Of a stretch of DNA of 64,000 nt, positions 1 through 64,000 are shown piece by piece. A program made the position numbers and the translations under genes. The notes below the pieces were generated by a model. It was given only the letters and a program-made list of their open reading frames with translations, did no database searches and was not told where the DNA came from. Every line of letters begins with the position of its first letter. The stretch's first letter is position 1. The stretch is from Pseudolabrys taiwanensis (GTDB lineage: Bacteria > Pseudomonadota > Alphaproteobacteria > Rhizobiales > Xanthobacteraceae). The DNA lies in the NCBI RefSeq assembly GCF_003367395.1, contig NZ_CP031417.1:3348001-3412000 (forward strand), in the 5' to 3' direction.

Positions 1-99
1 GGACCGCAGCTCAACCGCATCCGCCAGATCATCATGGTCAACCTGCCGCTAGGGCTGATCGTGGCCGTGATCGGCGGCACGGGACGGTATTGGGGATAG
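1..99 (+). CDS. C-terminal end of an integral membrane protein (partial)
   Basis: The first frame is open from the window edge to a TAG at 97-99. It gives 32 residues ending in NLPLGLIVAVIGGTGRYWG, a hydrophobic segment followed by a short polar tail. The stop is followed directly by a palindromic repeat. The hydrophobic C-terminus suggests the last transmembrane helix of a small membrane protein. The family cannot be assigned because the 5' part lies outside the window. Confidence 0.55.
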   Translation, partial: GPQLNRIRQIIMVNLPLGLIVAVIGGTGRYWG

Positions 100-124
100 A
101 CCCAAACGCGCGCCGCACGCACAG

Positions 125-240
125 CGTCATGCCCGGGCTTGACCCGGGCATCCATGATGACGCCCCGCAAGCACGTCATTACTGGCTCGCTTGTGGAGTC
201 TGAATCATGGATTGCCGGGTCAAGCCCGGCAATGACAGCG
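125..240. repeat. Palindromic repeat, family D (two outward-related arms)
   Basis: CATGCCCGGGCTTGACCCGG near the left end is answered by ATTGCCGGGTCAAGCCCGGC near the right end, and each arm is itself an imperfect palindrome. A related short element lies at 2512-2558. This style of repeat is common between genes in Hyphomicrobiales. It lies between a + strand stop and a - strand stop, so it may act as a bidirectional terminator (inference). Confidence 0.7.
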
Positions 241-258
241 CGAACAAACGCCCGAGCT

Positions 259-1758
259 TTAAATCGTCTGATTGTATTCGCCGACTTCCGGATGCGTGCG
301 CAGCACGCCGTCGATCGCCTTGAACATGTCGCGCATGCGCTGCTCCGACGCCGGGCTTTCGACCACGACCACCAGCTCCGGCTTGTTCGACGAGGCGCGC
401 ACCAGGCCCCAAGTGCCGTCCTCGACCGTGACGCGCACGCCATTGACGGTGACGAGCTCGCGGATCGGCTGACCGGCGACCTGATCGCCCTTCGCCTTCG
501 CATCCTGGAAGTGCTTCACCACCGCATCGACAACGCCGTACTTCTTCTCGTCGTCGCAATGCGGCGACATGGTCGGCGAGCCCCAGGTCTTCGGCAGCGC
601 CTTGCGCAGGTCCGCCATGGACTTGTCGGGGTTGCGGTCGAGCATGTCGCAGACCGCAAGACCGAAGATCATGCCGTCGTCATAGCCACGGCCGAACGGC
701 TTGTTGAAGAAGAAGTGGCCTGACTTCTCGAAGCCCGCGACCGCGCCGAGTTCGTTGACGCGGCGCTTGATGTAGGAATGGCCGGTCTTCCAGTAATCGA
801 CCTTGACACCGTTCACCTTCAGCACCGGATCGGTGAGGAACAGGCCGGTCGACTTCACGTCGACGACGAAGGTCGAATTCTTGTGCAGCGCCGACATGTC
901 GCGCGCCAGCATCACGCCGACCTTGTCGGCGAAGATCTCCTCGCCTTCGTTGTCGACCACGCCGCAGCGATCGCCGTCGCCGTCGAAGCCGAGCGCGACG
1001 TCCGCCTTGTGCATGAGCACGGCGTCACGCATCGCATGCAGCATCTGCATGTCTTCGGTGTTGGGATTGTAGCGCGGAAAGGTGTGATCGAGATTGCAAT
1101 CGAGCGGCACCACTTCGCAACCAACCGCTTCGAGAATGCGCGGCGCGAACGCGCCCGCCGTGCCGTTGCCGCAGGCCGCCACGACCTTGAGCTTGCGCTT
1201 GATCTTCGGACGCTTGGTGAGATCGGCGATATAGCGTTCGGGGAAATTCTCGACGAACTCGTAGGAGCCGCCGCCGCTGAGATTGAACTGTGCGCCAAGC
1301 ACGATTTCCTTCAGCCGCGTCATTTCCGTGGGGCCGAAGGTAAGCGGCCGGTTGGCGCCCATCTTCACGCCGGTCCAGCCATTGTCGTTGTGCGAGGCGG
1401 TCACCATCGCAACGCACGGCACGTCCAGTTCGAACTGCGCGAAATAGGCCATCGGCGTGATCGCAAGACCGATGTCGTAAACCTTGCAGCCGGCCGCCAT
1501 CAGGCCGGAGATCAGCGCCATCTTCACCGACGCGGAGTAGCTGCGAAAATCGTGGCCCGTCACGATCTCCGCCTTGATGCCCATCTCGCGGATCATCGTG
1601 CCAAGACCCATCCCCAGCGCCTGCGCGCCCATGAGGTTGAGTTCTTTTTCAAGGAGCCAGCGTGCGTCGTATTCGCGAAAGCCGGTCGGTTTCACGAGCG
1701 GCGAGGATTCGTAGTCGTAAGTATTTGGCGTGAGCGCGGATTTCGGCGTCGGAAACAT
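259..1758 (-). CDS. Phosphomannomutase/phosphoglucomutase
   Basis: Alpha-D-phosphohexomutase of about 499 residues. It interconverts the 6-phosphate and 1-phosphate of mannose or glucose, feeding nucleotide-sugar and surface-polysaccharide synthesis in the cytoplasm. The active-site serine loop TASHNDNGWTG is at residues 120-129 (S122). The metal-binding loop DGDGDRCG, the sugar-specificity element EKSGH and a C-terminal phosphate-binding region (RASSNKPEL) follow in family order. The ATG at 1758 is chosen over an upstream in-frame start at 1809 because a GAGGA ribosome site lies just before it. UDP-glucose dehydrogenase further right is a plausible pathway partner. Mannose and glucose preference cannot be separated by sequence reading. 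Confidence 0.9.
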   Translation of the reverse strand: MFPTPKSALTPNTYDYESSPLVKPTGFREYDARWLLEKELNLMGAQALGMGLGTMIREMGIKAEIVTGHDFRSYSASVKMALISGLMAAGCKVYDIGLAITPMAYFAQFELDVPCVAMVTASHNDNGWTGVKMGANRPLTFGPTEMTRLKEIVLGAQFNLSGGGSYEFVENFPERYIADLTKRPKIKRKLKVVAACGNGTAGAFAPRILEAVGCEVVPLDCNLDHTFPRYNPNTEDMQMLHAMRDAVLMHKADVALGFDGDGDRCGVVDNEGEEIFADKVGVMLARDMSALHKNSTFVVDVKSTGLFLTDPVLKVNGVKVDYWKTGHSYIKRRVNELGAVAGFEKSGHFFFNKPFGRGYDDGMIFGLAVCDMLDRNPDKSMADLRKALPKTWGSPTMSPHCDDEKKYGVVDAVVKHFQDAKAKGDQVAGQPIRELVTVNGVRVTVEDGTWGLVRASSNKPELVVVVESPASEQRMRDMFKAIDGVLRTHPEVGEYNQTI

Positions 1759-1863
1759 CAAGGTCCTCGAAATGGAAAAGTAAAGCGGGCGGGGAGTTCC
1801 ATACCTCAACGCGGAACCGACGGCAAAGTGCCGTGCGACTTAGGTCGGAAGATGGCCGGGAAG

Positions 1864-2382
1864 CTATTGCTCCAGCACCATGCGTCCGCCAGCATATTCA
1901 TAACGCTTGAGACGCGACAGGAATGAGACGCCGAGCAGGTTCGTATCGAGCGCCCTGTCGGGCAGCACCAGCGCTTGTACGTCGTAGACGGTGATACCGC
2001 CGACCTCGATCCGCTCGAGCTTCATCGGCGCGGCCTTGACCTTGCCGTTGGCAGTGGAGACGACGGCCACGTAGTCGACCGGCCGTGGACGGATGCCGAT
2101 CCGCGCGGCATCGCTCTCACGCAGCGCCACGGTCGAAGCGCCGGTGTCGACCATGAAATCGACGAAGCGTCCATCGATCCGCGCCTCGACCTTGAAGTGA
2201 CCCATACGGTCGGCGTTCAGCATCATGCTGCGGCCGGATGTTACCGGCTGACGCGGCTCGTTAACAGCCTGGCGCGTCGCGGCCTGCGCAGGTTCGCCGG
2301 CGGTAACCGCCTTGTCGGCGTAGCGGGCGACATAACCGCCGATGAGCAGCACGGCGACGGCGAGGATCAGTATCTGGCGCAT
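1864..2382 (-). CDS. Retropepsin-like aspartic protease, TIGR02281 type, membrane-anchored
   Basis: This 172-residue protein has an N-terminal hydrophobic anchor (residues 1-18, MRQILILAVAVLLIGGYV) and a single retropepsin-like domain. The catalytic triad motif is FMVDTGAST, followed by the flap region and NLLGVSFLSRL near the C-terminus, as in the clan AA protease family TIGR02281. One Asp per chain implies an active homodimer, as in retropepsins. It is probably exported to the periplasmic side of the inner membrane. The substrate is unknown. It is encoded in the same direction as phosphomannomutase and may be cotranscribed with it. Confidence 0.85.
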   Translation of the reverse strand: MRQILILAVAVLLIGGYVARYADKAVTAGEPAQAATRQAVNEPRQPVTSGRSMMLNADRMGHFKVEARIDGRFVDFMVDTGASTVALRESDAARIGIRPRPVDYVAVVSTANGKVKAAPMKLERIEVGGITVYDVQALVLPDRALDTNLLGVSFLSRLKRYEYAGGRMVLEQ

Positions 2383-2511
2383 GACAAGGCCCGTTGGTGG
2401 CGGCGGTGTCCTGCCATGGGCCCTGCCAACGCGGGCTTAACGCCAGCACCGGGCGCCCTGGCATGCTGACCAATCGCTTAAGCGGATGTCGACAATTTTA
2501 ATGAACCCGCT

Positions 2512-2558
2512 CTGTCATGCCGGGCCGCCTCGCTTCGCTTGGCCCTCGGAATGACAGC
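2512..2558. repeat. Short palindromic repeat, family D-like
   Basis: TGTCATGCCGGGCC and GGCCCTCGGAATGACAGC flank a small inner palindrome (CCTCGCTTCGCTTGG). The ends resemble those of the element at 125-240. It lies just beyond the hrpB stop codon and may form an RNA hairpin at that 3' end. Confidence 0.6.
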
Positions 2559-2563
2559 GCTCG

Positions 2564-5029
2564 TTATTGCCCGCGCGGCTTGGCGCGGCGGGTGGGCGGC
2601 GCATTGGCTGGATCGGCTGGCCAGGGATGACGCGGATAGCGGCCACGCATCTCGACGCGGACATCGGCATAGCTGCCGTGCCAGAAGCCCGGCAGGTCGC
2701 GCGTGATCTGCACCGGCTTGTGCCCCGGCGAGAGGAGTTCGATCACCAGCGGCACACGGCCGTCGGCGATCGACGGATGCTTCGACAGCCCGAACAACTC
2801 CTGCACGCGGATCGAAATCGTCGGCCCCTGCTCCGCCTCGTAGTCGATCGGCACTGCCGTGCCGGTCGGCGCGGTGAAATGCGTCGGCGCTTCCTCGTCG
2901 AGACGGCGGCGCAAATTCCATGGCACCGGCCCCATCACCGCGTCGGACAATTCATCCGCGCCGATCTGGCTGCGCGACGTCTTATCGATCAAGATCGGCT
3001 CGAGCCAGTCGGCGGTGTTGAGCGCAAGACCCTCGTTGGAAAGGTCCGGCCATTCGTCTCCTTCCGCTTTGCGCAGGAAGCCAACGCGCTTGCGGAATTG
3101 CAGCGCCGCTTTGCTCCACGGCAATTTGTCGAGGCCCAGCGAGACGATGCCTTGCGCCAAAGTGCGCGCCGTGTCGGCGTCGGGCGACACTTGCTTGATC
3201 TGCTCGGCCAACACCAGCGCGCCCAGCCGGCGTGTGCGGCGGGCGCGCAGCGATGCCGAGCCATTGTCGAAAGTGACGGCGTCGCGATCTTCGATCTTGC
3301 CGCCGAAGCGTGCTTCGATCTCGGGCAGCGTGATCGGCGCCGCCAGGAGGATGCGGCTCTGCACCGCCGCGCCGGTGAGTTCGGCGACGGCCAGGAATGC
3401 CTCGCGCGCGAGCGATGACGCCGGATCGACGTTGCCGCCGCGGCCATTGGCCAGCAGGAAAGCGCCCGTGCCGCCGCCACGGCTTTTGGCGATGCGATCG
3501 GGATAGCCGAGGGCAAGGATCTCCCCTGCCGATATTTCGCCGGCACCGCGGCCGCCGGCCGTGTCGGCCCACCGCTTCACCATCGCGCGCGCGTCCTCGG
3601 CGCGCTTGGAGCGATCACGCCGGAATTGGTCGAGGCGGTGCTCGAGATTGACGTCATCGCCGCCGAGCCCGCGCTCGGTGACGATCGCGGCGACGGTCGC
3701 CGCCATGTCGCCGGCGCCTTCGGCCGCCGCGTCGACCACCATGCGCGCCAGCCGCGGCGGCAACGGCAATTGGCGCAGCTTGCGCCCTTCCTCGGTGATG
3801 CGGCCTTGCGCATCGATCGCGTTGAGTTCCGTGAGCAACGTCTTGGCTTCACTGAGCGCCGCCGACGGCGGCTGATCGAGGAAGGCGAGCGTGCTGGGAT
3901 CCGTCGCGCCCCATTGCGCGAGATCGAGCACGAAGCTCGACAGGTCGGCGGACAGAATCACCGGCCGCGTATAGGCTTCGAGCGAACCGGTCTGCGGCTC
4001 GTCCCACAAACGGTAGCACACACCCGGCTCGGTGCGGCCGGCGCGGCCGCGGCGCTGGTCGGCGGCCGCGCGCGACACGCGCACCGTCTCGAGTCGCGTG
4101 ATGCCGACATCGGGCTCGTAGCGCGGCACGCGCGACAGGCCGCTGTCGATCACCACGCGCACGCCTTCGATGGTCAGAGACGTTTCGGCGATCGAGGTTG
4201 CCAGCACCACCTTGCGGCGACCGGCCGGCGCCGGCGCGATGGCGCGGTCCTGATCGCGCATGTCGAGCGCGCCAAACAACGCGACGACGTCGACCGATGG
4301 ATCGCGCACGCGTTCTTTCAGAAGCGTTTCGGCGCGGCGGATTTCGCCGGCGCCCGGCAGGAAGACGAGCAAAGAGCCGGGCTCAGCGCGCAGCGCACGT
4401 TCGACCGCGTCCGCCACCTGGTTCTCGATGCGCGCCCGCGGATCGCGGCCGAGATAACGCGTCTCGACCGGAAAGGCGCGACCCTCGCTCTCCACCACCG
4501 GCGCATTGCCGAGGAGCGAGGCGACACGCGCACCGTCGAGCGTCGCTGACATGACCAGCAGCCTGAGGTCCTCGCGCAGCCCCTGTTGCGCGTCGCGCGC
4601 CAAAGCGAGACCGAGATCGGCGTCGAGCGAACGCTCATGGAATTCGTCGAAGAGCACGGCGGCGATGCCGTCGAGGGAAGGGTCGTCCAGCACCAGCCGG
4701 GTGAAGATGCCTTCGGTGACCACTTCGATCCGCGTGCGTTTGGACACCTTCGAGCCGAAACGCACCCGCAGACCGACCGTGTCGCCGACCTGTTCACCGA
4801 GTGTCGCCGCCATGCGCGACGCCGCCGCCCGCGCCGCGAGCCGCCGCGGCTCCAACACCAGCACCTTCTTGTCCGTCGCCCATGCTTCGTCGATCAGCAC
4901 CAGCGGCACGCGCGTCGTCTTGCCGGCGCCGGGCGGCGCCACCAGCACGGCGGCGTTGCTCGTACCGAGGGCGCTGACCAGCCCCGGCAGCGCGGCGTCG
5001 ATGGGAAGGGGTGAAGAGAAGGTGCGCAT
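2564..5029 (-). CDS. hrpB: ATP-dependent helicase HrpB
   Basis: This 821-residue DEAH-box-type RNA helicase has the HrpB layout. Walker A is PPGAGKTTRVP (about residues 32-42) and the DExH motif is LFDEFHERS. The SAT motif is VMSATLDG, and motif VI is DQRRGRAGRTEPG. HrpB-specific C-terminal regions (HA2, HrpB_C) end near PGFWHGSYADVRVEMRGRYPR... as in the family. Length matches the usual 810-850 residues. The cellular role of HrpB is poorly defined; it is distinct from HrpA and from type III secretion HrpB. It is flanked by repeats on both sides, suggesting its own transcript. Confidence 0.95.
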   Translation of the reverse strand: MRTFSSPLPIDAALPGLVSALGTSNAAVLVAPPGAGKTTRVPLVLIDEAWATDKKVLVLEPRRLAARAAASRMAATLGEQVGDTVGLRVRFGSKVSKRTRIEVVTEGIFTRLVLDDPSLDGIAAVLFDEFHERSLDADLGLALARDAQQGLREDLRLLVMSATLDGARVASLLGNAPVVESEGRAFPVETRYLGRDPRARIENQVADAVERALRAEPGSLLVFLPGAGEIRRAETLLKERVRDPSVDVVALFGALDMRDQDRAIAPAPAGRRKVVLATSIAETSLTIEGVRVVIDSGLSRVPRYEPDVGITRLETVRVSRAAADQRRGRAGRTEPGVCYRLWDEPQTGSLEAYTRPVILSADLSSFVLDLAQWGATDPSTLAFLDQPPSAALSEAKTLLTELNAIDAQGRITEEGRKLRQLPLPPRLARMVVDAAAEGAGDMAATVAAIVTERGLGGDDVNLEHRLDQFRRDRSKRAEDARAMVKRWADTAGGRGAGEISAGEILALGYPDRIAKSRGGGTGAFLLANGRGGNVDPASSLAREAFLAVAELTGAAVQSRILLAAPITLPEIEARFGGKIEDRDAVTFDNGSASLRARRTRRLGALVLAEQIKQVSPDADTARTLAQGIVSLGLDKLPWSKAALQFRKRVGFLRKAEGDEWPDLSNEGLALNTADWLEPILIDKTSRSQIGADELSDAVMGPVPWNLRRRLDEEAPTHFTAPTGTAVPIDYEAEQGPTISIRVQELFGLSKHPSIADGRVPLVIELLSPGHKPVQITRDLPGFWHGSYADVRVEMRGRYPRHPWPADPANAPPTRRAKPRGQ

Positions 5030-5038
5030 CTGGCCTTG

Positions 5039-5142
5039 TCGTCCCCGCGAAGGCGGGGACCCATACTCCTCGGCTTAGCAGATTTGCTGCGGAGTATGGG
5101 TCCCGGGCCTCGCGCGCAAGAGCGCGCTCGCCCGGGACGACA
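5039..5142. repeat. Palindromic repeat, family A
   Basis: The left arm GTCCCCGCGAAGGCGGGGAC and the right arm (GGGTCCCGGGCC ... GCCCGGGACGAC) flank a longer dyad in which CCATACTCC is answered by GGAGTATGG. Related elements occur at 32428, 52263, 56821 and 63056. It lies just upstream of the hrpB start and just downstream of the UDP-glucose dehydrogenase stop. Confidence 0.75.
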
Positions 5143-5162
5143 GAAGCCCAGGCCTTCCTAAT

Positions 5163-6476
5163 CTAAGCCTTCCTCGCCCGGCCGACGCCCTCATAGGCGA
5201 AGCCGTGGCGCGCCGCTTCTTCCGGACGGTAGACGTTGCGCAGGTCGACGAGAACCGGGCGCTCCATAACGGTCTTGAGGCGGACGAAATCGAGCGCGCG
5301 GAATTGCTCCCATTCGGTGACGATCACCAGCGCCGAGGCGTCCGCCGCGCAGTCATAGGCGTCCTTGCAGAAAGCGACGTTGGAGACATAGGCCTTCGCC
5401 TGCTCCATGCCCTCGGGATCGTAGGCCCGCACCTTGGCGCCCATGTCCTGCAACGCCGTGATGATCGGAATCGACGGCGCTTCGCGCATGTCGTCGGTGT
5501 TCGGCTTGAAGGTGAGACCGAGCACGGCCACCGTCTTGCCGCGCACCTCGCCGTTGAGCGCGACCGAGACCTTGCGGGCCATCGCCCGCTTGCGCGCGTC
5601 GTTGACCGACACCACCGCCTCGATGATGCGCAGCGGCGCCTCGTTGTCCTGGCCGGTCTTCAGTAGCGCCAGCGTATCCTTGGGAAAGCACGAGCCGCCA
5701 TAGCCCGGACCGGCATGCAGGAATTTGGAGCCGATGCGGTTGTCGAGACCGATGCCGCGCGCGATCTCCTGCACGTCGGCGCCGACCTTCTCGGCGAGAT
5801 CGGCGATCTCGTTGATGAAGGTGATCTTGGTCGCGAGGAAGGCGTTGGCGGCGTATTTGATCAACTCCGCCGTGCGCCGTTCGGTGAACAGGATCGGCGA
5901 GCGGTTGAGATAAAGCGGGCGGTACAGGTCGTTCGTCACCTCGCGCGCGCGCACATTGCCGGTGCCGACGACGATGCGATCGGGATGCTTGAAGTCCTGG
6001 ATGGCGGCGCCTTCGCGCAGGAATTCCGGGTTCGAGACCACCGCGCAATCGGCGTCGGGCCGGGTTTCGGCAATGATGCGTTCGACTTCGTCGCCGGTGC
6101 CGACCGGCACTGTCGACTTGGTGATCACCACGGTGAAGCCTTCGAGCGCGGCCGCGATCTCGCGCGCGGCGTCGAACACGTAGGACAGGTCGGCGTGGCC
6201 GTCGCCGCGCCGGGACGGCGTGCCGACGGCGATGAACACCGCGTCGGCGGCGGCAACCGCCGGCTTGAGCTCCGTGGTGAACTTGAGCCGCCCGTCGCGC
6301 GCGTTGGTCGCGACCAAAGTATCAAGCCCGGGCTCGAAGATCGGGATTTCGCCGCGCTCGAGCGCCGCGATCTTGGCCTTGTCCTTATCGACACAGATAA
6401 CTTCGTGGCCGAAGTCGGCGAAACAGGCCCCGGAAACGAGGCCGACATAGCCGGTGCCGATCATGGCGACGCGCAT
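5163..6476 (-). CDS. ugd: UDP-glucose 6-dehydrogenase
   Basis: This 437-residue enzyme oxidises UDP-glucose to UDP-glucuronate with two NAD+, supplying surface polysaccharides. The N-terminal Rossmann motif is IGTGYVGLVSG (residues 6-16). Residues STVPVGTGDE (121-130) belong to the NAD/substrate region. The catalytic cysteine is C263 in GYGGSCFPKD. The C-terminal UDP-binding domain carries KPNTDDMREAPS. Length is normal. It lacks polysaccharide neighbours on the left except phosphomannomutase 3.4 kb away; an acyltransferase-3 gene starts divergently on the right, which fits a polysaccharide theme. Confidence 0.95.
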   Translation of the reverse strand: MRVAMIGTGYVGLVSGACFADFGHEVICVDKDKAKIAALERGEIPIFEPGLDTLVATNARDGRLKFTTELKPAVAAADAVFIAVGTPSRRGDGHADLSYVFDAAREIAAALEGFTVVITKSTVPVGTGDEVERIIAETRPDADCAVVSNPEFLREGAAIQDFKHPDRIVVGTGNVRAREVTNDLYRPLYLNRSPILFTERRTAELIKYAANAFLATKITFINEIADLAEKVGADVQEIARGIGLDNRIGSKFLHAGPGYGGSCFPKDTLALLKTGQDNEAPLRIIEAVVSVNDARKRAMARKVSVALNGEVRGKTVAVLGLTFKPNTDDMREAPSIPIITALQDMGAKVRAYDPEGMEQAKAYVSNVAFCKDAYDCAADASALVIVTEWEQFRALDFVRLKTVMERPVLVDLRNVYRPEEAARHGFAYEGVGRARKA

Positions 6477-6633
6477 GGGGAAGTCCGTTGCTGGGATGGT
6501 TAATCATTCGGGACCGAAGACCCTTGGGGGTGCTTAGCAGAGCCGGCCCGGACAGGCGAGAGGTAGCGCGAAACCGTCAAGATTCCGCAGTCGCGTAAAG
6601 ACGATTGAAACCGCTTCCGGGCACATTCGTTCC

Positions 6634-7689
6634 ATGGCACTGCACACCGATCCCGCTGGAGCGGCCGGACCCGGCCGCGCGCGCGTCGACTGGGTCGACT
6701 ACGCGAAGGGATTCTGCATCGTTTTCGTCGTGATGATGCATTCGACGCTCGGCGTCGAAGAAGCGGCCGGCAAAAGCGGCTGGATGCACGTATTGGTCGA
6801 ATTCGCACGTCCGTTCCGCATGCCGGACTTCTTCATGATCTCCGGCCTGTTCCTGGCGCAGGTGATCGATCGCCCGTGGCGGCAATATCTCGATCGCAAG
6901 GTCGTGCATTTCGCCTATTTCTATGTCCTGTGGATGACGATCCAGTTCGCCTTCAAGGCGCCGGGAATGGCTGCCAGCATGGGCACGGCCGAAGTCGTCC
7001 GCCTCTATTTCCTGTCGTTCATCGATCCGTTCGGCACGCTCTGGTTCATCTATCTGCTGCCGATCTTCTTCGTCGTGGTGAAGCTGGCGCGCCGGGTGCC
7101 GGTGCCGCTGATCTGGGCGATCGGCGCGGCGCTCGAGATCGCGCATATCGAGACCGGCTGGATGGTGATCGACGAGTTCGCCAACCGCTTCGTCTTCTTC
7201 TACACTGGTTACATCTTCGCCTCGTCCATCTTCGCGCTGACGGCCCGTGTCCAGGCGCAGCCCGGCCTCGCCGCGCTGGGGCTTCTCGGCTGGGCGCTGG
7301 TCAACGGCGCGGCGGTCGCCGCCGGTGTCGCGGCCCTGCCCTTCATCTCGCTCGTGCTCGGCCTCATCGGCGCGGCCGCGGTCGTCTCCATCGCCGCGCT
7401 CATGGCCAAGAGCGACGTGTTCAAACCGCTGCGCTATTGCGGGCGCAATTCGATCGTCATCTATCTCGCCTTCTTCCTGCCGATGGCGATATCGCGCACG
7501 CTGCTGTTGCGCCTCGATCTGTTCGATGTCGGCACCATGTCGGTGTTGATCACCGCCTCGGGCGTGATCGGCTCGCTGCTCCTGTTCTGGGCGGTCCGCA
7601 ATACACCGGCAAAATTCCTGTTCGAGCGGCCCCTGCGGTTCCACCTCGCCGAGCCCAAGGCGAAGCCGGCGCTACAAGCGGCGGAATGA
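6634..7689 (+). CDS. Acyltransferase family 3 membrane protein
   Basis: This 351-residue integral membrane protein has about ten hydrophobic segments. The N-terminal RVDWVDYAKGFCIVFVVMMH matches the family start, with the conserved acidic residue and active-site His in the first helix. It also has MPDFFMISGLFLA, the RPF/F-IS-G pattern of the family. Members O-acetylate or otherwise acylate sugars of lipopolysaccharide, exopolysaccharide or osmoregulated glucans. The specific acceptor is unknown. It starts 157 bp from the divergent UDP-glucose dehydrogenase gene, a likely shared promoter region. Confidence 0.85.
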   Translation: MALHTDPAGAAGPGRARVDWVDYAKGFCIVFVVMMHSTLGVEEAAGKSGWMHVLVEFARPFRMPDFFMISGLFLAQVIDRPWRQYLDRKVVHFAYFYVLWMTIQFAFKAPGMAASMGTAEVVRLYFLSFIDPFGTLWFIYLLPIFFVVVKLARRVPVPLIWAIGAALEIAHIETGWMVIDEFANRFVFFYTGYIFASSIFALTARVQAQPGLAALGLLGWALVNGAAVAAGVAALPFISLVLGLIGAAAVVSIAALMAKSDVFKPLRYCGRNSIVIYLAFFLPMAISRTLLLRLDLFDVGTMSVLITASGVIGSLLLFWAVRNTPAKFLFERPLRFHLAEPKAKPALQAAE

Positions 7690-7746
7690 GTTCACAGGCA
7701 CCGCGCGCGCATTGATTCGGACGCCGTAACGGCCCACATTCGGGCC

Positions 7747-10700
7747 ATGCCGACAGCCAAATCCAAGACCAAAGCCAAGACCGTCACGACGCCTGCGGAA
7801 ACCGCGCCGGCGCCCGCCGATTCCGCAATCCGACCCGTGAAAAAAGGCGATCACGTCTTTCTCGTCGACGGTTCGGGCTACATCTTCCGCGCTTACCACG
7901 CCATCCGCTTCGAGCCGCGCACGCCCGAGGGCGTCCACGTCAATGCGGTCTACGGCTTCTGCGCGATGCTCTGGAAGCTGCTCAAGGAGATGAAGCCGGA
8001 GGAGAAGCCGACTCATCTCGCCGTCATCTTCGACAAGTCGGAAAAGACGTTCCGCACGGAGATGTACAAGGAATACAAGGCACACCGGCCGCCGCCGCCG
8101 GAAGACCTGGTCCCGCAATTTCCGCTGATCCGCGACGCCGTGCGCGCGTTCGAAATCCCGTGCATCGAGCTCGCCGGCTACGAGGCCGACGACTTGATCG
8201 CGACCTATGCCCGCATCGCCTGCGAAGCCGGGGCCACGGCGACGATCGTCTCGTCGGACAAGGATCTCATGCAGCTCGTGAACGACTGCGTGGTCATGTA
8301 CGACACCATGAAGGACGTGAGAATCGGCGTCCCCCAGGTGATCGAGAAGTTCGGCGTCGGCCCCGACAAAGTGATCGAGGTTCAGTCGCTGATCGGCGAC
8401 TCGACCGACAACGTCCCCGGCGTGCCGGGAATCGGCCCGAAGACCGCGGCCGAGTTGATCAACACCTATGGCAATCTCGAAACCGTCCTCGCGCGCGTCT
8501 CCGAGATCAAGCAGGAGAAGCGCCGCCAGAGCCTCATCGACAATGCCGAGGCCGCGCGCATCTCCAAGAAGCTCGTCACCCTCGATCAGAATGTGCCGCT
8601 CACCGTGCCGATCGAAGAGATCGGCGTACATGAGCCGGACTACAAGAACCTCATCGCCTTCCTGAAGTCGATGGGCTTCAAGACGCTCACGCAGCGCGTC
8701 GCCGAGAAGAGCGGCGTCGACGCCGCTCAGGTCGAAGCCGACAAGACGGCGGCGCCCGCACCGTCCGGCCGCAGCGGCGGTCAGGGTCAGTTGGCGCTCG
8801 ATGCGCCGGCGCCGCGCACGACGAAGATCGGCGCGCCCGGCCCGTCGGAAACGCTGACGCCGATCTCGCTGGCGACGAAGCGCGTCGAGGTGCTGCGGAG
8901 CGCGCAGTTCGACGCCTCGAAGTATCAGGTCATCGATACGCTCGACACGCTGAACAAGTGGATCGCCCGCGCCTACGACACCGGCGTGCTGGCGCTCAAG
9001 ACCGAGACCAATACGCTCGATCCGATGCAGGCGGCGCTGTGCGGCCTCGCCATTGCCGTTGCGCCGAACGAGGCGGCCTATCTGCCGCTCGGCCATCGCG
9101 AGGCCAGCGACAACGAAGCCTCCGGCCTGTTCGCGGCCAAGCTTTGCGACGGGCAGATTCCCGAGCGCGCGGCGCTGGACGCGTTGAAGGCGATCCTGGA
9201 AGATTCCGCCGTCAGCAAGATCGGCCACGATGTGAAGCGCGACTGGCTGGTGCTGGCCTGCCGCGGCATCAACATCGGCGTGCTCGACGACACCATGCTG
9301 ATGTCCTACGTGCTCGACGCCGGCAAGGGCGCGCACGACATGGACGCGGTCGCGACCCGGTATTTCGGCCGTGCGCCATCGCGCTTCAACGACGTCAAGA
9401 ACAAGGACAAGGCGTGGTTCACGCCGGAGGCAACGCCGATCGCGCGCGCCGCCGCCTACACCACCGAGGACGCCGACGCCTCGCTCCGTCTCTGGTACGC
9501 GCTCAAGCCGCGCATGGCTGCGGAGAAGGTCGTCAGCGTCTATGAGACCTTGGAGCGGCCGATGCCGCGTGTCCTGGCGCGCATGGAGCAGCGTGGCATC
9601 GCCATCGATCAAGCCGTGCTGGCGCGCCTGTCGAACGACTTCGGCAAGAAGCAGGTCGCGCTGGAGCAGGAGATCAACACCATCGCCGGCGCGCCGGTGA
9701 ATGTCGGCTCACCCAAGCAGCTCGGCGACATCCTGTTCGGCAAGATGGGCCTGCCCGGCGGCAGCAAGACCAAGACCGGCCAGTGGTCGACCACCGCGCG
9801 CGAATTGGAGGAACTTGCCGAGCAAGGTCACGAGTTGCCGCGCAAGATCCTCGACTGGCGGCAGGTGTCCAAGCTCCGCTCCACCTACACCGACGCGCTG
9901 CCGACCTACGTTCATCCGGACACCAAGCGGGTCCATACGAGCTACGCGCTCGCCGCGACCTCGACCGGACGCCTCTCTTCATCCGAGCCGAACCTGCAGA
10001 ACATTCCGATCCGCACCGAGGACGGCCGCAAGATCCGCAAGGCTTTCGTCGCGCCCCCGGGCAAGAAGCTGGTTTCGGCCGACTACTCGCAGATCGAATT
10101 GCGTCTACTGGCCGAGGTCGCCAATGTGCCGACCCTGCGCAAGGCCTTCCAGGACGGCATCGACATTCACGCGATGACGGCTTCGGAAATGTTCGGTGTG
10201 CCGATCAAGGACATGTCGCCGGACGTGCGCCGCCGGGCCAAGGCGATCAACTTCGGCATCATCTACGGCATCTCGGCTTTCGGCCTGGCCAATCAGCTCG
10301 GCATCGAACGCAACGAAGCGGGCGAGTACATCAAGAAGTACTTCGAGCGCTTCCCGGGCATTCGCGACTACATGGACGAGACGCGCGACTACTGCCGCGA
10401 GCACGGCTATGTGCTCACCTTGTTCGGGCGCAAGTGCCACTATCCCGACATCAAGGCGTCGAACCCGTCGATCCGCGCCTTCAACGAGCGTGCCGCGATC
10501 AACGCCCGTCTGCAGGGCTCGGCCGCCGATATCATCCGCCGCGCCATGATCCGCGTGGAAGGCGAACTCGCGGACGCCAAGTTGAACGCGATCATGCTGC
10601 TGCAGGTTCACGACGAACTGATCTTCGAGGTGCCCGAGCAGGAAGTGAAGGACACCATCGCCATCGTGAAGGATGTCATGGAGGGGGCGCCCCACCCGGC

Positions 10701-10767
10701 CGTCGCTCTCAACGTGCCTTTGCAGGTCGACGCCCGGGCGGCCGACAACTGGGACGAGGCGCATTAG
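7747..10767 (+). CDS. polA: DNA polymerase I
   Basis: This 1006-residue polymerase fills gaps and removes RNA primers. Domains in order are a Lys/Ala/Pro-rich extension (1-33) and a 5'-3' exonuclease (about 35-330, with the H3TH GDSTDNVPGVPGIGPKTA). The 3'-5' exonuclease domain (about 390-580) and polymerase domain (about 620-1006) follow. Polymerase motif A is DYSQIELR (D779), motif B RRRAKAINFGIIYG, and motif C QVHDELIFEVP from Q953. In the exonuclease domain, motifs II (GHDVKRD) and III (YTTEDAD) are intact. Motif I reads ALKTETNTL: the metal-binding Asp (D355 in E. coli) is K418 here. The last 220 bp are duplicated at 11468-11688. Confidence 0.97.
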   Translation: MPTAKSKTKAKTVTTPAETAPAPADSAIRPVKKGDHVFLVDGSGYIFRAYHAIRFEPRTPEGVHVNAVYGFCAMLWKLLKEMKPEEKPTHLAVIFDKSEKTFRTEMYKEYKAHRPPPPEDLVPQFPLIRDAVRAFEIPCIELAGYEADDLIATYARIACEAGATATIVSSDKDLMQLVNDCVVMYDTMKDVRIGVPQVIEKFGVGPDKVIEVQSLIGDSTDNVPGVPGIGPKTAAELINTYGNLETVLARVSEIKQEKRRQSLIDNAEAARISKKLVTLDQNVPLTVPIEEIGVHEPDYKNLIAFLKSMGFKTLTQRVAEKSGVDAAQVEADKTAAPAPSGRSGGQGQLALDAPAPRTTKIGAPGPSETLTPISLATKRVEVLRSAQFDASKYQVIDTLDTLNKWIARAYDTGVLALKTETNTLDPMQAALCGLAIAVAPNEAAYLPLGHREASDNEASGLFAAKLCDGQIPERAALDALKAILEDSAVSKIGHDVKRDWLVLACRGINIGVLDDTMLMSYVLDAGKGAHDMDAVATRYFGRAPSRFNDVKNKDKAWFTPEATPIARAAAYTTEDADASLRLWYALKPRMAAEKVVSVYETLERPMPRVLARMEQRGIAIDQAVLARLSNDFGKKQVALEQEINTIAGAPVNVGSPKQLGDILFGKMGLPGGSKTKTGQWSTTARELEELAEQGHELPRKILDWRQVSKLRSTYTDALPTYVHPDTKRVHTSYALAATSTGRLSSSEPNLQNIPIRTEDGRKIRKAFVAPPGKKLVSADYSQIELRLLAEVANVPTLRKAFQDGIDIHAMTASEMFGVPIKDMSPDVRRRAKAINFGIIYGISAFGLANQLGIERNEAGEYIKKYFERFPGIRDYMDETRDYCREHGYVLTLFGRKCHYPDIKASNPSIRAFNERAAINARLQGSAADIIRRAMIRVEGELADAKLNAIMLLQVHDELIFEVPEQEVKDTIAIVKDVMEGAPHPAVALNVPLQVDARAADNWDEAH

Positions 10768-10770
10768 GCG
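10551..10770 (+). repeat. polA 3'-end direct repeat, copy 1 (intact)
   Basis: These 220 bp, covering polA codons from about 936 to the stop, recur at 11468-11687 in the same orientation, 917 bp downstream. I count 8 substitutions, with a perfectly identical 161-bp core (10579-10739). Differences lie only near the two ends. Confidence 0.9.
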
Positions 10771-10771
10771 C

Positions 10772-10800
10772 AAAAAACCGCCGGGACCCGGTCCCGGCGG
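10772..10800 (-). terminator. Intrinsic terminator for the secreted-protein gene
   Basis: A perfect stem of CCGCCGGGA and TCCCGGCGG with a 5-base loop (10778-10800) is preceded on the + strand by six A residues. Read on the - strand it is a strong hairpin followed by six U, suiting termination of the gene at 10836-11315. It starts 5 bp after the polA stop, so it may also stabilise the polA mRNA end. Confidence 0.85.
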
Positions 10801-10835
10801 CTTCAGATCAGCTCATCAGCTCAGAGCGACGAGGT

Positions 10836-11315
10836 TCAGGCGCCCTTGAGGACCTTGTTGCAGGCGCTCCAATAGCCGCCGCCCTTCTGGATCCACTTCA
10901 TGCCGCCGTTGGCGTTGTTCGCCTTGTTGGCATTGTATTGATCGACGCAGGTCTTTTCGCGAGCGACGCCGGCTTTCTCCTTCGCGTATTTAGGATCGAC
11001 GGCCTTCGGGAAGACGGCGTTCGTCGCCGCGGGCTGCACTGCGGGGGCGGCCGCCGGCTTCGCCGCCGCGGCCGGAGCAGCAGGAGCGGCCGCAGCGGGA
11101 GCCGCAGGCGCAGCGGCCGCGGCGTTGTCCGCGCACTCCTTCTTGCGGAAGTCGTTCCACTTCAGGCCGTTGAGCGTGCCGTCCTTCTTGGCCGCTGCGT
11201 ATTTGGCGCTGCATTCCTTCATCGTCAGCGCAGCGGCCGGCGTCGCCGGCAACAGCGCGAGACCCAGCAAAGCAGCAAGGGAAGCGATCGCTATCTGACT
11301 ATGGGATTTGAACAT
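10836..11315 (-). CDS. Small secreted protein with two cysteine-pair modules and an Ala/Pro linker
   Basis: This 159-residue protein has a clear signal peptide (about residues 1-29, ending ATPAAA). A first module has C at the start of CSAKYAAAKKDGTLNG, then LKWNDFRKKEC. An Ala/Pro-rich linker of about 55 residues follows. A second module runs from CVDQYNANKANN through GGMKWIQKGGGYWSAC. The two modules share the pattern C-x3-Y...K...G-x-KW...C, so they look like diverged copies, each with a likely disulfide. A strong ribosome site (AAGGAGGC) precedes the ATG. I do not recognise a function; such proteins are exported in Hyphomicrobiales. It lies between the two polA 3'-end copies and is convergent with polA. 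Confidence 0.8.
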   Translation of the reverse strand: MFKSHSQIAIASLAALLGLALLPATPAAALTMKECSAKYAAAKKDGTLNGLKWNDFRKKECADNAAAAAPAAPAAAAPAAPAAAAKPAAAPAVQPAATNAVFPKAVDPKYAKEKAGVAREKTCVDQYNANKANNANGGMKWIQKGGGYWSACNKVLKGA

Positions 11316-11467
11316 CGTTTGCCTCCTTGGGACAGACCGTCAATCGGTCATCATCTGGCCGCGCCCCTCGCCAATCTGGCGACAACGTGCGACCGAAAGA
11401 TGTCGCCGGACATTGGACGCCGGAGGACGGGATATCAAATAAAGTCGGCATAACCACACCGCCCCAG

Positions 11468-11688
11468 CCGCGTGGAAGGCGAGCTCGCGGACGCTAAGTT
11501 GAACGCGATCATGCTGCTGCAGGTTCACGACGAACTGATCTTCGAGGTGCCCGAGCAGGAAGTGAAGGACACCATCGCCATCGTGAAGGATGTCATGGAG
11601 GGGGCGCCCCACCCGGCCGTCGCTCTCAACGTGCCTTTGCAGGTCGACGCCCGGGCCGCCGACAATTAGGACGAGGCGCACTGAGCGC
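11468..11688 (+). pseudogene. polA: Duplicated 3' fragment of polA
   Basis: The segment repeats polA 10551-10770 and keeps its reading frame from GTG at 11472. It is cut by a TAG at 11667 where polA has Trp, five codons before the normal end. Inside the coding part, the other changes are silent: GAA to GAG, GCC to GCT, GCG to GCC, AAC to AAT, CAT to CAC. The stop itself changes from TAG to TGA. A pattern of silent changes suggests this copy diverged as part of a functional polA, or came from a related polA, before being fragmented. It retains motif C but no start signals and is not expected to be functional. Confidence 0.85.
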
Positions 11689-11760
11689 CGATCGGGCTCC
11701 GCCTCCGTTCATGGCCAGGAGAAGCCCGGCCATGACGGCGAAGACCTCCACGTTCGCGCG

Positions 11761-13566
11761 CTACGCCCGCCCCTGCCCCGCCACGCGGGCTTTGCGGTGC
11801 GCCACCATGCGCGACCGACGGGCCTTGGCGGCCTCACCCTCGTCGCTGTTGAACTCGCGCAGCAGTTTGAGAACGTACGGGCTCAGTTTCTTGTAAATGT
11901 CCTCGATCGAATCGATGCGGACCGCGCGGCTGAAAATGCCGTCCACATCGGCGTTGATCGATACGCCGATAACATCGACGAATTTCTCGGCCTCCATCAG
12001 CGCGACGACATCGCGAAAGTAATTCGTGGTGGCGTTGCTGAGCTCTTTGTTTCTCTTGCCGATATAAGTGCCGCTGATGTCCCCGTCGGTCACCACGAAC
12101 AGCAGGCGATGCTTGGCGAGGTTTTTCTTCAGCCGCTCGTAAGTCCACATCATCGCTTCGCCGTCATAGCTCAGATAGTGCATGCGCGTATCGAGGACGC
12201 TGCACAGGCGCTGGATCGTCTGCAGATTGTGCGGCTCCTCGCGCGTCTTGAACAAAAGGTAGAGCATCGAGCGGTTGCGCCCCGTCACCCGGGGAATCGC
12301 CTCTCCGGTCGTCGTGTGGCCGATAATCTCGGTCGGGATGCCGCCGCGCGAGAGAAGCTCGCTGAAACGGTCGGCGATCATGAAGCTCAGGAGATAGCGC
12401 GCGCCCTCCTGCATCGAAACGGACAGGTTGAACAGAAAGATCGCTTCGGTCTGGCGCTCCTGCTGCGCCTGTTCGATCAGCTTGACCTCGAGCGGCTGAC
12501 CGAAGGGATCGATGACGGCCTGTGTGAGGTGAAGCGGACGGCTTCCGCCTTCGCCCACGATCTGCCACAGCATCGACGACTTGGCGGGCCACGTTTCCCT
12601 GGCGTACTGGTCCCATGCCTTCTGGGCCCGGCTCAGTTCGCGCGCGTGCTGAAGATAGAGATCCTTGATCGACGCGGGCACGATGGGCCAGCTGGCGAAC
12701 TGATCGGGCCGCGTCACGCGATCGGTGACGGCGTCGGCTACCGGCAGGTAATAATCGAGATTGGGCACTTCGCCATCGGCGTGGCGCTTCTTGCGCGGCG
12801 CGGCGCGCTTGCGCCCGCTTCCCCGCTGCTTGGACGACGCCGAGGGATCTTTCTTCGTGCCGGCGCCGGCGTTGTTGGACACCGCGCGAATTCTGTCCAT
12901 CAGCGCGCGGTAGTCGAGAGCGGTTTCGTCCGGGTCATGCTGCAGCAGCCCGACGAAAGCCGCCGCCGCGTCGTTCAGCGCGCTCAACGGATGGAAGAAC
13001 TTGGCAAACTGCCGCCGCTTGTTGAGGAGACCGCGCAGCATCCTGGAGAATTCGGAAGGTCTCTTACCGGCTAGCTGAAAGATCCGTTCTTCGGTGAGCA
13101 GCGGCTCCAGATCCTGCGTTCTGGCGGCCAGCGCCGGCACTGTCTCGCGGGCGGCGCGCAGGACAATGAGAAAGACGGCCAGGTCGTACTGCATGATCTC
13201 GAGGTTCGGCGTCTTGAGAAGATAGCCGTGCAGCGCCTCGAGGTTATTCTGGATGCCGGCATACGTCGCGTATTCGCTCGTGGCGAAGGCGACATAGCCC
13301 ATGGCATCGAGCCCTGCGTCAAACATCTGCGCCTGCTCGGCATGCACGGGCCTGATCGCCGTCACGAACTCGGTATCGAGAAAGCGCAAGGCCAGAGCGC
13401 GCAGATCGTAAAAGCCCTTGAGCGCATGGTCGGCGCGGGGGTCCCAGGGGATCGTGGGCAGGGTTCCGACAGGCGTGTTTCTCTTTGGTCCGGTCAATCC
13501 GGCCAAGCTCTTCAACATGTCTTCCGGATTGACCGAGAGGTGCCGCTTCTTGGCTTGGCCGCGCAT
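11761..13566 (-). CDS. Stand-alone CobT-like protein with C-terminal VWA domain
   Basis: This 601-residue protein has an unassigned N-terminal half (residues 1-230), a basic Ser/Lys/Arg-rich linker (about 235-263) and a C-terminal VWA domain resembling that of cobaltochelatase CobT. Matching elements are IGHTTTGEA (415-423), the CobT signature-like YDGEAMMWTYERL (467-479) and VVTDGDISG (491-499). The metal site motif DxSxS reads N380-L-S-V-S384, so the first Asp is Asn. No CobS/AAA+, CobN or cobalamin gene is visible in the window, so cobalt chelation is doubtful. CobT-like VWA proteins also occur in phages and in MoxR/VWA pairs that remodel other complexes. The 200 bp upstream carries a short MoxR-like N-terminal ORF. 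Function unknown. Confidence 0.8.
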   Translation of the reverse strand: MRGQAKKRHLSVNPEDMLKSLAGLTGPKRNTPVGTLPTIPWDPRADHALKGFYDLRALALRFLDTEFVTAIRPVHAEQAQMFDAGLDAMGYVAFATSEYATYAGIQNNLEALHGYLLKTPNLEIMQYDLAVFLIVLRAARETVPALAARTQDLEPLLTEERIFQLAGKRPSEFSRMLRGLLNKRRQFAKFFHPLSALNDAAAAFVGLLQHDPDETALDYRALMDRIRAVSNNAGAGTKKDPSASSKQRGSGRKRAAPRKKRHADGEVPNLDYYLPVADAVTDRVTRPDQFASWPIVPASIKDLYLQHARELSRAQKAWDQYARETWPAKSSMLWQIVGEGGSRPLHLTQAVIDPFGQPLEVKLIEQAQQERQTEAIFLFNLSVSMQEGARYLLSFMIADRFSELLSRGGIPTEIIGHTTTGEAIPRVTGRNRSMLYLLFKTREEPHNLQTIQRLCSVLDTRMHYLSYDGEAMMWTYERLKKNLAKHRLLFVVTDGDISGTYIGKRNKELSNATTNYFRDVVALMEAEKFVDVIGVSINADVDGIFSRAVRIDSIEDIYKKLSPYVLKLLREFNSDEGEAAKARRSRMVAHRKARVAGQGRA

Positions 13567-13629
13567 CGTCGTCCTTGAAGTTTCCGTTTCGTCACGCGCC
13601 CCGCACGCGGCAGGCCGTAGCGGCCTGTA

Positions 13630-13701
13630 TCAGCTGGGCGTCGGCGCGCGGTCGACGTCGATCCGGGCGCTGGCGATGTCGGCAGTACCGGTAAAGCGCA
13701 T
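13630..13701 (-). other. Very short ORF resembling a MoxR-type AAA+ N-terminus (possible remnant)
   Basis: An ATG at 13701 opens a 23-codon frame beginning MRFTGTADIAS. From memory, MoxR-type AAA+ ATPases that pair with VWA proteins often start M-[RK]-F-x-G-T followed within a few residues by YVAT. The match covers only about seven residues and could be chance. If real, it would be a relic of a deleted ATPase gene directly upstream of the VWA gene. Confidence 0.2.
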
Positions 13702-13766
13702 GGCAGGATCCGGCGCGGTTGAGAGCCCCCGTCTCCTTTATCGCGCGGCCGCGCGACCTGCCACCC

Positions 13767-15191
13767 TCACCGCGTGTCTTTCAGGAATGCCTGAAATGTC
13801 GGATTGGCTTTCAGGGCCTCGCCGCCGGCCTGACGCAGCTCGTCGACCGTGTCGACCGGAAGCGTGAACGAGGTCGCCACGGCATTGAGGCGCCTGGCTC
13901 GTGCGGCATCGAACTGGTCGAACGACACGCGGCCGATCATGAACTTGATGTCGCGGCAGTTCCATGGACCGCCGCGGCCACGCAATTGTGCGACCTGCGC
14001 CGGCTTCAGGCTGCAACGCCAGCGCACCAGTTCCTCGCGCCAGTTCTTCATGCTCGCCTCGAAGGCGGCATAGCTCGAACGTGTATTGGCATCGATGGTG
14101 GCGTCGACCACGGCGGAGATGAGCTCCTTGCCGGTCGGGCCTTCCACGGTATGGGCCCAGTCGCCGGACGGGCCGCGGCCGGAGTCGACCACGAGCACAA
14201 GCAGTCGCCGCATGTTGACCGCTTCGCGCGGCTGCAGCGGGCCGTACGGCATGCCCGACAGCGCCAAGGCGATCGTGAGGCCGCTCAGGCCGTAATTATC
14301 GACGAGCCCGCCGTCGAGCAGCTTGACGTATTTGACGCCACCGGTACGGACGCGCACGAGCGACTGGGCATAGGAATGCACGAGCGGCGAGGCGGTCGGG
14401 TTGTTCGCCGCCTGCTCGATCTCCGGCGGCAATGGCGTCTGGCACTGGTCGGGAAATGCCTCGACCACGACCGGCGCGAAGGCGCCCGGCACCGCCGCCG
14501 ACGCGGCAACGCCGGCGGCGATGGGATATCGGTTGAGATCGCTGCACAGCGCCAGGAACGACTGCGGCACGAACAGGAAGGGCGTGCGGCTGTAGATGTC
14601 GGTGGCGTTGATCAAGGTGATCGGCCGCCCGCGCGCGATCAGATCGCCGAAGGTCGCACCGTGATAGAGGTGGGCGTCGAGCCATTGCCGCAATGCTTCG
14701 TCGGTGTTGGCGCCGCCGCCGAGCGCGCGGCCGATATTGACCAGGCTGACGTCGGTGCGCAGCTGCGCCATGAGATCCTGTGTCAGGAACTGCTCACGGA
14801 AGTCGGCGAGCGCAGCGCGGCCCTTCAAACCGAAATAGGAGGCGCTGATCGCGCCGCCCGAGACGCCCGACACCATGCCGATATGATCGAGCATGTCGCG
14901 ACCGCCGCCGGGCGACGGCGTGCGCACCATTTGCTCCAATACGCCGAACGAGAATGCCGCGGCGCGCGTGCCGCCACCGGAAAACGACAAGGCGATGACG
15001 TTGCCTTCGCTCAGCGCCTGGCGCGGTCCTGTCGGACGCTCGGCGGCCGCGGCAGCGCGGGTGAGAATACCGGAGAGCGGATTTGCCGACGGCTCGTTGA
15101 GCGGCAGATTGTGCACGGTACCGCAGCCCGCCAGGCCGAGCGCCATGGCAAGCGCCAGCAATGTCCTAGCCTGCAATGTCCTAGCCCGCAT
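13767..15191 (-). CDS. Patatin-like phospholipase, predicted lipoprotein
   Basis: This 474-residue protein has a lipoprotein signal (lipobox LAGC, C23) and a patatin domain. The oxyanion loop is SGGGTRAAAFSFG (residues 71-83), the nucleophile is S111 in GVSGGA, and the catalytic Asp is in DGGLVDNYGLSG. Patatin enzymes use a Ser-Asp dyad to hydrolyse acyl ester bonds of lipids. The lipobox predicts anchoring to an envelope membrane. There is no beta-barrel or POTRA domain, so it is not a PlpD-type secreted enzyme. The signal-peptide coding region contains a 15-bp in-frame tandem duplication. Confidence 0.88.
   Translation of the reverse strand: MRARTLQARTLLALAMALGLAGCGTVHNLPLNEPSANPLSGILTRAAAAAERPTGPRQALSEGNVIALSFSGGGTRAAAFSFGVLEQMVRTPSPGGGRDMLDHIGMVSGVSGGAISASYFGLKGRAALADFREQFLTQDLMAQLRTDVSLVNIGRALGGGANTDEALRQWLDAHLYHGATFGDLIARGRPITLINATDIYSRTPFLFVPQSFLALCSDLNRYPIAAGVAASAAVPGAFAPVVVEAFPDQCQTPLPPEIEQAANNPTASPLVHSYAQSLVRVRTGGVKYVKLLDGGLVDNYGLSGLTIALALSGMPYGPLQPREAVNMRRLLVLVVDSGRGPSGDWAHTVEGPTGKELISAVVDATIDANTRSSYAAFEASMKNWREELVRWRCSLKPAQVAQLRGRGGPWNCRDIKFMIGRVSFDQFDAARARRLNAVATSFTLPVDTVDELRQAGGEALKANPTFQAFLKDTR
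15158..15187. repeat. 15-bp tandem duplication in the patatin signal-peptide region
   Basis: GCAATGTCCTAGCCT is followed immediately by GCAATGTCCTAGCCC. The duplication is in frame and gives the ARTLQARTLL stretch at the start of the patatin lipoprotein. It looks like a recent slippage event in the n-region of the signal peptide. Confidence 0.75.
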
Positions 15192-15316
15192 GCCTGACCC
15201 CGTCTGCCGGCCCTCCAGCGACGAGGAGCAAATATCCGGCAGCCAGTCCCATGCTATAAGCCGGCACGGCGCCGGTCACCAGTCAGGCGCTATACGACCA
15301 AAAATGTTCAGGCCGT

Positions 15317-15805
15317 TTACCGGCGTCGCGTCTTGCTCGTGTTCTTGCGCTTGCTTTTGCTGCGCTTGGCGGCCGAGGGCTTGCGCGCGGCTTTGGCCTT
15401 CGCGCCCGCCACCACGGCAATCGCCTCGATCTCGAACAGCGCACCCGGCCGCGCCAGTTGGGAGATGGCGACAGTGGTCGACGCCGGCGGTGTCTTGGTA
15501 TTCAAGAAACCGTCACGCACCTCGCGGAAGACACCGATGTGCGTCATGTCGACGAGATAATTGTTGATCTTCACGACATCGGCAAAGCCGGCGCCGACGG
15601 CCTTCAGCGCCAGTTCGAGGTTCTCGAAGGCCTTCACGCATTGTGCCCGGAAATCGCCCGGCTCGCCGACCAGCTTGTTATCGAGGTCGAGGCCGAGCTG
15701 GCCCGCGAGATAGATCGTGCGCGCGGGCCCGGTCGTTTCCACGACGTAGCTGTAGCCCGGCGGCGGCGCGAGCGTCTTGGGATTGAGAAAGCGCGGCGCG
15801 GTCAT
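15317..15805 (-). CDS. RidA/YjgF-family protein with a basic C-terminal tail
   Basis: The 162-residue protein has a RidA domain in residues 1-132. It includes the conserved YLAGQLGLD and INNYLVDM and ends in ALFEIEAIAVV. RidA proteins hydrolyse reactive enamine/imine intermediates of PLP enzymes; some homologues have lost the substrate Arg. After the domain, about 27 residues are almost entirely Lys, Arg, Ser and Ala (KAKAARKPSAAKRSKSKRK and on). This tail is not part of the usual 125-130 residue family and resembles nucleic-acid-binding tails. GGGAGGAC precedes two closely spaced ATGs; the second is in frame. Confidence 0.85.
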   Translation of the reverse strand: MTAPRFLNPKTLAPPPGYSYVVETTGPARTIYLAGQLGLDLDNKLVGEPGDFRAQCVKAFENLELALKAVGAGFADVVKINNYLVDMTHIGVFREVRDGFLNTKTPPASTTVAISQLARPGALFEIEAIAVVAGAKAKAARKPSAAKRSKSKRKNTSKTRRR

Positions 15806-15874
15806 CGGTCATGTCCTCCCTTGCGTCTGAGCGGCCGATCCTGACACCGCCGCGCGAGGACGCAAGGCGCGGCG

Positions 15875-17068
15875 CTATCGGCGCCAAAGCACGATCGTGC
15901 CGACCACACCGGAGACAAGCGACCCAAGCAGCACGCCGATCTTGAGCTGGCTGATATAGCCCGGATCGAGCCCCTCGAAGGCCAGCGACCCGATGAACAG
16001 GCTCATGGTGAAACCGATGCCGCACAACACGCAGACGCCGAGGATCTGCCGCTGCGTTGCTCCCGCAGGGGCCGTGGCGAGGCCGCTGCGGACCATCAGC
16101 CAGACGCTGCCATAGACGCCGATCGCCTTGCCGACGAACAGGCCGGCGGCGATGCCGAGCGGCACCGCGCTCAACAGATCGGACGGGGCAATACCGCGCA
16201 ATGAAACGCCGGCATTGGCGAAGGCGAACATCGGCAGCACGGCGAAGGCGACCCAAGGATGCAACCCATGCTCAAGCGCGCCGGCGAGCGGCCGGTCTTT
16301 CTTGTCGCGCATCGGCATCGCCAGCGCCGTCGCCACACCGGCCAGCGTCGCATGCACGCCCGACTTCAAGACGCAGACCCAGATCACCAGACCGACCGCG
16401 ATATAGATGTCGGCGCGGCGGACATTGGCTCGATTGAGCGCGATGAGCACGACCACGCCGGCGACGCCGAGCAGCAGCGCCGTCAGCGACAGGTTCTCGG
16501 TGTAGAACACGGCGATGATCACGATGGCGCCGAGGTCGTCGATGATCGCGACGGCGGTCAGGAACACCTTCAGCGACGCGGGCACGCGCGACCCGAGCAG
16601 CATGACGATGCCCAGGGCGAAGGCGATGTCCGTCGCCGAGGGTATAGCCCAGCCCCGCAGCGCTTCGGGATCGCCGGCATTGATGAACCAGTAGATCGCG
16701 GCGGGCACGACCATGCCGCCGAGCGCCGCGACCGCCGGCAACACGGCCTGGCTGCGCGTCGCCAGTTCACCCTCGACGAACTCGCGCTTGATCTCCAGGC
16801 CGACGAGGAAGAAGAACACCGCCATCCAGAGGTCGTTGACCCATAGCAGCAACGGCTTGGAGATGACGACCAGGCCGCCGACATCCAGGACGCCCCGGAT
16901 CTGCGTGAAGGCGATGTAGAGGTCCCGCCAAGGCGAATTGCTGATCGCCAGCGCCGCCAGTGTCGCAACCGCCAGCACGATGCCGCCTGCCGCTTCGTGC
17001 GCGAAGAAGCTGGTGAACGCGCTCAACGGCGAGCGCGCCGCCTGATCTTCGGATCCGTCCTTGGCCAT
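15875..17068 (-). CDS. nhaA: Na+/H+ antiporter NhaA
   Basis: This 397-residue inner-membrane protein of about 12 helices exchanges cytoplasmic Na+ for external H+. Family marks are visible: SATDIAFALG (Asp of the unwound helix IV) and AVAIIDDLGAI, the ion-binding Asp pair. The N-terminal FFAHEAAGGIVLAVAT matches the NhaA start, as does FLVGLEIKREFVEGEL. Length is typical. It is divergent from an NhaD-type antiporter across about 217 bp, so two unrelated Na+/H+ antiporters share one control region. Confidence 0.95.
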   Translation of the reverse strand: MAKDGSEDQAARSPLSAFTSFFAHEAAGGIVLAVATLAALAISNSPWRDLYIAFTQIRGVLDVGGLVVISKPLLLWVNDLWMAVFFFLVGLEIKREFVEGELATRSQAVLPAVAALGGMVVPAAIYWFINAGDPEALRGWAIPSATDIAFALGIVMLLGSRVPASLKVFLTAVAIIDDLGAIVIIAVFYTENLSLTALLLGVAGVVVLIALNRANVRRADIYIAVGLVIWVCVLKSGVHATLAGVATALAMPMRDKKDRPLAGALEHGLHPWVAFAVLPMFAFANAGVSLRGIAPSDLLSAVPLGIAAGLFVGKAIGVYGSVWLMVRSGLATAPAGATQRQILGVCVLCGIGFTMSLFIGSLAFEGLDPGYISQLKIGVLLGSLVSGVVGTIVLWRR

Positions 17069-17285
17069 ATCGTCTGTTCTCGTCTTGCCGTCAGTGCACT
17101 CTTAGCCCGATCCGCTCGGGAATGCGACCTATCGGAAAGCGCAGCCGCTGCGCCGCAGCGCGAATTGTCGCGGTTGATGCGCGCCTCCGTTCTTGTTAGC
17201 GAGACTTTACGATGACAACTTGACGCATGCGGGTGCGAACGCTGCTCTGCGGCGCAAGCCGAGACAAAACGGTGGGGGCGACACG

Positions 17286-18704
17286 ATGATCCGACAGCGG
17301 CTTGCCAAGGCAGCGATACTGGCCGGCTTGGCGATGGTGCCCGAAACCGCGTTCGCCGCGGACATCGACGGAAGCAGCATGAGCTTCGTCTGGGCACTGC
17401 CGTTCGTGGGCATTCTATTGTCGATCGCCACCGGGCCGCTGTTGTTTCCGCACCTGTGGGAACACCATGTCGGCAAGTTCGCGGCCTTCTGGTCCGCCTG
17501 CGTGATCGTTCCGCTTCTCGTGGTCGCCGGCTTCGCGCCGGCGGCGCAGGCTTTGCTGCACACGCTGCTGCTCGAATACCTGCCGTTCATCCTCTTGCTG
17601 CTTGCGCTCTTCGTCGCGGCCGGCGGCATTTATCTTCAGGGCAACCTGCGCGGCACGCCGGCGGCGAACACGCTGCTGCTGGCCGTCGGCGCTTTGATGG
17701 CGAGCTTCGTCGGCACCACCGGCGCATCGATGATCATGATCCGGCCGCTGATCCGCGCCAATGACGACCGCGTCTACCGCGTTCACACCGTCGTCTTCTT
17801 CATCTTTCTGGTCTCGAACATCGGCGGCATATTGACGCCGCTCGGCGACCCGCCGCTGTTCGTCGGCTTCCTCAAAGGCGTCGACTTCTTCTGGACCGCC
17901 CAACATTTGTACGGCGAGATGCTGTTCGTGGCGATCATCGTGCTCGCGCTCTTCTTCGCGCTCGATATCTATCTGCACCGCAAGGAGAAGCACCAAAGCC
18001 ATCCGTTCGATCCGACGCCCGACTCGCCGCTCAAGCTGCATGGCACCGTCAACCTGGCGCTGATCGGCGTCGTCATCGCCGCCATCCTCATGAGCGCCTA
18101 TTGGAAGCCGGGCGTCGTCTTCCACGTATTCGGCATCGAGTTCGAACTTCAGAACCTCATTCGCGACGCGATTTTCGTCGGCGTTGTGTTCCTCTCGCTC
18201 ACGCTGACGAGCAAATATTGCCGCGAGAGCAACGAATTCGGCTGGGGCCCGATCCGCGAAGTCGCGATCCTTTTCGTCTGCATCTTCATCTGCCTCGTCC
18301 CGGTCATCGCGATGCTGCACGCCGGATCGAACGGCGCCTTCGCGCCGCTGCTCACCATGATCAGCCATGCCGACGGCTCGCCGAACAACATCGCCTACTT
18401 CTGGCTGACCGGCGCGCTCTCGTCCTTCCTCGACAACGCGCCGACCTATCTGGTGTTCTTCGAACTGGCCGGCGGCGATCCGCATGTGCTGATGACGACG
18501 ATGGCCAGCACGCTCGCGGCCATATCGGCTGGCGCCGTGTTCATGGGCGCCAATACCTACATCGGCAACGCGCCCAACTTCATGGTCTACGCCATCGCGC
18601 GGCAGATGGGCGTGCGCATGCCGTCGTTCTTCGGCTACATGGCGTGGTCCGGCTGCGTGCTGATCCCCACTTTCCTGCTCTGCGGCTGGCTGTTCTTCGT
18701 CTAG
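17286..18704 (+). CDS. nhaD: NhaD-type sodium:proton antiporter
   Basis: This protein of about 472 residues belongs to the ion-transporter superfamily. An N-terminal cleavable-signal-like segment (MIRQRLAKAAILAGLAMVP, then AFA) is followed by about 11-12 membrane segments. Family-like motifs are SNIGGILTPLGDPPLFVGF and LSSFLDNAPTYLVFFELAGG, the two re-entrant substrate-site loops, with a late SAGAVFMGANTYIGNAPN. The ATG at 17286 is preferred over an upstream frame extension from 17193 because it starts the signal-like segment and has a GGTGGGGGCGAC purine-rich site. NhaD family members expel Na+ or Li+. Confidence 0.85.
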   Translation: MIRQRLAKAAILAGLAMVPETAFAADIDGSSMSFVWALPFVGILLSIATGPLLFPHLWEHHVGKFAAFWSACVIVPLLVVAGFAPAAQALLHTLLLEYLPFILLLLALFVAAGGIYLQGNLRGTPAANTLLLAVGALMASFVGTTGASMIMIRPLIRANDDRVYRVHTVVFFIFLVSNIGGILTPLGDPPLFVGFLKGVDFFWTAQHLYGEMLFVAIIVLALFFALDIYLHRKEKHQSHPFDPTPDSPLKLHGTVNLALIGVVIAAILMSAYWKPGVVFHVFGIEFELQNLIRDAIFVGVVFLSLTLTSKYCRESNEFGWGPIREVAILFVCIFICLVPVIAMLHAGSNGAFAPLLTMISHADGSPNNIAYFWLTGALSSFLDNAPTYLVFFELAGGDPHVLMTTMASTLAAISAGAVFMGANTYIGNAPNFMVYAIARQMGVRMPSFFGYMAWSGCVLIPTFLLCGWLFFV

Positions 18705-18882
18705 TCGCCTGGCCAAAAGGCCATGCTAACCCGACCTTTACCTTTTCGCGTTTAAGTAGAGCCGCTTCCGTGGGAGAGTGTGGCTTCGCCTTGCGTCGAG
18801 CGTCGCAACTTTCCGCCCATCCGGACGTTGATCCGGGCGGCTCGCAGTGGGGTGCGTGGCCGGGAGCGAAGCGGGGCTTGCG

Positions 18883-19632
18883 ATGCGTGCGCGGTTGCGG
18901 AAAGCGTTGTTCGGCCTGTCGGCTGGCGTGCTCGCCACGACGATAACGGCATTCGCAGTCCCCGACACGGCTGCGGCCCAGGGCCTTTTCGAGACTCTCT
19001 TCGGCGGCCTGCGCCGCGCCATAGAGCGACCGGCGATGTCGCGTTCGAGCTACAGCGATCCCTACAACAGCTATGCGCGCGCGGCCGACTCGCCGCCAGC
19101 GCAGCGCGAGGCGAGCGGGCCATCGCGCGGCTTCTGCGTGCGCACCTGCGACGGACGTTATTTCCCGGTGCAGGCGGCCGGCAATGTCAGCGCGGCCGAG
19201 ATGTGCCACGCCTTCTGTCCTGCCGCCGAAACCAAGATCTATTCGGGCAGCAACATCGATTACGCTACGGCGCGCGACGGCAGCCGCTACGCCGATCTCG
19301 ACAACGCGTTCCTCTATCGCCAGAAGATGGTGCAGGGTTGCACCTGCAATGGCCGCGACGCTTACGGACTCGCGCATATCAAGGCCGCCGAAGATCCGAC
19401 GCTGAAGCCCGGCGACGTTGTGGTGAATCGCACCGGCCTCGTGGCCTACACCGGCGGCAAGAACAAGTCCGCCGACTTCACGCCTGTGCAGTCCTATAGC
19501 GGCTTCTCCAAGAGCTATCGCGAGATGCTCTCCAGCCTGAAACTGATGCAGCCCAACCCCGGCGCGCCGCCGGATGTCGTGTCGTCGATCCCGTCGGCGA
19601 GCAATAGCCGCAGCGCGCAACTGGGACGGTGA
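18883..19632 (+). CDS. DUF2865 domain secreted protein
   Basis: The protein is about 249 residues from the ATG at 18883, which starts a signal peptide (MRARLRKALFGLSAGVL ... AAAQG). The mature part contains FCVRTCDGRYFPVQAAGN and MCHAFCPAAETKIYSGSNID. YRQKMVQGCTCNG and DPTLKPGDVVV follow. This matches the Cys-rich DUF2865 family found widely in Hyphomicrobiales, of unknown function. Paired cysteines suggest disulfides in the periplasm or outside. A further in-frame start at 18847 would spoil the signal peptide. It converges on a membrane-protein gene with a 4-bp gap. Confidence 0.85.
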   Translation: MRARLRKALFGLSAGVLATTITAFAVPDTAAAQGLFETLFGGLRRAIERPAMSRSSYSDPYNSYARAADSPPAQREASGPSRGFCVRTCDGRYFPVQAAGNVSAAEMCHAFCPAAETKIYSGSNIDYATARDGSRYADLDNAFLYRQKMVQGCTCNGRDAYGLAHIKAAEDPTLKPGDVVVNRTGLVAYTGGKNKSADFTPVQSYSGFSKSYREMLSSLKLMQPNPGAPPDVVSSIPSASNSRSAQLGR

Positions 19633-19636
19633 TCGT

Positions 19637-20197
19637 TCACCCCGCCGGCCGCATCGCGGCGCCGACGCGCTCGAGCTCTAGCGTATAACAGAACAGCGAA
19701 AATTGGATCGCGAGCATCGCGAGCAGGCGGCCGATGAACTGGAGGGGGTCGACGGCCTGATCCAGGTCCGGCAGATGCCGGTAGATGACGAGCGCGAACA
19801 GCGCCCCGCCGAAGATAAAGCTCAACCGGCCTGAAAATGCCACGAGATGGCTCAGCAGCATGCCGTGCCGTCCGATCACCATCGGCACGCGCGTCAGCCG
19901 GTACCAATAGGCGCCGTGAAAGGCCACCAGCGACAGGATGATGACCGTGGGCGACCCGGGTATGCCCGACAATTTCTGGCCGGGCGCCGCGAGGATGGTC
20001 CGGTAGATCGGCGTCGCCGACCACAGCAGCAGAAGCACCGAAACGGTCTGCACCGCCAGGAGCAGCCAGAACCGGGCGCGATTGTCGGCCGTGTCGGTAT
20101 CGAAGGACGAAGAGATGCGGGTCATGCTCGACGGGAAAACAGCGGCAACACGGGACATTCCAGTGCGTGTCGGCAGATCGACTAGCACATGCGACAT
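19637..20197 (-). CDS. Four-helix integral membrane protein of unknown function
   Basis: This protein of up to 186 residues has four clear hydrophobic segments: WLLLAVQTVSVLLLLW, VIILSLVAFHGAYW, LSFIFGGALFALVIY and LLAMLAIQFSLFCYTLEL. The N-terminal 42 residues are soluble; ATGs at 20158 and 20125 are alternative starts that would shorten this part. I do not recognise a family. The conserved-looking loop YRLTRVPMVIGRHGMLLSH lies between helices 2 and 3. Confidence 0.65.
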   Translation of the reverse strand: MSHVLVDLPTRTGMSRVAAVFPSSMTRISSSFDTDTADNRARFWLLLAVQTVSVLLLLWSATPIYRTILAAPGQKLSGIPGSPTVIILSLVAFHGAYWYRLTRVPMVIGRHGMLLSHLVAFSGRLSFIFGGALFALVIYRHLPDLDQAVDPLQFIGRLLAMLAIQFSLFCYTLELERVGAAMRPAG

Positions 20198-20329
20198 GCC
20201 GTCACGGACATTTTTTGCCCAAGAATTGCGGCCAGGAATGGCTTTTAACGCTTATCTGCGATCAACCTTGACCCTGCCCGGCCATCGGGCACATTCGCCC
20301 CTGAATCCTTGAAAAGCGGACCTCAATCG

Positions 20330-21553
20330 ATGCGCAGGACGGCCCGGACGGCACTGAGACTCGTGAGCCTTTCCCTCGGTATGATGCTGTCGGCCCAGGC
20401 GCTGGCGGTCACCTGTCAGAGCGATGTGAGCTTCGATCGCTGGCTTGAGGACTTCAAGAAAGAAGCCCTGGCGAACGGCATCAAGCCCCAAGTGCTCGCC
20501 GCCGCCTCGCCCTACATGAAGTTCGAGCAGCGCATCGTCCACCGCGATCGCGCCCAGGGTGTCTTCAATCAGTCCTTCCTCAAATTCTCGGACCGTCTGA
20601 TCCCCGCGTCGCGCCTGCAACGCGGCCAGGCGCAAATCAGTTCGCATGCGGCATTGTTCGCCAAAGTGGAGAAAGAGTTCGGCGTGCCGGCGCCGATCCT
20701 GACCGCATTCTGGGGGCTGGAGAGCGACTTCGGCACCAACACCGGCAACAGCAACGTCTTCGGCGCATTGGCCACGCTCGCCTATGACTGCCGCCGGCCG
20801 GACTACTTCCGGCCGCAGCTCATGGACGCGCTGCGCATCGTTCAGCGCGGCGATCTGACGGTCGACGAGATGATGGGCGGCGATTGGGCCGGCGAGCTCG
20901 GCGCCATGCAGTTCACCGCTTCCGACTATTACAAGAACGCGCTCGACTACGACGGCGACGGCAAGCGCAACCTGGTCAAGAGCACGCCGGACACCGTCGC
21001 CTCCGCCGCCAACTTCCTGAAGAACCTCGGCTGGAAGCGGGGCGAGCCGTGGCTGCAGGAAGTGCGTCTGACCAAGGACCTGCCTTGGGATCAGGCCGAC
21101 CTGACGATCCAGCTGCCGGTCTCGCAGTGGAAGGCTTGGGGCGTGAAGCCGGCCTACGGCGCGCTGCCGGCCGATGCGATGAAGGCGTCGCTGCTGCTGC
21201 CGATGGGCCGCAAGGGCCCGGCCTTCCTCGCCTACGAGAACTTCCAGGTGCTGCAAGGCTGGAACAACTCGATGGTCTACGTGACCACGGTCGCCTACTT
21301 CGCGACGCGCCTTGCCGGTGCGCCGCCGGTCCATCGCGGCGATCCGGACATCGAGGTGATGCAGCCGAACGACGTTTCGGAACTGCAGCGCATCCTGCTG
21401 CGCATGGGCGAGGACATCGGCGAGCCGGACGGCAAAGTCGGCGCCAAGACCCGTGCCGCGATCAAACGCGCGCAGTTGAAGGTCGGTCTGCCCGCCGACT
21501 CCTATCCCACGACCGAACTGCTGCAAAAGCTGCGCGCGTCGGCCAGCCGTTAG
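20330..21553 (+). CDS. Lytic murein transglycosylase, MltB-like, with peptidoglycan-binding domain
   Basis: The protein is about 407 residues. A signal peptide (MRRTARTALRLVSLSLGMML ... AQALA) precedes an SLT_2/MltB domain. Its catalytic Glu is in AFWGLESDFGTNTGN, and downstream are GELGAMQFTASDY and the D-G-D-G loop DYDGDGKRNL. A C-terminal PG-binding domain holds LQRILLRMGEDIGEPDGK and KTRAAIKRAQ. Such enzymes cleave glycan strands to 1,6-anhydro-muropeptides in the periplasm. The ATG at 20330 starts the signal peptide; a TTG at 20309 would add seven polar residues. Confidence 0.9.
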   Translation: MRRTARTALRLVSLSLGMMLSAQALAVTCQSDVSFDRWLEDFKKEALANGIKPQVLAAASPYMKFEQRIVHRDRAQGVFNQSFLKFSDRLIPASRLQRGQAQISSHAALFAKVEKEFGVPAPILTAFWGLESDFGTNTGNSNVFGALATLAYDCRRPDYFRPQLMDALRIVQRGDLTVDEMMGGDWAGELGAMQFTASDYYKNALDYDGDGKRNLVKSTPDTVASAANFLKNLGWKRGEPWLQEVRLTKDLPWDQADLTIQLPVSQWKAWGVKPAYGALPADAMKASLLLPMGRKGPAFLAYENFQVLQGWNNSMVYVTTVAYFATRLAGAPPVHRGDPDIEVMQPNDVSELQRILLRMGEDIGEPDGKVGAKTRAAIKRAQLKVGLPADSYPTTELLQKLRASASR

Positions 21554-21638
21554 TGCGGATGGACTTAAGTTGACGGGCTCCTCCTCCGTTCACTCCCGCG
21601 AACGGAGATAGGCTCGTTCCATCTAAACGAAACGTACG

Positions 21639-22637
21639 CTAGCCGTGCACTTCGCTGTCGAGGTGCCGCATCGCCTGCGCGCTGTAGCGCTGGCCGGCAA
21701 CGGCGTCGTGCGGCACGGCCTGCTCGATGGCACCAAGCTCTTCCGCCGTCAGCACGGTCTCGAGGCCTTTGAGAGCCTCCGCGAGCTGCTCGCGGCGGCG
21801 CGCGCCGATGAGCGGCACGATGTCGTCGCCGCGTGAGCGCAGCCAGGCGAAGGCGAGCTGCGGAATGCTGATGCCGCGCTCGCGCGCGATAGCGCCCAGC
21901 GCTTCGATCAGCGACCGGTTGCGCAGGAAATTGCGCGGTGAGAAGCGCGGCATGCGCGCCCGCTCCTCGCCCATGATGACATCGTTGGTGAGCGTCGCGT
22001 GACTGATGAGACCGCGCGACAGCACGCCATAGGCGACCACCGGGATATCGAGTTCGCGCACCGCCGGCAGCACTTCGGCTTCGATGCCGCGGCTGAGCAG
22101 CGAGTATTCGATCTGCAACGCGGAGATCGGATAGATCTGCGAAACGCGGCGCAGCGTCCGGCCGGACACTTCCGACAGACCGATGTGGCGCACATAGCCG
22201 GCGGTCTTGAGATCGAAGATGGCGCCGAGCGTATCCTCGATCGGCACCGAGCGGTCGTAGCGCGCCGGTTGGTAGAGATCGACATAATCGGTGCGCAGCC
22301 GGCGCAGGCTGTAAGTGAGGAAGTTCTTCACTGCGGCCGGCCGCAGATCGTAGCCGACCGGCACGCCATCCGGCCCCCACAGCGCGCCGAACTTCACCGA
22401 CAGGAAAGCCCGGTGCCGACGGCCCCCGCGCAGGGCTTCGCCGACCAGCATTTCATTGTGGCCCATGCCGTAGAAATCGCCGGTGTCGATCAACCGCAGA
22501 CCGGCGTCGAGCGCGGCATGGATGGTGGCGATGCTTTCGGCATCGTTGGCGGGACCGTAGCCACCGGACATGCCCATGCAGCCCAGTCCAGCGGCAGGAA
22601 GTTTCTCGCCATTCTGGCCGAAGGCAACGGTGTGCAT
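21639..22637 (-). CDS. Aldo/keto reductase
   Basis: This 332-residue TIM-barrel NADPH-dependent oxidoreductase has the tetrad Asp and Tyr in RLIDTGDFYGMGHNE and the Lys in FLSVKFGA. DYVDLYQPARYD corresponds to the YQ-x-HR strand of other members; in this subfamily the His is commonly replaced by PAR. The NADP-binding end has PLIGARRREQLAEALKGLE. Members act on a wide range of aldehydes and sugars, and the substrate here is not evident. No operon partner is visible. Confidence 0.9.
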   Translation of the reverse strand: MHTVAFGQNGEKLPAAGLGCMGMSGGYGPANDAESIATIHAALDAGLRLIDTGDFYGMGHNEMLVGEALRGGRRHRAFLSVKFGALWGPDGVPVGYDLRPAAVKNFLTYSLRRLRTDYVDLYQPARYDRSVPIEDTLGAIFDLKTAGYVRHIGLSEVSGRTLRRVSQIYPISALQIEYSLLSRGIEAEVLPAVRELDIPVVAYGVLSRGLISHATLTNDVIMGEERARMPRFSPRNFLRNRSLIEALGAIARERGISIPQLAFAWLRSRGDDIVPLIGARRREQLAEALKGLETVLTAEELGAIEQAVPHDAVAGQRYSAQAMRHLDSEVHG

Positions 22638-22784
22638 TGCGGAATCTCAAGGCGCTTGCCGACTCTGGACTGACAAAAAACCGACATTTGATCACAAGCA
22701 TATGACTGCGCCGCCGGTCGCCCGCCCCTCGATCGTTGATTCAGCAAAGCAGCGATCCGACGCCGGTATCGGAGGGAGGCGGCT

Positions 22785-24410
22785 ATGACCGCACGAATGC
22801 AATGGCCTGCACTGCTGGCGGCACTTGTCTTGGTGGCGGCCCTGCCCTTTGACGCCGCCGCGCAAGCGCCGGGCGTTCAACGAGCGAAAGGGCCGCCGAG
22901 GGGGGCGCCTGCCCACGCCGCGCCACGGCCGGCGGCACCGCCTGCCATGCGGCCGCCTGCGGTGCACGCGCCGCCGCCGGCCGTCCGGAGCGTCGCCCCC
23001 CGACCGGCCCCGGTCGTTCGCGCGCCACAGCCGCGCTTCCAGCGTCCGGCGATGATGGCGCGCTCCCCGCAGGCGCCACACATCAACCGCACCGTGCGCC
23101 GGCAGCAGCCGGCCCGGCAGATGGCGCGGCCAAGCGCGACCACGACGCGTCAGGTGCAACGGCAGGAGCGCGCCCGCAGGCAGCAGGAGAACCGCGCATT
23201 GCGCCGGCTGCCGGCCGCGCAGCGCGCCGTGCGACGCCAGGAGTTTCAACGCGCGCGTGAGCAACGCGCGCAACAGCGGCTCCGTCCGCAAGGAACGCCC
23301 ATCCAAGGTCAGGCCGCCATTCGACCGAACGTCACATCAGCGCCACGCCGGAACGGCCAGCCGCGCATCGCGGCGCAGGCTGCGCGGCAGGGCCGCTTCG
23401 CCGCGCCGTTCATGGGCGGTGGCAATATCCGACCGGTGCGGGCGGCCTATGTGGCGCCACGCCGCGCTTGGCACCGCGGTCTGCGCGCAGCTTTCGTACC
23501 GTGGTACGGGCCGGTGTTCTGGCCTTACGCCTACTCCGACATCTTCGACTACACCTTCTGGCCGGACGGCTATGACCACGGCTATTGGGCTTATGCCTAT
23601 GATGACTTCCTCGATGGCGTGTTCTGGGGCGAGGAAGGCCCGCCGGAGGAATATGCTTACGCGCCCGGCGTCGAACGCCCGGCACCAACGGCTCCGCGCT
23701 ACGCTACTGTGCAGGAGCTCTGCAGGGATCCCGGCACCGGCATCACCGCCTGGCCGTTCGCCGATATCGAAAAGAAGGTCGGTCTGAACAACGACCAGAT
23801 ACACTTGCTCGCGGCGGTGAAGAAGGCGGGACAAGATGCCAGCGCGGCATTCAAAGCGTCGTGTCCTCCGAACGATGCATTCCCGCTGACGCCGGTTGGG
23901 CGGGTGGAGGCGATGACGTTGCGCTTGCAGGCGACGTTGCAGGCGGTGCAGACGGTGCGGCCGCCATTGGCGACCTTCTACGACGCCCTCAGCGACGAGC
24001 AGAAGGAGCGCTTCAACGAGCTCGGCCCCAAGGACGCGCGCAAGCCGGTCAATGACGAGGCCAAGCAGGCGCAGGACGCGCAAAGCTGCAAGCAGCCCAA
24101 GGAAGGCCTCTCCAACCTGCCGATCGAAAAAATCGAAGACGCCGTGAAGCCGACCGATGCGCAGATGGCCGGCCTCAACAGCCTGCAGGACGCGACGACC
24201 AGGGCTGTCGCCATCCTGCAGGCGGCATGTCCCGACGAAATCCCCCTGACGCCGCCGGGACGGTTGGAGATGATGGAGAAGCGTCTCACCGCGATGATCG
24301 ATGCCGCCAACACCGTGAAGCCGGCGCTCGCCTCGTTCTACGGCTCGCTAACGAACGAGCAGAAGGCGCGCTTCAACCGCATCGGCCGCATCTTGGCGCA
24401 GAGCAAGTGA
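22785..24410 (+). CDS. Exported protein with two LTXXQ-like (Spy/CpxP-type) domains
   Basis: This 541-residue protein has a signal peptide (ending DAAAQ) and a long basic Pro/Ala/Arg/Gln-rich region (about 30-215). An aromatic Tyr/Trp/Asp-rich stretch follows (about 215-300: WPYAYSDIFDYTFWPDGYD and similar). Two helical repeats come next, one from about 315 (ADIEKKVGLNNDQ ... ATFYDALSDEQKERFNELG) and one from about 440 (IEKIEDAVKPTDAQ ... ASFYGSLTNEQKARFNRIG). Each repeat carries one LTP-x-GR element and a Cys. Spy/CpxP relatives are periplasmic chaperones or stress sensors; the large basic and aromatic N-terminal region is unlike Spy. A terminator follows at 24434. Confidence 0.85.
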   Translation: MTARMQWPALLAALVLVAALPFDAAAQAPGVQRAKGPPRGAPAHAAPRPAAPPAMRPPAVHAPPPAVRSVAPRPAPVVRAPQPRFQRPAMMARSPQAPHINRTVRRQQPARQMARPSATTTRQVQRQERARRQQENRALRRLPAAQRAVRRQEFQRAREQRAQQRLRPQGTPIQGQAAIRPNVTSAPRRNGQPRIAAQAARQGRFAAPFMGGGNIRPVRAAYVAPRRAWHRGLRAAFVPWYGPVFWPYAYSDIFDYTFWPDGYDHGYWAYAYDDFLDGVFWGEEGPPEEYAYAPGVERPAPTAPRYATVQELCRDPGTGITAWPFADIEKKVGLNNDQIHLLAAVKKAGQDASAAFKASCPPNDAFPLTPVGRVEAMTLRLQATLQAVQTVRPPLATFYDALSDEQKERFNELGPKDARKPVNDEAKQAQDAQSCKQPKEGLSNLPIEKIEDAVKPTDAQMAGLNSLQDATTRAVAILQAACPDEIPLTPPGRLEMMEKRLTAMIDAANTVKPALASFYGSLTNEQKARFNRIGRILAQSK

Positions 24411-24433
24411 ACGACGCGGCCTAGCACCGATAA

Positions 24434-24461
24434 AAAAGGCGGCCCGCAAAGGCCGCCTTTT
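24434..24461. terminator. Bidirectional intrinsic terminator
   Basis: AAAAGGCGGCC and GGCCGCCTTTT form an 11-bp perfect stem with a CGCAAA loop, with A-rich sequence before and T-rich sequence after. It separates the convergent LTXXQ-protein gene and pckA and can terminate both. Confidence 0.88.
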
Positions 24462-24513
24462 CTTTACTCGCCGCCGCCATCGAACCGCTTTCGCGGGCGA
24501 TGACAGCTCTTTC

Positions 24514-26136
24514 TCACTCCGCCGCGATACGCACTTCCGGCGCCGCCGCCTTGATGTCGGCGGTGACGTGGCTCTCGAACTTGGCGAAGTTCTTCTGGAA
24601 CATCTCGACCAGCGCACGCGCGGTCTTGTCGAACTCCGACTTGTCCTTCCAGGTCTTGATCGGATTCAAGAGATGCGGCTCGACGCCCGGCACCGACGTC
24701 GGCACGGCGAAGCCGAAATACGGATCGGTGCGGAAATCGGCATTCTTGAGCGAGCCGTTGAGAGCGGCGGTGACCAACGTGCGCGTCGCCTTGATCGGCA
24801 TACGGCGGCCTTCGCCGTACTTGCCGCCGGTCCAGCCCGAGTTCACCAGCCAGACGTCGACGTTGTGCTTGTTGATGTAGTCCTTCAGCAGGTCGGCATA
24901 GACCGACGGATGCCGCGGCAGAAACGGCGCGCCGAAGCAGGTCGAGAACTCCGGCTGCACGCCGACAAGGCCCTTCTCGGTGCCCGCGACCTTCGCGGTG
25001 TAGCCGGACAGGAAGTGGTACATCGCCTGCTCGGGCGTGAGCTTGGCGACCGGCGGCATGACGCCGTAAGCGTCCGCCGTCAGGAAGATGATGTTCTTCG
25101 GATGGCTGGCGCGACCGGTGCGCGACGCGTTCGGAATAAAGTCGAGCGGATAGGCCGATCGGGTGTTCTCGGTCTTCGAGCCGTCGTCATAGTCGGGCAC
25201 GCGCGTCGTCGGATCGAACACGACGTTCTCGAGTACGCAGCCGAAGCGGTTGGTCGCATCCCAGATCATCGGCTCGGCTTCCTGGCTGAGCTTGATGGTC
25301 TTGGCGTAGCAGCCGCCTTCGAAGTTGAAGATGCCGTCCGGGCCCCAGCCGGTTTCATCGTCGCCGATGAGGATACGGTTCGGGTCGGCCGACAAGGTCG
25401 TCTTGCCGGTGCCGGAAAGGCCGAAGAACAACGCGCTCTCGCTGCCGTCCTTGCTGACGTTGGCGGAGCAGTGCATCGGCACAACGTTCTTGGCCGGCAG
25501 ATAGAAGTTGAGCGTGGTGAACACCGACTTCTTCATTTCGCCCGCGTAGGACGAGCCGCAGATCAAAACGATCTTGCGGGTGAAGTCGATCGCCACCATC
25601 GTGTCGGAGCCTTCGCGGCCGCCATGGCGCTTCGCGTCCGGCTTGAACGACGGCAGATCGATAATGGTCATCTCGGGCACGAAGCCGCCGAGTTCCTTGA
25701 GCTCCGGGCGGATGAGGAGCTGACGGATGAACAGCGAGTGCCAAGCGTATTCGGTGAAGACGCGGACCTTGATGCGGTGCGTATGATCGGCGCCGCCATA
25801 GAGATCCTGCGCGAACAGCGTCTTGCCTTCGACATGCTTGATGAAGTCGGCGAGCATAGTGTCGAAGTTCTCCTTCGACATCTTGCGGTTGCCGTCCCAC
25901 CATAGAACGTCGCGCGTGAGATCGTCTTCGACCGTGTGCTTATCCTTCGGCGAGCGGCCCGTGTGATGGCCGGTCTCGGCGCACAGCGCGCCGCCGGCGA
26001 CAATCGACGCCTCGCCGTTGCGGATGGCGTGCTCGTACAGCGGCGCCTCGGTCAGATTCCAGTTCACACCGGCCAGTTTTTTGAAGCCGAATTTATCGGC
26101 ACCGTACGCCGCGTTCCGTACACCAGTCTCTTGCAC
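24514..26136 (-). CDS. pckA: Phosphoenolpyruvate carboxykinase (ATP)
   Basis: This 540-residue enzyme converts oxaloacetate and ATP to phosphoenolpyruvate, CO2 and ADP, the first step of gluconeogenesis on organic acids. It has the PCK-specific loop [11 protein letters not shown] and the kinase-1a P-loop [16 protein letters not shown]. The metal-binding kinase-2 motif is IGDDETGW, and [10 protein letters not shown] follows. Length fits the bacterial ATP-dependent family. The 5' region (26137-26500) contains an inverted repeat at 26204-26232 that may be an operator. The gene ends at a shared terminator. Confidence 0.97.
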
Positions 26137-26500
26137 GCTATCCTCCCAAACTCAGCCGGGCCGCAAGGCGGCATACCCCTCACCGACTGCTCACGCTAGA
26201 ATCCGGCTATAGATAAGAAAAAAGCATAGCCGTCTGTTCCGAAGGGCGCGACCATAGTCACGAAAGCCCTGGAAGCCAAGGCAAAAGCCATGCATCCGCG
26301 CTAGCGAGCTTTGCGCTGCATCAATGGATCGGCGGTGCGGGCGGTACGGAAGGCTGCGTTTGATGTCTTAGATATCAGCGGCGTTAACGAAGTGAGGATT
26401 GGACGCCGATAGCCGGCGCCCAATCCATTGTGCGTTGCGATAAAACGCGCGTCAGCGTGCCCACACCATGTTCACTGCCGAACATGCGGCGGGGCCATGG
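26137..26500. other. Intergenic region upstream of pckA
   Basis: These 364 bp carry no convincing gene on either strand. They hold the pckA leader, the inverted repeat at 26204-26232, and an imperfect hairpin at 26396-26426 (GGATTGG-A-CGCCG against CGGCG-C-CCAATCC). The hairpin lies about 75 bp past the stop of the hydrolase gene on the right and may end its transcript, though it lacks a U-run. Confidence 0.5.
26204..26232. promoter_or_regulatory. Inverted repeat upstream of pckA (operator candidate)
   Basis: CGGCTAT (26204-26210) and ATAGCCG (26226-26232) are perfect 7-bp arms around a 15-bp A-rich spacer, about 70 bp before the pckA start codon. The position suits a repressor or activator site for gluconeogenic control. 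No regulator is identified. Confidence 0.35.
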
Positions 26501-27523
26501 TCACTCCGTCAACCCCTGACGGGCGAGCCAGTCGCCGATCAGATCGGCGACCGCCTTGTTGTTCTTGTCCATCATCAGCATGTGGGAATTTCCCTTGATG
26601 CCGACGTCGGGCAAGTTCACCACATCAACCTTACCGCCCGCCGCACGCACGGCATCGGCGTAGTCGAGGCCAATTTGCCGCATCTTCGGCCAGCGGCTGT
26701 CGGTCGCGATGTAGTCGCCGTAAACCACCAGCGTCGGGATATTCTTGAGATTGGCGGCCTGCGCCTTGTCGCCCGCCACCGCGGGTTCGACCGCGACGAT
26801 GCCCTTGATCTTGTCGGGCCGCGCTTGCGCGACCTTGAAGCCGAAACCACCGGCCTGGCTGTGAACGAGCAGCACGCAAGGACAGACCTTGTCGACCAGG
26901 GCGGTATAGGCGGCGATGATCGCCGTGTCGGTGGTGGTCCAGCGCGGCACATTCTGCTTCATGAAGTTATCGTAGGCCTCGACCGGGAACTGGTTCCCCG
27001 GCAACACCTTCATCTTCGCCGGATCCGCGTTCCATGAGCCCGGTCCGTCGCCGATGCGGAACCGCTCGAAGGGACCCGCCTTGGTCAGGAAGTTCGGCTG
27101 ACCCTGCCATATGTCCGGCGAGGCGAAGCCGGAGCGGCCGCGCTCGACCGCGTCCGACACATAGACGTCCCAGCCCTTGCGGACGAACATATTGAGCCAG
27201 CCTTCACGGCCGTCCGGCGTGGTCTCGTAGGTCACGCCGGTCAGTCCGCCGCCGTGCCACATCAGCAGCGGGTATTTGCCCTTGCGGTTCTGCGGCAGGA
27301 AATACTGCGCGTACATCCCTTCGACCTGATAAAGCCCGTTCGGGTCGAGCTTGGCCGGCACGCCACCGGGGCTGAAGACGACCTCCTTGACCGGCTTGCC
27401 GGAAACTTCCACCACGCGCCCGCCGACGTGGAACGATCCCATTCCTCTCAGGACGATCGGCTCGTCGGCAAAGGCCGGCGTGGCGGCGGCAGCCAGCACG
27501 GCGGCCAGCAGGAATCTGCGCAT
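26501..27523 (-). CDS. Secreted alpha/beta hydrolase (esterase-like)
   Basis: The protein is about 340 residues from the ATG at 27523, which has a GGGAG site and starts a signal peptide (MRRFLLAAVLAAAATPAFA). The oxyanion region is PLLMWHGGGLTG. The nucleophile elbow is VHSQAGGFG, a typical esterase-type Ser motif. The acid strand is ILTLVVYGDYI-like (PTLVVYGDYIA) and the late His is in KGNSHMLMMD. Family members include fungal-type AB hydrolases and bacterial esterases of unknown substrate. It is followed upstream in the same direction by a Bug binding protein and a PrpF-type isomerase, so it probably belongs to a catabolic operon. Confidence 0.85.
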   Translation of the reverse strand: MRRFLLAAVLAAAATPAFADEPIVLRGMGSFHVGGRVVEVSGKPVKEVVFSPGGVPAKLDPNGLYQVEGMYAQYFLPQNRKGKYPLLMWHGGGLTGVTYETTPDGREGWLNMFVRKGWDVYVSDAVERGRSGFASPDIWQGQPNFLTKAGPFERFRIGDGPGSWNADPAKMKVLPGNQFPVEAYDNFMKQNVPRWTTTDTAIIAAYTALVDKVCPCVLLVHSQAGGFGFKVAQARPDKIKGIVAVEPAVAGDKAQAANLKNIPTLVVYGDYIATDSRWPKMRQIGLDYADAVRAAGGKVDVVNLPDVGIKGNSHMLMMDKNNKAVADLIGDWLARQGLTE

Positions 27524-27589
27524 AGTTTCACTCCCAGGTTTCTTGTTGAGGCCGCGCACCGCGGCCGACTTGCAGAGATCGTTGCAGAA

Positions 27590-28567
27590 TCAATCGACGC
27601 TGATGTTGGCGGCGGCGATAACCTTCTTCCAACGTGCGGACTCGGCCTTGATGAAGGCGCCGAACTCCTGCGCGCTGTTGCCCACGGGAACCGCGCCGTC
27701 GGTCGCCAGCCGTTCGCGCACGGTTTCGTCGCTCAGCGCTTCGACGGTCGCTTTGTGCAGGATGTTGACGACATCGGCCGGCGTCTCGTGCGGCACGACG
27801 AAGCCGTACCAGGCGCTGGCGTCGTAATCCGGATAACCGCTCTCCGCCACGGTCGGCACGTCCTTCATCAGCGGCGTGCGCGTCTTGCCGGTAACGGCGA
27901 GCGGCCGCAGCTTGTGCGACGTCAGCAGGCCGGTGACCGAGGGAATCGTCGTCACCATGAACTGCGTCCGGTTGCCGAGCAGATCGACGATCGCCGGCCC
28001 CGCGCCGCGATAGGCAAGGTGCACCGTATCGATTTTGGCGGTCAGGTTGAGCAGCACCGTCGCCAGATGACTGGCCGAACCGTTACCGGCCGAGCCGTAG
28101 TTCAACTTGCCGGGCGCCTTCTTCGCTTCCGCGACAAGATCCTTCAACGTCTTGCAAGGCGACGCTTCCGGCACCACGACGACAAGCGGCGCCGAGGCGA
28201 CCAAAGTGATCGGGTCGAAAGCCTTCAGCGTATCGACCTTCAGCGACTTGAAGAGATGCGGATTGACCGCCATCGGCCCCTGATTGGCCATCAGCATCGT
28301 GTAGCCGTCGGGTGTCGCCGACGCCACGGTCATGGTCGCGACATTGCCGCCGGCCGTGCCGATATTCTCGACGACGATCGTCTGGCCAAGCCGTTCCCCG
28401 ACCTTCTGCGCCACGATACGCGCGATGGCGTCCGTGCCGCCGCCGGCCGCATACGGCACGACAAGCCGGATCGCCCGCGTTGGATACGTTTGCGCCCATG
28501 CGGTGCGCGGCAATACAAGCGCGGTGGCCAGCGCGGCACAGAAATGACGGCGATCGATAGACGACAT
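27590..28567 (-). CDS. Tripartite tricarboxylate transporter (Bug family) binding protein
   Basis: The protein is about 325 residues from the ATG at 28567, which has an AAGGGAAA site. A twin-arginine-like signal (IDRRHFCAALATALVLP ... AWA) precedes the mature part. The mature protein starts YPTRAIRLVVPYAAGGGTDA, the Bug hallmark, with VENIGTAGGN following. Bug proteins bind carboxylates or aromatic acids in the periplasm. No TctA/TctB membrane subunits lie nearby, a common situation for this family, so the protein may serve a distant transporter or a sensing role. It lies between the hydrolase and the GalD/PrpF gene in the same direction. Confidence 0.9.
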   Translation of the reverse strand: MSSIDRRHFCAALATALVLPRTAWAQTYPTRAIRLVVPYAAGGGTDAIARIVAQKVGERLGQTIVVENIGTAGGNVATMTVASATPDGYTMLMANQGPMAVNPHLFKSLKVDTLKAFDPITLVASAPLVVVVPEASPCKTLKDLVAEAKKAPGKLNYGSAGNGSASHLATVLLNLTAKIDTVHLAYRGAGPAIVDLLGNRTQFMVTTIPSVTGLLTSHKLRPLAVTGKTRTPLMKDVPTVAESGYPDYDASAWYGFVVPHETPADVVNILHKATVEALSDETVRERLATDGAVPVGNSAQEFGAFIKAESARWKKVIAAANISVD

Positions 28568-28598
28568 GGCGTTTCCCTTCTTAGCTTTTTGATCTTCG

Positions 28599-29693
28599 TT
28601 AGCTGATTTGCGAGCGGACATCGGCCCGCGGATCACGGACGTACACAGCTCCTTCGAATAGACGGCGTGCGGTTCTAAGAACGGACACCACCGGTTCGTT
28701 TTGCTCGCCCGCCGCCTCCAGGCGAACCTCGAGACTGCCGAGCGGGTGTTCGATCGAGAGCGACGCCGGAGATCTCACCTCACCGGCGAAAGCGCGCGCT
28801 ACCGTGCCGCTCTGCGTGCAGGCGGTGGCCAGTCCGACCGCGCCGGTGATCGCCAGCGCGGTGTGGCAGCTGTGCGGCATGAAATAGCGCGCCGAGAAAG
28901 CGCCGCCGTTCTGCGCCGGCGCGAGGAGCACCGGCTTGGGAATGACAAGTTCGGCAACGTTGGGAAAACCCATGCGCCGTCCGGCTTCGAGACGGAGCGT
29001 CTCCAGACGCTGCAGAAAGGCGCGATCCTCGTTGAGCGCCGATGGCTGCTCCCAGCCGGTTTTGCCGAGATCCCGCGCCCGCACGATCATCAGCGGCATG
29101 GCCGCATCGATGCAGGTCACCTCGATGCCGTCGATCATATCGACGACCGCGCCCGTCGGAAAAAGCTTGCCGGTCTTGGCGCCGGCGGCATTCAGGAAAC
29201 GCAGGCGAATAGGCGCCGCCCGACCGGGCACGCCGTCGATCCTGGCATCGCCATCGTAGATCACCTCACCGCCCGGCGTTTCGACACACGCTTCGATGAG
29301 CTTGCCGGTATTGACGTTGTGAATGCGCACCTGCGTCACGTCCGACGCCGCACGCACCAGCCCTGTGTCGATGGCGAAGGGCCCCACCGCCGCGAGCATG
29401 TTGCCGCAGTTCGGCGATGTATCGACGACTCGGTCACGCACGTTGACCTGCGCGAAGAGATAATCGACGTCGGCGCCCGCTTTGGTCGGAGGCCCGACAA
29501 TCGCGACCTTGCTGGTCAACGGATGGCCGCCGCCGATGCCATCGATCTGCAACTCATGGCCCGATCCCATCGCGGACAGCAGGATCGCGTCGCGCTCGTC
29601 ACGATCCTGCGGCAGGTCGGACGCGCGGAAAAACGGCCCTCGCGAGGTGCCGCCGCGCATCAGCGTGCATGGAATCTTGATTTGCTGACGCAT
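28599..29693 (-). CDS. PrpF/GalD-family isomerase (4-oxalomesaconate tautomerase-like)
   Basis: The enzyme is about 364 residues from the ATG at 29693. It has a diaminopimelate-epimerase-like fold. RGGTSRGPFF (residues 13-22) and DTSPNCGNMLAAVG with C96 are the family active-site motifs. The second half has SARYFMPHSCHTALAITGAVG. GalD tautomerises 4-oxalomesaconate in gallate degradation, and PrpF isomerises aconitate in the 2-methylcitrate cycle. The divergent LysR regulator and the hydrolase and Bug neighbours favour an aromatic or tricarboxylic acid route. Exact substrate unresolved. Confidence 0.85.
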   Translation of the reverse strand: MRQQIKIPCTLMRGGTSRGPFFRASDLPQDRDERDAILLSAMGSGHELQIDGIGGGHPLTSKVAIVGPPTKAGADVDYLFAQVNVRDRVVDTSPNCGNMLAAVGPFAIDTGLVRAASDVTQVRIHNVNTGKLIEACVETPGGEVIYDGDARIDGVPGRAAPIRLRFLNAAGAKTGKLFPTGAVVDMIDGIEVTCIDAAMPLMIVRARDLGKTGWEQPSALNEDRAFLQRLETLRLEAGRRMGFPNVAELVIPKPVLLAPAQNGGAFSARYFMPHSCHTALAITGAVGLATACTQSGTVARAFAGEVRSPASLSIEHPLGSLEVRLEAAGEQNEPVVSVLRTARRLFEGAVYVRDPRADVRSQIS

Positions 29694-29761
29694 AAGCGCG
29701 CGCGGCCCCGGACGACTTCGTTGCAGGCTGGGATACCGGCACCGGCACGGATTGGTGAAAT

Positions 29762-29785
29762 GCAAAGATTTGCGCTATTGATAGC
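29762..29785. promoter_or_regulatory. Two adjacent palindromes between the GalD-like and LysR genes
   Basis: GCAAA-GA-TTTGC (29762-29773) is followed directly by GCTAT-TG-ATAGC (29774-29785), two perfect 5-2-5 dyads abutting the LysR start at 29788. This is a likely binding region for the LysR protein, allowing autoregulation and control of the divergent catabolic genes. Confidence 0.5.
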
Positions 29786-29787
29786 CA

Positions 29788-30684
29788 ATGCGCATCAATT
29801 TCGATCTGCTCGATCTGCGAGCCTTCCTCACCGTGCTCGATACCGGCGGTTTTCACAAAGCCGCGGAGGCGCTGAATCTGTCGCAACCGGCGCTGTCGCG
29901 CCGCATCCAATCGTTCGAACAGGCGATCGGCGCTCCCGTTCTCGAACGCACCACACGCCATGTCGCCGCGACCACGGTCGGCCGTTCGCTCGAACCGCTG
30001 GCGCGGCGCCTGCTCGACGAATTCGAGGAGTCATTGCTCGCCTTGACCGGCGTGGGCGATCGACAATCGGGCCAGATCACCTTGGCCTGCGTGCCGACGG
30101 CGGCCTTCTATTTCCTGCCGCGCGCGATCGAGCGTTTCAACGCGCAGTTCCCGCGCATCCGTTTTCGCATCTTCGATTTATCGGCCAACGAAGCGCTGGA
30201 AAGCGTCGCGCGCGGCGAGGTCGAGTTCGGCATCAACTTCATGGGCAACTCCCATCCGGATTTGAACTTCACGCGCCTTGCCGACGACCCGTTCGTGCTC
30301 GCTTGCCGGCGCGATCATCCGCTTGCCAAGCGCCGGCGCCTGACCTGGAAGGATCTCGAAGGCCATCTGCTGATCGGGGTCAGCCGCAACAGCGGCAACC
30401 GTACGATCCTCGACGCCGCGCTCGCCGGCACCAAGGTGCGCCTCAACTTCTTCTATGAGGTCAACCATCTGACGACGTCGCTCGGCATGGTCGAGCGCGG
30501 CCTTGGCCTGTCGGTTCTGCCCAAATTGGCGACGCCGCCGAACAATCACGCCACCATCGTCACCAAGGCGATCACCCATCCGGAAGTGAAGCGCACCATC
30601 GGCATTGTCGAGCGGCGCGGCACGCGGCTGTCGCCTGCCGCACAGCGCTTCCGCACCATGCTGCTTGAAAGCTGGCGTATGTGA
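29788..30684 (+). CDS. LysR-family transcriptional regulator
   Basis: This 298-residue protein starts MRINFDLLDLRAFLTVLDTG and continues with the winged HTH (GGFHKAAEALNLSQPALSRR) and a periplasmic-binding-like effector domain. Overall layout and length are typical. It is divergent from the PrpF/GalD gene with a 94-bp gap, the classic LysR arrangement, so it probably controls that cluster in response to a pathway acid. No Shine-Dalgarno sequence is evident before the ATG, because the palindromes occupy that stretch; translation may be leaderless or weak. Confidence 0.92.
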   Translation: MRINFDLLDLRAFLTVLDTGGFHKAAEALNLSQPALSRRIQSFEQAIGAPVLERTTRHVAATTVGRSLEPLARRLLDEFEESLLALTGVGDRQSGQITLACVPTAAFYFLPRAIERFNAQFPRIRFRIFDLSANEALESVARGEVEFGINFMGNSHPDLNFTRLADDPFVLACRRDHPLAKRRRLTWKDLEGHLLIGVSRNSGNRTILDAALAGTKVRLNFFYEVNHLTTSLGMVERGLGLSVLPKLATPPNNHATIVTKAITHPEVKRTIGIVERRGTRLSPAAQRFRTMLLESWRM

Positions 30685-30689
30685 AACAG

Positions 30690-30710
30690 CGGCGCGCCTT
30701 TAGCGCGCCG
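30690..30710. terminator. Hairpin between convergent genes
   Basis: GGCGCGC and GCGCGCC form a stem around CTTTA. It spans the last codons of the HugZ-like gene and follows the LysR stop by a few bases. There is no U-run, so it may protect mRNA ends or give weak termination. Confidence 0.45.
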
Positions 30711-31506
30711 CGCGGGCGGCTTCCGCCAGTTGCTTGAGCACGCCGCGCAAGGCGCCGGGCGCCGTCACACGCTGTGGAAACGCCAAGCGAAGCGTGGTCT
30801 GACCGAAGTGCAGATCGATGCCGTCGGGATCGATCCCGACGCAACGCCACGCGCCGTCCGGCGCGCCGAGGAGCCGTGTGGCATAGAGCGCCAACGCTTC
30901 GGCATGATCGGCGTTCATGTGCGCGACGGCATCGGCTTCCGCCTCGATCAGCGGCTGGGCATCGCCGATGTCGGTCAAGATGTCAGCGGCTGTGAGATCG
31001 GCCGCGCGTGCGAAGCCGCCGTTGAGATGCGCCGACATCGCCCGCATGCGCCAGAACGAGAAGTCGGCGAAGCCGGCGTAAAGCTCCGCCTTCGGGTGGC
31101 GCGCCAGGAACCGCCGTCGCAGACGCGGCTCGTCGGCGTGATCGCGCGGGACCGGCGCGAAGGTTCCCAATACCGTCAGCCGCGGATGCGCCAGCGCGTC
31201 GCCCTTGCCGGTGTCGGCGAGCAGCAGCGAGGCGCGACCGTCCCGCTCGAGATTGGCGGTGTGGGTGGCGAGACGTGACACCAGGATCAGCGGCGCGCCG
31301 TCGATGTCGGTCGCGACATTGGTCAGCGAGGCGAAGGGATAGCCGCCGTTGCGGTCGAGGGTTGCCAAGGTCGCGGTGCGGACGGTGCGCAGCAGGGTCT
31401 TGGCCACGTCGCGCGGCTTGAAGTCGGCGGGCTGCGGCGCGCCCTCCGGCGTGCGCCCCGGCATCGTGCCGGGCAGCGGCTGGGGGGCGTCGTCGTCGGG
31501 CGTCAT
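30700..31506 (-). CDS. HugZ-like FMN-binding split-barrel protein with DUF2470 domain
   Basis: The protein is about 268 residues. The N-terminal split barrel has LLRTVRTATLATLDRNGGYP and FASLTNVATDIDGAPLILVS, as in pyridoxamine-phosphate-oxidase-like proteins. The DUF2470 domain contains AVAHMNADHAEALALYA and IDPDGIDL. This architecture occurs in HugZ, a heme oxygenase for iron acquisition, and in uncharacterised relatives. No heme transport genes are nearby, so a heme role is only possible. The ATG at 31506 has an AGGAAG site; the upstream in-frame start at 31536 lacks one. Confidence 0.8.
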   Translation of the reverse strand: MTPDDDAPQPLPGTMPGRTPEGAPQPADFKPRDVAKTLLRTVRTATLATLDRNGGYPFASLTNVATDIDGAPLILVSRLATHTANLERDGRASLLLADTGKGDALAHPRLTVLGTFAPVPRDHADEPRLRRRFLARHPKAELYAGFADFSFWRMRAMSAHLNGGFARAADLTAADILTDIGDAQPLIEAEADAVAHMNADHAEALALYATRLLGAPDGAWRCVGIDPDGIDLHFGQTTLRLAFPQRVTAPGALRGVLKQLAEAARAAR

Positions 31507-31712
31507 GAGCGGCTTCCTGGGGCCTTCGGTGGACATTAACGAAGGTTAACACTTTGTCAGGACGAGCAATCTTTTGCCCGGCCGGCCTTGCATCGGCTCA
31601 GGAATCACATAGTTGTTGCAAAGAGGTCACATTTCAGCCCCCGTTTGTGGGCTCAAACGCGGCTGGGACGTCACGCCGATAGGCACTTCTAGAGGCTTTT
31701 TCAGAGGGGCTC

Positions 31713-32414
31713 ATGCCGACAATCGCTCTCGTCGACGATGACCGCAACATCCTGACTTCGGTGTCGATGGCTCTCGAGTCCGAAGGCTATCGCATCATGA
31801 CGTACACCGATGGCGCCAGCGCGCTCGATGGCTTCAAGACCTCGCCGCCGGACCTTGCCATCCTCGACATCAAGATGCCGCGCATGGATGGCATGGAGAC
31901 CCTCCGCCGTCTGCGCCAGAAGACCGACATCCCAGTGATCTTCCTCACCTCCAAGGACGAGGAGATTGATGAGCTGTTCGGCCTCAAGATGGGCGCCGAC
32001 GACTTCATCCGCAAACCGTTCTCGCAGCGGCTCCTCGTCGAGCGCGTGAAGGCGGTCCTTCGCCGCACGACGCCGAAAGACGGCCAGCCGGTCAAGGAAG
32101 TCGATTCCGCCAAGGTGCTCGAACGCGGTCTGCTCCGCATGGATCCCGAGCGCCACACCTGCACCTGGAAGAATGAACCGGTGACGCTCACCGTCACCGA
32201 ATTCCTGATCCTGCAGGCGCTCGCCACGCGCCCGGGCGTGGTGAAAAGCCGCAACGCCCTGATGGACGCCGCGTACGACGATCAGGTCTATGTCGACGAT
32301 CGCACCATCGACAGCCACATCAAGCGGCTGCGCAAGAAGTTCAAGGTCGTGGACGACGACTTCGAAATGATCGAGACGCTTTACGGCGTCGGCTACCGCT
32401 TCAAGGAAGCCTGA
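31713..32414 (+). CDS. chvI: Response regulator ChvI
   Basis: This 233-residue OmpR-type regulator has a receiver domain with the acidic pocket VDDD, phospho-acceptor D52 ([12 protein letters not shown]) and switch residues in LTSKDEEID and [14 protein letters not shown] winged-helix DNA-binding domain includes [17 protein letters not shown]. ChvI responds to low pH and envelope stress with its kinase ChvG, encoded 180 bp downstream, and controls exopolysaccharide, motility and host interaction genes in Hyphomicrobiales. A family A repeat lies between the two genes. Confidence 0.95.
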
Positions 32415-32427
32415 GCCGGTGACCGTT

Positions 32428-32508
32428 CGTCCCCGCGAAAGCGGGGACCCAGCGCGGCATCTGGTGCGGTGTAGTTCTGGATTCCCGCTTGCGCGGGAAT
32501 GAACGGAG
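32428..32508. repeat. Palindromic repeat, family A, between chvI and chvG
   Basis: CGTCCCCGCGAAAGCGGGGA on the left and ATTCCCGCTTGCGCGGGAAT on the right form two stems, with a short variable middle. The element is the same form as those at 52263 and 63056. It lies within the chvI-chvG transcript region and could form a stable structure in the mRNA. Confidence 0.8.
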
Positions 32509-32594
32509 ATTGGGGCGACGAGCTAAAGCCTGACTGAAGGACCGCAATTGCGGTAGACTCGGCGGGTAAATCCAGACCTATGGATTGAAACGAC

Positions 32595-34388
32595 GTGCTC
32601 GATCGTACTGCGGAAACCCAAGCTCAAGCGGCCCAGCGTGCCAAGAGCGGCGAGACGCCGCGCACGCCGTCGTCGCGGTTTGCCGCCATGCGCCGGCCGT
32701 TGAAGTCGGCCTGGGCCTTCTTCGTCTCGCAAAGCTTTTCCAGCCTCACCCGCCGCATCGTCTTCCTGAACCTGGCCGGTCTTTGCGCGCTGGTCGTCGG
32801 CGTGATGTACCTCTCGCAATTCCGCGCCGGCCTCATCGATGCGCGCGTGCAGAGCCTGTTGGTGCAGAGCGAGATCATCGCCGGCGCCATCGCCGCATCG
32901 GCCACGGTCGAAACGGATGCGCTCACCATCGATCCCGAACGGCTGCTCGAATTGCAGGCCGGCGAGAGCTACGGTCCCGCCGACGACGCGGTGTCCGGCA
33001 TCGAGTTTCCCATCAATCCTGAACGCGTCGCGCCGGTGCTGCGCCGCCTCGTCTCGCCGACCAAGACGCGGGCGCGCATTTACGATCGCGACGGCGTGCT
33101 GATCCTCGACAGCCGCAATCTCTACGGCCGCGGCGACGTTTTGCGCTTCGACCTGCCGCCGCCCGATACGGCGGAGCCCGGCCTGATGGAACGCGCCTTC
33201 ATCGCGATCCGGCGCTGGTTCGGCCGCGGCGATCTGCCGATCTACAAGGAGCTCGGACCCGAGAACGGCAAGGGCTATCCGGAAGTCACGCAAGCGCTCA
33301 ACGGCCTGCACGCCAGCATGGTGCGCGTGAACGACCGCGGCGAAGTGATCGTCTCGGTGGCGGTGCCGGTGCAGCGCTTCCGCGCCGTGCGCGGCGCGCT
33401 CATGCTCTCGACGCAAGGCGCCGACATCGACGACATGGTCGAAGCCGAGCGGCTCGCCATCTTCAAAGTGTTCCTGATCGCCGCCGGCGTGATGGTGGTG
33501 CTGTCGATGCTGCTGGCCGGCACGATCGCCGGCCCGGTGCGTCGGCTCGCCGACGGCGCGGAGCGCGTGCGCCGCCGGATCCGCAGCCGCGTCGAAATCC
33601 CCGACTTCACCCGCCGCAACGACGAGATCGGCCATTTGTCCGGCGCGCTGCGCGACATGACCAACGCGCTCTACAGCCGCATCGAAGCGATCGAAAGCTT
33701 CGCCGCCGACGTATCGCACGAATTGAAGAATCCGCTCACCTCGTTGCGCTCGGCGGTGGAGACGCTGCCGATGGCCAAGACCGACGCCAACCGCAAGCGG
33801 CTATTGGACGTCATCGAGCACGACGTGAAACGGCTCGATCGTCTGATCTCCGACATCTCCGACGCCAGCCGTCTCGATGCCGAATTGCAGCGCCAGGAAG
33901 CCGCGCCGGTCGACGTGGCCAAGTTGCTCGATGCCTTGGTGACGGCGGCGAACGAAGTGCGCGGCGACGTGCGCGTGACGCTCAACTTCGAGGGCTCGGG
34001 CGGCTTCCGCGTGCCCGGCCATGACTCGCGTCTTGGACAAGTCGTCAGCAACCTGATCGACAACGCGCGTTCGTTCTCGCGCGAAGGCGGCCAGGTGCGC
34101 GTGACCTGCCGCCGGCTCAAAAGCGACATCGAGATCGTCGTCGACGATGACGGCCCCGGCATCCGGCCCGATGCGCTGGAGAAGATCTTCGAGCGCTTCT
34201 ACACCGACCGGCCCGAGGAGCAGGGCTTCGGCCAGAACTCCGGTCTCGGACTCTCCATTTCGAAGCAGATCGTCGAAGCGCATGGCGGCAGCATCCGCGC
34301 CGAGAACCGCACCGCGCCGCCGGCGGCGGGCGACGAAGAGCCGCGCGTCACGGGCGCGCGCTTCATCGTGCGCCTGCCGGCGATGTGA
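32595..34388 (+). CDS. chvG: Sensor histidine kinase ChvG
   Basis: This 597-residue inner-membrane kinase starts at GTG 32595. An N-terminal cytoplasmic part (1-50) precedes TM1 (IVFLNLAGLCALVVGVMYL). A periplasmic sensor domain and TM2 (about 291-312) follow, then HAMP. The phospho-acceptor is H375 in DVSHELKNPLTSLRS. The ATPase domain has LIDNARSFS, DDDGPGI and GLGLSISKQIVEAHGG. The periplasmic domain matches the ChvG/ExoS type, which in rhizobia is held inactive by ExoR at neutral pH; no exoR is in this window. Confidence 0.95.
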   Translation: MLDRTAETQAQAAQRAKSGETPRTPSSRFAAMRRPLKSAWAFFVSQSFSSLTRRIVFLNLAGLCALVVGVMYLSQFRAGLIDARVQSLLVQSEIIAGAIAASATVETDALTIDPERLLELQAGESYGPADDAVSGIEFPINPERVAPVLRRLVSPTKTRARIYDRDGVLILDSRNLYGRGDVLRFDLPPPDTAEPGLMERAFIAIRRWFGRGDLPIYKELGPENGKGYPEVTQALNGLHASMVRVNDRGEVIVSVAVPVQRFRAVRGALMLSTQGADIDDMVEAERLAIFKVFLIAAGVMVVLSMLLAGTIAGPVRRLADGAERVRRRIRSRVEIPDFTRRNDEIGHLSGALRDMTNALYSRIEAIESFAADVSHELKNPLTSLRSAVETLPMAKTDANRKRLLDVIEHDVKRLDRLISDISDASRLDAELQRQEAAPVDVAKLLDALVTAANEVRGDVRVTLNFEGSGGFRVPGHDSRLGQVVSNLIDNARSFSREGGQVRVTCRRLKSDIEIVVDDDGPGIRPDALEKIFERFYTDRPEEQGFGQNSGLGLSISKQIVEAHGGSIRAENRTAPPAAGDEEPRVTGARFIVRLPAM

Positions 34389-34424
34389 AGCCGCCCGAAC
34401 CTGGTGGCGCACCTCGCCTTGATC

Positions 34425-34525
34425 CGTCATCCTGAGGTGGCCGCGTAGCGGCCCTCGCAGGAGGACAGGCACTGAATCCCGGGCCGCTTATCCTTCGAGG
34501 CTCGCTTCGCTCGCACCTCAGGATG
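34425..34525. repeat. Palindromic repeat, family B, between chvG and hprK
   Basis: CGTCATCCTGAGGTGGCCGC at the left is answered by CGCACCTCAGGATGAG at the right, with inner dyads. The same form occurs at 59352 and 62210. Its right end overlaps an in-frame ATG (34523) at the 5' end of hprK. Confidence 0.8.
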
Positions 34526-34543
34526 AGGGGACTAATTCTGCGC

Positions 34544-34999
34544 ATGGGCTCAACAGGCACCACCATCCACGCCTCGGCCGTGCTTGTCGGTGCCACGGCC
34601 GTGCTGATCCGCGGGCCCGCCGGCGCCGGCAAATCGCGGCTGGCGTGGGAGCTGATCGCGGCGGCCACGCAAGGCGCCCTGCCCTTCGCGCGGCTGGTCG
34701 GCGACGACCGCGTCCATATCGATGCACACGCCGGCCGGCTGCTGGTGCGGCCGGCGCAAGTGCTGGCGGGCCTTCTGGAAATCCGCGGCCTCGGCATCCG
34801 CCGCCTGCCTTATGAGCCCGTGGCGGCCATCGGCCTCCTGGTCGACCTCGCCGCCGCCGACGCCGCCCGCCTGCCGGAGCCGGAGGCGTTTGAGACCGCG
34901 CTCGCCGGTGTCCTGTTGCCACGCCTACCGGTCGCGCGCGAACAGGCTTCTCTACCCTTGGTTTTAGGGCGCCTAGCCACCCTTTCTGCGGGTGATTGA
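34544..34999 (+). CDS. hprK: HPr kinase/phosphorylase, short alphaproteobacterial form
   Basis: The protein is about 151 residues, with Walker A GPAGAGKS (residues 24-31) and RLVGDDRVHIDAHAGRLLVR matching the HprK catalytic domain. LEIRGLGIRRLPYEP is the HprK signature. It lacks the N-terminal domain of the 310-residue firmicute enzyme, as is usual in alphaproteobacteria. It phosphorylates a Ser of HPr, encoded 640 bp downstream. The start is uncertain: ATG 34544 has an AGGGGA about 12 bases upstream, while ATG 34523 lies inside the family B repeat. Confidence 0.85.
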   Translation: MGSTGTTIHASAVLVGATAVLIRGPAGAGKSRLAWELIAAATQGALPFARLVGDDRVHIDAHAGRLLVRPAQVLAGLLEIRGLGIRRLPYEPVAAIGLLVDLAAADAARLPEPEAFETALAGVLLPRLPVAREQASLPLVLGRLATLSAGD

Positions 35000-35240
35000 C
35001 GGTGGGGCGCGAGGTGCGCTACTGCGGCGCCCTTCGACACGGTTGGAATAATTAACGATAACCGGCCTAGGCTTCGACAGGCCGAAAACCGACGCCCCCG
35101 AGCACCCCTCTTTGGCTCAACCTTTTCGCAGTGCAACAGAGCGCTTATATAGCGGGCAGGCCCCTTGCAATGGGGCTTCAGATGGGCCTGAATGTCGGCC
35201 CTTTCGTGCGGCGCAAAAACGCGCCCGCGAGGAGTTCGGA

Positions 35241-35642
35241 ATGATCGGCCTCGTATTAGTGACCCACGGGCGGCTCGCCACCGAGTTTCGCTCGGCCTTG
35301 GAGCATGTCGTGGGTCCCCAGCGTCAGATAGAAGCCATTACCATCGGGCCCGATGACGACGTCGAGCAATGTCGCAAGAACATTCTCGACGCGGTCAAAC
35401 GGGTGGACAGCGGCGAAGGCGTCGCCATCCTCACCGACATGTTCGGCGGCACGCCTTCCAACCTCGCCATCTCGGTGATGAGCCAGCCCAAGGTGGAAGT
35501 GCTGGCCGGCATTAACCTTCCGATGCTGATCAAGCTGGCCAAGGTGCGCGAAACCGCACCGCTCGAGACGGCCGTCGCGGCCGCTCAGGAAGCCGGCCGC
35601 AAGTACTGCACCATCGCGAGCCGGGTCCTCAGCGGTAAATGA
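35241..35642 (+). CDS. PTS EIIA component, mannose family (regulatory)
   Basis: This 133-residue protein carries the phosphorylatable H9 in LVTHGRLA and GVAILTDMFGGTPSNLAIS, matching the EIIA-Man family. There are no EIIB, EIIC or EIID genes here, so it is a regulatory EIIA that receives phosphate from HPr and likely signals to ChvG/ChvI or carbon-metabolism targets. The ATG at 35241 has a GAGGAG site. The 241 bp between hprK and this gene hold a short hairpin (CCCCTTGCAATGGGG) but no other gene. The stop overlaps the HPr start by 4 bp. Confidence 0.9.
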   Translation: MIGLVLVTHGRLATEFRSALEHVVGPQRQIEAITIGPDDDVEQCRKNILDAVKRVDSGEGVAILTDMFGGTPSNLAISVMSQPKVEVLAGINLPMLIKLAKVRETAPLETAVAAAQEAGRKYCTIASRVLSGK

Positions 35643-35941
35643 GCGAGCCCGCGGCAGCCGACGGCACGTCCGCGCTCGTGCGCGAGGTGATGATCGTCAA
35701 CAAGAAGGGCCTGCACGCCCGCGCCTCGGCCAAATTCGTCCAGACCGCCGAACAGTTTCACGCCGACATCAAGGTCACGCGCCACGGCGAGACCGTCGGC
35801 GGCACCTCGATCATGGGGCTGATGATGCTCGCCGCCGCACCGGGCACGACCATCACCATTGCCTGCTCCGGCCCGGACGCCCAAGCGGCGATGGATGCAC
35901 TCACCGCGCTTGTCGCCAATCGCTTCGGCGAAGAAGAATAA
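35639..35941 (+). CDS. HPr family phosphocarrier protein
   Basis: This 100-residue protein has a catalytic H26 in KKGLHARASA and the regulatory Ser S57 in GGTSIMGLMML, the target of HprK. ATG overlaps the EIIA stop (ATGA), indicating translational coupling. With HprK and EIIA it forms the regulatory phosphorelay; EI-Ntr (ptsP) is not in the window. In many Hyphomicrobiales ahcY follows directly; here soxC, a cytochrome gene and a peroxidase gene lie between. Confidence 0.93.
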   Translation: MSEPAAADGTSALVREVMIVNKKGLHARASAKFVQTAEQFHADIKVTRHGETVGGTSIMGLMMLAAAPGTTITIACSGPDAQAAMDALTALVANRFGEEE

Positions 35942-36113
35942 GCACGCACCGTCTCACTGCATCTCGCGTGAGACACAATCATCGCAAATTTCTGAAAACT
36001 TGCCTCGCATTCCGGAGCCTGGCGCGGCGCCTACCCGTGCGCATAGCTGGCACAACGGTAGTTTTCTACATAGGGTGATCCGGGGGGGGCAACTTAAAAA
36101 GGAGGAAGCCTTG

Positions 36114-37517
36114 ATGAAGGCGCCGCCTGATATTGATCTCGACGAAAAGACTCAACGCATGGTCGACGGCATGATCGCCGCCGAACAGCGCGCCATGGCC
36201 GATCGTGCGGCCGAGTCTGAAGACTGCGACTGCAAGGAGGGAATGTTCCCGGCACGCGCAAGCCGACGGAATTTCCTGTTCGCAGCAGGCAGCACGGCCG
36301 GCGCTGCCGCCGCACTCCTCTCCAATCCGGCTACAGCTCAAAAAGCCCCGCCGGGCGCGGAATACTTCGACGTGCCGGACGATCCGACAAAAGTACCGGG
36401 ACGTCCCGTCGCTGGTGACGGCGGTTATGGTTCGCGCTCGCAGTTCGAAAGCGAAGTGCGAGTTCGCTATCCAACGCCGAACGAAAACACGTCTTGGAGT
36501 CTGACGCCGCTCGACAAGATGGTCGGCAACCTTACAGCGTCGGGACTCCACTTCGAACGTCATCACAACGGCATCCCGACAATCGATCCTTCCAGGCACC
36601 TCATTGTCGTGCATGGCATGGTCGACAAGCCGTTGAAATTCACGATGGCCGATCTGAAGCGCTTCCCGTCAGTCACGCGCCGGCATTTCATCGAATGCTC
36701 AGGCAACGGCCTCACTGAATGGAAAAAGCCGACCTTGAAGACCGTGCAAGGCACGCATGGTCTGCTGAGCACATCGGAGTGGACCGGCGTTCCGTTCGCC
36801 ACGATCGCGCGCGAAGTCGGCCTGAAGGACGGCGGCACCTGGGTCTTGGCTGAGGGGTCTGATTCCGCAGTGATGACGCGCAGCATCCCGATGGAGAAGA
36901 TGCTGAGCGACGCCCTGCTGGCCTATGGTCAGAATGGCGAGGCAATTCGTCCCGAACAAGGCTATCCCGTGCGTCTCTTGTTGCCCGGCTACGAGGGTAA
37001 CACGCACATCAAATGGCTCCGCCGCCTGGAAGTCAGCGACAAGCCATTCATGACGCGTGAAGAGACATCGAAGTACACGGACCTCATGGCGAACGGAAAA
37101 GCGCGTCAGTTCACGCTCGATATGGACGCCAAATCGGTGATCACGTTCCCGTCCGGCGACATGAAGCTGCCTGGACCCGGTTTCTACAACGTCACCGGCC
37201 TGGCTTGGTCGGGGCGCGGCCGGATACAGTCCGTCGACGTGTCGATCGATGGCGGAAAAACCTGGTACCCGGCGCGCATCGACTCGCTGCCCGAGCCCAT
37301 GTGCACGGTGCGGTTCAGCTTCCCATGGATGTGGGACGGCAAACCCGCCGTGTTACAGAGCCGCTGCACCGACGAGACGGGCTACATCCAGCCCACGTTG
37401 CAACAGCTCACCGCGATTCGCGGCGACAACGGACCGACCGGATCGGTCTATCACCTCAACGCGATCCAGAGCTGGGGCGTTGCCGCCGATGGGAGCATAA
37501 CCAATGTCCATGCGTAA
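36114..37517 (+). CDS. soxC: SoxC-like sulfite/sulfane dehydrogenase molybdenum subunit
   Basis: The protein is about 467 residues. The N-terminal 60 residues are acidic and precede a twin-arginine signal (SRRNFLFAAGSTAGAAAALL), so it is exported folded. The sulfite-oxidase-type molybdopterin domain has C195 in FIECSGNG as Mo ligand. The C-terminal Mo-co dimerisation domain has VDVSIDGGKTWYPA. SoxC and its SorA-like relatives oxidise sulfite or sulfane sulfur and pass electrons to a cytochrome c, encoded next with a 14-bp overlap. A strong AAGGAGGAAG site precedes the ATG. No other sox genes are present, favouring a sulfite-detoxifying role. Confidence 0.88.
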   Translation: MKAPPDIDLDEKTQRMVDGMIAAEQRAMADRAAESEDCDCKEGMFPARASRRNFLFAAGSTAGAAAALLSNPATAQKAPPGAEYFDVPDDPTKVPGRPVAGDGGYGSRSQFESEVRVRYPTPNENTSWSLTPLDKMVGNLTASGLHFERHHNGIPTIDPSRHLIVVHGMVDKPLKFTMADLKRFPSVTRRHFIECSGNGLTEWKKPTLKTVQGTHGLLSTSEWTGVPFATIAREVGLKDGGTWVLAEGSDSAVMTRSIPMEKMLSDALLAYGQNGEAIRPEQGYPVRLLLPGYEGNTHIKWLRRLEVSDKPFMTREETSKYTDLMANGKARQFTLDMDAKSVITFPSGDMKLPGPGFYNVTGLAWSGRGRIQSVDVSIDGGKTWYPARIDSLPEPMCTVRFSFPWMWDGKPAVLQSRCTDETGYIQPTLQQLTAIRGDNGPTGSVYHLNAIQSWGVAADGSITNVHA

Positions 37518-38067
37518 GCTCCGCATCATCGCAACGGCGCTCGTCGCGGCTGTACCGCTGGTCGCCGCGGCGCAGGTCCAGTCACATTATGGTTTCGGCA
37601 CACCGGCAACTCCGCAGGATCTGGCGAAGTACTTCTCCATTCCTGCTGACGGCCGAGGCCTGCCCCCTGGTAGCGGCACAGCGGCGAACGGCGCCAAGCT
37701 TTTCGCCGACAATTGTGCCGCCTGTCATGGCGATAAGCTGCAAGGGAATCCGACCGCCGGACTCGGCGGCGACAAACTGATCGGCGGACGCGGCACGCTG
37801 GCAACCGACGCTCCCGTCAAAACAGTCGAAAGCTATTGGCCTTATGCCACGACGCTTTTCGACTACATCAAACGGGCAATGCCGTTCACATCGCCGGGCA
37901 CACTCAGCGACGACGAGGTGTACAGCCTCGTTGCCTACATCCTTTCGGAAGCCAAGATCATCAAGGCCAACGAAACGATGGACGCGAAATCGCTGCCGAA
38001 AGTGGCGATGCCGAACCGGGACGGTTTCGAACCCGACCCGCGGCCGGAGCTCGGCCTTTACCGCTAG
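37504..38067 (+). CDS. Cytochrome c subunit of the sulfite dehydrogenase
   Basis: This 187-residue protein has a signal peptide (residues 1-23), one heme site C71-A-A-C74-H75 and a likely axial Met in AMPFTSPGTLSDDEVYS. It resembles the monoheme SorB or the first half of SoxD; the second heme domain of full SoxD is absent. It accepts electrons from the SoxC-like enzyme and passes them to the respiratory chain. Its start overlaps the soxC stop by 14 bp, so the pair is translationally coupled. A strong terminator follows. Confidence 0.88.
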   Translation: MSMRKLRIIATALVAAVPLVAAAQVQSHYGFGTPATPQDLAKYFSIPADGRGLPPGSGTAANGAKLFADNCAACHGDKLQGNPTAGLGGDKLIGGRGTLATDAPVKTVESYWPYATTLFDYIKRAMPFTSPGTLSDDEVYSLVAYILSEAKIIKANETMDAKSLPKVAMPNRDGFEPDPRPELGLYR

Positions 38068-38077
38068 CCCACCAGTT

Positions 38078-38108
38078 GGGCGCCCGCCCAGGCGGGCGCC
38101 CGTTTTTT
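38078..38108 (+). terminator. Intrinsic terminator of the soxC-cytochrome operon
   Basis: GGGCGCCCGC and GCGGGCGCCC form a perfect stem with a CCAG loop, followed by G and six T. The U-run ends at the stop codon of the convergent peroxidase gene, so the two operons share the end point. Confidence 0.92.
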
Positions 38109-38587
38109 CACAACAGACGTTCGATGTCCGGCTTAATCGCCGCCGGCTCGGTCGTCGGCGCGTAGCGCTCGACCACGTGGCCGTCGCGGTCGATCAGGAA
38201 TTTGGTGAAATTCCACTTGATCGCTTCGCTGCCGAGCAGGCCCTTGGCCTCGCCCTTGAGCCAGCGATAGAGCGGATGAGCGCCCGCGCCGTTCACCTCG
38301 ATCTTGGCGAACATCGGAAAGCGCACGTCGTATTGCAGCTTGCAGAAGCTGGCGATCTCCTCGGCGTCGCCCGGCTCCTGGCCGCCGAACTGATTGCAGG
38401 GAAAGCCGAGCACGGCAAAGCCCCGCCCGTTCAGCTCCTCGTAGAGCCGCTCGAGGCCGGCATACTGCTTGGTGAAGCCGCACTGGCTGGCGGTGTTGAC
38501 GATGAGCAGCACCTGGCCGCGGAAGCGCGCGAGCGGCACCGCCGTGCCCGCGAGGTCCTGTGCGCTGAAGTCGTACAATGTCGTCAT
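38108..38587 (-). CDS. Glutathione peroxidase family protein
   Basis: This 159-residue thiol peroxidase reduces hydrogen peroxide or lipid hydroperoxides. The peroxidatic cysteine is C36 in NTASQCGFT, in place of selenocysteine. Other conserved blocks are FPCNQFGGQEPG, with the tetrad Gln, and KWNFTKFLID with the tetrad Trp. Bacterial members usually depend on thioredoxin rather than glutathione. The ATG at 38587 gives the family length; an upstream frame extension has no family match. It converges with the sulfite dehydrogenase genes and shares their intrusion into the PTS-ahcY interval. Confidence 0.93.
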   Translation of the reverse strand: MTTLYDFSAQDLAGTAVPLARFRGQVLLIVNTASQCGFTKQYAGLERLYEELNGRGFAVLGFPCNQFGGQEPGDAEEIASFCKLQYDVRFPMFAKIEVNGAGAHPLYRWLKGEAKGLLGSEAIKWNFTKFLIDRDGHVVERYAPTTEPAAIKPDIERLL

Positions 38588-38902
38588 CGCTTGCCCATGT
38601 CTTGGAGCGCTACCGAGCTGCGCTTCCCGCCGCCGAACCGAAACCACCATCCCCCAGCGGTCTCTCCCGCGCCAGTCCCGGCGGCCGCCGCCCTGCTCCC
38701 GCCGGAACCCATCTGGGCCGACAATGCCGGATGACCGGCATTCGGTCGGAATTTGTGGTGCTGAAATACCTATTCGACCAGCATCGAGGCCGAACAGACT
38801 ACATAAAGAAATCTTTATATATGCATTGCGACCCCGGCCTGGGACTGTTATAGGCACGGCCGGCACATTTCATCCCCCAATTCCGTTTGTGGAAGGACCC
38901 TC
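38588..38902. other. Control region between the peroxidase and ahcY genes
   Basis: These 315 bp separate divergent genes. I see no gene and no recognisable SAH or SAM riboswitch fold. The right half is AT-richer and contains the palindrome at 38803-38818, so promoters for ahcY probably lie here. Confidence 0.5.
38803..38818. promoter_or_regulatory. Palindromic operator candidate upstream of ahcY
   Basis: ATAAAGA-AA-TCTTTAT is a perfect 7-2-7 dyad in an AT-rich patch about 85 bp before the ahcY start. ArsR-type regulators of the methionine cycle (SahR and relatives) use palindromes of this general kind at ahcY and met genes. Assignment to that family is inference. Confidence 0.55.
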
Positions 38903-40315
<1,413 letters not shown>

Positions 40316-40341
40316 GCGTTCGACATTCCGACGCGAACGAG

Positions 40342-40373
40342 ATGGCCGGGCAATCGCCCGGCCATTTTTGTTT
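40342..40373 (+). terminator. Intrinsic terminator of ahcY
   Basis: ATGGCCGGGC (40342-40351) pairs with GCCCGGCCAT (40356-40365) around an AATC loop, followed by a T-rich run. It lies 27 bp after the ahcY stop. Confidence 0.9.
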
Positions 40374-40420
40374 AGCACGTAATTAGCTGAAGCCGCAGCA
40401 TCTGCCACAGGCAGGGCGTG

Positions 40421-40527
40421 CTCCCTCTCCCCTTTGGGGAGAGGGCTGGGGTGAGGGGGATACGATCCCTCGCTATAACCCCTCACCCGCCGCGCTCCGC
40501 GCGGCGACCTCTCCCCATGGGAGAGGT
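40421..40527. repeat. Palindromic repeat, family C
   Basis: CTCCCTCTCCCCTTTGGGGA at the left and ACCTCTCCCCATGGGAGAGG at the right flank GGTGAGGGG and CCCCTCACC arms and a CGCGCTCCGCGCG core. Related elements occur at 56105, 61194 (half) and 63859. It lies between two convergent genes. Confidence 0.8.
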
Positions 40528-40594
40528 TAAGCGAGTCCGCGGCTACGCTTGCTTCAATCTCGAGCACCCATGCTCTGCCGCCTCGCACGATGCC

Positions 40595-42319
40595 CTAGTT
40601 GGCTCCGCCGACTTCCGTAAACCGCACGCGGCCGTCCTTCTCCGGCTTGATGCCGGCCTGACCGGCGGCGCGAATGGCCGCTTCGGCGATCTCGCTCAGC
40701 CTGCGCGGCTTATGCTTGGTACCGGGGGGCAGCGGCGCCTTCTGCAAATCGGCGATGCAGGTCTCGCCCGGTGCCAACAGCGGATAGCCGTCACCGCCGC
40801 ACAACAGGAAAGGCGGCGCCGCGACCTTGATCGGCGTGTTGCTCTTGCAGGTGACGCCCTTCTTGCCGACGAAGCGCGTCACGGCCGCCGCCGTATATGT
40901 GTTGTCGGCGCGCGTCACCTCGGCTTTGACGCCGGCGAGATGCGGCCAAGCGCCCGTTCCCGGGTGCAGCAGACCGTGCGCGATCGCGGCGCAGACCTGC
41001 TTGGCCGGAAGCACGCGCACCGCGATGACATCGTCAAAGCGGATAGCGTCGGCGACGTGCCGCAGCCGAAGCTTGGTCCCCGCCGCCAGATCCTCATTCA
41101 AACCGAGGATGCCCGAATTGACGATCGCCACATCCGCTCCGGTGTCCTTCTTCACCGCGTCCGCCAGCCAGTCGCCGAAGCCCGTCTCCTGGCTGCGGTT
41201 CGCGGTTTCCTCCAGTTCAATGACGCTTTGCGTGCGGCCAATCTGCTCTTCGAGACAGAGGGGCGAGGCTGGCTTGCCCTCCGCATCCTTGCGCCTGCGG
41301 CACAGCTCCTCGTCGGCGCGCGCCGCCCACCAAGCGGCCAGCTTCGTCATCGGCTCGTCGGGCGGGATCGCCTCGTTAAGGGCAATGAGCTGCGCCTCGA
41401 CGCGCGGCCGCTGTCCCGATGTCAACAGCACGTCGATCCGCCATGCCGAACGGCCGTCCGAGTCCGCCTTGAAACCGCGCGGGCGGCCCGCGCTGTCCAT
41501 GAGTACCATGTTGTTATGGTCGTGGCCGCCGACGAGCAGATCGAGCCCCGCCGGGGCGAGCTCGCGCAAGAGCGTCTCGTCGTCCTCGCGCGGCAAATGC
41601 GTGAGCGCGACGACCAGTTCGGCGCCGCGGTCGCGCAAGGCCGCCACGCTACGCCGCGCAGCCGGCAGCGCCTCCTCGAAGCGCGGATAGTCCGGCGCGC
41701 TTTTCTTGTCGGGCGTGAGGCCAATGCCGAACAGGCCGATCTTGACGTTGCCGACGTCAACGATGGCGCCGTCCTTGACGTTGCGCCGCTGCGGCACACC
41801 GCTCATGCTCGCGCAGCCGGAAAAGTCGAGGTTGCTGACGAGCCAGGTGAACTGCGACTCCGCAATACGTTTGTCGAGCGGGGACGCCGGATTGTTGCAC
41901 TTTGAATCGTCGAACTCATGATTGCCGAAGGCGACGAACATCCGGGCATCGAAGGTCTTCGGATAACCGTGCAGATTGTTCATGGCGTCGATCATCTGCT
42001 CGCCCTTGAACACCTTGCCGACCAGCGACGGCGACAGGAAATCGCCGGCGTGCAGCAGGATTGCGTCCGGCGCATCGCGCTCGATCCAGGTCCGCAACGT
42101 GCGCAGGCGCGCGAGGCCGCCGCTCTTGCCTTCGGCGACGCCGTCGATGCGATAGATGTCGTTCACGGTGAGGAAGGTCACGCGGCGCTCGGCCGGCTCC
42201 GCGGCGGCTGCGCCGATCAGATGGGGCGTGACGAGGAAGACAAGGCCCAACATCCAACCGACTTTGACGAAAATCGATGACGTCGCGGCTTCGTCGGCCC
42301 GCCAAAGACTCCTGCGCAT
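40595..42319 (-). CDS. Exported bifunctional metallophosphatase/5'-nucleotidase
   Basis: This 574-residue protein has an N-terminal signal sequence (hydrophobic core MLGLVFLVTPHLIGAAAA, residues 23-40). The calcineurin-like metallophosphatase domain holds FLTVNDIYRID, LLHAGDFLSPS, FGNHEFDD and the late GGHDHNN. The C-terminal 5'-nucleotidase domain includes VAIVNSGILGLNEDL and IRFDDVIAVRVL. Such enzymes release phosphate from nucleotides or UDP-sugars in the periplasm. The first motif has Asn-Asp-Ile-Tyr instead of the usual N-D-x-H; this His/Tyr change at a metal ligand may alter activity. An AGGGGCGGG site supports ATG 42319. Confidence 0.85.
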   Translation of the reverse strand: MRRSLWRADEAATSSIFVKVGWMLGLVFLVTPHLIGAAAAEPAERRVTFLTVNDIYRIDGVAEGKSGGLARLRTLRTWIERDAPDAILLHAGDFLSPSLVGKVFKGEQMIDAMNNLHGYPKTFDARMFVAFGNHEFDDSKCNNPASPLDKRIAESQFTWLVSNLDFSGCASMSGVPQRRNVKDGAIVDVGNVKIGLFGIGLTPDKKSAPDYPRFEEALPAARRSVAALRDRGAELVVALTHLPREDDETLLRELAPAGLDLLVGGHDHNNMVLMDSAGRPRGFKADSDGRSAWRIDVLLTSGQRPRVEAQLIALNEAIPPDEPMTKLAAWWAARADEELCRRRKDAEGKPASPLCLEEQIGRTQSVIELEETANRSQETGFGDWLADAVKKDTGADVAIVNSGILGLNEDLAAGTKLRLRHVADAIRFDDVIAVRVLPAKQVCAAIAHGLLHPGTGAWPHLAGVKAEVTRADNTYTAAAVTRFVGKKGVTCKSNTPIKVAAPPFLLCGGDGYPLLAPGETCIADLQKAPLPPGTKHKPRRLSEIAEAAIRAAGQAGIKPEKDGRVRFTEVGGAN

Positions 42320-42520
42320 CCCGCCCCTCTCCCCCTGCAGACCATCCGCATCAATCAGCTGGCTGTCACTTTTTCAAGCATCGCCGCCGCTTCATACCGC
42401 CCCCGCGGCGCGGCCCGTGCCGGATGGTAAGTATTACTGCGGATGGCGGCCGTTGACACGAATCAACTCGCCGCCGGGCGCGCCGGCGATGATGCCGCGT
42501 CATTCGAGCAGGAGGACGTC

Positions 42521-42652
42521 ATGCACAAGCGCGCGTCTCGTGCCATCGCCGAAGCCGCTATGTCCGAACAGCGCAATTCCGTCGTCTGGTGGACGACGGG
42601 CCTTTGGGGCCTCGCGCTGGTCTATCTGCTGGCGACGTTTTCGGTTTACTGA
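42521..42652 (+). CDS. Small single-helix membrane protein (43 residues)
   Basis: A strong GGAGGA site precedes ATG 42521. The product has a basic N-terminus (MHKRASRAIAEAAMSEQRN) and one hydrophobic helix (VVWWTTGLWGLALVYLLATF). I do not know the family. The ribosome site supports a real gene over the longer frame from 42443. Its last 7 bp overlap the 3' end of the convergent glycosyltransferase gene. Confidence 0.6.
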   Translation: MHKRASRAIAEAAMSEQRNSVVWWTTGLWGLALVYLLATFSVY

Positions 42653-44211
42653 CGTGAGAACTGCGGCGGTACCAGAATGAGTGTGTACCGCTGCGGCTGG
42701 CCGGGCGTGCGCAGGAAAGCGCGCACGATCGAGCTTTCCACCGTGCGGCTGCCCGGCACCTTCACGGCAAGCTCCGCCGCCTTCAGCCGGCAGTTCTGAT
42801 CGTCGGCCATGCAGACATAGGCGGCGCCGTCGCGCGCGAGTTCGGCCGCGTCGGGAGGCGGCATGTCGGTCAGCGCGCGCGGGCGGTCGGCGGCGTAGGT
42901 GACGACGCCGTAAGCGAGGTCGGCCTCGCCGCCGACGAAGCGCAGCGGCGCCGGCGTCATCTGCCGCCACGCCTGCTCGACTTGATGCGCCAACAGCGCC
43001 GCCTGCGCCGATGCGGCCGGCGGCCCCTTGCGCTGTCCCATGATGGCAATGCCGGGCGAGGCTGCGAGCATCGCCAGCGGCACAACGATCGCGGCGACAA
43101 GCAAGCGCTGCGTATCGACCGCGCGCACGATGACGCCCGGCGGCGACAACAGCAGCACGCCGAGCAAGGTGAAAGCCGGCATCGACCACAACGAGGTGAT
43201 TTCGCTGCGGCCGACGATGGCGCCGAGCGCGGGCAGCAGAAACGGCAGCCAGAAGGCCAAGGCGGCGAGCCGCCGCTCGCGCTCCTGCGGCCAGGCCATG
43301 TCGGCGAAGGTCGCCGGGTTGAAGGCCGCCATCACCGCCACGATGACCAGCGGAATTGCGACGTAGGCAATCGAGCCGCCGATATAGCCGACGGCGCTCA
43401 CCGCCGTCGTCGCTAACGACTTCTCGCCGTGCACGACCATCGCATACGTGAATGGCGCGAAGTGATGGTCGACCAGCCAGACGATGTGCGGCGCCAGGAC
43501 GACCGCGCCGGCAACGACGGTGACCCACGGCGCCAGGGATTTGAAGTAAGCCATGCGCCGCCGGTCGATCAGCGCGGCGACCACGAGCCCGGCCAGCAGA
43601 AACACCGACCAGTATTTGGTGAGCATCGCGCCGGCGGCACACACGCCGGCCAGGGCCGCCCATTTCAGGCTCGAAGTCCGGTACGAGCGCAGGAACGCCA
43701 GCGTGGTCGCCGCCCACAGCGGCATCATCACCGTGTTCACGTTGTACTTCAGCGCATGGAAATTGAAGAACGGCACCAGCATGAGCAGCAGGAGCCCGAC
43801 CACGCGCTTTTCGGCATCGAGGTAGTCGGCCGACAGCTTCCAGGCGAGCCACAGCGCCACCGCCGGCATCAGCATGGCGAGCAGGTAGTAGGCCCACTCG
43901 GTCACCGGGAACACGGCAAACCACGCCGCCACCAGCCAAGCCGCCAGCGGCGGGTGCTTGAGGTAGCCGAGCGACAGATCGCGCGACCAGGCGACGATCT
44001 CGACCATGTCGGGGTGCAGCCCCAGCGGCGCCTTGGCGATGGTGCCGTAGGCCGTCCAGACGGCGACGTAGAACGCCAAGGACAGCAGCACCGTGCTGTC
44101 CGCCCGCACCGGGTCGATCAGCGAGGCGCGAAACAGGGCCGGAAGGCGGCGAATGGCGGAGAACGGGGCGGACAGGGGCATGGCCGGAGCTATCGCATAC
44201 GTCAGCGGCAC
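42646..44211 (-). CDS. GT39-type membrane glycosyltransferase (ArnT-like)
   Basis: This 521-residue protein has about 11-12 membrane helices. The first loop has [20 protein letters not shown] and [14 protein letters not shown], the acidic and H-P-P features of dolichyl-mannosyltransferase-like (PMT_2) enzymes. These use polyprenyl-phosphate sugars to modify lipid A, glycans or proteins outside the membrane. A GTG start at 44211 is supported by an ideal GGAGGTGA site; the internal ATG at 44181 has none. The acceptor is unknown. Confidence 0.85.
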
Positions 44212-44405
44212 CCGTCACCTCCGCAGTCATTTTGGGCGAGCGCGAAGCGCGAGCCCCGGAATCCGGTGCGCCGCGCACGATCGAGGCGGCACGGCGTACT
44301 GGGTCCTCCGCTTTCGTGGAGGACGATGGCCGAGGGTGTTGGCCCGCCGGGCAAGCTTGTCGGGGCCCGCTTGTAGACGCTCTGTCGGGGTGTTATCTCG
44401 CCGCC

Positions 44406-46217
<1,812 letters not shown>

Positions 46218-46233
46218 CGGCTTGAGGCAGGCT

Positions 46234-46249
46234 GCGTAACATGTTACGC
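46234..46249. promoter_or_regulatory. Perfect 16-bp palindrome upstream of the toxin-antitoxin pair
   Basis: GCGTAACATGTTACGC is a perfect palindrome located 19 bp before the antitoxin start. Position and symmetry fit autoregulation by the antitoxin. It lies 17 bp after the lepA stop, so the pair's promoter must overlap the lepA end. Confidence 0.65.
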
Positions 46250-46268
46250 TAGGCTTCAGGAGTCAGCG

Positions 46269-46547
46269 ATGACCGCACCTCGCAAGTCGGGATCAAAGAC
46301 CCGTTCGAAAGCCAAGCCAAAGACGGCACGCGAGCGCATGCAAGCGCGACGCGACCGGCTACGTTCGCAAGGCCTGCGGCCGGTGCAGCATTGGGTGCCC
46401 GATTTGCGCGATCCAAAGGTGCGAGCCGATTTGCGCCGCGAAATGGCTGAATTGGCAAAGCACCCTGCCAACGCTGAGATCGATAACTGGATCGAAAAAA
46501 TCTACGACGACAGCGACTGGGTCTACGACGATAAAGACTTGAAATGA
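46269..46547 (+). CDS. Antitoxin, MazE-like (DUF3018 type)
   Basis: This 92-residue basic protein begins with a Lys/Arg-rich segment and has RMQARRDRLRSQGLRPVQHW and LRREMAELAKHPANAEIDNW. This pattern matches DUF3018 antitoxin-MazE-type proteins. The acidic C-terminus (DDSDWVYDDKDLK) would bind the toxin. A CAGGAG site precedes the ATG. Its stop overlaps the toxin start by 4 bp. Confidence 0.82.
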   Translation: MTAPRKSGSKTRSKAKPKTARERMQARRDRLRSQGLRPVQHWVPDLRDPKVRADLRREMAELAKHPANAEIDNWIEKIYDDSDWVYDDKDLK

Positions 46548-46873
46548 AGCGCGGCGATGTCGTTCTTGTTCTCATGCAGGGCGACGTCGGCAAGCCGCGC
46601 CCGGCCGTGATCGTCCAGTCGGACAGCGTTACCGCGTCGGCCACCAGTGTCATCATTTGTCCGATGACATCCGAAATCCACGAGCCGGGAACGATCCGTC
46701 CCATTGTCGAACCAGACGCTGCGAACGGCTTGCGCTTGCGCTCTCAAATCATGACCGACAAGCTTGCCGCGACGCGGGCCGATCGCGTTCGGCGCGTGCT
46801 AGGCGCCGTCGATGCCTCGACCATGGAGCGGCTCGACCGCGCGCTGTTCGTTGTCCTCGGGCTGGATCGGTGA
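46544..46873 (+). CDS. PemK/MazF-family toxin
   Basis: This 109-residue protein begins MKRGDVVLVLMQGDVGKPRP, followed by AVIVQSDS and VIICPMTSEI. RLRSQIMTDKLAATRADRV comes later. These are the conserved strands of MazF-type ribonucleases, with the Arg and Thr/Ser catalytic region. MazF toxins cut mRNA at short motifs when the labile antitoxin is degraded. It is translationally coupled to the antitoxin (ATGA overlap). A PIN-like gene lies convergent on the right. Confidence 0.88.
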   Translation: MKRGDVVLVLMQGDVGKPRPAVIVQSDSVTASATSVIICPMTSEIHEPGTIRPIVEPDAANGLRLRSQIMTDKLAATRADRVRRVLGAVDASTMERLDRALFVVLGLDR

Positions 46874-46933
46874 TGCATAAGTACTGCGAGGCCAACATCC
46901 CACAGGAGGCGTTCAGGCGCTCCGAGAGCGACA

Positions 46934-47479
46934 TCAGGGAAGCTGGGCTTTGATGAAATCTCGCAAGGATAGTGTCTGTGCATGGAAGTCCTTTAGGTAA
47001 ATAACCTTCCCTCCAGCCTTGTAGGCGTCCTTAATTGGCCCCGGCTTGCTATCCGCCGTCAGAATCACTGTGTAAAATGAGCTAGCAGCAACGGCGGTGT
47101 CGGCCATATTTTTGGGCAAATCTGAGCCGGTCCTCTTCTTACCTAGAACACGCTTTGGTATTTCAGTCGCATACCAATTGCGCTCATTATCAGACATAAA
47201 AGTACCTTGATTGAATCCTAAATAACAGTCGGCCTCAGCAAACCCAAAGTAGCCAACTGTTGTAACTGAATGCCGCGCGATCGTATCGTAAATGTAATCC
47301 TTAAGCGCTCGATTAGAGCACCCATCCTTACTCACGTCTGGGATAGCTTGAATTTCAATCTCAATCTCGCGCGGCATAAAAAGGCTAAAATCGCCCGGCG
47401 GGAGCTCGGCCACGAGGTCCATGCCGCTATTGAAAAAATCATTCCAGGCATTGCAATCTATCGTTATAGCGATGGTCAT
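46934..47479 (-). CDS. PIN-like domain protein, AT-richer than its neighbours
   Basis: The frame is open from 47587, but ATG 47479 gives a protein of about 181 residues starting with a PIN-like first strand, MTIAITIDCNAWNDFF. It continues with the acidic element MPREIEIEIQAI and DTAVAASSFYTVILTADS, which resembles the D-x-x-(I/V)-A ... T-x-D end of PIN ribonucleases. The match is at pattern level only. Base composition is visibly less GC-rich than around it, changing near 47480-47500, which suggests horizontal transfer. No antitoxin-like partner precedes it. It may be a toxin or a nuclease of a defence module. Confidence 0.6.
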   Translation of the reverse strand: MTIAITIDCNAWNDFFNSGMDLVAELPPGDFSLFMPREIEIEIQAIPDVSKDGCSNRALKDYIYDTIARHSVTTVGYFGFAEADCYLGFNQGTFMSDNERNWYATEIPKRVLGKKRTGSDLPKNMADTAVAASSFYTVILTADSKPGPIKDAYKAGGKVIYLKDFHAQTLSLRDFIKAQLP

Positions 47480-47637
47480 TTGCGCCTGGTAATGAGAGGT
47501 CTCCTTGCTCGACGTTCGCATCCGATATACGCCCACCGGCATTGAATCGTCAGCCCCGAAAGGCAGATAGCGCAGCGTGTCCGCCATTCTGGCGCGAGAC
47601 GTGTTGCGTTACGCATTCGGCCAACCCGCCCAACAGC

Positions 47638-47811
47638 CTACTCCGCAGCGCTCTCCATCGGCTGTAATTCGCCAGCGTCTTTCATGTCGTCGTGCAGCGC
47701 GATGGGGTCCCAATCGTAACCGCTCGGCCATGTAGGCGCGCGGTCTTGCGTTCGACCTGCCTCTCCGTTCGGAAGGCAAGCTAGTATGCGGCCGCCCGAG
47801 GCACGTGTCAT
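47638..47811 (-). CDS. Candidate small ORF, 57 residues
   Basis: ATG 47811 to TAG 47638 encodes a 57-residue protein, MTRASGGRILACLPNGEAGR and on to GYDWDPIALHDDMKDAGELQ before the stop. The frame stays open for about 20 more codons upstream (... SIDGSHEWCSS) to an in-frame TGA, overlapping the end of trpS. The composition looks protein-like, but no clear ribosome site precedes the ATG. It may be a real small gene or the 3' remnant of a longer one. Confidence 0.35.
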   Translation of the reverse strand: MTRASGGRILACLPNGEAGRTQDRAPTWPSGYDWDPIALHDDMKDAGELQPMESAAE

Positions 47812-47858
47812 CACCGAACTACACCATTCATGACTGCCGTCGATCGAAGACTGTCTGG

Positions 47859-48881
47859 CTAGAAACCTAGTTCAAACAACCCCAACCCCTCCCGCACCTC
47901 CTCCAGCGTCGCTTGCGTGATCGCCCGCGCCGTCCGAGTCCCGTCGCGCAGAACGTCGAACACAAAATCCGGATCGCGCGCTAACGCCGCGCGGCGCTGG
48001 CGGATCGGCGCCAGCAAATCCTGCAACAAGACCTCGAGCCGCGCTTTCACCGCCATGTCGCCGAGGCCGCCGCGGCGGTAACGCGCCTTGAGGTCAGCGA
48101 CGCCGTCCTCATCCGGGTCGAACGCATCGAGATAAGTGAAGACCACATTGCCTTCGACCGAGCCGGGGTCGCTGACGCGCACATGGTTCGGGTCGGTGTA
48201 CATCTGGTGCACCGCGCGCTTGATCTCGTCGGGCGCAGCCGACAGCGGCAGCGCGTTGCCCTGCGACTTGCTCATCTTCGCCTTGCCGTCGATGCCCGGC
48301 AGCCGCCCGACCTTCGGAATGACGGCCTCTGCTTCGATGAGCACCGCGCGGCCGATCTGGTTGTTGATGCGCCGCGCGATCTCGTTGGTCTGCTCGATCA
48401 GCGGCGCCTGGTCTTCGCCGACGGGCACGACGCTTGCCTTGAAGCCGGTGATATCGGCCGCTTGCGCGACCGGATAGCACAGGAACCCGGCCGGAATGTC
48501 GCGGCCGAAGCCACGCGCGCGGATCTCGTCCTTGATGGTCGGATTGCGCTCGAGCCGGGCGACCGAGACGAAGTTCATATAGAGCATCGTCAGCTCGCAA
48601 AGCGCCGGCAGGCCGGACTGCACGCAGATGCTGGTCTTTTCAGGATCGATGCCGACGGCGAGATAATCGAGCGCCACCTCGATGACGTTGCGGCGCACTT
48701 TCTCCGGATCGTGCGCGTTGTCGGCCAGCGCCTGATTGTCGGCGAGCAGCAGGAATTGGCGATGCGTGTCCTGCATCGTCACGCGATTTTTGAGCGAGCC
48801 GACATAGTGGCCGAGATGCAGGGGACCGGTGGTGCGGTCGCCGGTAAGGATGACGGGCTTGGTCGTTGAAGGGGCATGCAT
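47859..48881 (-). CDS. trpS: Tryptophan--tRNA ligase
   Basis: This 340-residue class I synthetase charges tRNA-Trp. The HIGH-type motif is in GDRTTGPLHLGHYVGSLKN, and KMSKS is exact in AKMSKSQGNALP. The tryptophan pocket region includes CYPVAQAADITGFKA and VPVGEDQAPLIEQTNEIARR. Length fits the family. It is followed downstream by the accessory gene cluster 46.2-47.8 kb. Confidence 0.96.
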   Translation of the reverse strand: MHAPSTTKPVILTGDRTTGPLHLGHYVGSLKNRVTMQDTHRQFLLLADNQALADNAHDPEKVRRNVIEVALDYLAVGIDPEKTSICVQSGLPALCELTMLYMNFVSVARLERNPTIKDEIRARGFGRDIPAGFLCYPVAQAADITGFKASVVPVGEDQAPLIEQTNEIARRINNQIGRAVLIEAEAVIPKVGRLPGIDGKAKMSKSQGNALPLSAAPDEIKRAVHQMYTDPNHVRVSDPGSVEGNVVFTYLDAFDPDEDGVADLKARYRRGGLGDMAVKARLEVLLQDLLAPIRQRRAALARDPDFVFDVLRDGTRTARAITQATLEEVREGLGLFELGF

Positions 48882-49121
48882 GGCGGTTCTCCGGTTGGGA
48901 GCCGCCGCGTGTCGGAAAGCTTGTTCTGAACATACGTCGCCTGCCGAAACCCGGCGGCCACGTCTGATGGCTTCAAATGAAAGACGACGTGCCGCTCCTT
49001 ACAAGGAGCGCCACCAATAGGCTCGGGCGGATATCGCAACGTCGATCATGCGTCCCGCATGCCACAATTTCAGTTGCGCGGCAAGCAGGCGCGCGACTCG
49101 ACCGCGCGCGGGCCAGCGACT

Positions 49122-49652
49122 ATGAAGTGCCGCTGTTCCGATCGATGGAGCCGAGCCTTGTGGCGCGCGATGACCGACGCCGATCTGCCGCGGGTGCTGC
49201 ACATCGCCGCCGCGGTGCACCCGTCCTTGCCGGAAGACGCGGCTGTCTTTGCCGAACGTCTCGCGCTGTATCCGACTGGTTGTCTGGTCCACGAACACGG
49301 CGGTGCCGTCGACAGCTACGTCATCAGTCACCCTTGGCAGGACGCGGCGCCACCCGCGCTCAATACGCTGTTGGGCAAACTGCCGGCCACGCCATCGACC
49401 TACTACATCCATGACATCGCGCTGATGCCGGACGCGCGCGGCAGCGGTGTCGCGAACACGATCGTCAAAACGCTGATGGCTCATGCGCGGCAGAACCACT
49501 TCGCCACGATCACGCTCGTCGCCGTGAACAATTCCGCACGCTTCTGGCGCAAGCACGGCTTCGAGGCCGTGAACGACAGAAGTCTTGCCGCGAAGATCGC
49601 AAGCTACGGCGCGGATGCGCGCCTCATGCGCGCGACCTTGCCGCCGGCTTGA
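49122..49652 (+). CDS. GNAT-family N-acetyltransferase
   Basis: The core from RAMTDADLPRVLHIAAAVHP runs to the end. The acetyl-CoA binding loop is in DIALMPDARGSGVANTIVKT (Q/R-x-x-G-x-G/A type), then ATITLVAVNNSARFWRKHGF. These steps fit the GNAT fold. The start is uncertain between ATGs at 49059, 49122 and 49170; none has a strong ribosome site, and the stretch before the core is poorly conserved. The substrate is unknown. Confidence 0.75.
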   Translation: MKCRCSDRWSRALWRAMTDADLPRVLHIAAAVHPSLPEDAAVFAERLALYPTGCLVHEHGGAVDSYVISHPWQDAAPPALNTLLGKLPATPSTYYIHDIALMPDARGSGVANTIVKTLMAHARQNHFATITLVAVNNSARFWRKHGFEAVNDRSLAAKIASYGADARLMRATLPPA

Positions 49653-49804
49653 TTCAAGCCGCGCGCCGCACTCGCCCCCTGAGCGCGACATAGCCGCAGG
49701 GCCTACCGCAAGCAGCGACAAAGAACGATCTTTGCAGCATTCAAAGGCTTTTTTGGCGACGTACAAGCGGCCAAAGCGACCGTTCATCGTTGCGCATGGA
49801 CCGT

Positions 49805-49823
49805 GGCGCGATATCATCGCGCC
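49805..49823. promoter_or_regulatory. Palindrome upstream of the MmgE/PrpD gene
   Basis: GGCGCGAT-ATC-ATCGCGCC is a perfect 8-3-8 dyad ending 27 bp before the TTG start at 49851. It may be an operator or an mRNA hairpin. Confidence 0.4.
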
Positions 49824-49850
49824 GCTCATGATAGCCACACGGGGTGATAA

Positions 49851-51176
49851 TTGACTGCGGGCGCACATGCCGATCGAAGCGCGAGCTTGGCCGACGCAAC
49901 GGCGTGGCTCGTGCGGTGCGATGCGTTGCCGGCCGATGTCGAAGCGAAGGCCCGCCTTCTGTTGCTCGATACGCTTGGCTGTCTGCTCGCCGGCTTGAAC
50001 CATCCCGACGTTAAGGCATTCGGTCGCGCGCTGCGCGTCGCCTTTCCCGGCGACGTCGCCTGGCCCGCCTCGGACATCCAGCTCGCGCCGGCCGCCAGCG
50101 GCGCGCTCGGTGCGGCGGCGGCGTGCTGGGATGAAGCCTGCGAAGGCAATGCTTCGGCGCATGGTCGGCCGGGCCTGCCCGTTGTTCCCGCGCTGCTGGC
50201 GCTCGCCGCGACTCGCAATGCGACGCTCGGCGAACTGCTGCTGGCGCTGGCGACCGGCTATGAGATCGGCACCCGCGCCGGCGAATCTTGGCGCATTCCG
50301 CCGGGCTGGCATGTCGACGGCAGCTCGCATTCGCTCGGCGTTGCCGCGGCGGTCGCGCGGTTGACCTCGGGACCGCAGCGTGTGCAAGCGGCAATCGAAG
50401 CCGCCGCCTGTCAGATTCCAGCCAGCCTGTATTTGCCGATCACCGTCGGCTCGGTGTTGCGCAACACCTATGCGGCGCATGCCGTGCTGCTCGGCGTCAT
50501 GGCCGCCGCCGCGGCGGACGCGAACTTCACGATGCCCGATGGTGCGCTCGAAGAAGGCCGCCGCCGTGTACTGCGCGCCGAGAACGACGCCAATCCAACG
50601 CCGGCCGGTCATTGGACAATTCTGGACGGCTATCTGAAGCCCTTCGCCGCCGTGCGCCATACGCATTACGGCGTCGCCGCCGCGTTGCGCTTGCGTCAGC
50701 ATCCCGCTTTCTCGCTGGCCAAACTCGGCGCGATCCGGCTGCAGGTCTATGACGAGGCGATGCGCTACTGCGGCAATCGCGCGCCACAAACCGCCATCCA
50801 GGCGCAGTTCAGTCTGTCCTACGCGGTCGCGGCCGCGCTCGTGCTCGGCGACCTCGGGCCGGAGGCCTACACCAAGCTCGATGACCCGGCGATCACGGAT
50901 CTCGAACGCCGCATCGCCGTCGACGTCGATCCGGCGCGCACGCACCGCGGCGCCACGCTCACGCTCACCATCGACGGCGCCGCGCTGTCGGATACGGTCG
51001 ATGCCGTCGCGGGCGATCCGTCGATGCCGATGACGCAAGCCGAGGCCGTCGCCAAATTCCACCGCTACACGGATTCGATCGTCGGCCGGCCACATGCCGA
51101 AGCGCTCGTCGCTTTCGCGCTTGAAGCCAGCGCGACAACACCGGCGCGCCAATGCTTTTCGTTGGGACGCCCATAG
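49851..51176 (+). CDS. MmgE/PrpD family protein
   Basis: This 441-residue protein begins at TTG 49851 with a GGGGTG site just before. It has the all-helical PrpD domain (LLLDTLGCLLAGLNHPDVK, ACWDEACEGNASAHGRPGLP, LLALATGYEIGTRAGESWR) and the second domain from about 270 (GYLKPFAAVRHTHYGVAAAL). The family includes 2-methylcitrate dehydratase PrpD and cis-aconitate decarboxylase. No prpBC genes are present, so the substrate is probably another tricarboxylic or related acid. A Bug binding protein gene follows 38 bp on and may supply it. Confidence 0.88.
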   Translation: MTAGAHADRSASLADATAWLVRCDALPADVEAKARLLLLDTLGCLLAGLNHPDVKAFGRALRVAFPGDVAWPASDIQLAPAASGALGAAAACWDEACEGNASAHGRPGLPVVPALLALAATRNATLGELLLALATGYEIGTRAGESWRIPPGWHVDGSSHSLGVAAAVARLTSGPQRVQAAIEAAACQIPASLYLPITVGSVLRNTYAAHAVLLGVMAAAAADANFTMPDGALEEGRRRVLRAENDANPTPAGHWTILDGYLKPFAAVRHTHYGVAAALRLRQHPAFSLAKLGAIRLQVYDEAMRYCGNRAPQTAIQAQFSLSYAVAAALVLGDLGPEAYTKLDDPAITDLERRIAVDVDPARTHRGATLTLTIDGAALSDTVDAVAGDPSMPMTQAEAVAKFHRYTDSIVGRPHAEALVAFALEASATTPARQCFSLGRP

Positions 51177-51214
51177 ACTGTTTTCGCATTACATCGATCA
51201 AAGTGAGGTGGATC

Positions 51215-52219
51215 ATGAAACGGCCGAACTTGCCGGCACTCGGATTGGAATTGTCGCGGCGCACCGTGCTCGGCGCGGCACTCTCCGCGCCATTCGTTCT
51301 CAAGGCGCGCGCGCAGGAGTATCCGACGCGCAATCCGCGCCTCATCGTGCCGTTCGCGGCCGGCGGTCCGACCGATACGCTGACGCGCATCGCCGCCGAG
51401 CGCGTGAGCCCGCTCCTAGGCCAGCAGGCCGTGGTCGAGAACCGCGCCGGCGCCGGCGGCAACATCGCCGGTGAACTCGTCGCGCGCACCGATGCCGACG
51501 GCTACACCTTGCTGGTCGCCGGACAGGCGATCCTCGCGATCAACAAGGCGCTGTACAAGAAGATCTCCTACGATCCGGCCACCGACTTCACCTTCATCGG
51601 CATGCTCGGCGTCATCGCCAATGTGCTGCTGGTCAATCCGAAGACCGTACCGGTGAACTCGGTCGCGGAGCTGATCGACCTTGCCAAGAAGAAGCCCGGC
51701 GAAATTTCGTACGGCTCGAACGGCCCGGGCTCGCTCACGCATCTGACCACCGCGATCATGGCACATCAGGCCGGCATCGAACTCTTGCATGTGCCCTATC
51801 AGGGCGCGGCGCCGCTCACGACCGATCTGCTGGCCGGGCGCATCGGCATGACCTTCACCGCCGCGTCGGCCGCCATGCCGCTGGTGCGGTCAGGCCAATT
51901 GCGTGCCCTTGCGGTGACCACCGGCAAGCGCAGCCGTTTCAGCCCGGAATTGCCGACCTTGGTCGAAAGCGGCTTCCCCACGCTCGATGCGCCGACATGG
52001 TTCGGCGTGGTGGCGCGCAGCAAGACACCGGCGCCGATCCTCGCCAAGCTGCGCAAGGACTTCAACACCGTCATCACCAGCGAAGACTATGCCAAGGCGC
52101 TGGAGAAGCAGTCGATCGAGATCATGGTGGTGCCGCCGGAGACCTCGGACGAGTTTCTCGCCAAGGAGCGCAAGCTCTGGAGCGACGCCGTGAAGGTGAC
52201 GGGCGTCAGCTTGGATTAG
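51215..52219 (+). CDS. Tripartite tricarboxylate transporter (Bug family) binding protein
   Basis: The protein is about 334 residues from the ATG at 51215, which has a GAGGTG site. A twin-arginine-like signal (LSRRTVLGAALSAPFVL ... ARAQ) precedes the mature start YPTRNPRLIVPFAAGGPTDT. VENRAGAGGN and LLHVPYQGAAPL are Bug hallmarks. It is cotranscribed with the MmgE/PrpD gene, so the ligand may be the substrate of that enzyme. No TctA or TctB is adjacent. It is a paralogue of the protein at 27590-28567. Confidence 0.9.
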   Translation: MKRPNLPALGLELSRRTVLGAALSAPFVLKARAQEYPTRNPRLIVPFAAGGPTDTLTRIAAERVSPLLGQQAVVENRAGAGGNIAGELVARTDADGYTLLVAGQAILAINKALYKKISYDPATDFTFIGMLGVIANVLLVNPKTVPVNSVAELIDLAKKKPGEISYGSNGPGSLTHLTTAIMAHQAGIELLHVPYQGAAPLTTDLLAGRIGMTFTAASAAMPLVRSGQLRALAVTTGKRSRFSPELPTLVESGFPTLDAPTWFGVVARSKTPAPILAKLRKDFNTVITSEDYAKALEKQSIEIMVVPPETSDEFLAKERKLWSDAVKVTGVSLD

Positions 52220-52262
52220 AGCAAGCACGCGCCTGGTCGACTGAATCGCGCGACACTCCGCC

Positions 52263-52347
52263 CGTCCCCGCGAAAGTGGGGACCCAGCGCGGTAGCGCAA
52301 ATTTGGTAGGGCCTGCTGGAGTCCCGCTTTCGCGGGAATGAGCGGAG
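52263..52347. repeat. Palindromic repeat, family A
   Basis: CGTCCCCGCGAAAGTGGGGA on the left and AGTCCCGCTTTCGCGGGAAT on the right form two stems, the same form as at 32428 and 63056. It lies between the Bug gene and the convergent L,D-transpeptidase gene. Confidence 0.8.
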
Positions 52348-52389
52348 ACTGGCTCGACGCAATCCAATCTCAAACTGGCGACAGGGCAC

Positions 52390-52950
52390 TCAATACGGCC
52401 CGCCGCGCCAGCGCGGCGGCGGTGCGTAGTAGTAGCCGTCGTCACCGTCCGGATCGAACAACTGCTGGAAATCCCGGCCGTGCGTCCGCCGCACCGGCCG
52501 GCTGACCTCGGGCGCCGGCGCCGGCCGATCGCCCGTGACGACGATCACCGTATCGCGGCGATGCTCCTGCACGAGCGCGAACAGGATGGCGGCATTGTTC
52601 GGATGCAGACGGATGCAGCCGTGCGAGGCAGGCCGCCCGAGCCGGGAGATTTCGTAGCTGCCGTGGATGGCGTAGCCGCCATTGAAGAAGATCGAGTACG
52701 GCATCGGCGACCAGTCATATTTGCGCGAGTACCATTTGCGCTCGAGCCGCTCCGGCCGGTAGGTGCCGTTGGGCGTGCGATAGCCCCAGCGGGCGGTCGA
52801 CACAGGCCACTGATATCGGGTGACGCCGTCGATTTCGACGGTGAGGCGCTGCGTGGATTTATTGACGGTGACGACGACGCCCGCATCGGCACGCGCGATC
52901 GCGCACACCATAAAGGCACAGGCGGCCAAAGCACTCAGGATACGCGACAT
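52390..52950 (-). CDS. L,D-transpeptidase (YkuD domain)
   Basis: The protein is about 186 residues from ATG 52950, which has a GGAGAG site and starts a signal peptide (MSRILSALAACAFMVCAIAR). The YkuD domain has the catalytic C112 in RPASHGCIRLH and the upstream His in GGYAIHGSYE. These enzymes crosslink peptidoglycan 3-3 or attach proteins to it in the periplasm. The C-terminus is a Gly/Tyr/Pro-rich tail (DGYYYAPPPRWRGGPY). A paralogue is encoded next, in the same direction. Confidence 0.92.
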   Translation of the reverse strand: MSRILSALAACAFMVCAIARADAGVVVTVNKSTQRLTVEIDGVTRYQWPVSTARWGYRTPNGTYRPERLERKWYSRKYDWSPMPYSIFFNGGYAIHGSYEISRLGRPASHGCIRLHPNNAAILFALVQEHRRDTVIVVTGDRPAPAPEVSRPVRRTHGRDFQQLFDPDGDDGYYYAPPPRWRGGPY

Positions 52951-53043
52951 CGCACACTCTCCGACGGCGCAACCTGGCACCGTCATGTCGCTCCTTCTTT
53001 AACCTAAATCAAACCGCTCAACGCGAGAGGCATGGCGTTGAGG

Positions 53044-53787
53044 TTAACGCGTAATGCCGTACTTGCGGTCGAGCGCACGCAGCCAGGCGTCGCGCTCGCG
53101 CATCACATGCCCTTCGCTGCCGACCGAGACGCTCAACCGCTCGACCGTGGCGACCTGAGTGCGGGCGGCACGCCGCACGACCGGTTGCTCATCCCCATCG
53201 GTGGCGCGCGCCTGCGCGGCATAAGCCTTGTTGCTCGTCTTGGCGCTCAGATGCTCGCTGCCGCCGGCGGGCTTTTCATCGCTCACATCCTTCGTGGCGA
53301 CTGTTGCAGGCTTCGTCGCGGCGGGTCCTTCCGCCATCGGCTGACCGCCCGGCGCGCGCGGCAATGGGCCGTCCAGCACGACGACTTTGGTCTGCTTCGC
53401 GCCGTACCGTTGCACCATGGAAAACAAGACCGACGCATTGTCCGGCCGCAAGCGCACGCAGCCATGCGAGGCCGGGCGGCCGATGTTCCGCGTCTCGGTC
53501 GTGCCGTGCATGGCATAGCCGCGGTGGAAGAACACAGACCACGGCATCGGCGCCCAATCGTATTTGCGCGAATACCACTGCCGCTCGAGCCGGGTCGGCC
53601 GATACGTGCCGGATGGCGTCGAGTAGCCTTTGCGTCCCGTGGACACCGGCCAGCGGTAGGCCTCTTCGCCGTCCACCGCCACCGAGATGCGCTGCTGCGA
53701 TTTGCTGATGCTGACGACAAGCTCCGCGCGCGCGGGCAGCGTCATCATCAGCACACCGAACATGGCCGTCATAGCGAGGTTACGCAT
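53044..53787 (-). CDS. L,D-transpeptidase (YkuD domain) with C-terminal extension
   Basis: The 247-residue protein has a signal peptide (ending LPARA) and a YkuD domain with C110 in RPASHGCVRLR and the upstream His in RGYAMHGTTE. The blocks WPVST, SGTYRP, RLER and WYSRKYDW are shared with the neighbouring paralogue, so the two probably arose by tandem duplication. A hydrophilic extension of about 100 residues rich in Ala, Lys and Glu follows, ending in a compact RERDAWLRALDRKYG segment. It is divergent from mepA across 207 bp. Confidence 0.92.
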   Translation of the reverse strand: MRNLAMTAMFGVLMMTLPARAELVVSISKSQQRISVAVDGEEAYRWPVSTGRKGYSTPSGTYRPTRLERQWYSRKYDWAPMPWSVFFHRGYAMHGTTETRNIGRPASHGCVRLRPDNASVLFSMVQRYGAKQTKVVVLDGPLPRAPGGQPMAEGPAATKPATVATKDVSDEKPAGGSEHLSAKTSNKAYAAQARATDGDEQPVVRRAARTQVATVERLSVSVGSEGHVMRERDAWLRALDRKYGITR

Positions 53788-53994
53788 GGCACCAGCCCCA
53801 AATGCAGCGACCCTGACAGGTTAAGGAGTTTCACCCGCCGGATGGAACTTGTAAAGCATTTGTTAACCATAAAAACTATTGAAATACTTGCGTTTTTCGA
53901 ACCATCGCGGAACGGTGGTTATATGCTCCCGCTCTAAACCATCGTTCGCAATTAAACTGACAGCGCGACAGGGACGCGGTAGACCGTCAGCACC

Positions 53995-55242
53995 ATGCTG
54001 ACGCGCATCACAGCTTTCCTGGTTGTGTCGGCGGTATTTGTCGCTGGCACTCTCGCGCTTGGGCAACGGATAACGGTTGCGCAAGCGCCCACGCCCGACT
54101 CCTCGGCTCAACCGATACCCGAGCCGAGCACGAGCAAGAACAGCAGCGCCGAGACGCCTGCCCAAATGCAACAGCAAACGCCGGCACCGGCAGTGACGCC
54201 GCCCGCACCGGCCTTACCGGCTGCGCCGCCGGCCCCTGCGCCGGACACCGCGTCCGCTCCCGCGCCAATCACACCGGCACCCGCCGCGACCGCGCCACCC
54301 GCCGAGCCGGTCACAACCGCCACGCCCACGCCACCGGCCGACACCCCGGCGCCCGCGGCATCCGCGCCGCTGCCAACGGCCCGGCCGACGGTCAGCGACG
54401 GCCTCGATGCTACGCCGGCGAAGACGCTGTTCTCGCGCGTGAAGCTGCCGTCGCTCGGCAAGGCGCTGGCGATCGGTTATTACCCGCGTGGCTGTCTCTC
54501 AGGCGGCGTCGAACTGCCGGTGAACGGACCGACCTGGCAAGTGATGCGCCTCTCGCGCAACCGCAATTGGGGGCATCCCGAACTCGTGCACTTCCTCGAA
54601 CGCTTCGCGCCACTCGCGGCCAAAGCGACAGGCTGGAAAGGCATCCTCGTCGGCGACATGGCGCAGCCGCGCGGTGGGCCATTGCCCTTCGGTCATCTGA
54701 GCCATCAGATCGGACTCGACGTCGATATCTGGTTCATGCCCATGCCTGCCCACACGCTGTCGAACGATGAGCGTGAAAAGACGTCGGCGATCAATCTCGT
54801 CTCCGACGATTGGAAGCACATCAATCCAAAGACCTGGACGCCGCAGCATATCGCCTTCATCCGCACGGCCGCCGAACAGCCGGGGGTCGAGCGCGTACTC
54901 GTCAATGCGGCCATCAAGAAAGAGCTGTGCCGCGTCGACAATGGCAAGCACTCATCCTGGCTCGATAAAGTGCGTCCGTGGTACGGCCACCACGACCACA
55001 TTCATGTGCGGATGAAATGTCCCGCCGACTCGCCGAACTGTCGCAAACAACCGCCAGTACCCGGCGACGATGGATGCAGCGCCTCGGCTCTCGACTATTG
55101 GTTCTCGGATAAGGTATTGCATCCGAAGCCCAAGCCGCCGGGCCCGCCACCGCGTCCGCTGATGCTGTCGGACCTTCCGCCGGCTTGCAAAACCGTAGTC
55201 AGCGCACCCGCGCGTGACGCCAGCAAGACGACAGAAAGATAA
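53995..55242 (+). CDS. mepA: Penicillin-insensitive murein endopeptidase MepA
   Basis: The 415-residue protein has a signal segment and a long Pro/Ala-rich linker (about residues 30-130). The LAS-type zinc peptidase domain from about 135 includes GCLSGGVELPVNGPTWQVM, LPFGHLSHQIGLDVDIWFMP and the late YGHHDHIHVRMKCP. It hydrolyses D-Ala-mDAP crosslinks in the periplasm. The linker, longer than in E. coli MepA, may let it reach the cell wall. The location beside two L,D-transpeptidases groups wall-remodelling activities. Its stop TAA overlaps the ATG of the next gene by one base. Confidence 0.93.
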   Translation: MLTRITAFLVVSAVFVAGTLALGQRITVAQAPTPDSSAQPIPEPSTSKNSSAETPAQMQQQTPAPAVTPPAPALPAAPPAPAPDTASAPAPITPAPAATAPPAEPVTTATPTPPADTPAPAASAPLPTARPTVSDGLDATPAKTLFSRVKLPSLGKALAIGYYPRGCLSGGVELPVNGPTWQVMRLSRNRNWGHPELVHFLERFAPLAAKATGWKGILVGDMAQPRGGPLPFGHLSHQIGLDVDIWFMPMPAHTLSNDEREKTSAINLVSDDWKHINPKTWTPQHIAFIRTAAEQPGVERVLVNAAIKKELCRVDNGKHSSWLDKVRPWYGHHDHIHVRMKCPADSPNCRKQPPVPGDDGCSASALDYWFSDKVLHPKPKPPGPPPRPLMLSDLPPACKTVVSAPARDASKTTER

Positions 55243-56093
55243 TGAAACTCTGCCGATTCAACGATAATCGCCTGGGCTTGGTTGAAGGAAATGAAATCAA
55301 GGATGTGACGGCGGCGCTCGATGTGTTGCCGGCCGCGCGCTATCCGCTTCCGACCACCGATCTCCTGATCACCCATCTTCCGGAAGTCCAGAAGGCCGCT
55401 TCGGCCGCCGCGAAGGGCGCCAAGAGCTTTGCGCTGAGCGACGTGAAGCTGCTCAGCCCGGTCGCCAATCCGGGCAAGCTCGTCGCCGCACCGGTGAACT
55501 ACAAGAAGCATCTGGATGAAGCGCGGACCGACCCCCAGATCCACCATCAGAACCAGGTGGCGGAGATCCAGCGCGTCGGCCTGTTCCTGAAGGCGAACAG
55601 CTCGCTCGCCGGCGCGAGCGACGTGATCCCGATCCGCCATCCGGACCGCCGCACCGACCACGAGATCGAGCTCGTCGCCATCATCGGCGCCAAGGCCAAC
55701 CGCGTGAAGCGCGAAGACGCGCTCAAATATGTCGCCGGCTATTGCATCGGCCTCGACATCACCGTGCGCGGTCCTGAAGAACGCTCGCTGCGCAAGTCGA
55801 TCGACGGCTACTCGGTGCTCGGACCGTATCTGGTCACGGCCGACGAACTGAGCGATCCGACCAACCTCGACCTCAAGCTCACGGTCAATGGCGAACCGCG
55901 TCAGATCGCCAACACGCGCGATCTCATCATCGGCGTCGCCGAGCTGATCGAGTTCGCGACGTCGTTCTACACGCTCTATCCGGGTGACGTGCTGTTCACC
56001 GGCACGCCGGAAGGCGTCGGCCCGATCAAGCCGGGCGACACCATCGACGCGTCGATCACGCATCTGGGATCGATCCAGGTGAAGGTGGGATAA
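55242..56093 (+). CDS. Fumarylacetoacetate hydrolase family protein
   Basis: The 283-residue protein has an FAH fold. PVNYKKHLDEA marks the N-terminal part of the domain, and the metal-binding acids are in RRTDHEIELVAIIG. The region GYCIGLDITVRGPEER and the C-terminal GDVLFTGTPEGVGPIKPGD are typical. Members hydrolyse or decarboxylate beta-diketone-type acids in aromatic degradation. It overlaps the mepA stop by one base, but the pairing with a wall peptidase is probably positional. No complete catabolic pathway is adjacent. Confidence 0.9.
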   Translation: MKLCRFNDNRLGLVEGNEIKDVTAALDVLPAARYPLPTTDLLITHLPEVQKAASAAAKGAKSFALSDVKLLSPVANPGKLVAAPVNYKKHLDEARTDPQIHHQNQVAEIQRVGLFLKANSSLAGASDVIPIRHPDRRTDHEIELVAIIGAKANRVKREDALKYVAGYCIGLDITVRGPEERSLRKSIDGYSVLGPYLVTADELSDPTNLDLKLTVNGEPRQIANTRDLIIGVAELIEFATSFYTLYPGDVLFTGTPEGVGPIKPGDTIDASITHLGSIQVKVG

Positions 56094-56104
56094 GACAGGC
56101 GTCC

Positions 56105-56226
56105 ATCCCTCCCCTGAAAGGGGAGGGCCGATCGAGCGCGATCGGGGATGGGGTCAATTTTCATTCTTCCCAGGTCCCCACCCGGCTCGCTCCGCTCGCC
56201 ACCCTCCCCCGCAAGCGGGGGAGGGA
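56105..56226. repeat. Palindromic repeat, family C variant
   Basis: CCCTCCCCTGAAAGGGGAGG at the left and CCTCCCCCGCAAGCGGGGGA at the right are paired stems. The middle contains GATCGAGCGCGATC and CGGCTCGCTCCGC dyads. It lies between convergent FAH and Lrp genes. Confidence 0.78.
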
Positions 56227-56233
56227 TAAGAAG

Positions 56234-56707
56234 TTACGCCACCGGCAGCACGTTGGTATATTTCACCTGCTCCAGCGCGAAGCTGGATTCGATCGAGGCG
56301 ATGCCTTCGAGCCGCGTCAGCTTCTGCTTGAGGAAGCGTTCGTAAGCCGGCAGATCCGGCACCACGACGCGCAAGAGATAATCGCGCGGCCCGGTCATCA
56401 GATAGCACTCGAGCACTTCCGGCCAGCGCGCGATGGTCTTGGCAAAGCGATCGAGCAATTCCTCGCGCTGCTTTTCCAGCTTGATCGAGATGAACACGCT
56501 GACCGGCAGTCCGACCGCGCGCTGGTCGAGCACCGCGACATAACGCGCGATCACGCCGGCCTTCTCCAGGATGCGCACGCGGCGCAGGCACGGCGACGGC
56601 GACAGCCCGACCTTCTGCGCCAAGTCTGCAAGGCTCATGCGGCCGTCGTCCTGCAGGTGGCGCAGGATCTTCAGATCGACGGCATCGAGCTTGACCATTT
56701 CTGGCAT
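56234..56707 (-). CDS. Lrp/AsnC-family transcriptional regulator
   Basis: The protein is about 157 residues. The N-terminal HTH is DLKILRHLQDDGRMSLADLA followed by KVGLSPSPCLRRVRILEKAG. The RAM/AsnC ligand domain runs to the end (CYLMTGPRDYLLRVVVPDLP). It starts at ATG 56707; the extension to 56779 is not conserved. It lies divergent from the E1-like dehydrogenase gene. In Pseudomonas the Lrp-type MdeR sits beside the E1-like mdeB, a similar arrangement, so this protein probably senses an amino acid and controls that gene. Confidence 0.92.
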   Translation of the reverse strand: MPEMVKLDAVDLKILRHLQDDGRMSLADLAQKVGLSPSPCLRRVRILEKAGVIARYVAVLDQRAVGLPVSVFISIKLEKQREELLDRFAKTIARWPEVLECYLMTGPRDYLLRVVVPDLPAYERFLKQKLTRLEGIASIESSFALEQVKYTNVLPVA

Positions 56708-56820
56708 AATCGGCTCTTTCTTGGCATCGAATTGGCAGAATAGGCCAATATGGCCGCCTAATATAGCGCGAATTGGCAAGCATCACTATCGCCTCGGGCG
56801 CAGAATCCGACGAGAAGTTG

Positions 56821-56912
56821 TCGTCCCGGGCGAGCGAAGCGAGGCCCGGGACCCATACGCCTCAGTCTCTCGATAGTGCACGGCGTATGGGTCCCGCCTT
56901 CGCGGGGACGAC
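56821..56912. repeat. Palindromic repeat, family A variant
   Basis: TCGTCCCGGGC...GCCCGGGACCCATACG at the left is answered by CGTATGGGTCCCGCC...GGGGACGAC at the right. The form resembles 5039-5142. It lies in the promoter region between the Lrp and E1-like genes. Confidence 0.75.
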
Positions 56913-56932
56913 GCAGAAGCAAGGCCTACGCC

Positions 56933-59323
56933 ATGACGACACGCGACAACCTGCAACTCCTCTCCGCGATCGAGCGCAAGGTGCTCTGGCTCGCGAGCTG
57001 GATGATCCACAATGCCAACCACCTGCGCGAGAACACCGACGGCCTGAAGGTCGGCGGGCATCAGGCCTCGTCGGCGTCGCTGGCGACAATCATGACAGCG
57101 CTCTATTTCGACGTGCTCAAGCCGCAGGATCGCATCGCGGTGAAGCCGCATGCCTCGCCGATATTCCATGCCATTCAATATCTGCTCGGTAAGCAGACGC
57201 GCGAGCGTCTGGAGAACTTCCGCGGCTACAAGGGCGCGCAGAGCTACCCCTCGCGCACCAAGGATGCCGACGACGTCGATTTCTCGACCGGGTCGGTCGG
57301 CCTCGGCGTCGCGCAGACGCTGTTTTCGTCGCTGGTGCAGGACTATGTGCGGGCACACGGCTGGGGCACGGACCGTCCCGAGGGCCGCATGGTCGCGCTG
57401 GTCGGCGATGCCGAGCTCGACGAAGGCAACATCTTCGAAGCCCTGCTCGAAGGCTGGAAGCACGGCTTGCGCAATTGCTGGTGGATCATCGACTACAACC
57501 GCCAGAGTCTGGACGCCGTCGTGCGCGAAGGCCTGTGGGAGCGCTACGAACAGCTGTTCAAGAACTTCGGCTGGAACGTCGTCATCGTCAAATACGGCTC
57601 GCTGCAGCAGGCGGCCTTCAAGGAGCCGGGCGGCGACAAGCTCAAGGCCTGGATCGACAACTGCCCCAACCCGCTCTACTCGGCGCTGGTGTTCGCGGGC
57701 GGCGCGGCCTGGCGCAAGCGGCTCAATGACGAGATCGGCGATCAGGGCGACGTCTCACGGCTGATCGAGAAGCGTTCGGATGCCGAGCTCGCGGCGCTGA
57801 TGAACAATCTCGGCGGCCACGATCTGCCGGCGCTGCTGGACGCGTTCAACAACGCCAAGAGCGACAAGCCGACCTGCTTCATCTGCTACACGGTGAAGGG
57901 CTTCGGCCTGCCGATGGCCGGGCACAAGGACAACCACGCCGGCCTCATGACGCCGGCGCAGATGGACGCCTATCGCACGGCACAGAACGTGCGCGAAGGC
58001 CACGAATGGGACAAGTTCGAAGGGCTGCCGGTTGCGGGCGACAAGCTGCAGGCGTTCCTCGATCGGGTGCCTTTCGCGCAGGGCGGCAACCGCCGGCTCG
58101 AAGCGCCAAGCATCGCCGTGCCGGACAAGCTCGGCATTACCATTCAGCCGACGATGTCGACGCAAGCCGGCTTCGGCAACATCCTGAACGAAGTCGGCCG
58201 CGGCGACGGCGACTTTGCCAAGCGCATCGTCACCACCTCGCCCGACGTCACCGTGTCGACCAATCTCGGCCCATGGGTGAACCGGCGCGGCCTGTTCGCC
58301 CACGAAGCGACGCCGGACACCTTCCGCAACGAGCGCATCCCCTCGACGTTCAATTGGGAGTTCTCGCCGCAAGGGCAGCATATCGAGCTCGGCATCGCCG
58401 AAGCCAATCTCTTCATCACGCTCTCCGCGCTCGGCCTCTCGCACACGATCAACGGCGTGCGGCTCCTGCCGGTCGGCACGCTGTACGATCCGTTCATCGC
58501 CCGCGGCCTCGATCAGTTGAATTACGCCTGCTACCAGGATGCCCGCTTCATGGTGGTCGCGACGCCCTCCGGTATCACGCTCGCCGGCGAAGGCGGCGCG
58601 CATCAGTCGATCGCCGAGCCGATGATCGGCATGGCGCAGGACGGGCTGGCGATGTTCGAGCCGGCTTTTGTCGACGAGCTTGCCGTCGTCATGCGCTGGG
58701 CGTTCGACTACATGCAGAAGAGCGGCGGGGAAATGTCGGAACGGAACTGGCTTCGCGACGAGACCGGCGGCTCGGTTTACTTGCGGCTGTCGACACGGCC
58801 GGTGGAGCAGATCCAGCGCGCGATGACGCCCGATTTGGAACAGGACATCGTCGACGGCGCCTATTGGCTGAGGAAGCCCGGCCCGAACGCGCAGGTGGTC
58901 GTCGCTTACACCGGCGCCATCGCGCCGGAAGCCATCGAAGCCGTGGGACTGATGGCGGAAGACCGCCGCGATGTCGGCCTCTTGGCGATCACGTCGGCCG
59001 ACCGCCTCAACGCCGGCTGGACCGCCGCGCAGCGCGCCCGCGAGCGCGGCCTCGTGCATGCGCGCTCGCACATCGAGCGCCTGCTGGAAGACGTGCCGAC
59101 ACATTGCGGCATCGTCACGGTGCTCGACGGCCATCCGGCAACGCTCGCCTGGCTGGGCGCGGTGAACGGCCATCGCACGCGCGCCTTGGGCGTCGAACAC
59201 TTCGGCCAGACCGGCGCGCTGGCCGATCTCTATAGGCACTACGGCATCGACGCCAACGCCATCGTCGCCGCCGCGCAGGGCATCGCACCGGGCCGGCCGA
59301 TCAGGCATTTGAAAGTGCTGTAG
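56933..59323 (+). CDS. Pyruvate-dehydrogenase-E1-like (2-oxoacid dehydrogenase) thiamine-dependent enzyme
   Basis: The 796-residue protein resembles homodimeric AceE-type E1. The thiamine-diphosphate motif is VALVGDAELDEGN, followed by WWIIDYNRQSLD. The pyrimidine-binding part has HIELGIAEANLF and the late transketolase C-terminal domain. It is about 90 residues shorter than E. coli AceE and has no lipoyl-E2 or E3 neighbour. A close relative by context is Pseudomonas MdeB, an E1-like 2-ketobutyrate dehydrogenase, encoded with an Lrp regulator as here. Substrate preference is inferred, not shown. ATG 56933 is chosen because the extension to 56876 lies in the family A repeat. Confidence 0.82.
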   Translation: MTTRDNLQLLSAIERKVLWLASWMIHNANHLRENTDGLKVGGHQASSASLATIMTALYFDVLKPQDRIAVKPHASPIFHAIQYLLGKQTRERLENFRGYKGAQSYPSRTKDADDVDFSTGSVGLGVAQTLFSSLVQDYVRAHGWGTDRPEGRMVALVGDAELDEGNIFEALLEGWKHGLRNCWWIIDYNRQSLDAVVREGLWERYEQLFKNFGWNVVIVKYGSLQQAAFKEPGGDKLKAWIDNCPNPLYSALVFAGGAAWRKRLNDEIGDQGDVSRLIEKRSDAELAALMNNLGGHDLPALLDAFNNAKSDKPTCFICYTVKGFGLPMAGHKDNHAGLMTPAQMDAYRTAQNVREGHEWDKFEGLPVAGDKLQAFLDRVPFAQGGNRRLEAPSIAVPDKLGITIQPTMSTQAGFGNILNEVGRGDGDFAKRIVTTSPDVTVSTNLGPWVNRRGLFAHEATPDTFRNERIPSTFNWEFSPQGQHIELGIAEANLFITLSALGLSHTINGVRLLPVGTLYDPFIARGLDQLNYACYQDARFMVVATPSGITLAGEGGAHQSIAEPMIGMAQDGLAMFEPAFVDELAVVMRWAFDYMQKSGGEMSERNWLRDETGGSVYLRLSTRPVEQIQRAMTPDLEQDIVDGAYWLRKPGPNAQVVVAYTGAIAPEAIEAVGLMAEDRRDVGLLAITSADRLNAGWTAAQRARERGLVHARSHIERLLEDVPTHCGIVTVLDGHPATLAWLGAVNGHRTRALGVEHFGQTGALADLYRHYGIDANAIVAAAQGIAPGRPIRHLKVL

Positions 59324-59351
59324 AGCCTCGCCTTGCGACCCAACCTCGAGC

Positions 59352-59483
59352 CGTCATCCTGAGGTGCGAGCGCAGCGAGCCTCGAAGGATGGCGGGCAAG
59401 ACGCGTCCCCAAGTGTATTTGAGGTGAGACCTCGGCCGTCCCCCTTCGAGGCTCGGCCTTCGGCCGCGCACCTCAGGGTGACG
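59352..59483. repeat. Palindromic repeat, family B
   Basis: CGTCATCCTGAGGTGCGAGC at the left and CGCGCACCTCAGGGTGACGG at the right. Inner arms GAGCCTCGAAGGAT and CTTCGAGGCTC form a second stem. It separates the convergent E1-like and GMC genes. Confidence 0.8.
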
Positions 59484-59504
59484 GAACAAAGGTTGTCCGC
59501 GTGG

Positions 59505-61130
59505 TCAGCGCCGGTCTTCAAGAATCATCACGGCGCCCTTTTCGGCGATCATCATGGTCGGCGAATTGGTGTTGCCCGAGGTGATCGACGGCATCACCGA
59601 GGCGTCGATGACGCGCAGGCCCTCGAGCCCGATCACGCGCAGCCGCGCGTCGACCACGGCGCGGGCATCGTCGTCGCGGCCCATGCGCGCGGTGCCGACG
59701 GGATGGAAAATCGTCGTGCCGATATCGCCGGCGGCCTTTTCCAACGCCGCCTCGTCGTCGTCGCGTGCCTGCGCGCCCGGCAGGTATTCGAGCGGCGCGT
59801 AAGGCCGCAGCGCCGGCTGCGACACGATCGCGCGCGTCACGCGGATCGAGTCGGCGGCGACGCGGCGGTCTTCCGGCGTCGACAGATAATTCGGCCGGAT
59901 CGACGGTGCCGCCGCAGGATCGCGCGACTTGAGCGTGATCGTGCCGCGGCTGGTCGGCCGCAGGTTGGCCACGCTCGCCGTGAAGGCCGGAAACGCATGC
60001 AGCGGCTCGCCGAACTTCTCGAGCGACAAAGGCTGCACGTGGTACTGAATGTTGGCGCGATCCTGCGTCGGATCGGACTTCGTGAAGACGCCCAACTGCG
60101 ACGGCGCCATGGTGAGCGGCCCGCGCCGGCGCAGCATGTAATCGAGGCCCATCTGCGCGCGGCCGAACAGCGAGCCATACATCGCGTTCAGCGTCTTCAC
60201 GCCCGACACTTTATAGATCGTGCGCAGTTGCAGATGATCCTGCAGATTGGCGCCGACGCCCGGCTTGTCGAGCCGCACTTCGATCCCGTGCTCGGAAAGA
60301 TGCGCGGCGGGGCCAACGCCCGACAGCATCAGCAGTTGCGGCGAGCCGATCGCGCCCGCGGCCAGGATCACTTCGCCGCGGCATTTGGCGCTGCGCGTTT
60401 CACCGTTCTGCCGCCACCGCACGCCGGTGACGCGCTTGCCGCTGAAGTCCAGGCCTTCGGCCAGGCAGCCGGTCTCCAGCCGCAAATTGGGCCGGTTCAG
60501 CACCGGCTTGAGAAAGCCGCGCGCGGCGGACCAGCGGCGGCCCCGCTTCTGGTTGACGTGGAAATAGCAGATGCCTTCGTTGTCGCCGGTGTTGAAGTCG
60601 GCGACCGATGGAATGCCGTATTGCACGGCCGCCTCCCGGAACGCTTCCAGGATCTGCCACGACAGGCGCTGCGCTTCGACCCGCCATTCACCGCCCGCCG
60701 CGTGGTGCTCGCTCTTCAGGAAGTGATCGACATGCTTGCGGAAGAAGGGCCGCACGTCGTCCCACGACCAGCCCGGCAGGCCGAGCTGGCGCCAGTTGTC
60801 GTAATCCGCCGATTGGCCGAGCATGTAGATCATGCCGTTGATGGCCGAGCAGCCGCCGATCACCTTGCCGCGCGGATAATTGAGCGCGCGGCCGTTGAGG
60901 CCGGGCTCCGGCTCGGTCTTGAACAGCCAGTCGGCGCGCGGATTGCCGATGGCGAAGAGATAGCCCACGGGAATGTGAAACCAGACCCAGTTGTCGCGCC
61001 CGCCCGCCTCGAGAATGAGCACGCGCTTCGTCGGATCGGCCGAGAGGCGGTTCGCCAGCACGCAGCCGGCGGAGCCCGCGCCCACGATGATGTAGTCGAA
61101 TTCGCCTTCGATCGCTGTGGTGCCGGTCAT
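59505..61130 (-). CDS. GMC-family FAD oxidoreductase (choline dehydrogenase-like)
   Basis: The enzyme is about 541 residues from ATG 61130. FAD-binding motif: [23 protein letters not shown] signature 1: [20 protein letters not shown]. Signature 2: [20 protein letters not shown]. The catalytic His is in [11 protein letters not shown] and the second C-terminal element is [13 protein letters not shown]. Family members oxidise alcohols, often choline or long-chain alcohols. No betaine genes are nearby, so a general alcohol dehydrogenase role is as likely. The start at 61226 would add unrelated repeat-derived residues. Confidence 0.9.
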
Positions 61131-61193
61131 TGTCTCGGTCTCGTTTCTTCCCTGCGACTTTCTAGCAGAGTCAGCCAACACTCGCCGCCTACA

Positions 61194-61214
61194 CTCCCCC
61201 CTGGAGGGGGAGGG
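61194..61214. repeat. Half family C repeat upstream of modA
   Basis: ACTCCCCCCTGGAGGGGGAG is a single palindromic arm, like one stem of the family C elements. It lies between the divergent GMC and modA genes. Confidence 0.6.
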
Positions 61215-61384
61215 TAAAGCAAGCAACCCCTGCGCAGGTGACAGAGATACCTCCGCTTGCTACATAGTTCCCAGACCCGCGCCGCACTGGGCGTGCAGCG
61301 TGCGGCCGGAACGGCGGTTCCGACAATGTCTTCCCTCTCTGACCGGAAATCAGGGCGCCATCGACGCGCCCGAGGAGAACCGCC

Positions 61385-62170
61385 ATGGCCACTCGGCTTC
61401 TAGCCTTTTTCAGCCTTCTGCTCGCCCTTGCCGCCGCGCCGCACCCGAGCGCCGCGCAGGACAAGACCATCACCATCTTCGCCGCCGCGTCGATGAAAAA
61501 CGCCGTCGACGACATCAATGCCGCTTACACCAAGGCAACCGGCGTGAAGGTGGTCTCGAGCTACGCGGCCAGCTCCGCGCTCGCCAAGCAGCTCGAGCAG
61601 GGCGCGCCGGCGGACGTCTTCGCCTCGGCCGATCTCGACTGGATGGATTACGGCGTGCAGAAGAAGGTCATCAAGGAGGACACGCGCGTCAATCTGCTCG
61701 GCAATCGCCTGGTGCTGATCGCGCCCACGGACTCCAAGCTCACCAACGTCACGATCGGCCAGGGCTTCGACCTCGCCAAGCTCGCCGGCGACGGCCGCAT
61801 CACCACCGGCGACGTGCAGGCGGTGCCGGTCGGCAAGTATGCCAAGGCCGCGCTGGAGAAGCTCGGCGCCTGGCAGGCCGCCGCGCCCAAATTTGCCATG
61901 GCGGAAAGCGTGCGCGCCGCTCTCGCCTTCGTTGCCCGCGGCGAGGCGGTGCTCGGCATCGTCTACGAGACCGACGCCAAGGTCGAACCGAAGGTGAAGA
62001 TCGTCGGCGCGTTTCCGCAAGAATCCTATCCGCCGATCGTCTATCCCGTCGGCCTGACGACAACGGCGAAGCCGGAAGCGGCGGCTTATCTCAACTTCCT
62101 GCGCAGCAGCGCGGCGAAAGCGATCTTCGAGAAGTACGGCTTCAGCTTCTTGATCAAGCCGGTGTCGTGA
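61385..62170 (+). CDS. modA: Molybdate ABC transporter substrate-binding protein
   Basis: This 261-residue periplasmic protein has a signal peptide (MATRLLAFFSLLLALAAAPH ... AAQ). The mature start KTITIFAAASMKNAVDDIN matches ModA. SYAASSALAKQLEQGAPADV contains the oxyanion-binding Ser region, and GIVYETDAKVEPKVKIVGAF follows. A GAGGAG site precedes ATG 61385. It supplies molybdate for enzymes such as the SoxC-like dehydrogenase in this window. modB begins 155 bp on, with a family B repeat between. Confidence 0.95.
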   Translation: MATRLLAFFSLLLALAAAPHPSAAQDKTITIFAAASMKNAVDDINAAYTKATGVKVVSSYAASSALAKQLEQGAPADVFASADLDWMDYGVQKKVIKEDTRVNLLGNRLVLIAPTDSKLTNVTIGQGFDLAKLAGDGRITTGDVQAVPVGKYAKAALEKLGAWQAAAPKFAMAESVRAALAFVARGEAVLGIVYETDAKVEPKVKIVGAFPQESYPPIVYPVGLTTTAKPEAAAYLNFLRSSAAKAIFEKYGFSFLIKPVS

Positions 62171-62209
62171 CGAAGGTGGTTTTCGCGCCGCGAGCATTGC
62201 ACTCGACCC

Positions 62210-62314
62210 CTCATCCTGAGGTGGCCGCGCCTAGCGCGGCCCTCGAAGGGCGGCGGCCGGGGCCGTCCATCCTGCGAGGCTCGGCGCGCTCCGCGCCTCG
62301 CACCTCAGGATGAC
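62210..62314. repeat. Palindromic repeat, family B, between modA and modB
   Basis: CTCATCCTGAGGTGGCCGCG at the left and GCCTCGCACCTCAGGATGAC at the right. It has the same form as 34425 and 59352. The element fills nearly the whole modA-modB gap. Confidence 0.8.
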
Positions 62315-62325
62315 GGAGATAGTCT

Positions 62326-63021
62326 ATGTTTAACCTCTCTCCCGAAGAATGGATCGCGGTCGCGCTATCCTTGCGCATCGCGGTGGTGGCGACGATCGTG
62401 TCGCTGCCGTTTGGCATCGCCGTCGCTTTCCTGCTCGCGCGCACAGACTTCTGGGGCAAGTCGCTGCTCGATGCGATCGTGCATCTGCCGTTGGTGCTGC
62501 CGCCGGTCGTCACCGGCTATCTGCTGCTGATCACGCTCGGACGCCGCGCGCCGGTCGGTGCCTTTCTCGCCGATCACTTCGGCATCGTGTTCTCGTTTCG
62601 CTGGACCGGCGCGGTGCTGGCCTGCGGCGTGATGGCTTTTCCGCTTCTGGTGCGCGCCATCCGCCTGTCGATCGAAGCCGTCGACGGCAAACTCGAACAG
62701 GCCGCCGCCACTTTGGGCGCGCGGCCCTTGCTCGTCTTCTTCAGCGTCACGCTGCCGCTCACGCTGCCCGGCATCATCGCCGGCATGGTGCTGGCTTTCG
62801 CCAGGGCCTTGGGTGAGTTCGGCGCGACCATCACCTTCGTGTCGAATATTCCCGGCGAAACACAGACCATCTCGGCGGCGATCTACACGTTGACGCAAGT
62901 GCCGGGCGGCGATGCCGCTGCGCTCAAGCTGGTCGTCATCGCCGTCATCATCTCGCTCGCCGCTCTCATGGTGTCGGAATGGTTCGCGCGGCGCGCGGCC
63001 ATCCGGCTGCGGGGAGAGTGA
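62326..63021 (+). CDS. modB: Molybdate ABC transporter permease
   Basis: This 231-residue permease has five to six membrane segments. The EAA-type loop that contacts the ATPase is seen around KLEQAAATLGARPLLVFFSV. The region LGEFGATITFVSNIPGETQT is typical of ModB. It imports molybdate with ModA and ModC. Its ATG at 62326 lies 12 bp after the family B repeat, with no strong ribosome site, so translation may depend on the repeat structure. Confidence 0.94.
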   Translation: MFNLSPEEWIAVALSLRIAVVATIVSLPFGIAVAFLLARTDFWGKSLLDAIVHLPLVLPPVVTGYLLLITLGRRAPVGAFLADHFGIVFSFRWTGAVLACGVMAFPLLVRAIRLSIEAVDGKLEQAAATLGARPLLVFFSVTLPLTLPGIIAGMVLAFARALGEFGATITFVSNIPGETQTISAAIYTLTQVPGGDAAALKLVVIAVIISLAALMVSEWFARRAAIRLRGE

Positions 63022-63055
63022 CATGCTCGTAAGCAGGTCCGGCCCCTCTTCCGCT

Positions 63056-63139
63056 CGTCCCCGCGAAGGTGGGAGCCCAGCGCGACGGTGCAAGCTCGAT
63101 AGGGCCGGCTGGATTCCCGCTTGCGCGGGAATGAGCGGG
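63056..63139. repeat. Palindromic repeat, family A, between modB and modC
   Basis: CGTCCCCGCGAAGGTGGGAG at the left and ATTCCCGCTTGCGCGGGAAT at the right. It has the same form as 32428 and 52263. It lies within the modB-modC gap of 153 bp. Confidence 0.8.
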
Positions 63140-63174
63140 CATGAGGTGCACCGCTCTAATTGGAATGCTGTCAA

Positions 63175-63834
63175 ATGCTGACAGTCAAAGTCGAAAAGCA
63201 GCTCGGCCAACTGGCGCTGAGCGTCTCCTTCACCAGCGAGGGCGGCGTCACCGCCCTGTTCGGTCCGTCCGGCACCGGCAAGACCAGCGTCATCAACATG
63301 ATCGCCGGCCTGATCGCGCCGGACCGCGGCCGCATCGCGCTCGACGACACGGTGCTGTTCGACGGCACGGCGCGGATCGACGTTCCGGCCTGGCGGCGCG
63401 GCATCGGCATCGTGTTTCAGGAAAGCCGGCTGTTCCCGCACTTCACCGTGAAGCACAATCTCGACTACGGCCGCTGGATGCGCGGACTGAAGGCCGATCC
63501 CACGGCATTCGCACACGTTGTGGAGCTGCTCGACATCGGCCCTTTGCTGGCGCGACGACCGGGCAAACTGTCCGGCGGCGAGCGCCAGCGCGTCGCCTTC
63601 GGCCGCGCGCTGCTGATGCGACCGCGCCTGTTGCTGCTCGACGAGCCGTTGGCTTCGCTCGACGCCACGCGCAAGCAGGAGATCCTGCCCTATCTCGAAC
63701 GCCTGCGCGACGACGCGCGTGTGCCGATGATCTATGTCAGCCACGATCCGGCGGAGGTGAAGCGTATCGCAACACGCGTGGTGCGCCTGGACGCAGGCAA
63801 GGTCGTGGCCGAAGGCGGCGTGGAGTTGGTGTAG
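63175..63834 (+). CDS. modC: Molybdate ABC transporter ATP-binding protein, without TOBE domain
   Basis: The 219-residue ATPase has Walker A GPSGTGKTS, Q-loop VFQESRLFPH, signature LSGGERQRV, Walker B LLLLDEPLASLD and switch His in YVSHD. Typical ModC is about 350 residues, with a C-terminal TOBE/Mop-like molybdate-binding domain; here the protein ends shortly after the ATPase domain (KVVAEGGVELV). After the stop, a family C repeat begins within 25 bp. The TOBE domain is therefore absent, not encoded further on within the window. Confidence 0.93.
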   Translation: MLTVKVEKQLGQLALSVSFTSEGGVTALFGPSGTGKTSVINMIAGLIAPDRGRIALDDTVLFDGTARIDVPAWRRGIGIVFQESRLFPHFTVKHNLDYGRWMRGLKADPTAFAHVVELLDIGPLLARRPGKLSGGERQRVAFGRALLMRPRLLLLDEPLASLDATRKQEILPYLERLRDDARVPMIYVSHDPAEVKRIATRVVRLDAGKVVAEGGVELV

Positions 63835-63858
63835 CGTTCAGCTCGCAACTTGCTCTCT

Positions 63859-63972
63859 TCACCTCTCCCATAGGGAGAGGTCGGCGCACGCAGTGCGCCG
63901 GGTGAGGGGTTACAAAGTCCGAGAGTCAGGAGCCCCCTCACCCCAACCCTCTCCCCAGTGGGGAGAGGGAGT
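63859..63972. repeat. Palindromic repeat, family C, downstream of modC
   Basis: CACCTCTCCCATAGGGAGAG and CCCTCTCCCCAGTGGGGAGA are two stems, with CGCACGCAGTGCGC and GGTGAGGGG...CCCCTCACC arms between. It lies close to the right window edge. Confidence 0.8.
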
Positions 63973-64000
63973 CCCGCCTTGCTTGCGGCGATTCATTCAA

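Follow-up and report, generated by a model that had tools for sequence, protein, structure and literature searches.

Within the window, i.e., the whole 64,000-nucleotide stretch of DNA analysed here, an intact polA gene is followed on the same strand by a second, 5'-truncated copy of its own 3' end, and a single gene of opposite orientation lies between the two (Table 1). The host is a soil bacterium, and its genome is a Pseudolabrys-type chromosome on one contig. Self-comparison of the window revealed the two polA ends as a direct repeat which, as the original prediction had stated, has starts 917 bp apart, 8 substitutions and an identical core of 161 bp (10579-10739), the length of each copy being 221 bp. 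In copy-1 coordinates the substitutions are at 10566, 10578, 10740, 10749, 10751, 10764, 10766 and 10767; codon comparison reads them in copy 2 as GAA>GAG, GCC>GCT, GCG>GCC, AAC>AAT, TGG>TAG, CAT>CAC and stop TAG>TGA, in agreement with the prediction that all coding changes are silent save one Trp-to-stop. The left boundary of copy 2 is abrupt, and its right side is the natural end of the gene. The pair was the longest in a direct-repeat search of the window (runner-up 89 nucleotides at 83%; a weaker blastn repeat of 288 nucleotides at 70% was seen at 52592/53435), and the 221-bp sequence matched these two places alone in the 5,593,641-bp chromosome (E<=0.001). No RNA element was found in 10400-12000 at E<=1, and no tRNA in the window. 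An assembly error might be suspected in a case judged from assembled sequence alone; however, since the chromosome is one contig and the copies differ at 8 positions, a simple artefact appears unlikely, and a similar arrangement exists in an unrelated assembly (G070, see below). We consider such an error extremely improbable.

Table 1 Features of the polA locus, in window coordinates
Feature	Coordinates	Strand	Remarks
polA, DNA polymerase I, 1006 aa, intact	7747..10767	+	DNA_pol_A, 5_3_exonuc_N, 5_3_exonuc, DNA_pol_A_exo1
Repeat copy 1: working polA 3' end plus 4 nt past the stop	10551..10771	+	
Copy 1 'tip', putative donor sequence	10740..10771	+	Differences 2/189 before, 6/28 after; best breakpoint 10740
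Interposed segment, one transcription unit (terminator, gene, putative promoter region)	10772..11467	-	Homology to G045/G047 from 10772/10773
Intrinsic-terminator hairpin of cargo gene	10774..10804	-	-25.9 kcal/mol, z -4.55; counterparts in G045 and G047
Cargo gene, 159 aa	10836..11315	-	Signal-peptide-like start (by eye); no Pfam or NCBIfam match
54-bp putative ancestral promoter; yidB probably lost here	11391..11444	-	78% identical to G045 stretch just upstream of yidB in a yidB-cargo pair
Junction J2	11467..11468		Upstream end of interposed unit meets polA at codon ~935; presumed illegitimate join
Repeat copy 2: orphan polA 3' end, internal TAG	11468..11688	+	Left side truncated, right side the natural polA end; no upstream polA body
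VWA-domain protein (CobT_C-like), convergent to orphan copy 2	11761..13566	-	Only distant matches elsewhere in the genus

It had also been claimed that one gene with its own terminator and a strong ribosome site lies between the copies, and this was borne out by the stable hairpin and by the Shine-Dalgarno sequence AGGAGG, recognised by eye on the complement of about 11321-11328; a simple consensus scan neither listed the cargo terminator hairpin nor found a sigma-70-type promoter. The interposed 696 bp fit no gene besides the cargo, and the space between the copies contains no integrase. The cargo unit becomes alignable with its counterparts in G045 and G047 directly at the end of copy 1, with no spacer. 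Among the 42 congeners, these two have strong cargo orthologues, located downstream of polA but with other genes intervening (lysE in both, patatin as well in G047) and with neither repeats nor a second polA fragment. The cargo family is matched in 146 of 296 family genomes (E<=1e-20); proteins 88-94% identical to the cargo occur on other contigs (P0002, P0003 and P0004, from sources lgn, jgi and ena), and one of 80% identity, P0005, comes from an NCBI record filed under Microbacteriaceae bacterium K1510. A phage origin of the cargo gene was considered and rejected, as neither 50,697 phage records nor the viral contigs searched contained a match. Some part of the 1138-bp query, comprising the polA repeat and cargo region, matched 58 plasmid records; among the 20 of these that were listed, the cargo-stretch matches were Rhizobium plasmids (about 65% identity, 34-36% of the query), indicating that a distant plasmid-borne cargo homologue exists, and the remaining listed matches were to polA. 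Tails of polA were found in 48 plasmid records, at one place each, and three that were inspected comprised two full-length polA genes and one 3' fragment.

Duplication of the 3' end of a gene around an insert, with the gene itself left intact, is what a site-specific element would produce at polA, as such elements do at tRNA genes or icd. In the case of prophage e14 of Escherichia coli, the duplicated and mostly synonymous 3' end of the housekeeping gene icd flanks an insert that contains an integrase and a phage genome, neither of which is present between the polA copies; what lies there is 696 bp of chromosomal-type sequence, and the cargo had no phage or viral match in the records searched. 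A gene-3'-end-targeting element was rejected on the basis of the absent integrase and of a chromosomal-type cargo that two congeners have at this locus as well, and we hold it to be extremely unlikely. Both the circular element and the 3'-end targeting of the original prediction lack positive support: there is no integrase between the copies, the cargo family is common, the orthologue loci are free of repeats, and no match was found in the phage records or viral contigs searched. Its other component, homologous recombination with DNA bearing a related polA 3' end, agrees well with the data.

Divergence between the copies jumps inside polA. The breakpoint at 10740 obtained p 0.001 in a scanned-breakpoint permutation with few sites, and 6e-5 in Fisher's test at the chosen point (0.003 when the Trp>stop was left out and the altered stop codon scored as a single difference). 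Chance alone would rarely cluster the 8 differences at the two ends (P about 2e-4 for a gap >=161, or 7e-4 with the altered stop taken as one event). Since the tip differences besides the Trp>stop are all silent, and the copy-2 states are found in other polA genes of the genus (GCC in 31, AAT in 7, CAC in 13 and TGA in 13 of 38 distinct 3' ends, from 37 of the 42 congeners plus the second, divergent polA of G053), the tip resembles a second functional allele. The silent bias by itself settles little: for 5 of 6 coding changes, P is 0.003 if all arose in the neutral copy, 0.03 if they were split between the copies, and 0.12 under transitions only.

Tracing of the donor through the polA tip was attempted and given up, the informative sites being too few. 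Among the 13 of 49 ends listed, the ratio of copy-1 to copy-2 matches at the five informative tip sites was 4:1 in G047 and 2:3 in both G045 and G022, and the best matches to copy 1 were G002 (5:0) and G009 (4:1), both without a strong cargo orthologue. The case for a donor origin of the tip is weak. It is to be noted that the polA of G022 is among the closest, and that G045 carries the cargo and yet has a 2:3 tip. Sliding identity along polA against 20 relatives gave G022 the highest or joint highest value in the last 9 of 13 windows, beginning at 8707, and other relatives in the first four; at this 240-bp resolution no shift of affinity was visible at the 3' end. In a polA protein tree of 25 rows, G000 (the present genome), G045 and G047 fell in separate groups, and 7 of 22 inner branches were open, leaving inheritance and transfer of the cargo unseparated.

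The left edge of copy 2 bears on Campbell integration, in which circular DNA carrying a polA 3' end and the cargo would have entered by a single crossover. This would generate the identical end topology, and in E. coli linear DNA is able to form circles that integrate through a single crossover (PMC3240628). It predicts, however, a donor-like left edge of copy 2, whereas GCT at 10578 is absent from the 38 genus ends and present in one of the full 49, and at 10566 and 10578 alike G047 has the states of copy 1; moreover, replication, mobility and integrase genes are absent between the copies. Campbell integration is therefore very unlikely in our estimate.

We propose, with roughly even confidence, that the orphan polA tail is the scar of related DNA recombining into the end of a core gene (3'-end displacement), and indeed the locus looks like a recombination scar rather than a specialised mobile element. 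Linear DNA from a related Pseudolabrys-type strain, bearing a polA end and the cargo transcription unit, would have entered the cell, where pairing of its polA part with the resident gene would have led to a crossover near 10740. With a crossover so near the 3' end, the working polA would keep its own body and gain the donor tip, with its stop TAG, together with the donor's neighbour gene. The other incoming end, having no homology, would have been joined illegitimately into the resident polA at the present 11467/11468, and the resident tail (221 bp) would have ended up further downstream, orphaned but retaining its stop codon and its native flank; the few changes that it may have gained since are TGG>TAG and the two silent substitutions close to its left boundary. 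The direction, the donor and the illegitimate join, by homology-facilitated illegitimate recombination, are what we infer from this anatomy. An orphan that starts within polA and ends at the natural polA stop is as expected of a displaced tail. Copy 2 would then have changed only three times since the event, and an identical core of this length is not surprising with so few changes (P 0.08). Gene conversion, which had been put forward to explain the similarity of the copies, is possible but unneeded for most of the pattern if copy 1 is recipient polA to about 10739 and donor tip beyond. Weighing against displacement, later mutations of separate origin must be assumed for 10566 and 10578, and homology-facilitated illegitimate recombination has proved infrequent in the cases where it was measured (PMC3240628, PMC5361080). 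For T6SS and Rhs loci, PMC5361080 proposes that displacement gives rise to orphan 3' ends.

The main rival, which we regard as a serious but rather improbable alternative, is tandem duplication of the 917-bp unit of polA 3' end and cargo, with the second cargo later lost, the VWA region replacing it, and gene conversion keeping the core. The J2 junction would then arise in one ordinary mutational step, the cargo was possibly near polA beforehand, as in G045 and G047, and conversion tracts that spare the repeat edges would give an identical core with diverged ends. Nonetheless, a second event would be required, with a loss beginning exactly past the polA end; a dead copy should diverge mostly non-silently, contrary to the five silent changes out of six (at the P values of the three nulls above); and the right tip exceeds the left edge in per-site difference (6/28 versus 2/28).

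The region downstream of polA is variable. Across 23 genus loci with some downstream sequence (one genome counted twice, three loci <2.1 kb), ridA was found in 11, lysE in 9, patatin in 8, nhaA in 2 and the cargo in 2; polA is thus conserved while its downstream content varies across the genus. Relatives in which polA is directly followed by the flank starting at 11689, a check that the original prediction had suggested, were not found among the congeners, where the VWA matches are distant (25-28% identity), and no strain with an empty site, a donor or a direct polA-cargo junction was found among the relatives examined. The VWA gene has 3 other members among 296 family genomes (E<=1e-40) and looks more foreign than the cargo, which has strong orthologues downstream of polA in two congeners. 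This fits a mirror-image event, and speaks against displacement by the cargo: a polA tail with the VWA gene would have arrived, joined illegitimately at the upstream side of the cargo and crossed over homologously further downstream, making copy 2 the newcomer. Since no crossover within polA is involved, however, the divergence jump at 10740 could be explained only by a donor allele that was mosaic beforehand, and we judge the mirror-image event to be unlikely.

A second locus of like shape was found in another genus, where G070 has the order polA, lysE, a degenerate polA tail (111 bp at 89%) and a PIN/FitA-like toxin-antitoxin pair. Such tail scars were detected in 2 of 286 family genomes (G000 and G070), which is a lower bound: the search was performed at E<=1e-5 and the G070 tail scored 4.6e-6, so that more decayed tails would be missed. 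The same two loci were the only ones with a tail fragment <=8 kb downstream among 105 polA-bearing loci, a set with five loci of <800 bp downstream, three plasmid records and some genomes twice. Second polA matches in G044, G053, G093 and G292 were on other contigs, as was a weak, 52-bp match in G009. The prior state of the G070 locus was absent in its two congeners, in which the 3.6-kb query matched in the polA part only, plus one unrelated match of <40 bp each. A scan for close direct repeats over 464,000 bases of the present genome, including the window, gave eight lines besides the polA pair, of which L285 comprises two near-identical genes of 62 aa and L278 resembles a dispersed noncoding repeat; the others are L273, three of L277, L283 and the window repeat at 52592/53435. 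Overall, the abutment of copy 1 and cargo, the jump at 10740, the variable polA neighbours, the G070 case and the T6SS/Rhs proposal count in favour of 3'-end displacement.

More tentatively, and with the odds somewhat against it, the polA 3' end may be a recurrent anchor for integrase-free gene capture, in which the tip is swapped and the old tail is left behind as a datable fossil. Considering that two genera contain different passengers, the cargo unit here and lysE in G070, core-gene tails beside variable loci could record captures genome-wide. Ordinary gene gain by homologous recombination usually leaves little trace, and a displaced core-gene tail is a physical mark from which the crossover, the probable direction and the former neighbour can be read, its decay serving as a rough clock; if such tails are common, scans for 5'-truncated ends of conserved genes would gauge bacterial gene gain via one-sided homology. 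It also follows that a duplicated gene end flanking a cargo is insufficient to call an integrative element.

Among known systems, the minimal mobile element of Neisseria consists of variable genes beside conserved ones, swapped via homologous recombination in the flanks. It has in common with the present locus a conserved gene, here polA, with alternative downstream content; however, a clean exchange leaves no duplicated gene end, whereas the polA locus keeps a scar. Homology-facilitated illegitimate recombination (PMC3240628) would share the combination of one homologous and one illegitimate end, which at polA is read from anatomy alone. In the orphan 3' ends and immunity arrays proposed to arise by displacement in T6SS and Rhs loci (PMC5361080), a conserved homologous anchor likewise receives a new 3' end with its neighbour, and the old end or gene is shifted downstream. 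Here, in contrast, the anchor is the housekeeping gene polA, whose protein sequence is unchanged, the passenger is an ordinary gene rather than an effector-immunity pair, and a single orphan takes the place of a string.

The chromosome that holds the window is a single contig of 5,593,641 bp, and the closest records by protein comparison of its polA are mostly named Pseudolabrys. The direct repeat of the polA 3' end in the original prediction was indeed borne out: the last 221 bp of polA recur downstream with 8 substitutions and an identical core of 161 bp, and no third place in the whole chromosome matched this end (E ≤ 0.001). Copy 2 is without the polA body, starting abruptly within the gene and finishing at the natural polA end; the GCGC after the stop is common to both copies, which diverge beyond it. 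The predicted single gene between the copies (the 'cargo'), with its terminator and ribosome site, likewise held, the hairpin being strong and the Shine-Dalgarno sequence being read by eye. Just past the orphan (11711-11744) lies a short palindromic stretch that is found many times over in the genome and also in many other members of the genus; a stretch of this type also lies directly downstream of polA in one relative, G010.

Features of the duplicated polA end, the compared loci and other repeats (window positions unless a locus is named)
Feature	Position	Strand	Remarks
polA, intact	7747-10767
Copy 1	10551-10771		last 221 bp of polA, to 4 bases past the stop
Cargo gene	10836-11315	-	sole gene between the copies
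Copy 2 (orphan tail)	11468-11688		same orientation as copy 1
VWA gene	11761-13566	-	follows copy 2
G047 locus			polA-lysE-patatin-cargo-yidB
G045 locus			polA-lysE-cargo-yidB; LysE and YidB by Pfam on G045 proteins
L263 (G070:C1:38500-47500)	3706-3816 and 4517-4627		polA - lysE - degenerate polA 3' end - PIN/FitA-like toxin-antitoxin pair
Direct repeat	52257-52345 / 63050-63138		89 nt, 83%
Inverted pair	40476-40535 / 63853-63912		60 nt, 87%
Direct repeat	52592-52875 / 53435-53718		288 nt, 70%

A gap of at least 161 bp from 8 random substitutions has a probability of about 2e-4, and the clustering of the differences is thus real. A single breakpoint describes them well, with 2/189 sites differing before 10740 and 6/28 after it (permutation p 0.001). 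Alleles were surveyed in 49 polA 3' ends, of which 38 were distinct genus ends (37 of the 42 congeners, and the divergent second polA of the relative G053). The copy-2 states GAG, GCC, AAT, CAC and TGA occurred in 11, 31, 7, 13 and 13 of the 38, respectively; GCT occurred in none of these and in one of the 49, and the internal TAG in none of the 49. From this distribution, the differences in the tip (copy 1 from 10740 on) resemble those between two functional alleles; later changes within the orphan would account for GCT and TAG, and perhaps for GAG. Silent changes are in excess, but this is by itself only suggestive (P between 0.003 and 0.12 under different nulls). Resemblance of the tip to particular relatives is not informative, since cargo carriers split (copy 1 : copy 2 sites, 4:1 in G047 and 2:3 in G045) and relatives without a strong cargo orthologue match copy 1 (G002, 5:0; G009, 4:1).

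The 159-aa cargo product had no Pfam or NCBIfam match. Its family is present in 146 of the 296 family genomes (E ≤ 1e-20), and some match was found in 24 of 43 genus genomes, our own included; among the other 42, strong orthologues (E below 1e-60) occur only in G047 and G045, where the cargo follows polA on the other strand and no second polA fragment was found. Outside the genus, 17 cargo loci were inspected, and none had polA within 1.5 kb. DNA homology to the G045 and G047 loci sets in one or two bases past copy 1 (10772/10773). Because 11391-11444 (54 bp) matches the stretch directly upstream of yidB in G045, and yidB has no match in our genome (E ≤ 1e-15), the interposed segment would represent one transcription unit that runs from its terminator to its promoter region and has lost yidB. 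The cargo can be called a local gene. A protein 80% identical to it (P0005) is encoded on a 691-kb contig filed as Microbacteriaceae bacterium K1510; that assembly is possibly mislabelled or contaminated.

The locus downstream of polA is variable within the genus, as 23 loci with downstream sequence contain lysE (9), patatin (8), ridA (11), nhaA (2) and cargo (2). The VWA-domain gene is matched only distantly in the congeners (25-28% identity) and has three other members among the 296 family genomes (E ≤ 1e-40). Its rarity argues that the newcomer was the copy 2 side, in a mirror-image displacement, whereas the breakpoint argues for the copy 1 tip plus cargo; neither side is proven. When polA was compared with relatives, identity over the proofreading-domain part (8947-9660) grouped roughly into two classes (~70-86% versus 60-68%), which suggests old recombination or replacement within the gene.

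The last 72 polA residues, searched against the 296 family genomes (E ≤ 1e-5), matched in 286, with two matches in five. Four of these five were inspected, and both matches lay close together on one contig only in G070, of another genus, and in our genome itself. The decayed G070 tail (111 bp, 89% identity) extends past a gap, by eye, to a TGA where polA has TAG. Since lysE is a common polA neighbour in our genus, the passenger in both cases is a gene type known from the polA neighbourhood. The earlier state of this locus was not seen in the two congeners of G070, and a scan of 105 polA loci revealed no further tail. An unannotated polA 3' fragment, matching residues 862-1006 of the window polA at 59%, also lies in a resistance region of the Pseudomonas aeruginosa plasmid pCHUAC-04_IMP (NZ_MZ581331.1, ~4750-5172), at the edge of qacEdelta1 and adjoining an ABC transporter gene and IS1247; it was perhaps brought in with IS1247, which originates from Xanthobacter.

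The duplicated polA end is a real recombination scar that known processes explain, and its interest lies in the site, a core gene, and in the recurrence in a second genus. Apart from the shape of the repeat, nothing positive was found for a circular element carrying a polA 3' end, one of the two readings in the original prediction, or for site-specific integration at that end. The main rival, which yields the same junctions, is a tandem duplication followed by loss and conversion. The anatomy fits displacement, in which one homologous crossover within polA and one illegitimate join would leave the old tail as an orphan. The literature proposes such displacement for Rhs orphans as well as for Vibrio cholerae effector loci (PMC5361080), and homology-facilitated illegitimate recombination is known from experiment, albeit as a rare event (PMC3240628).
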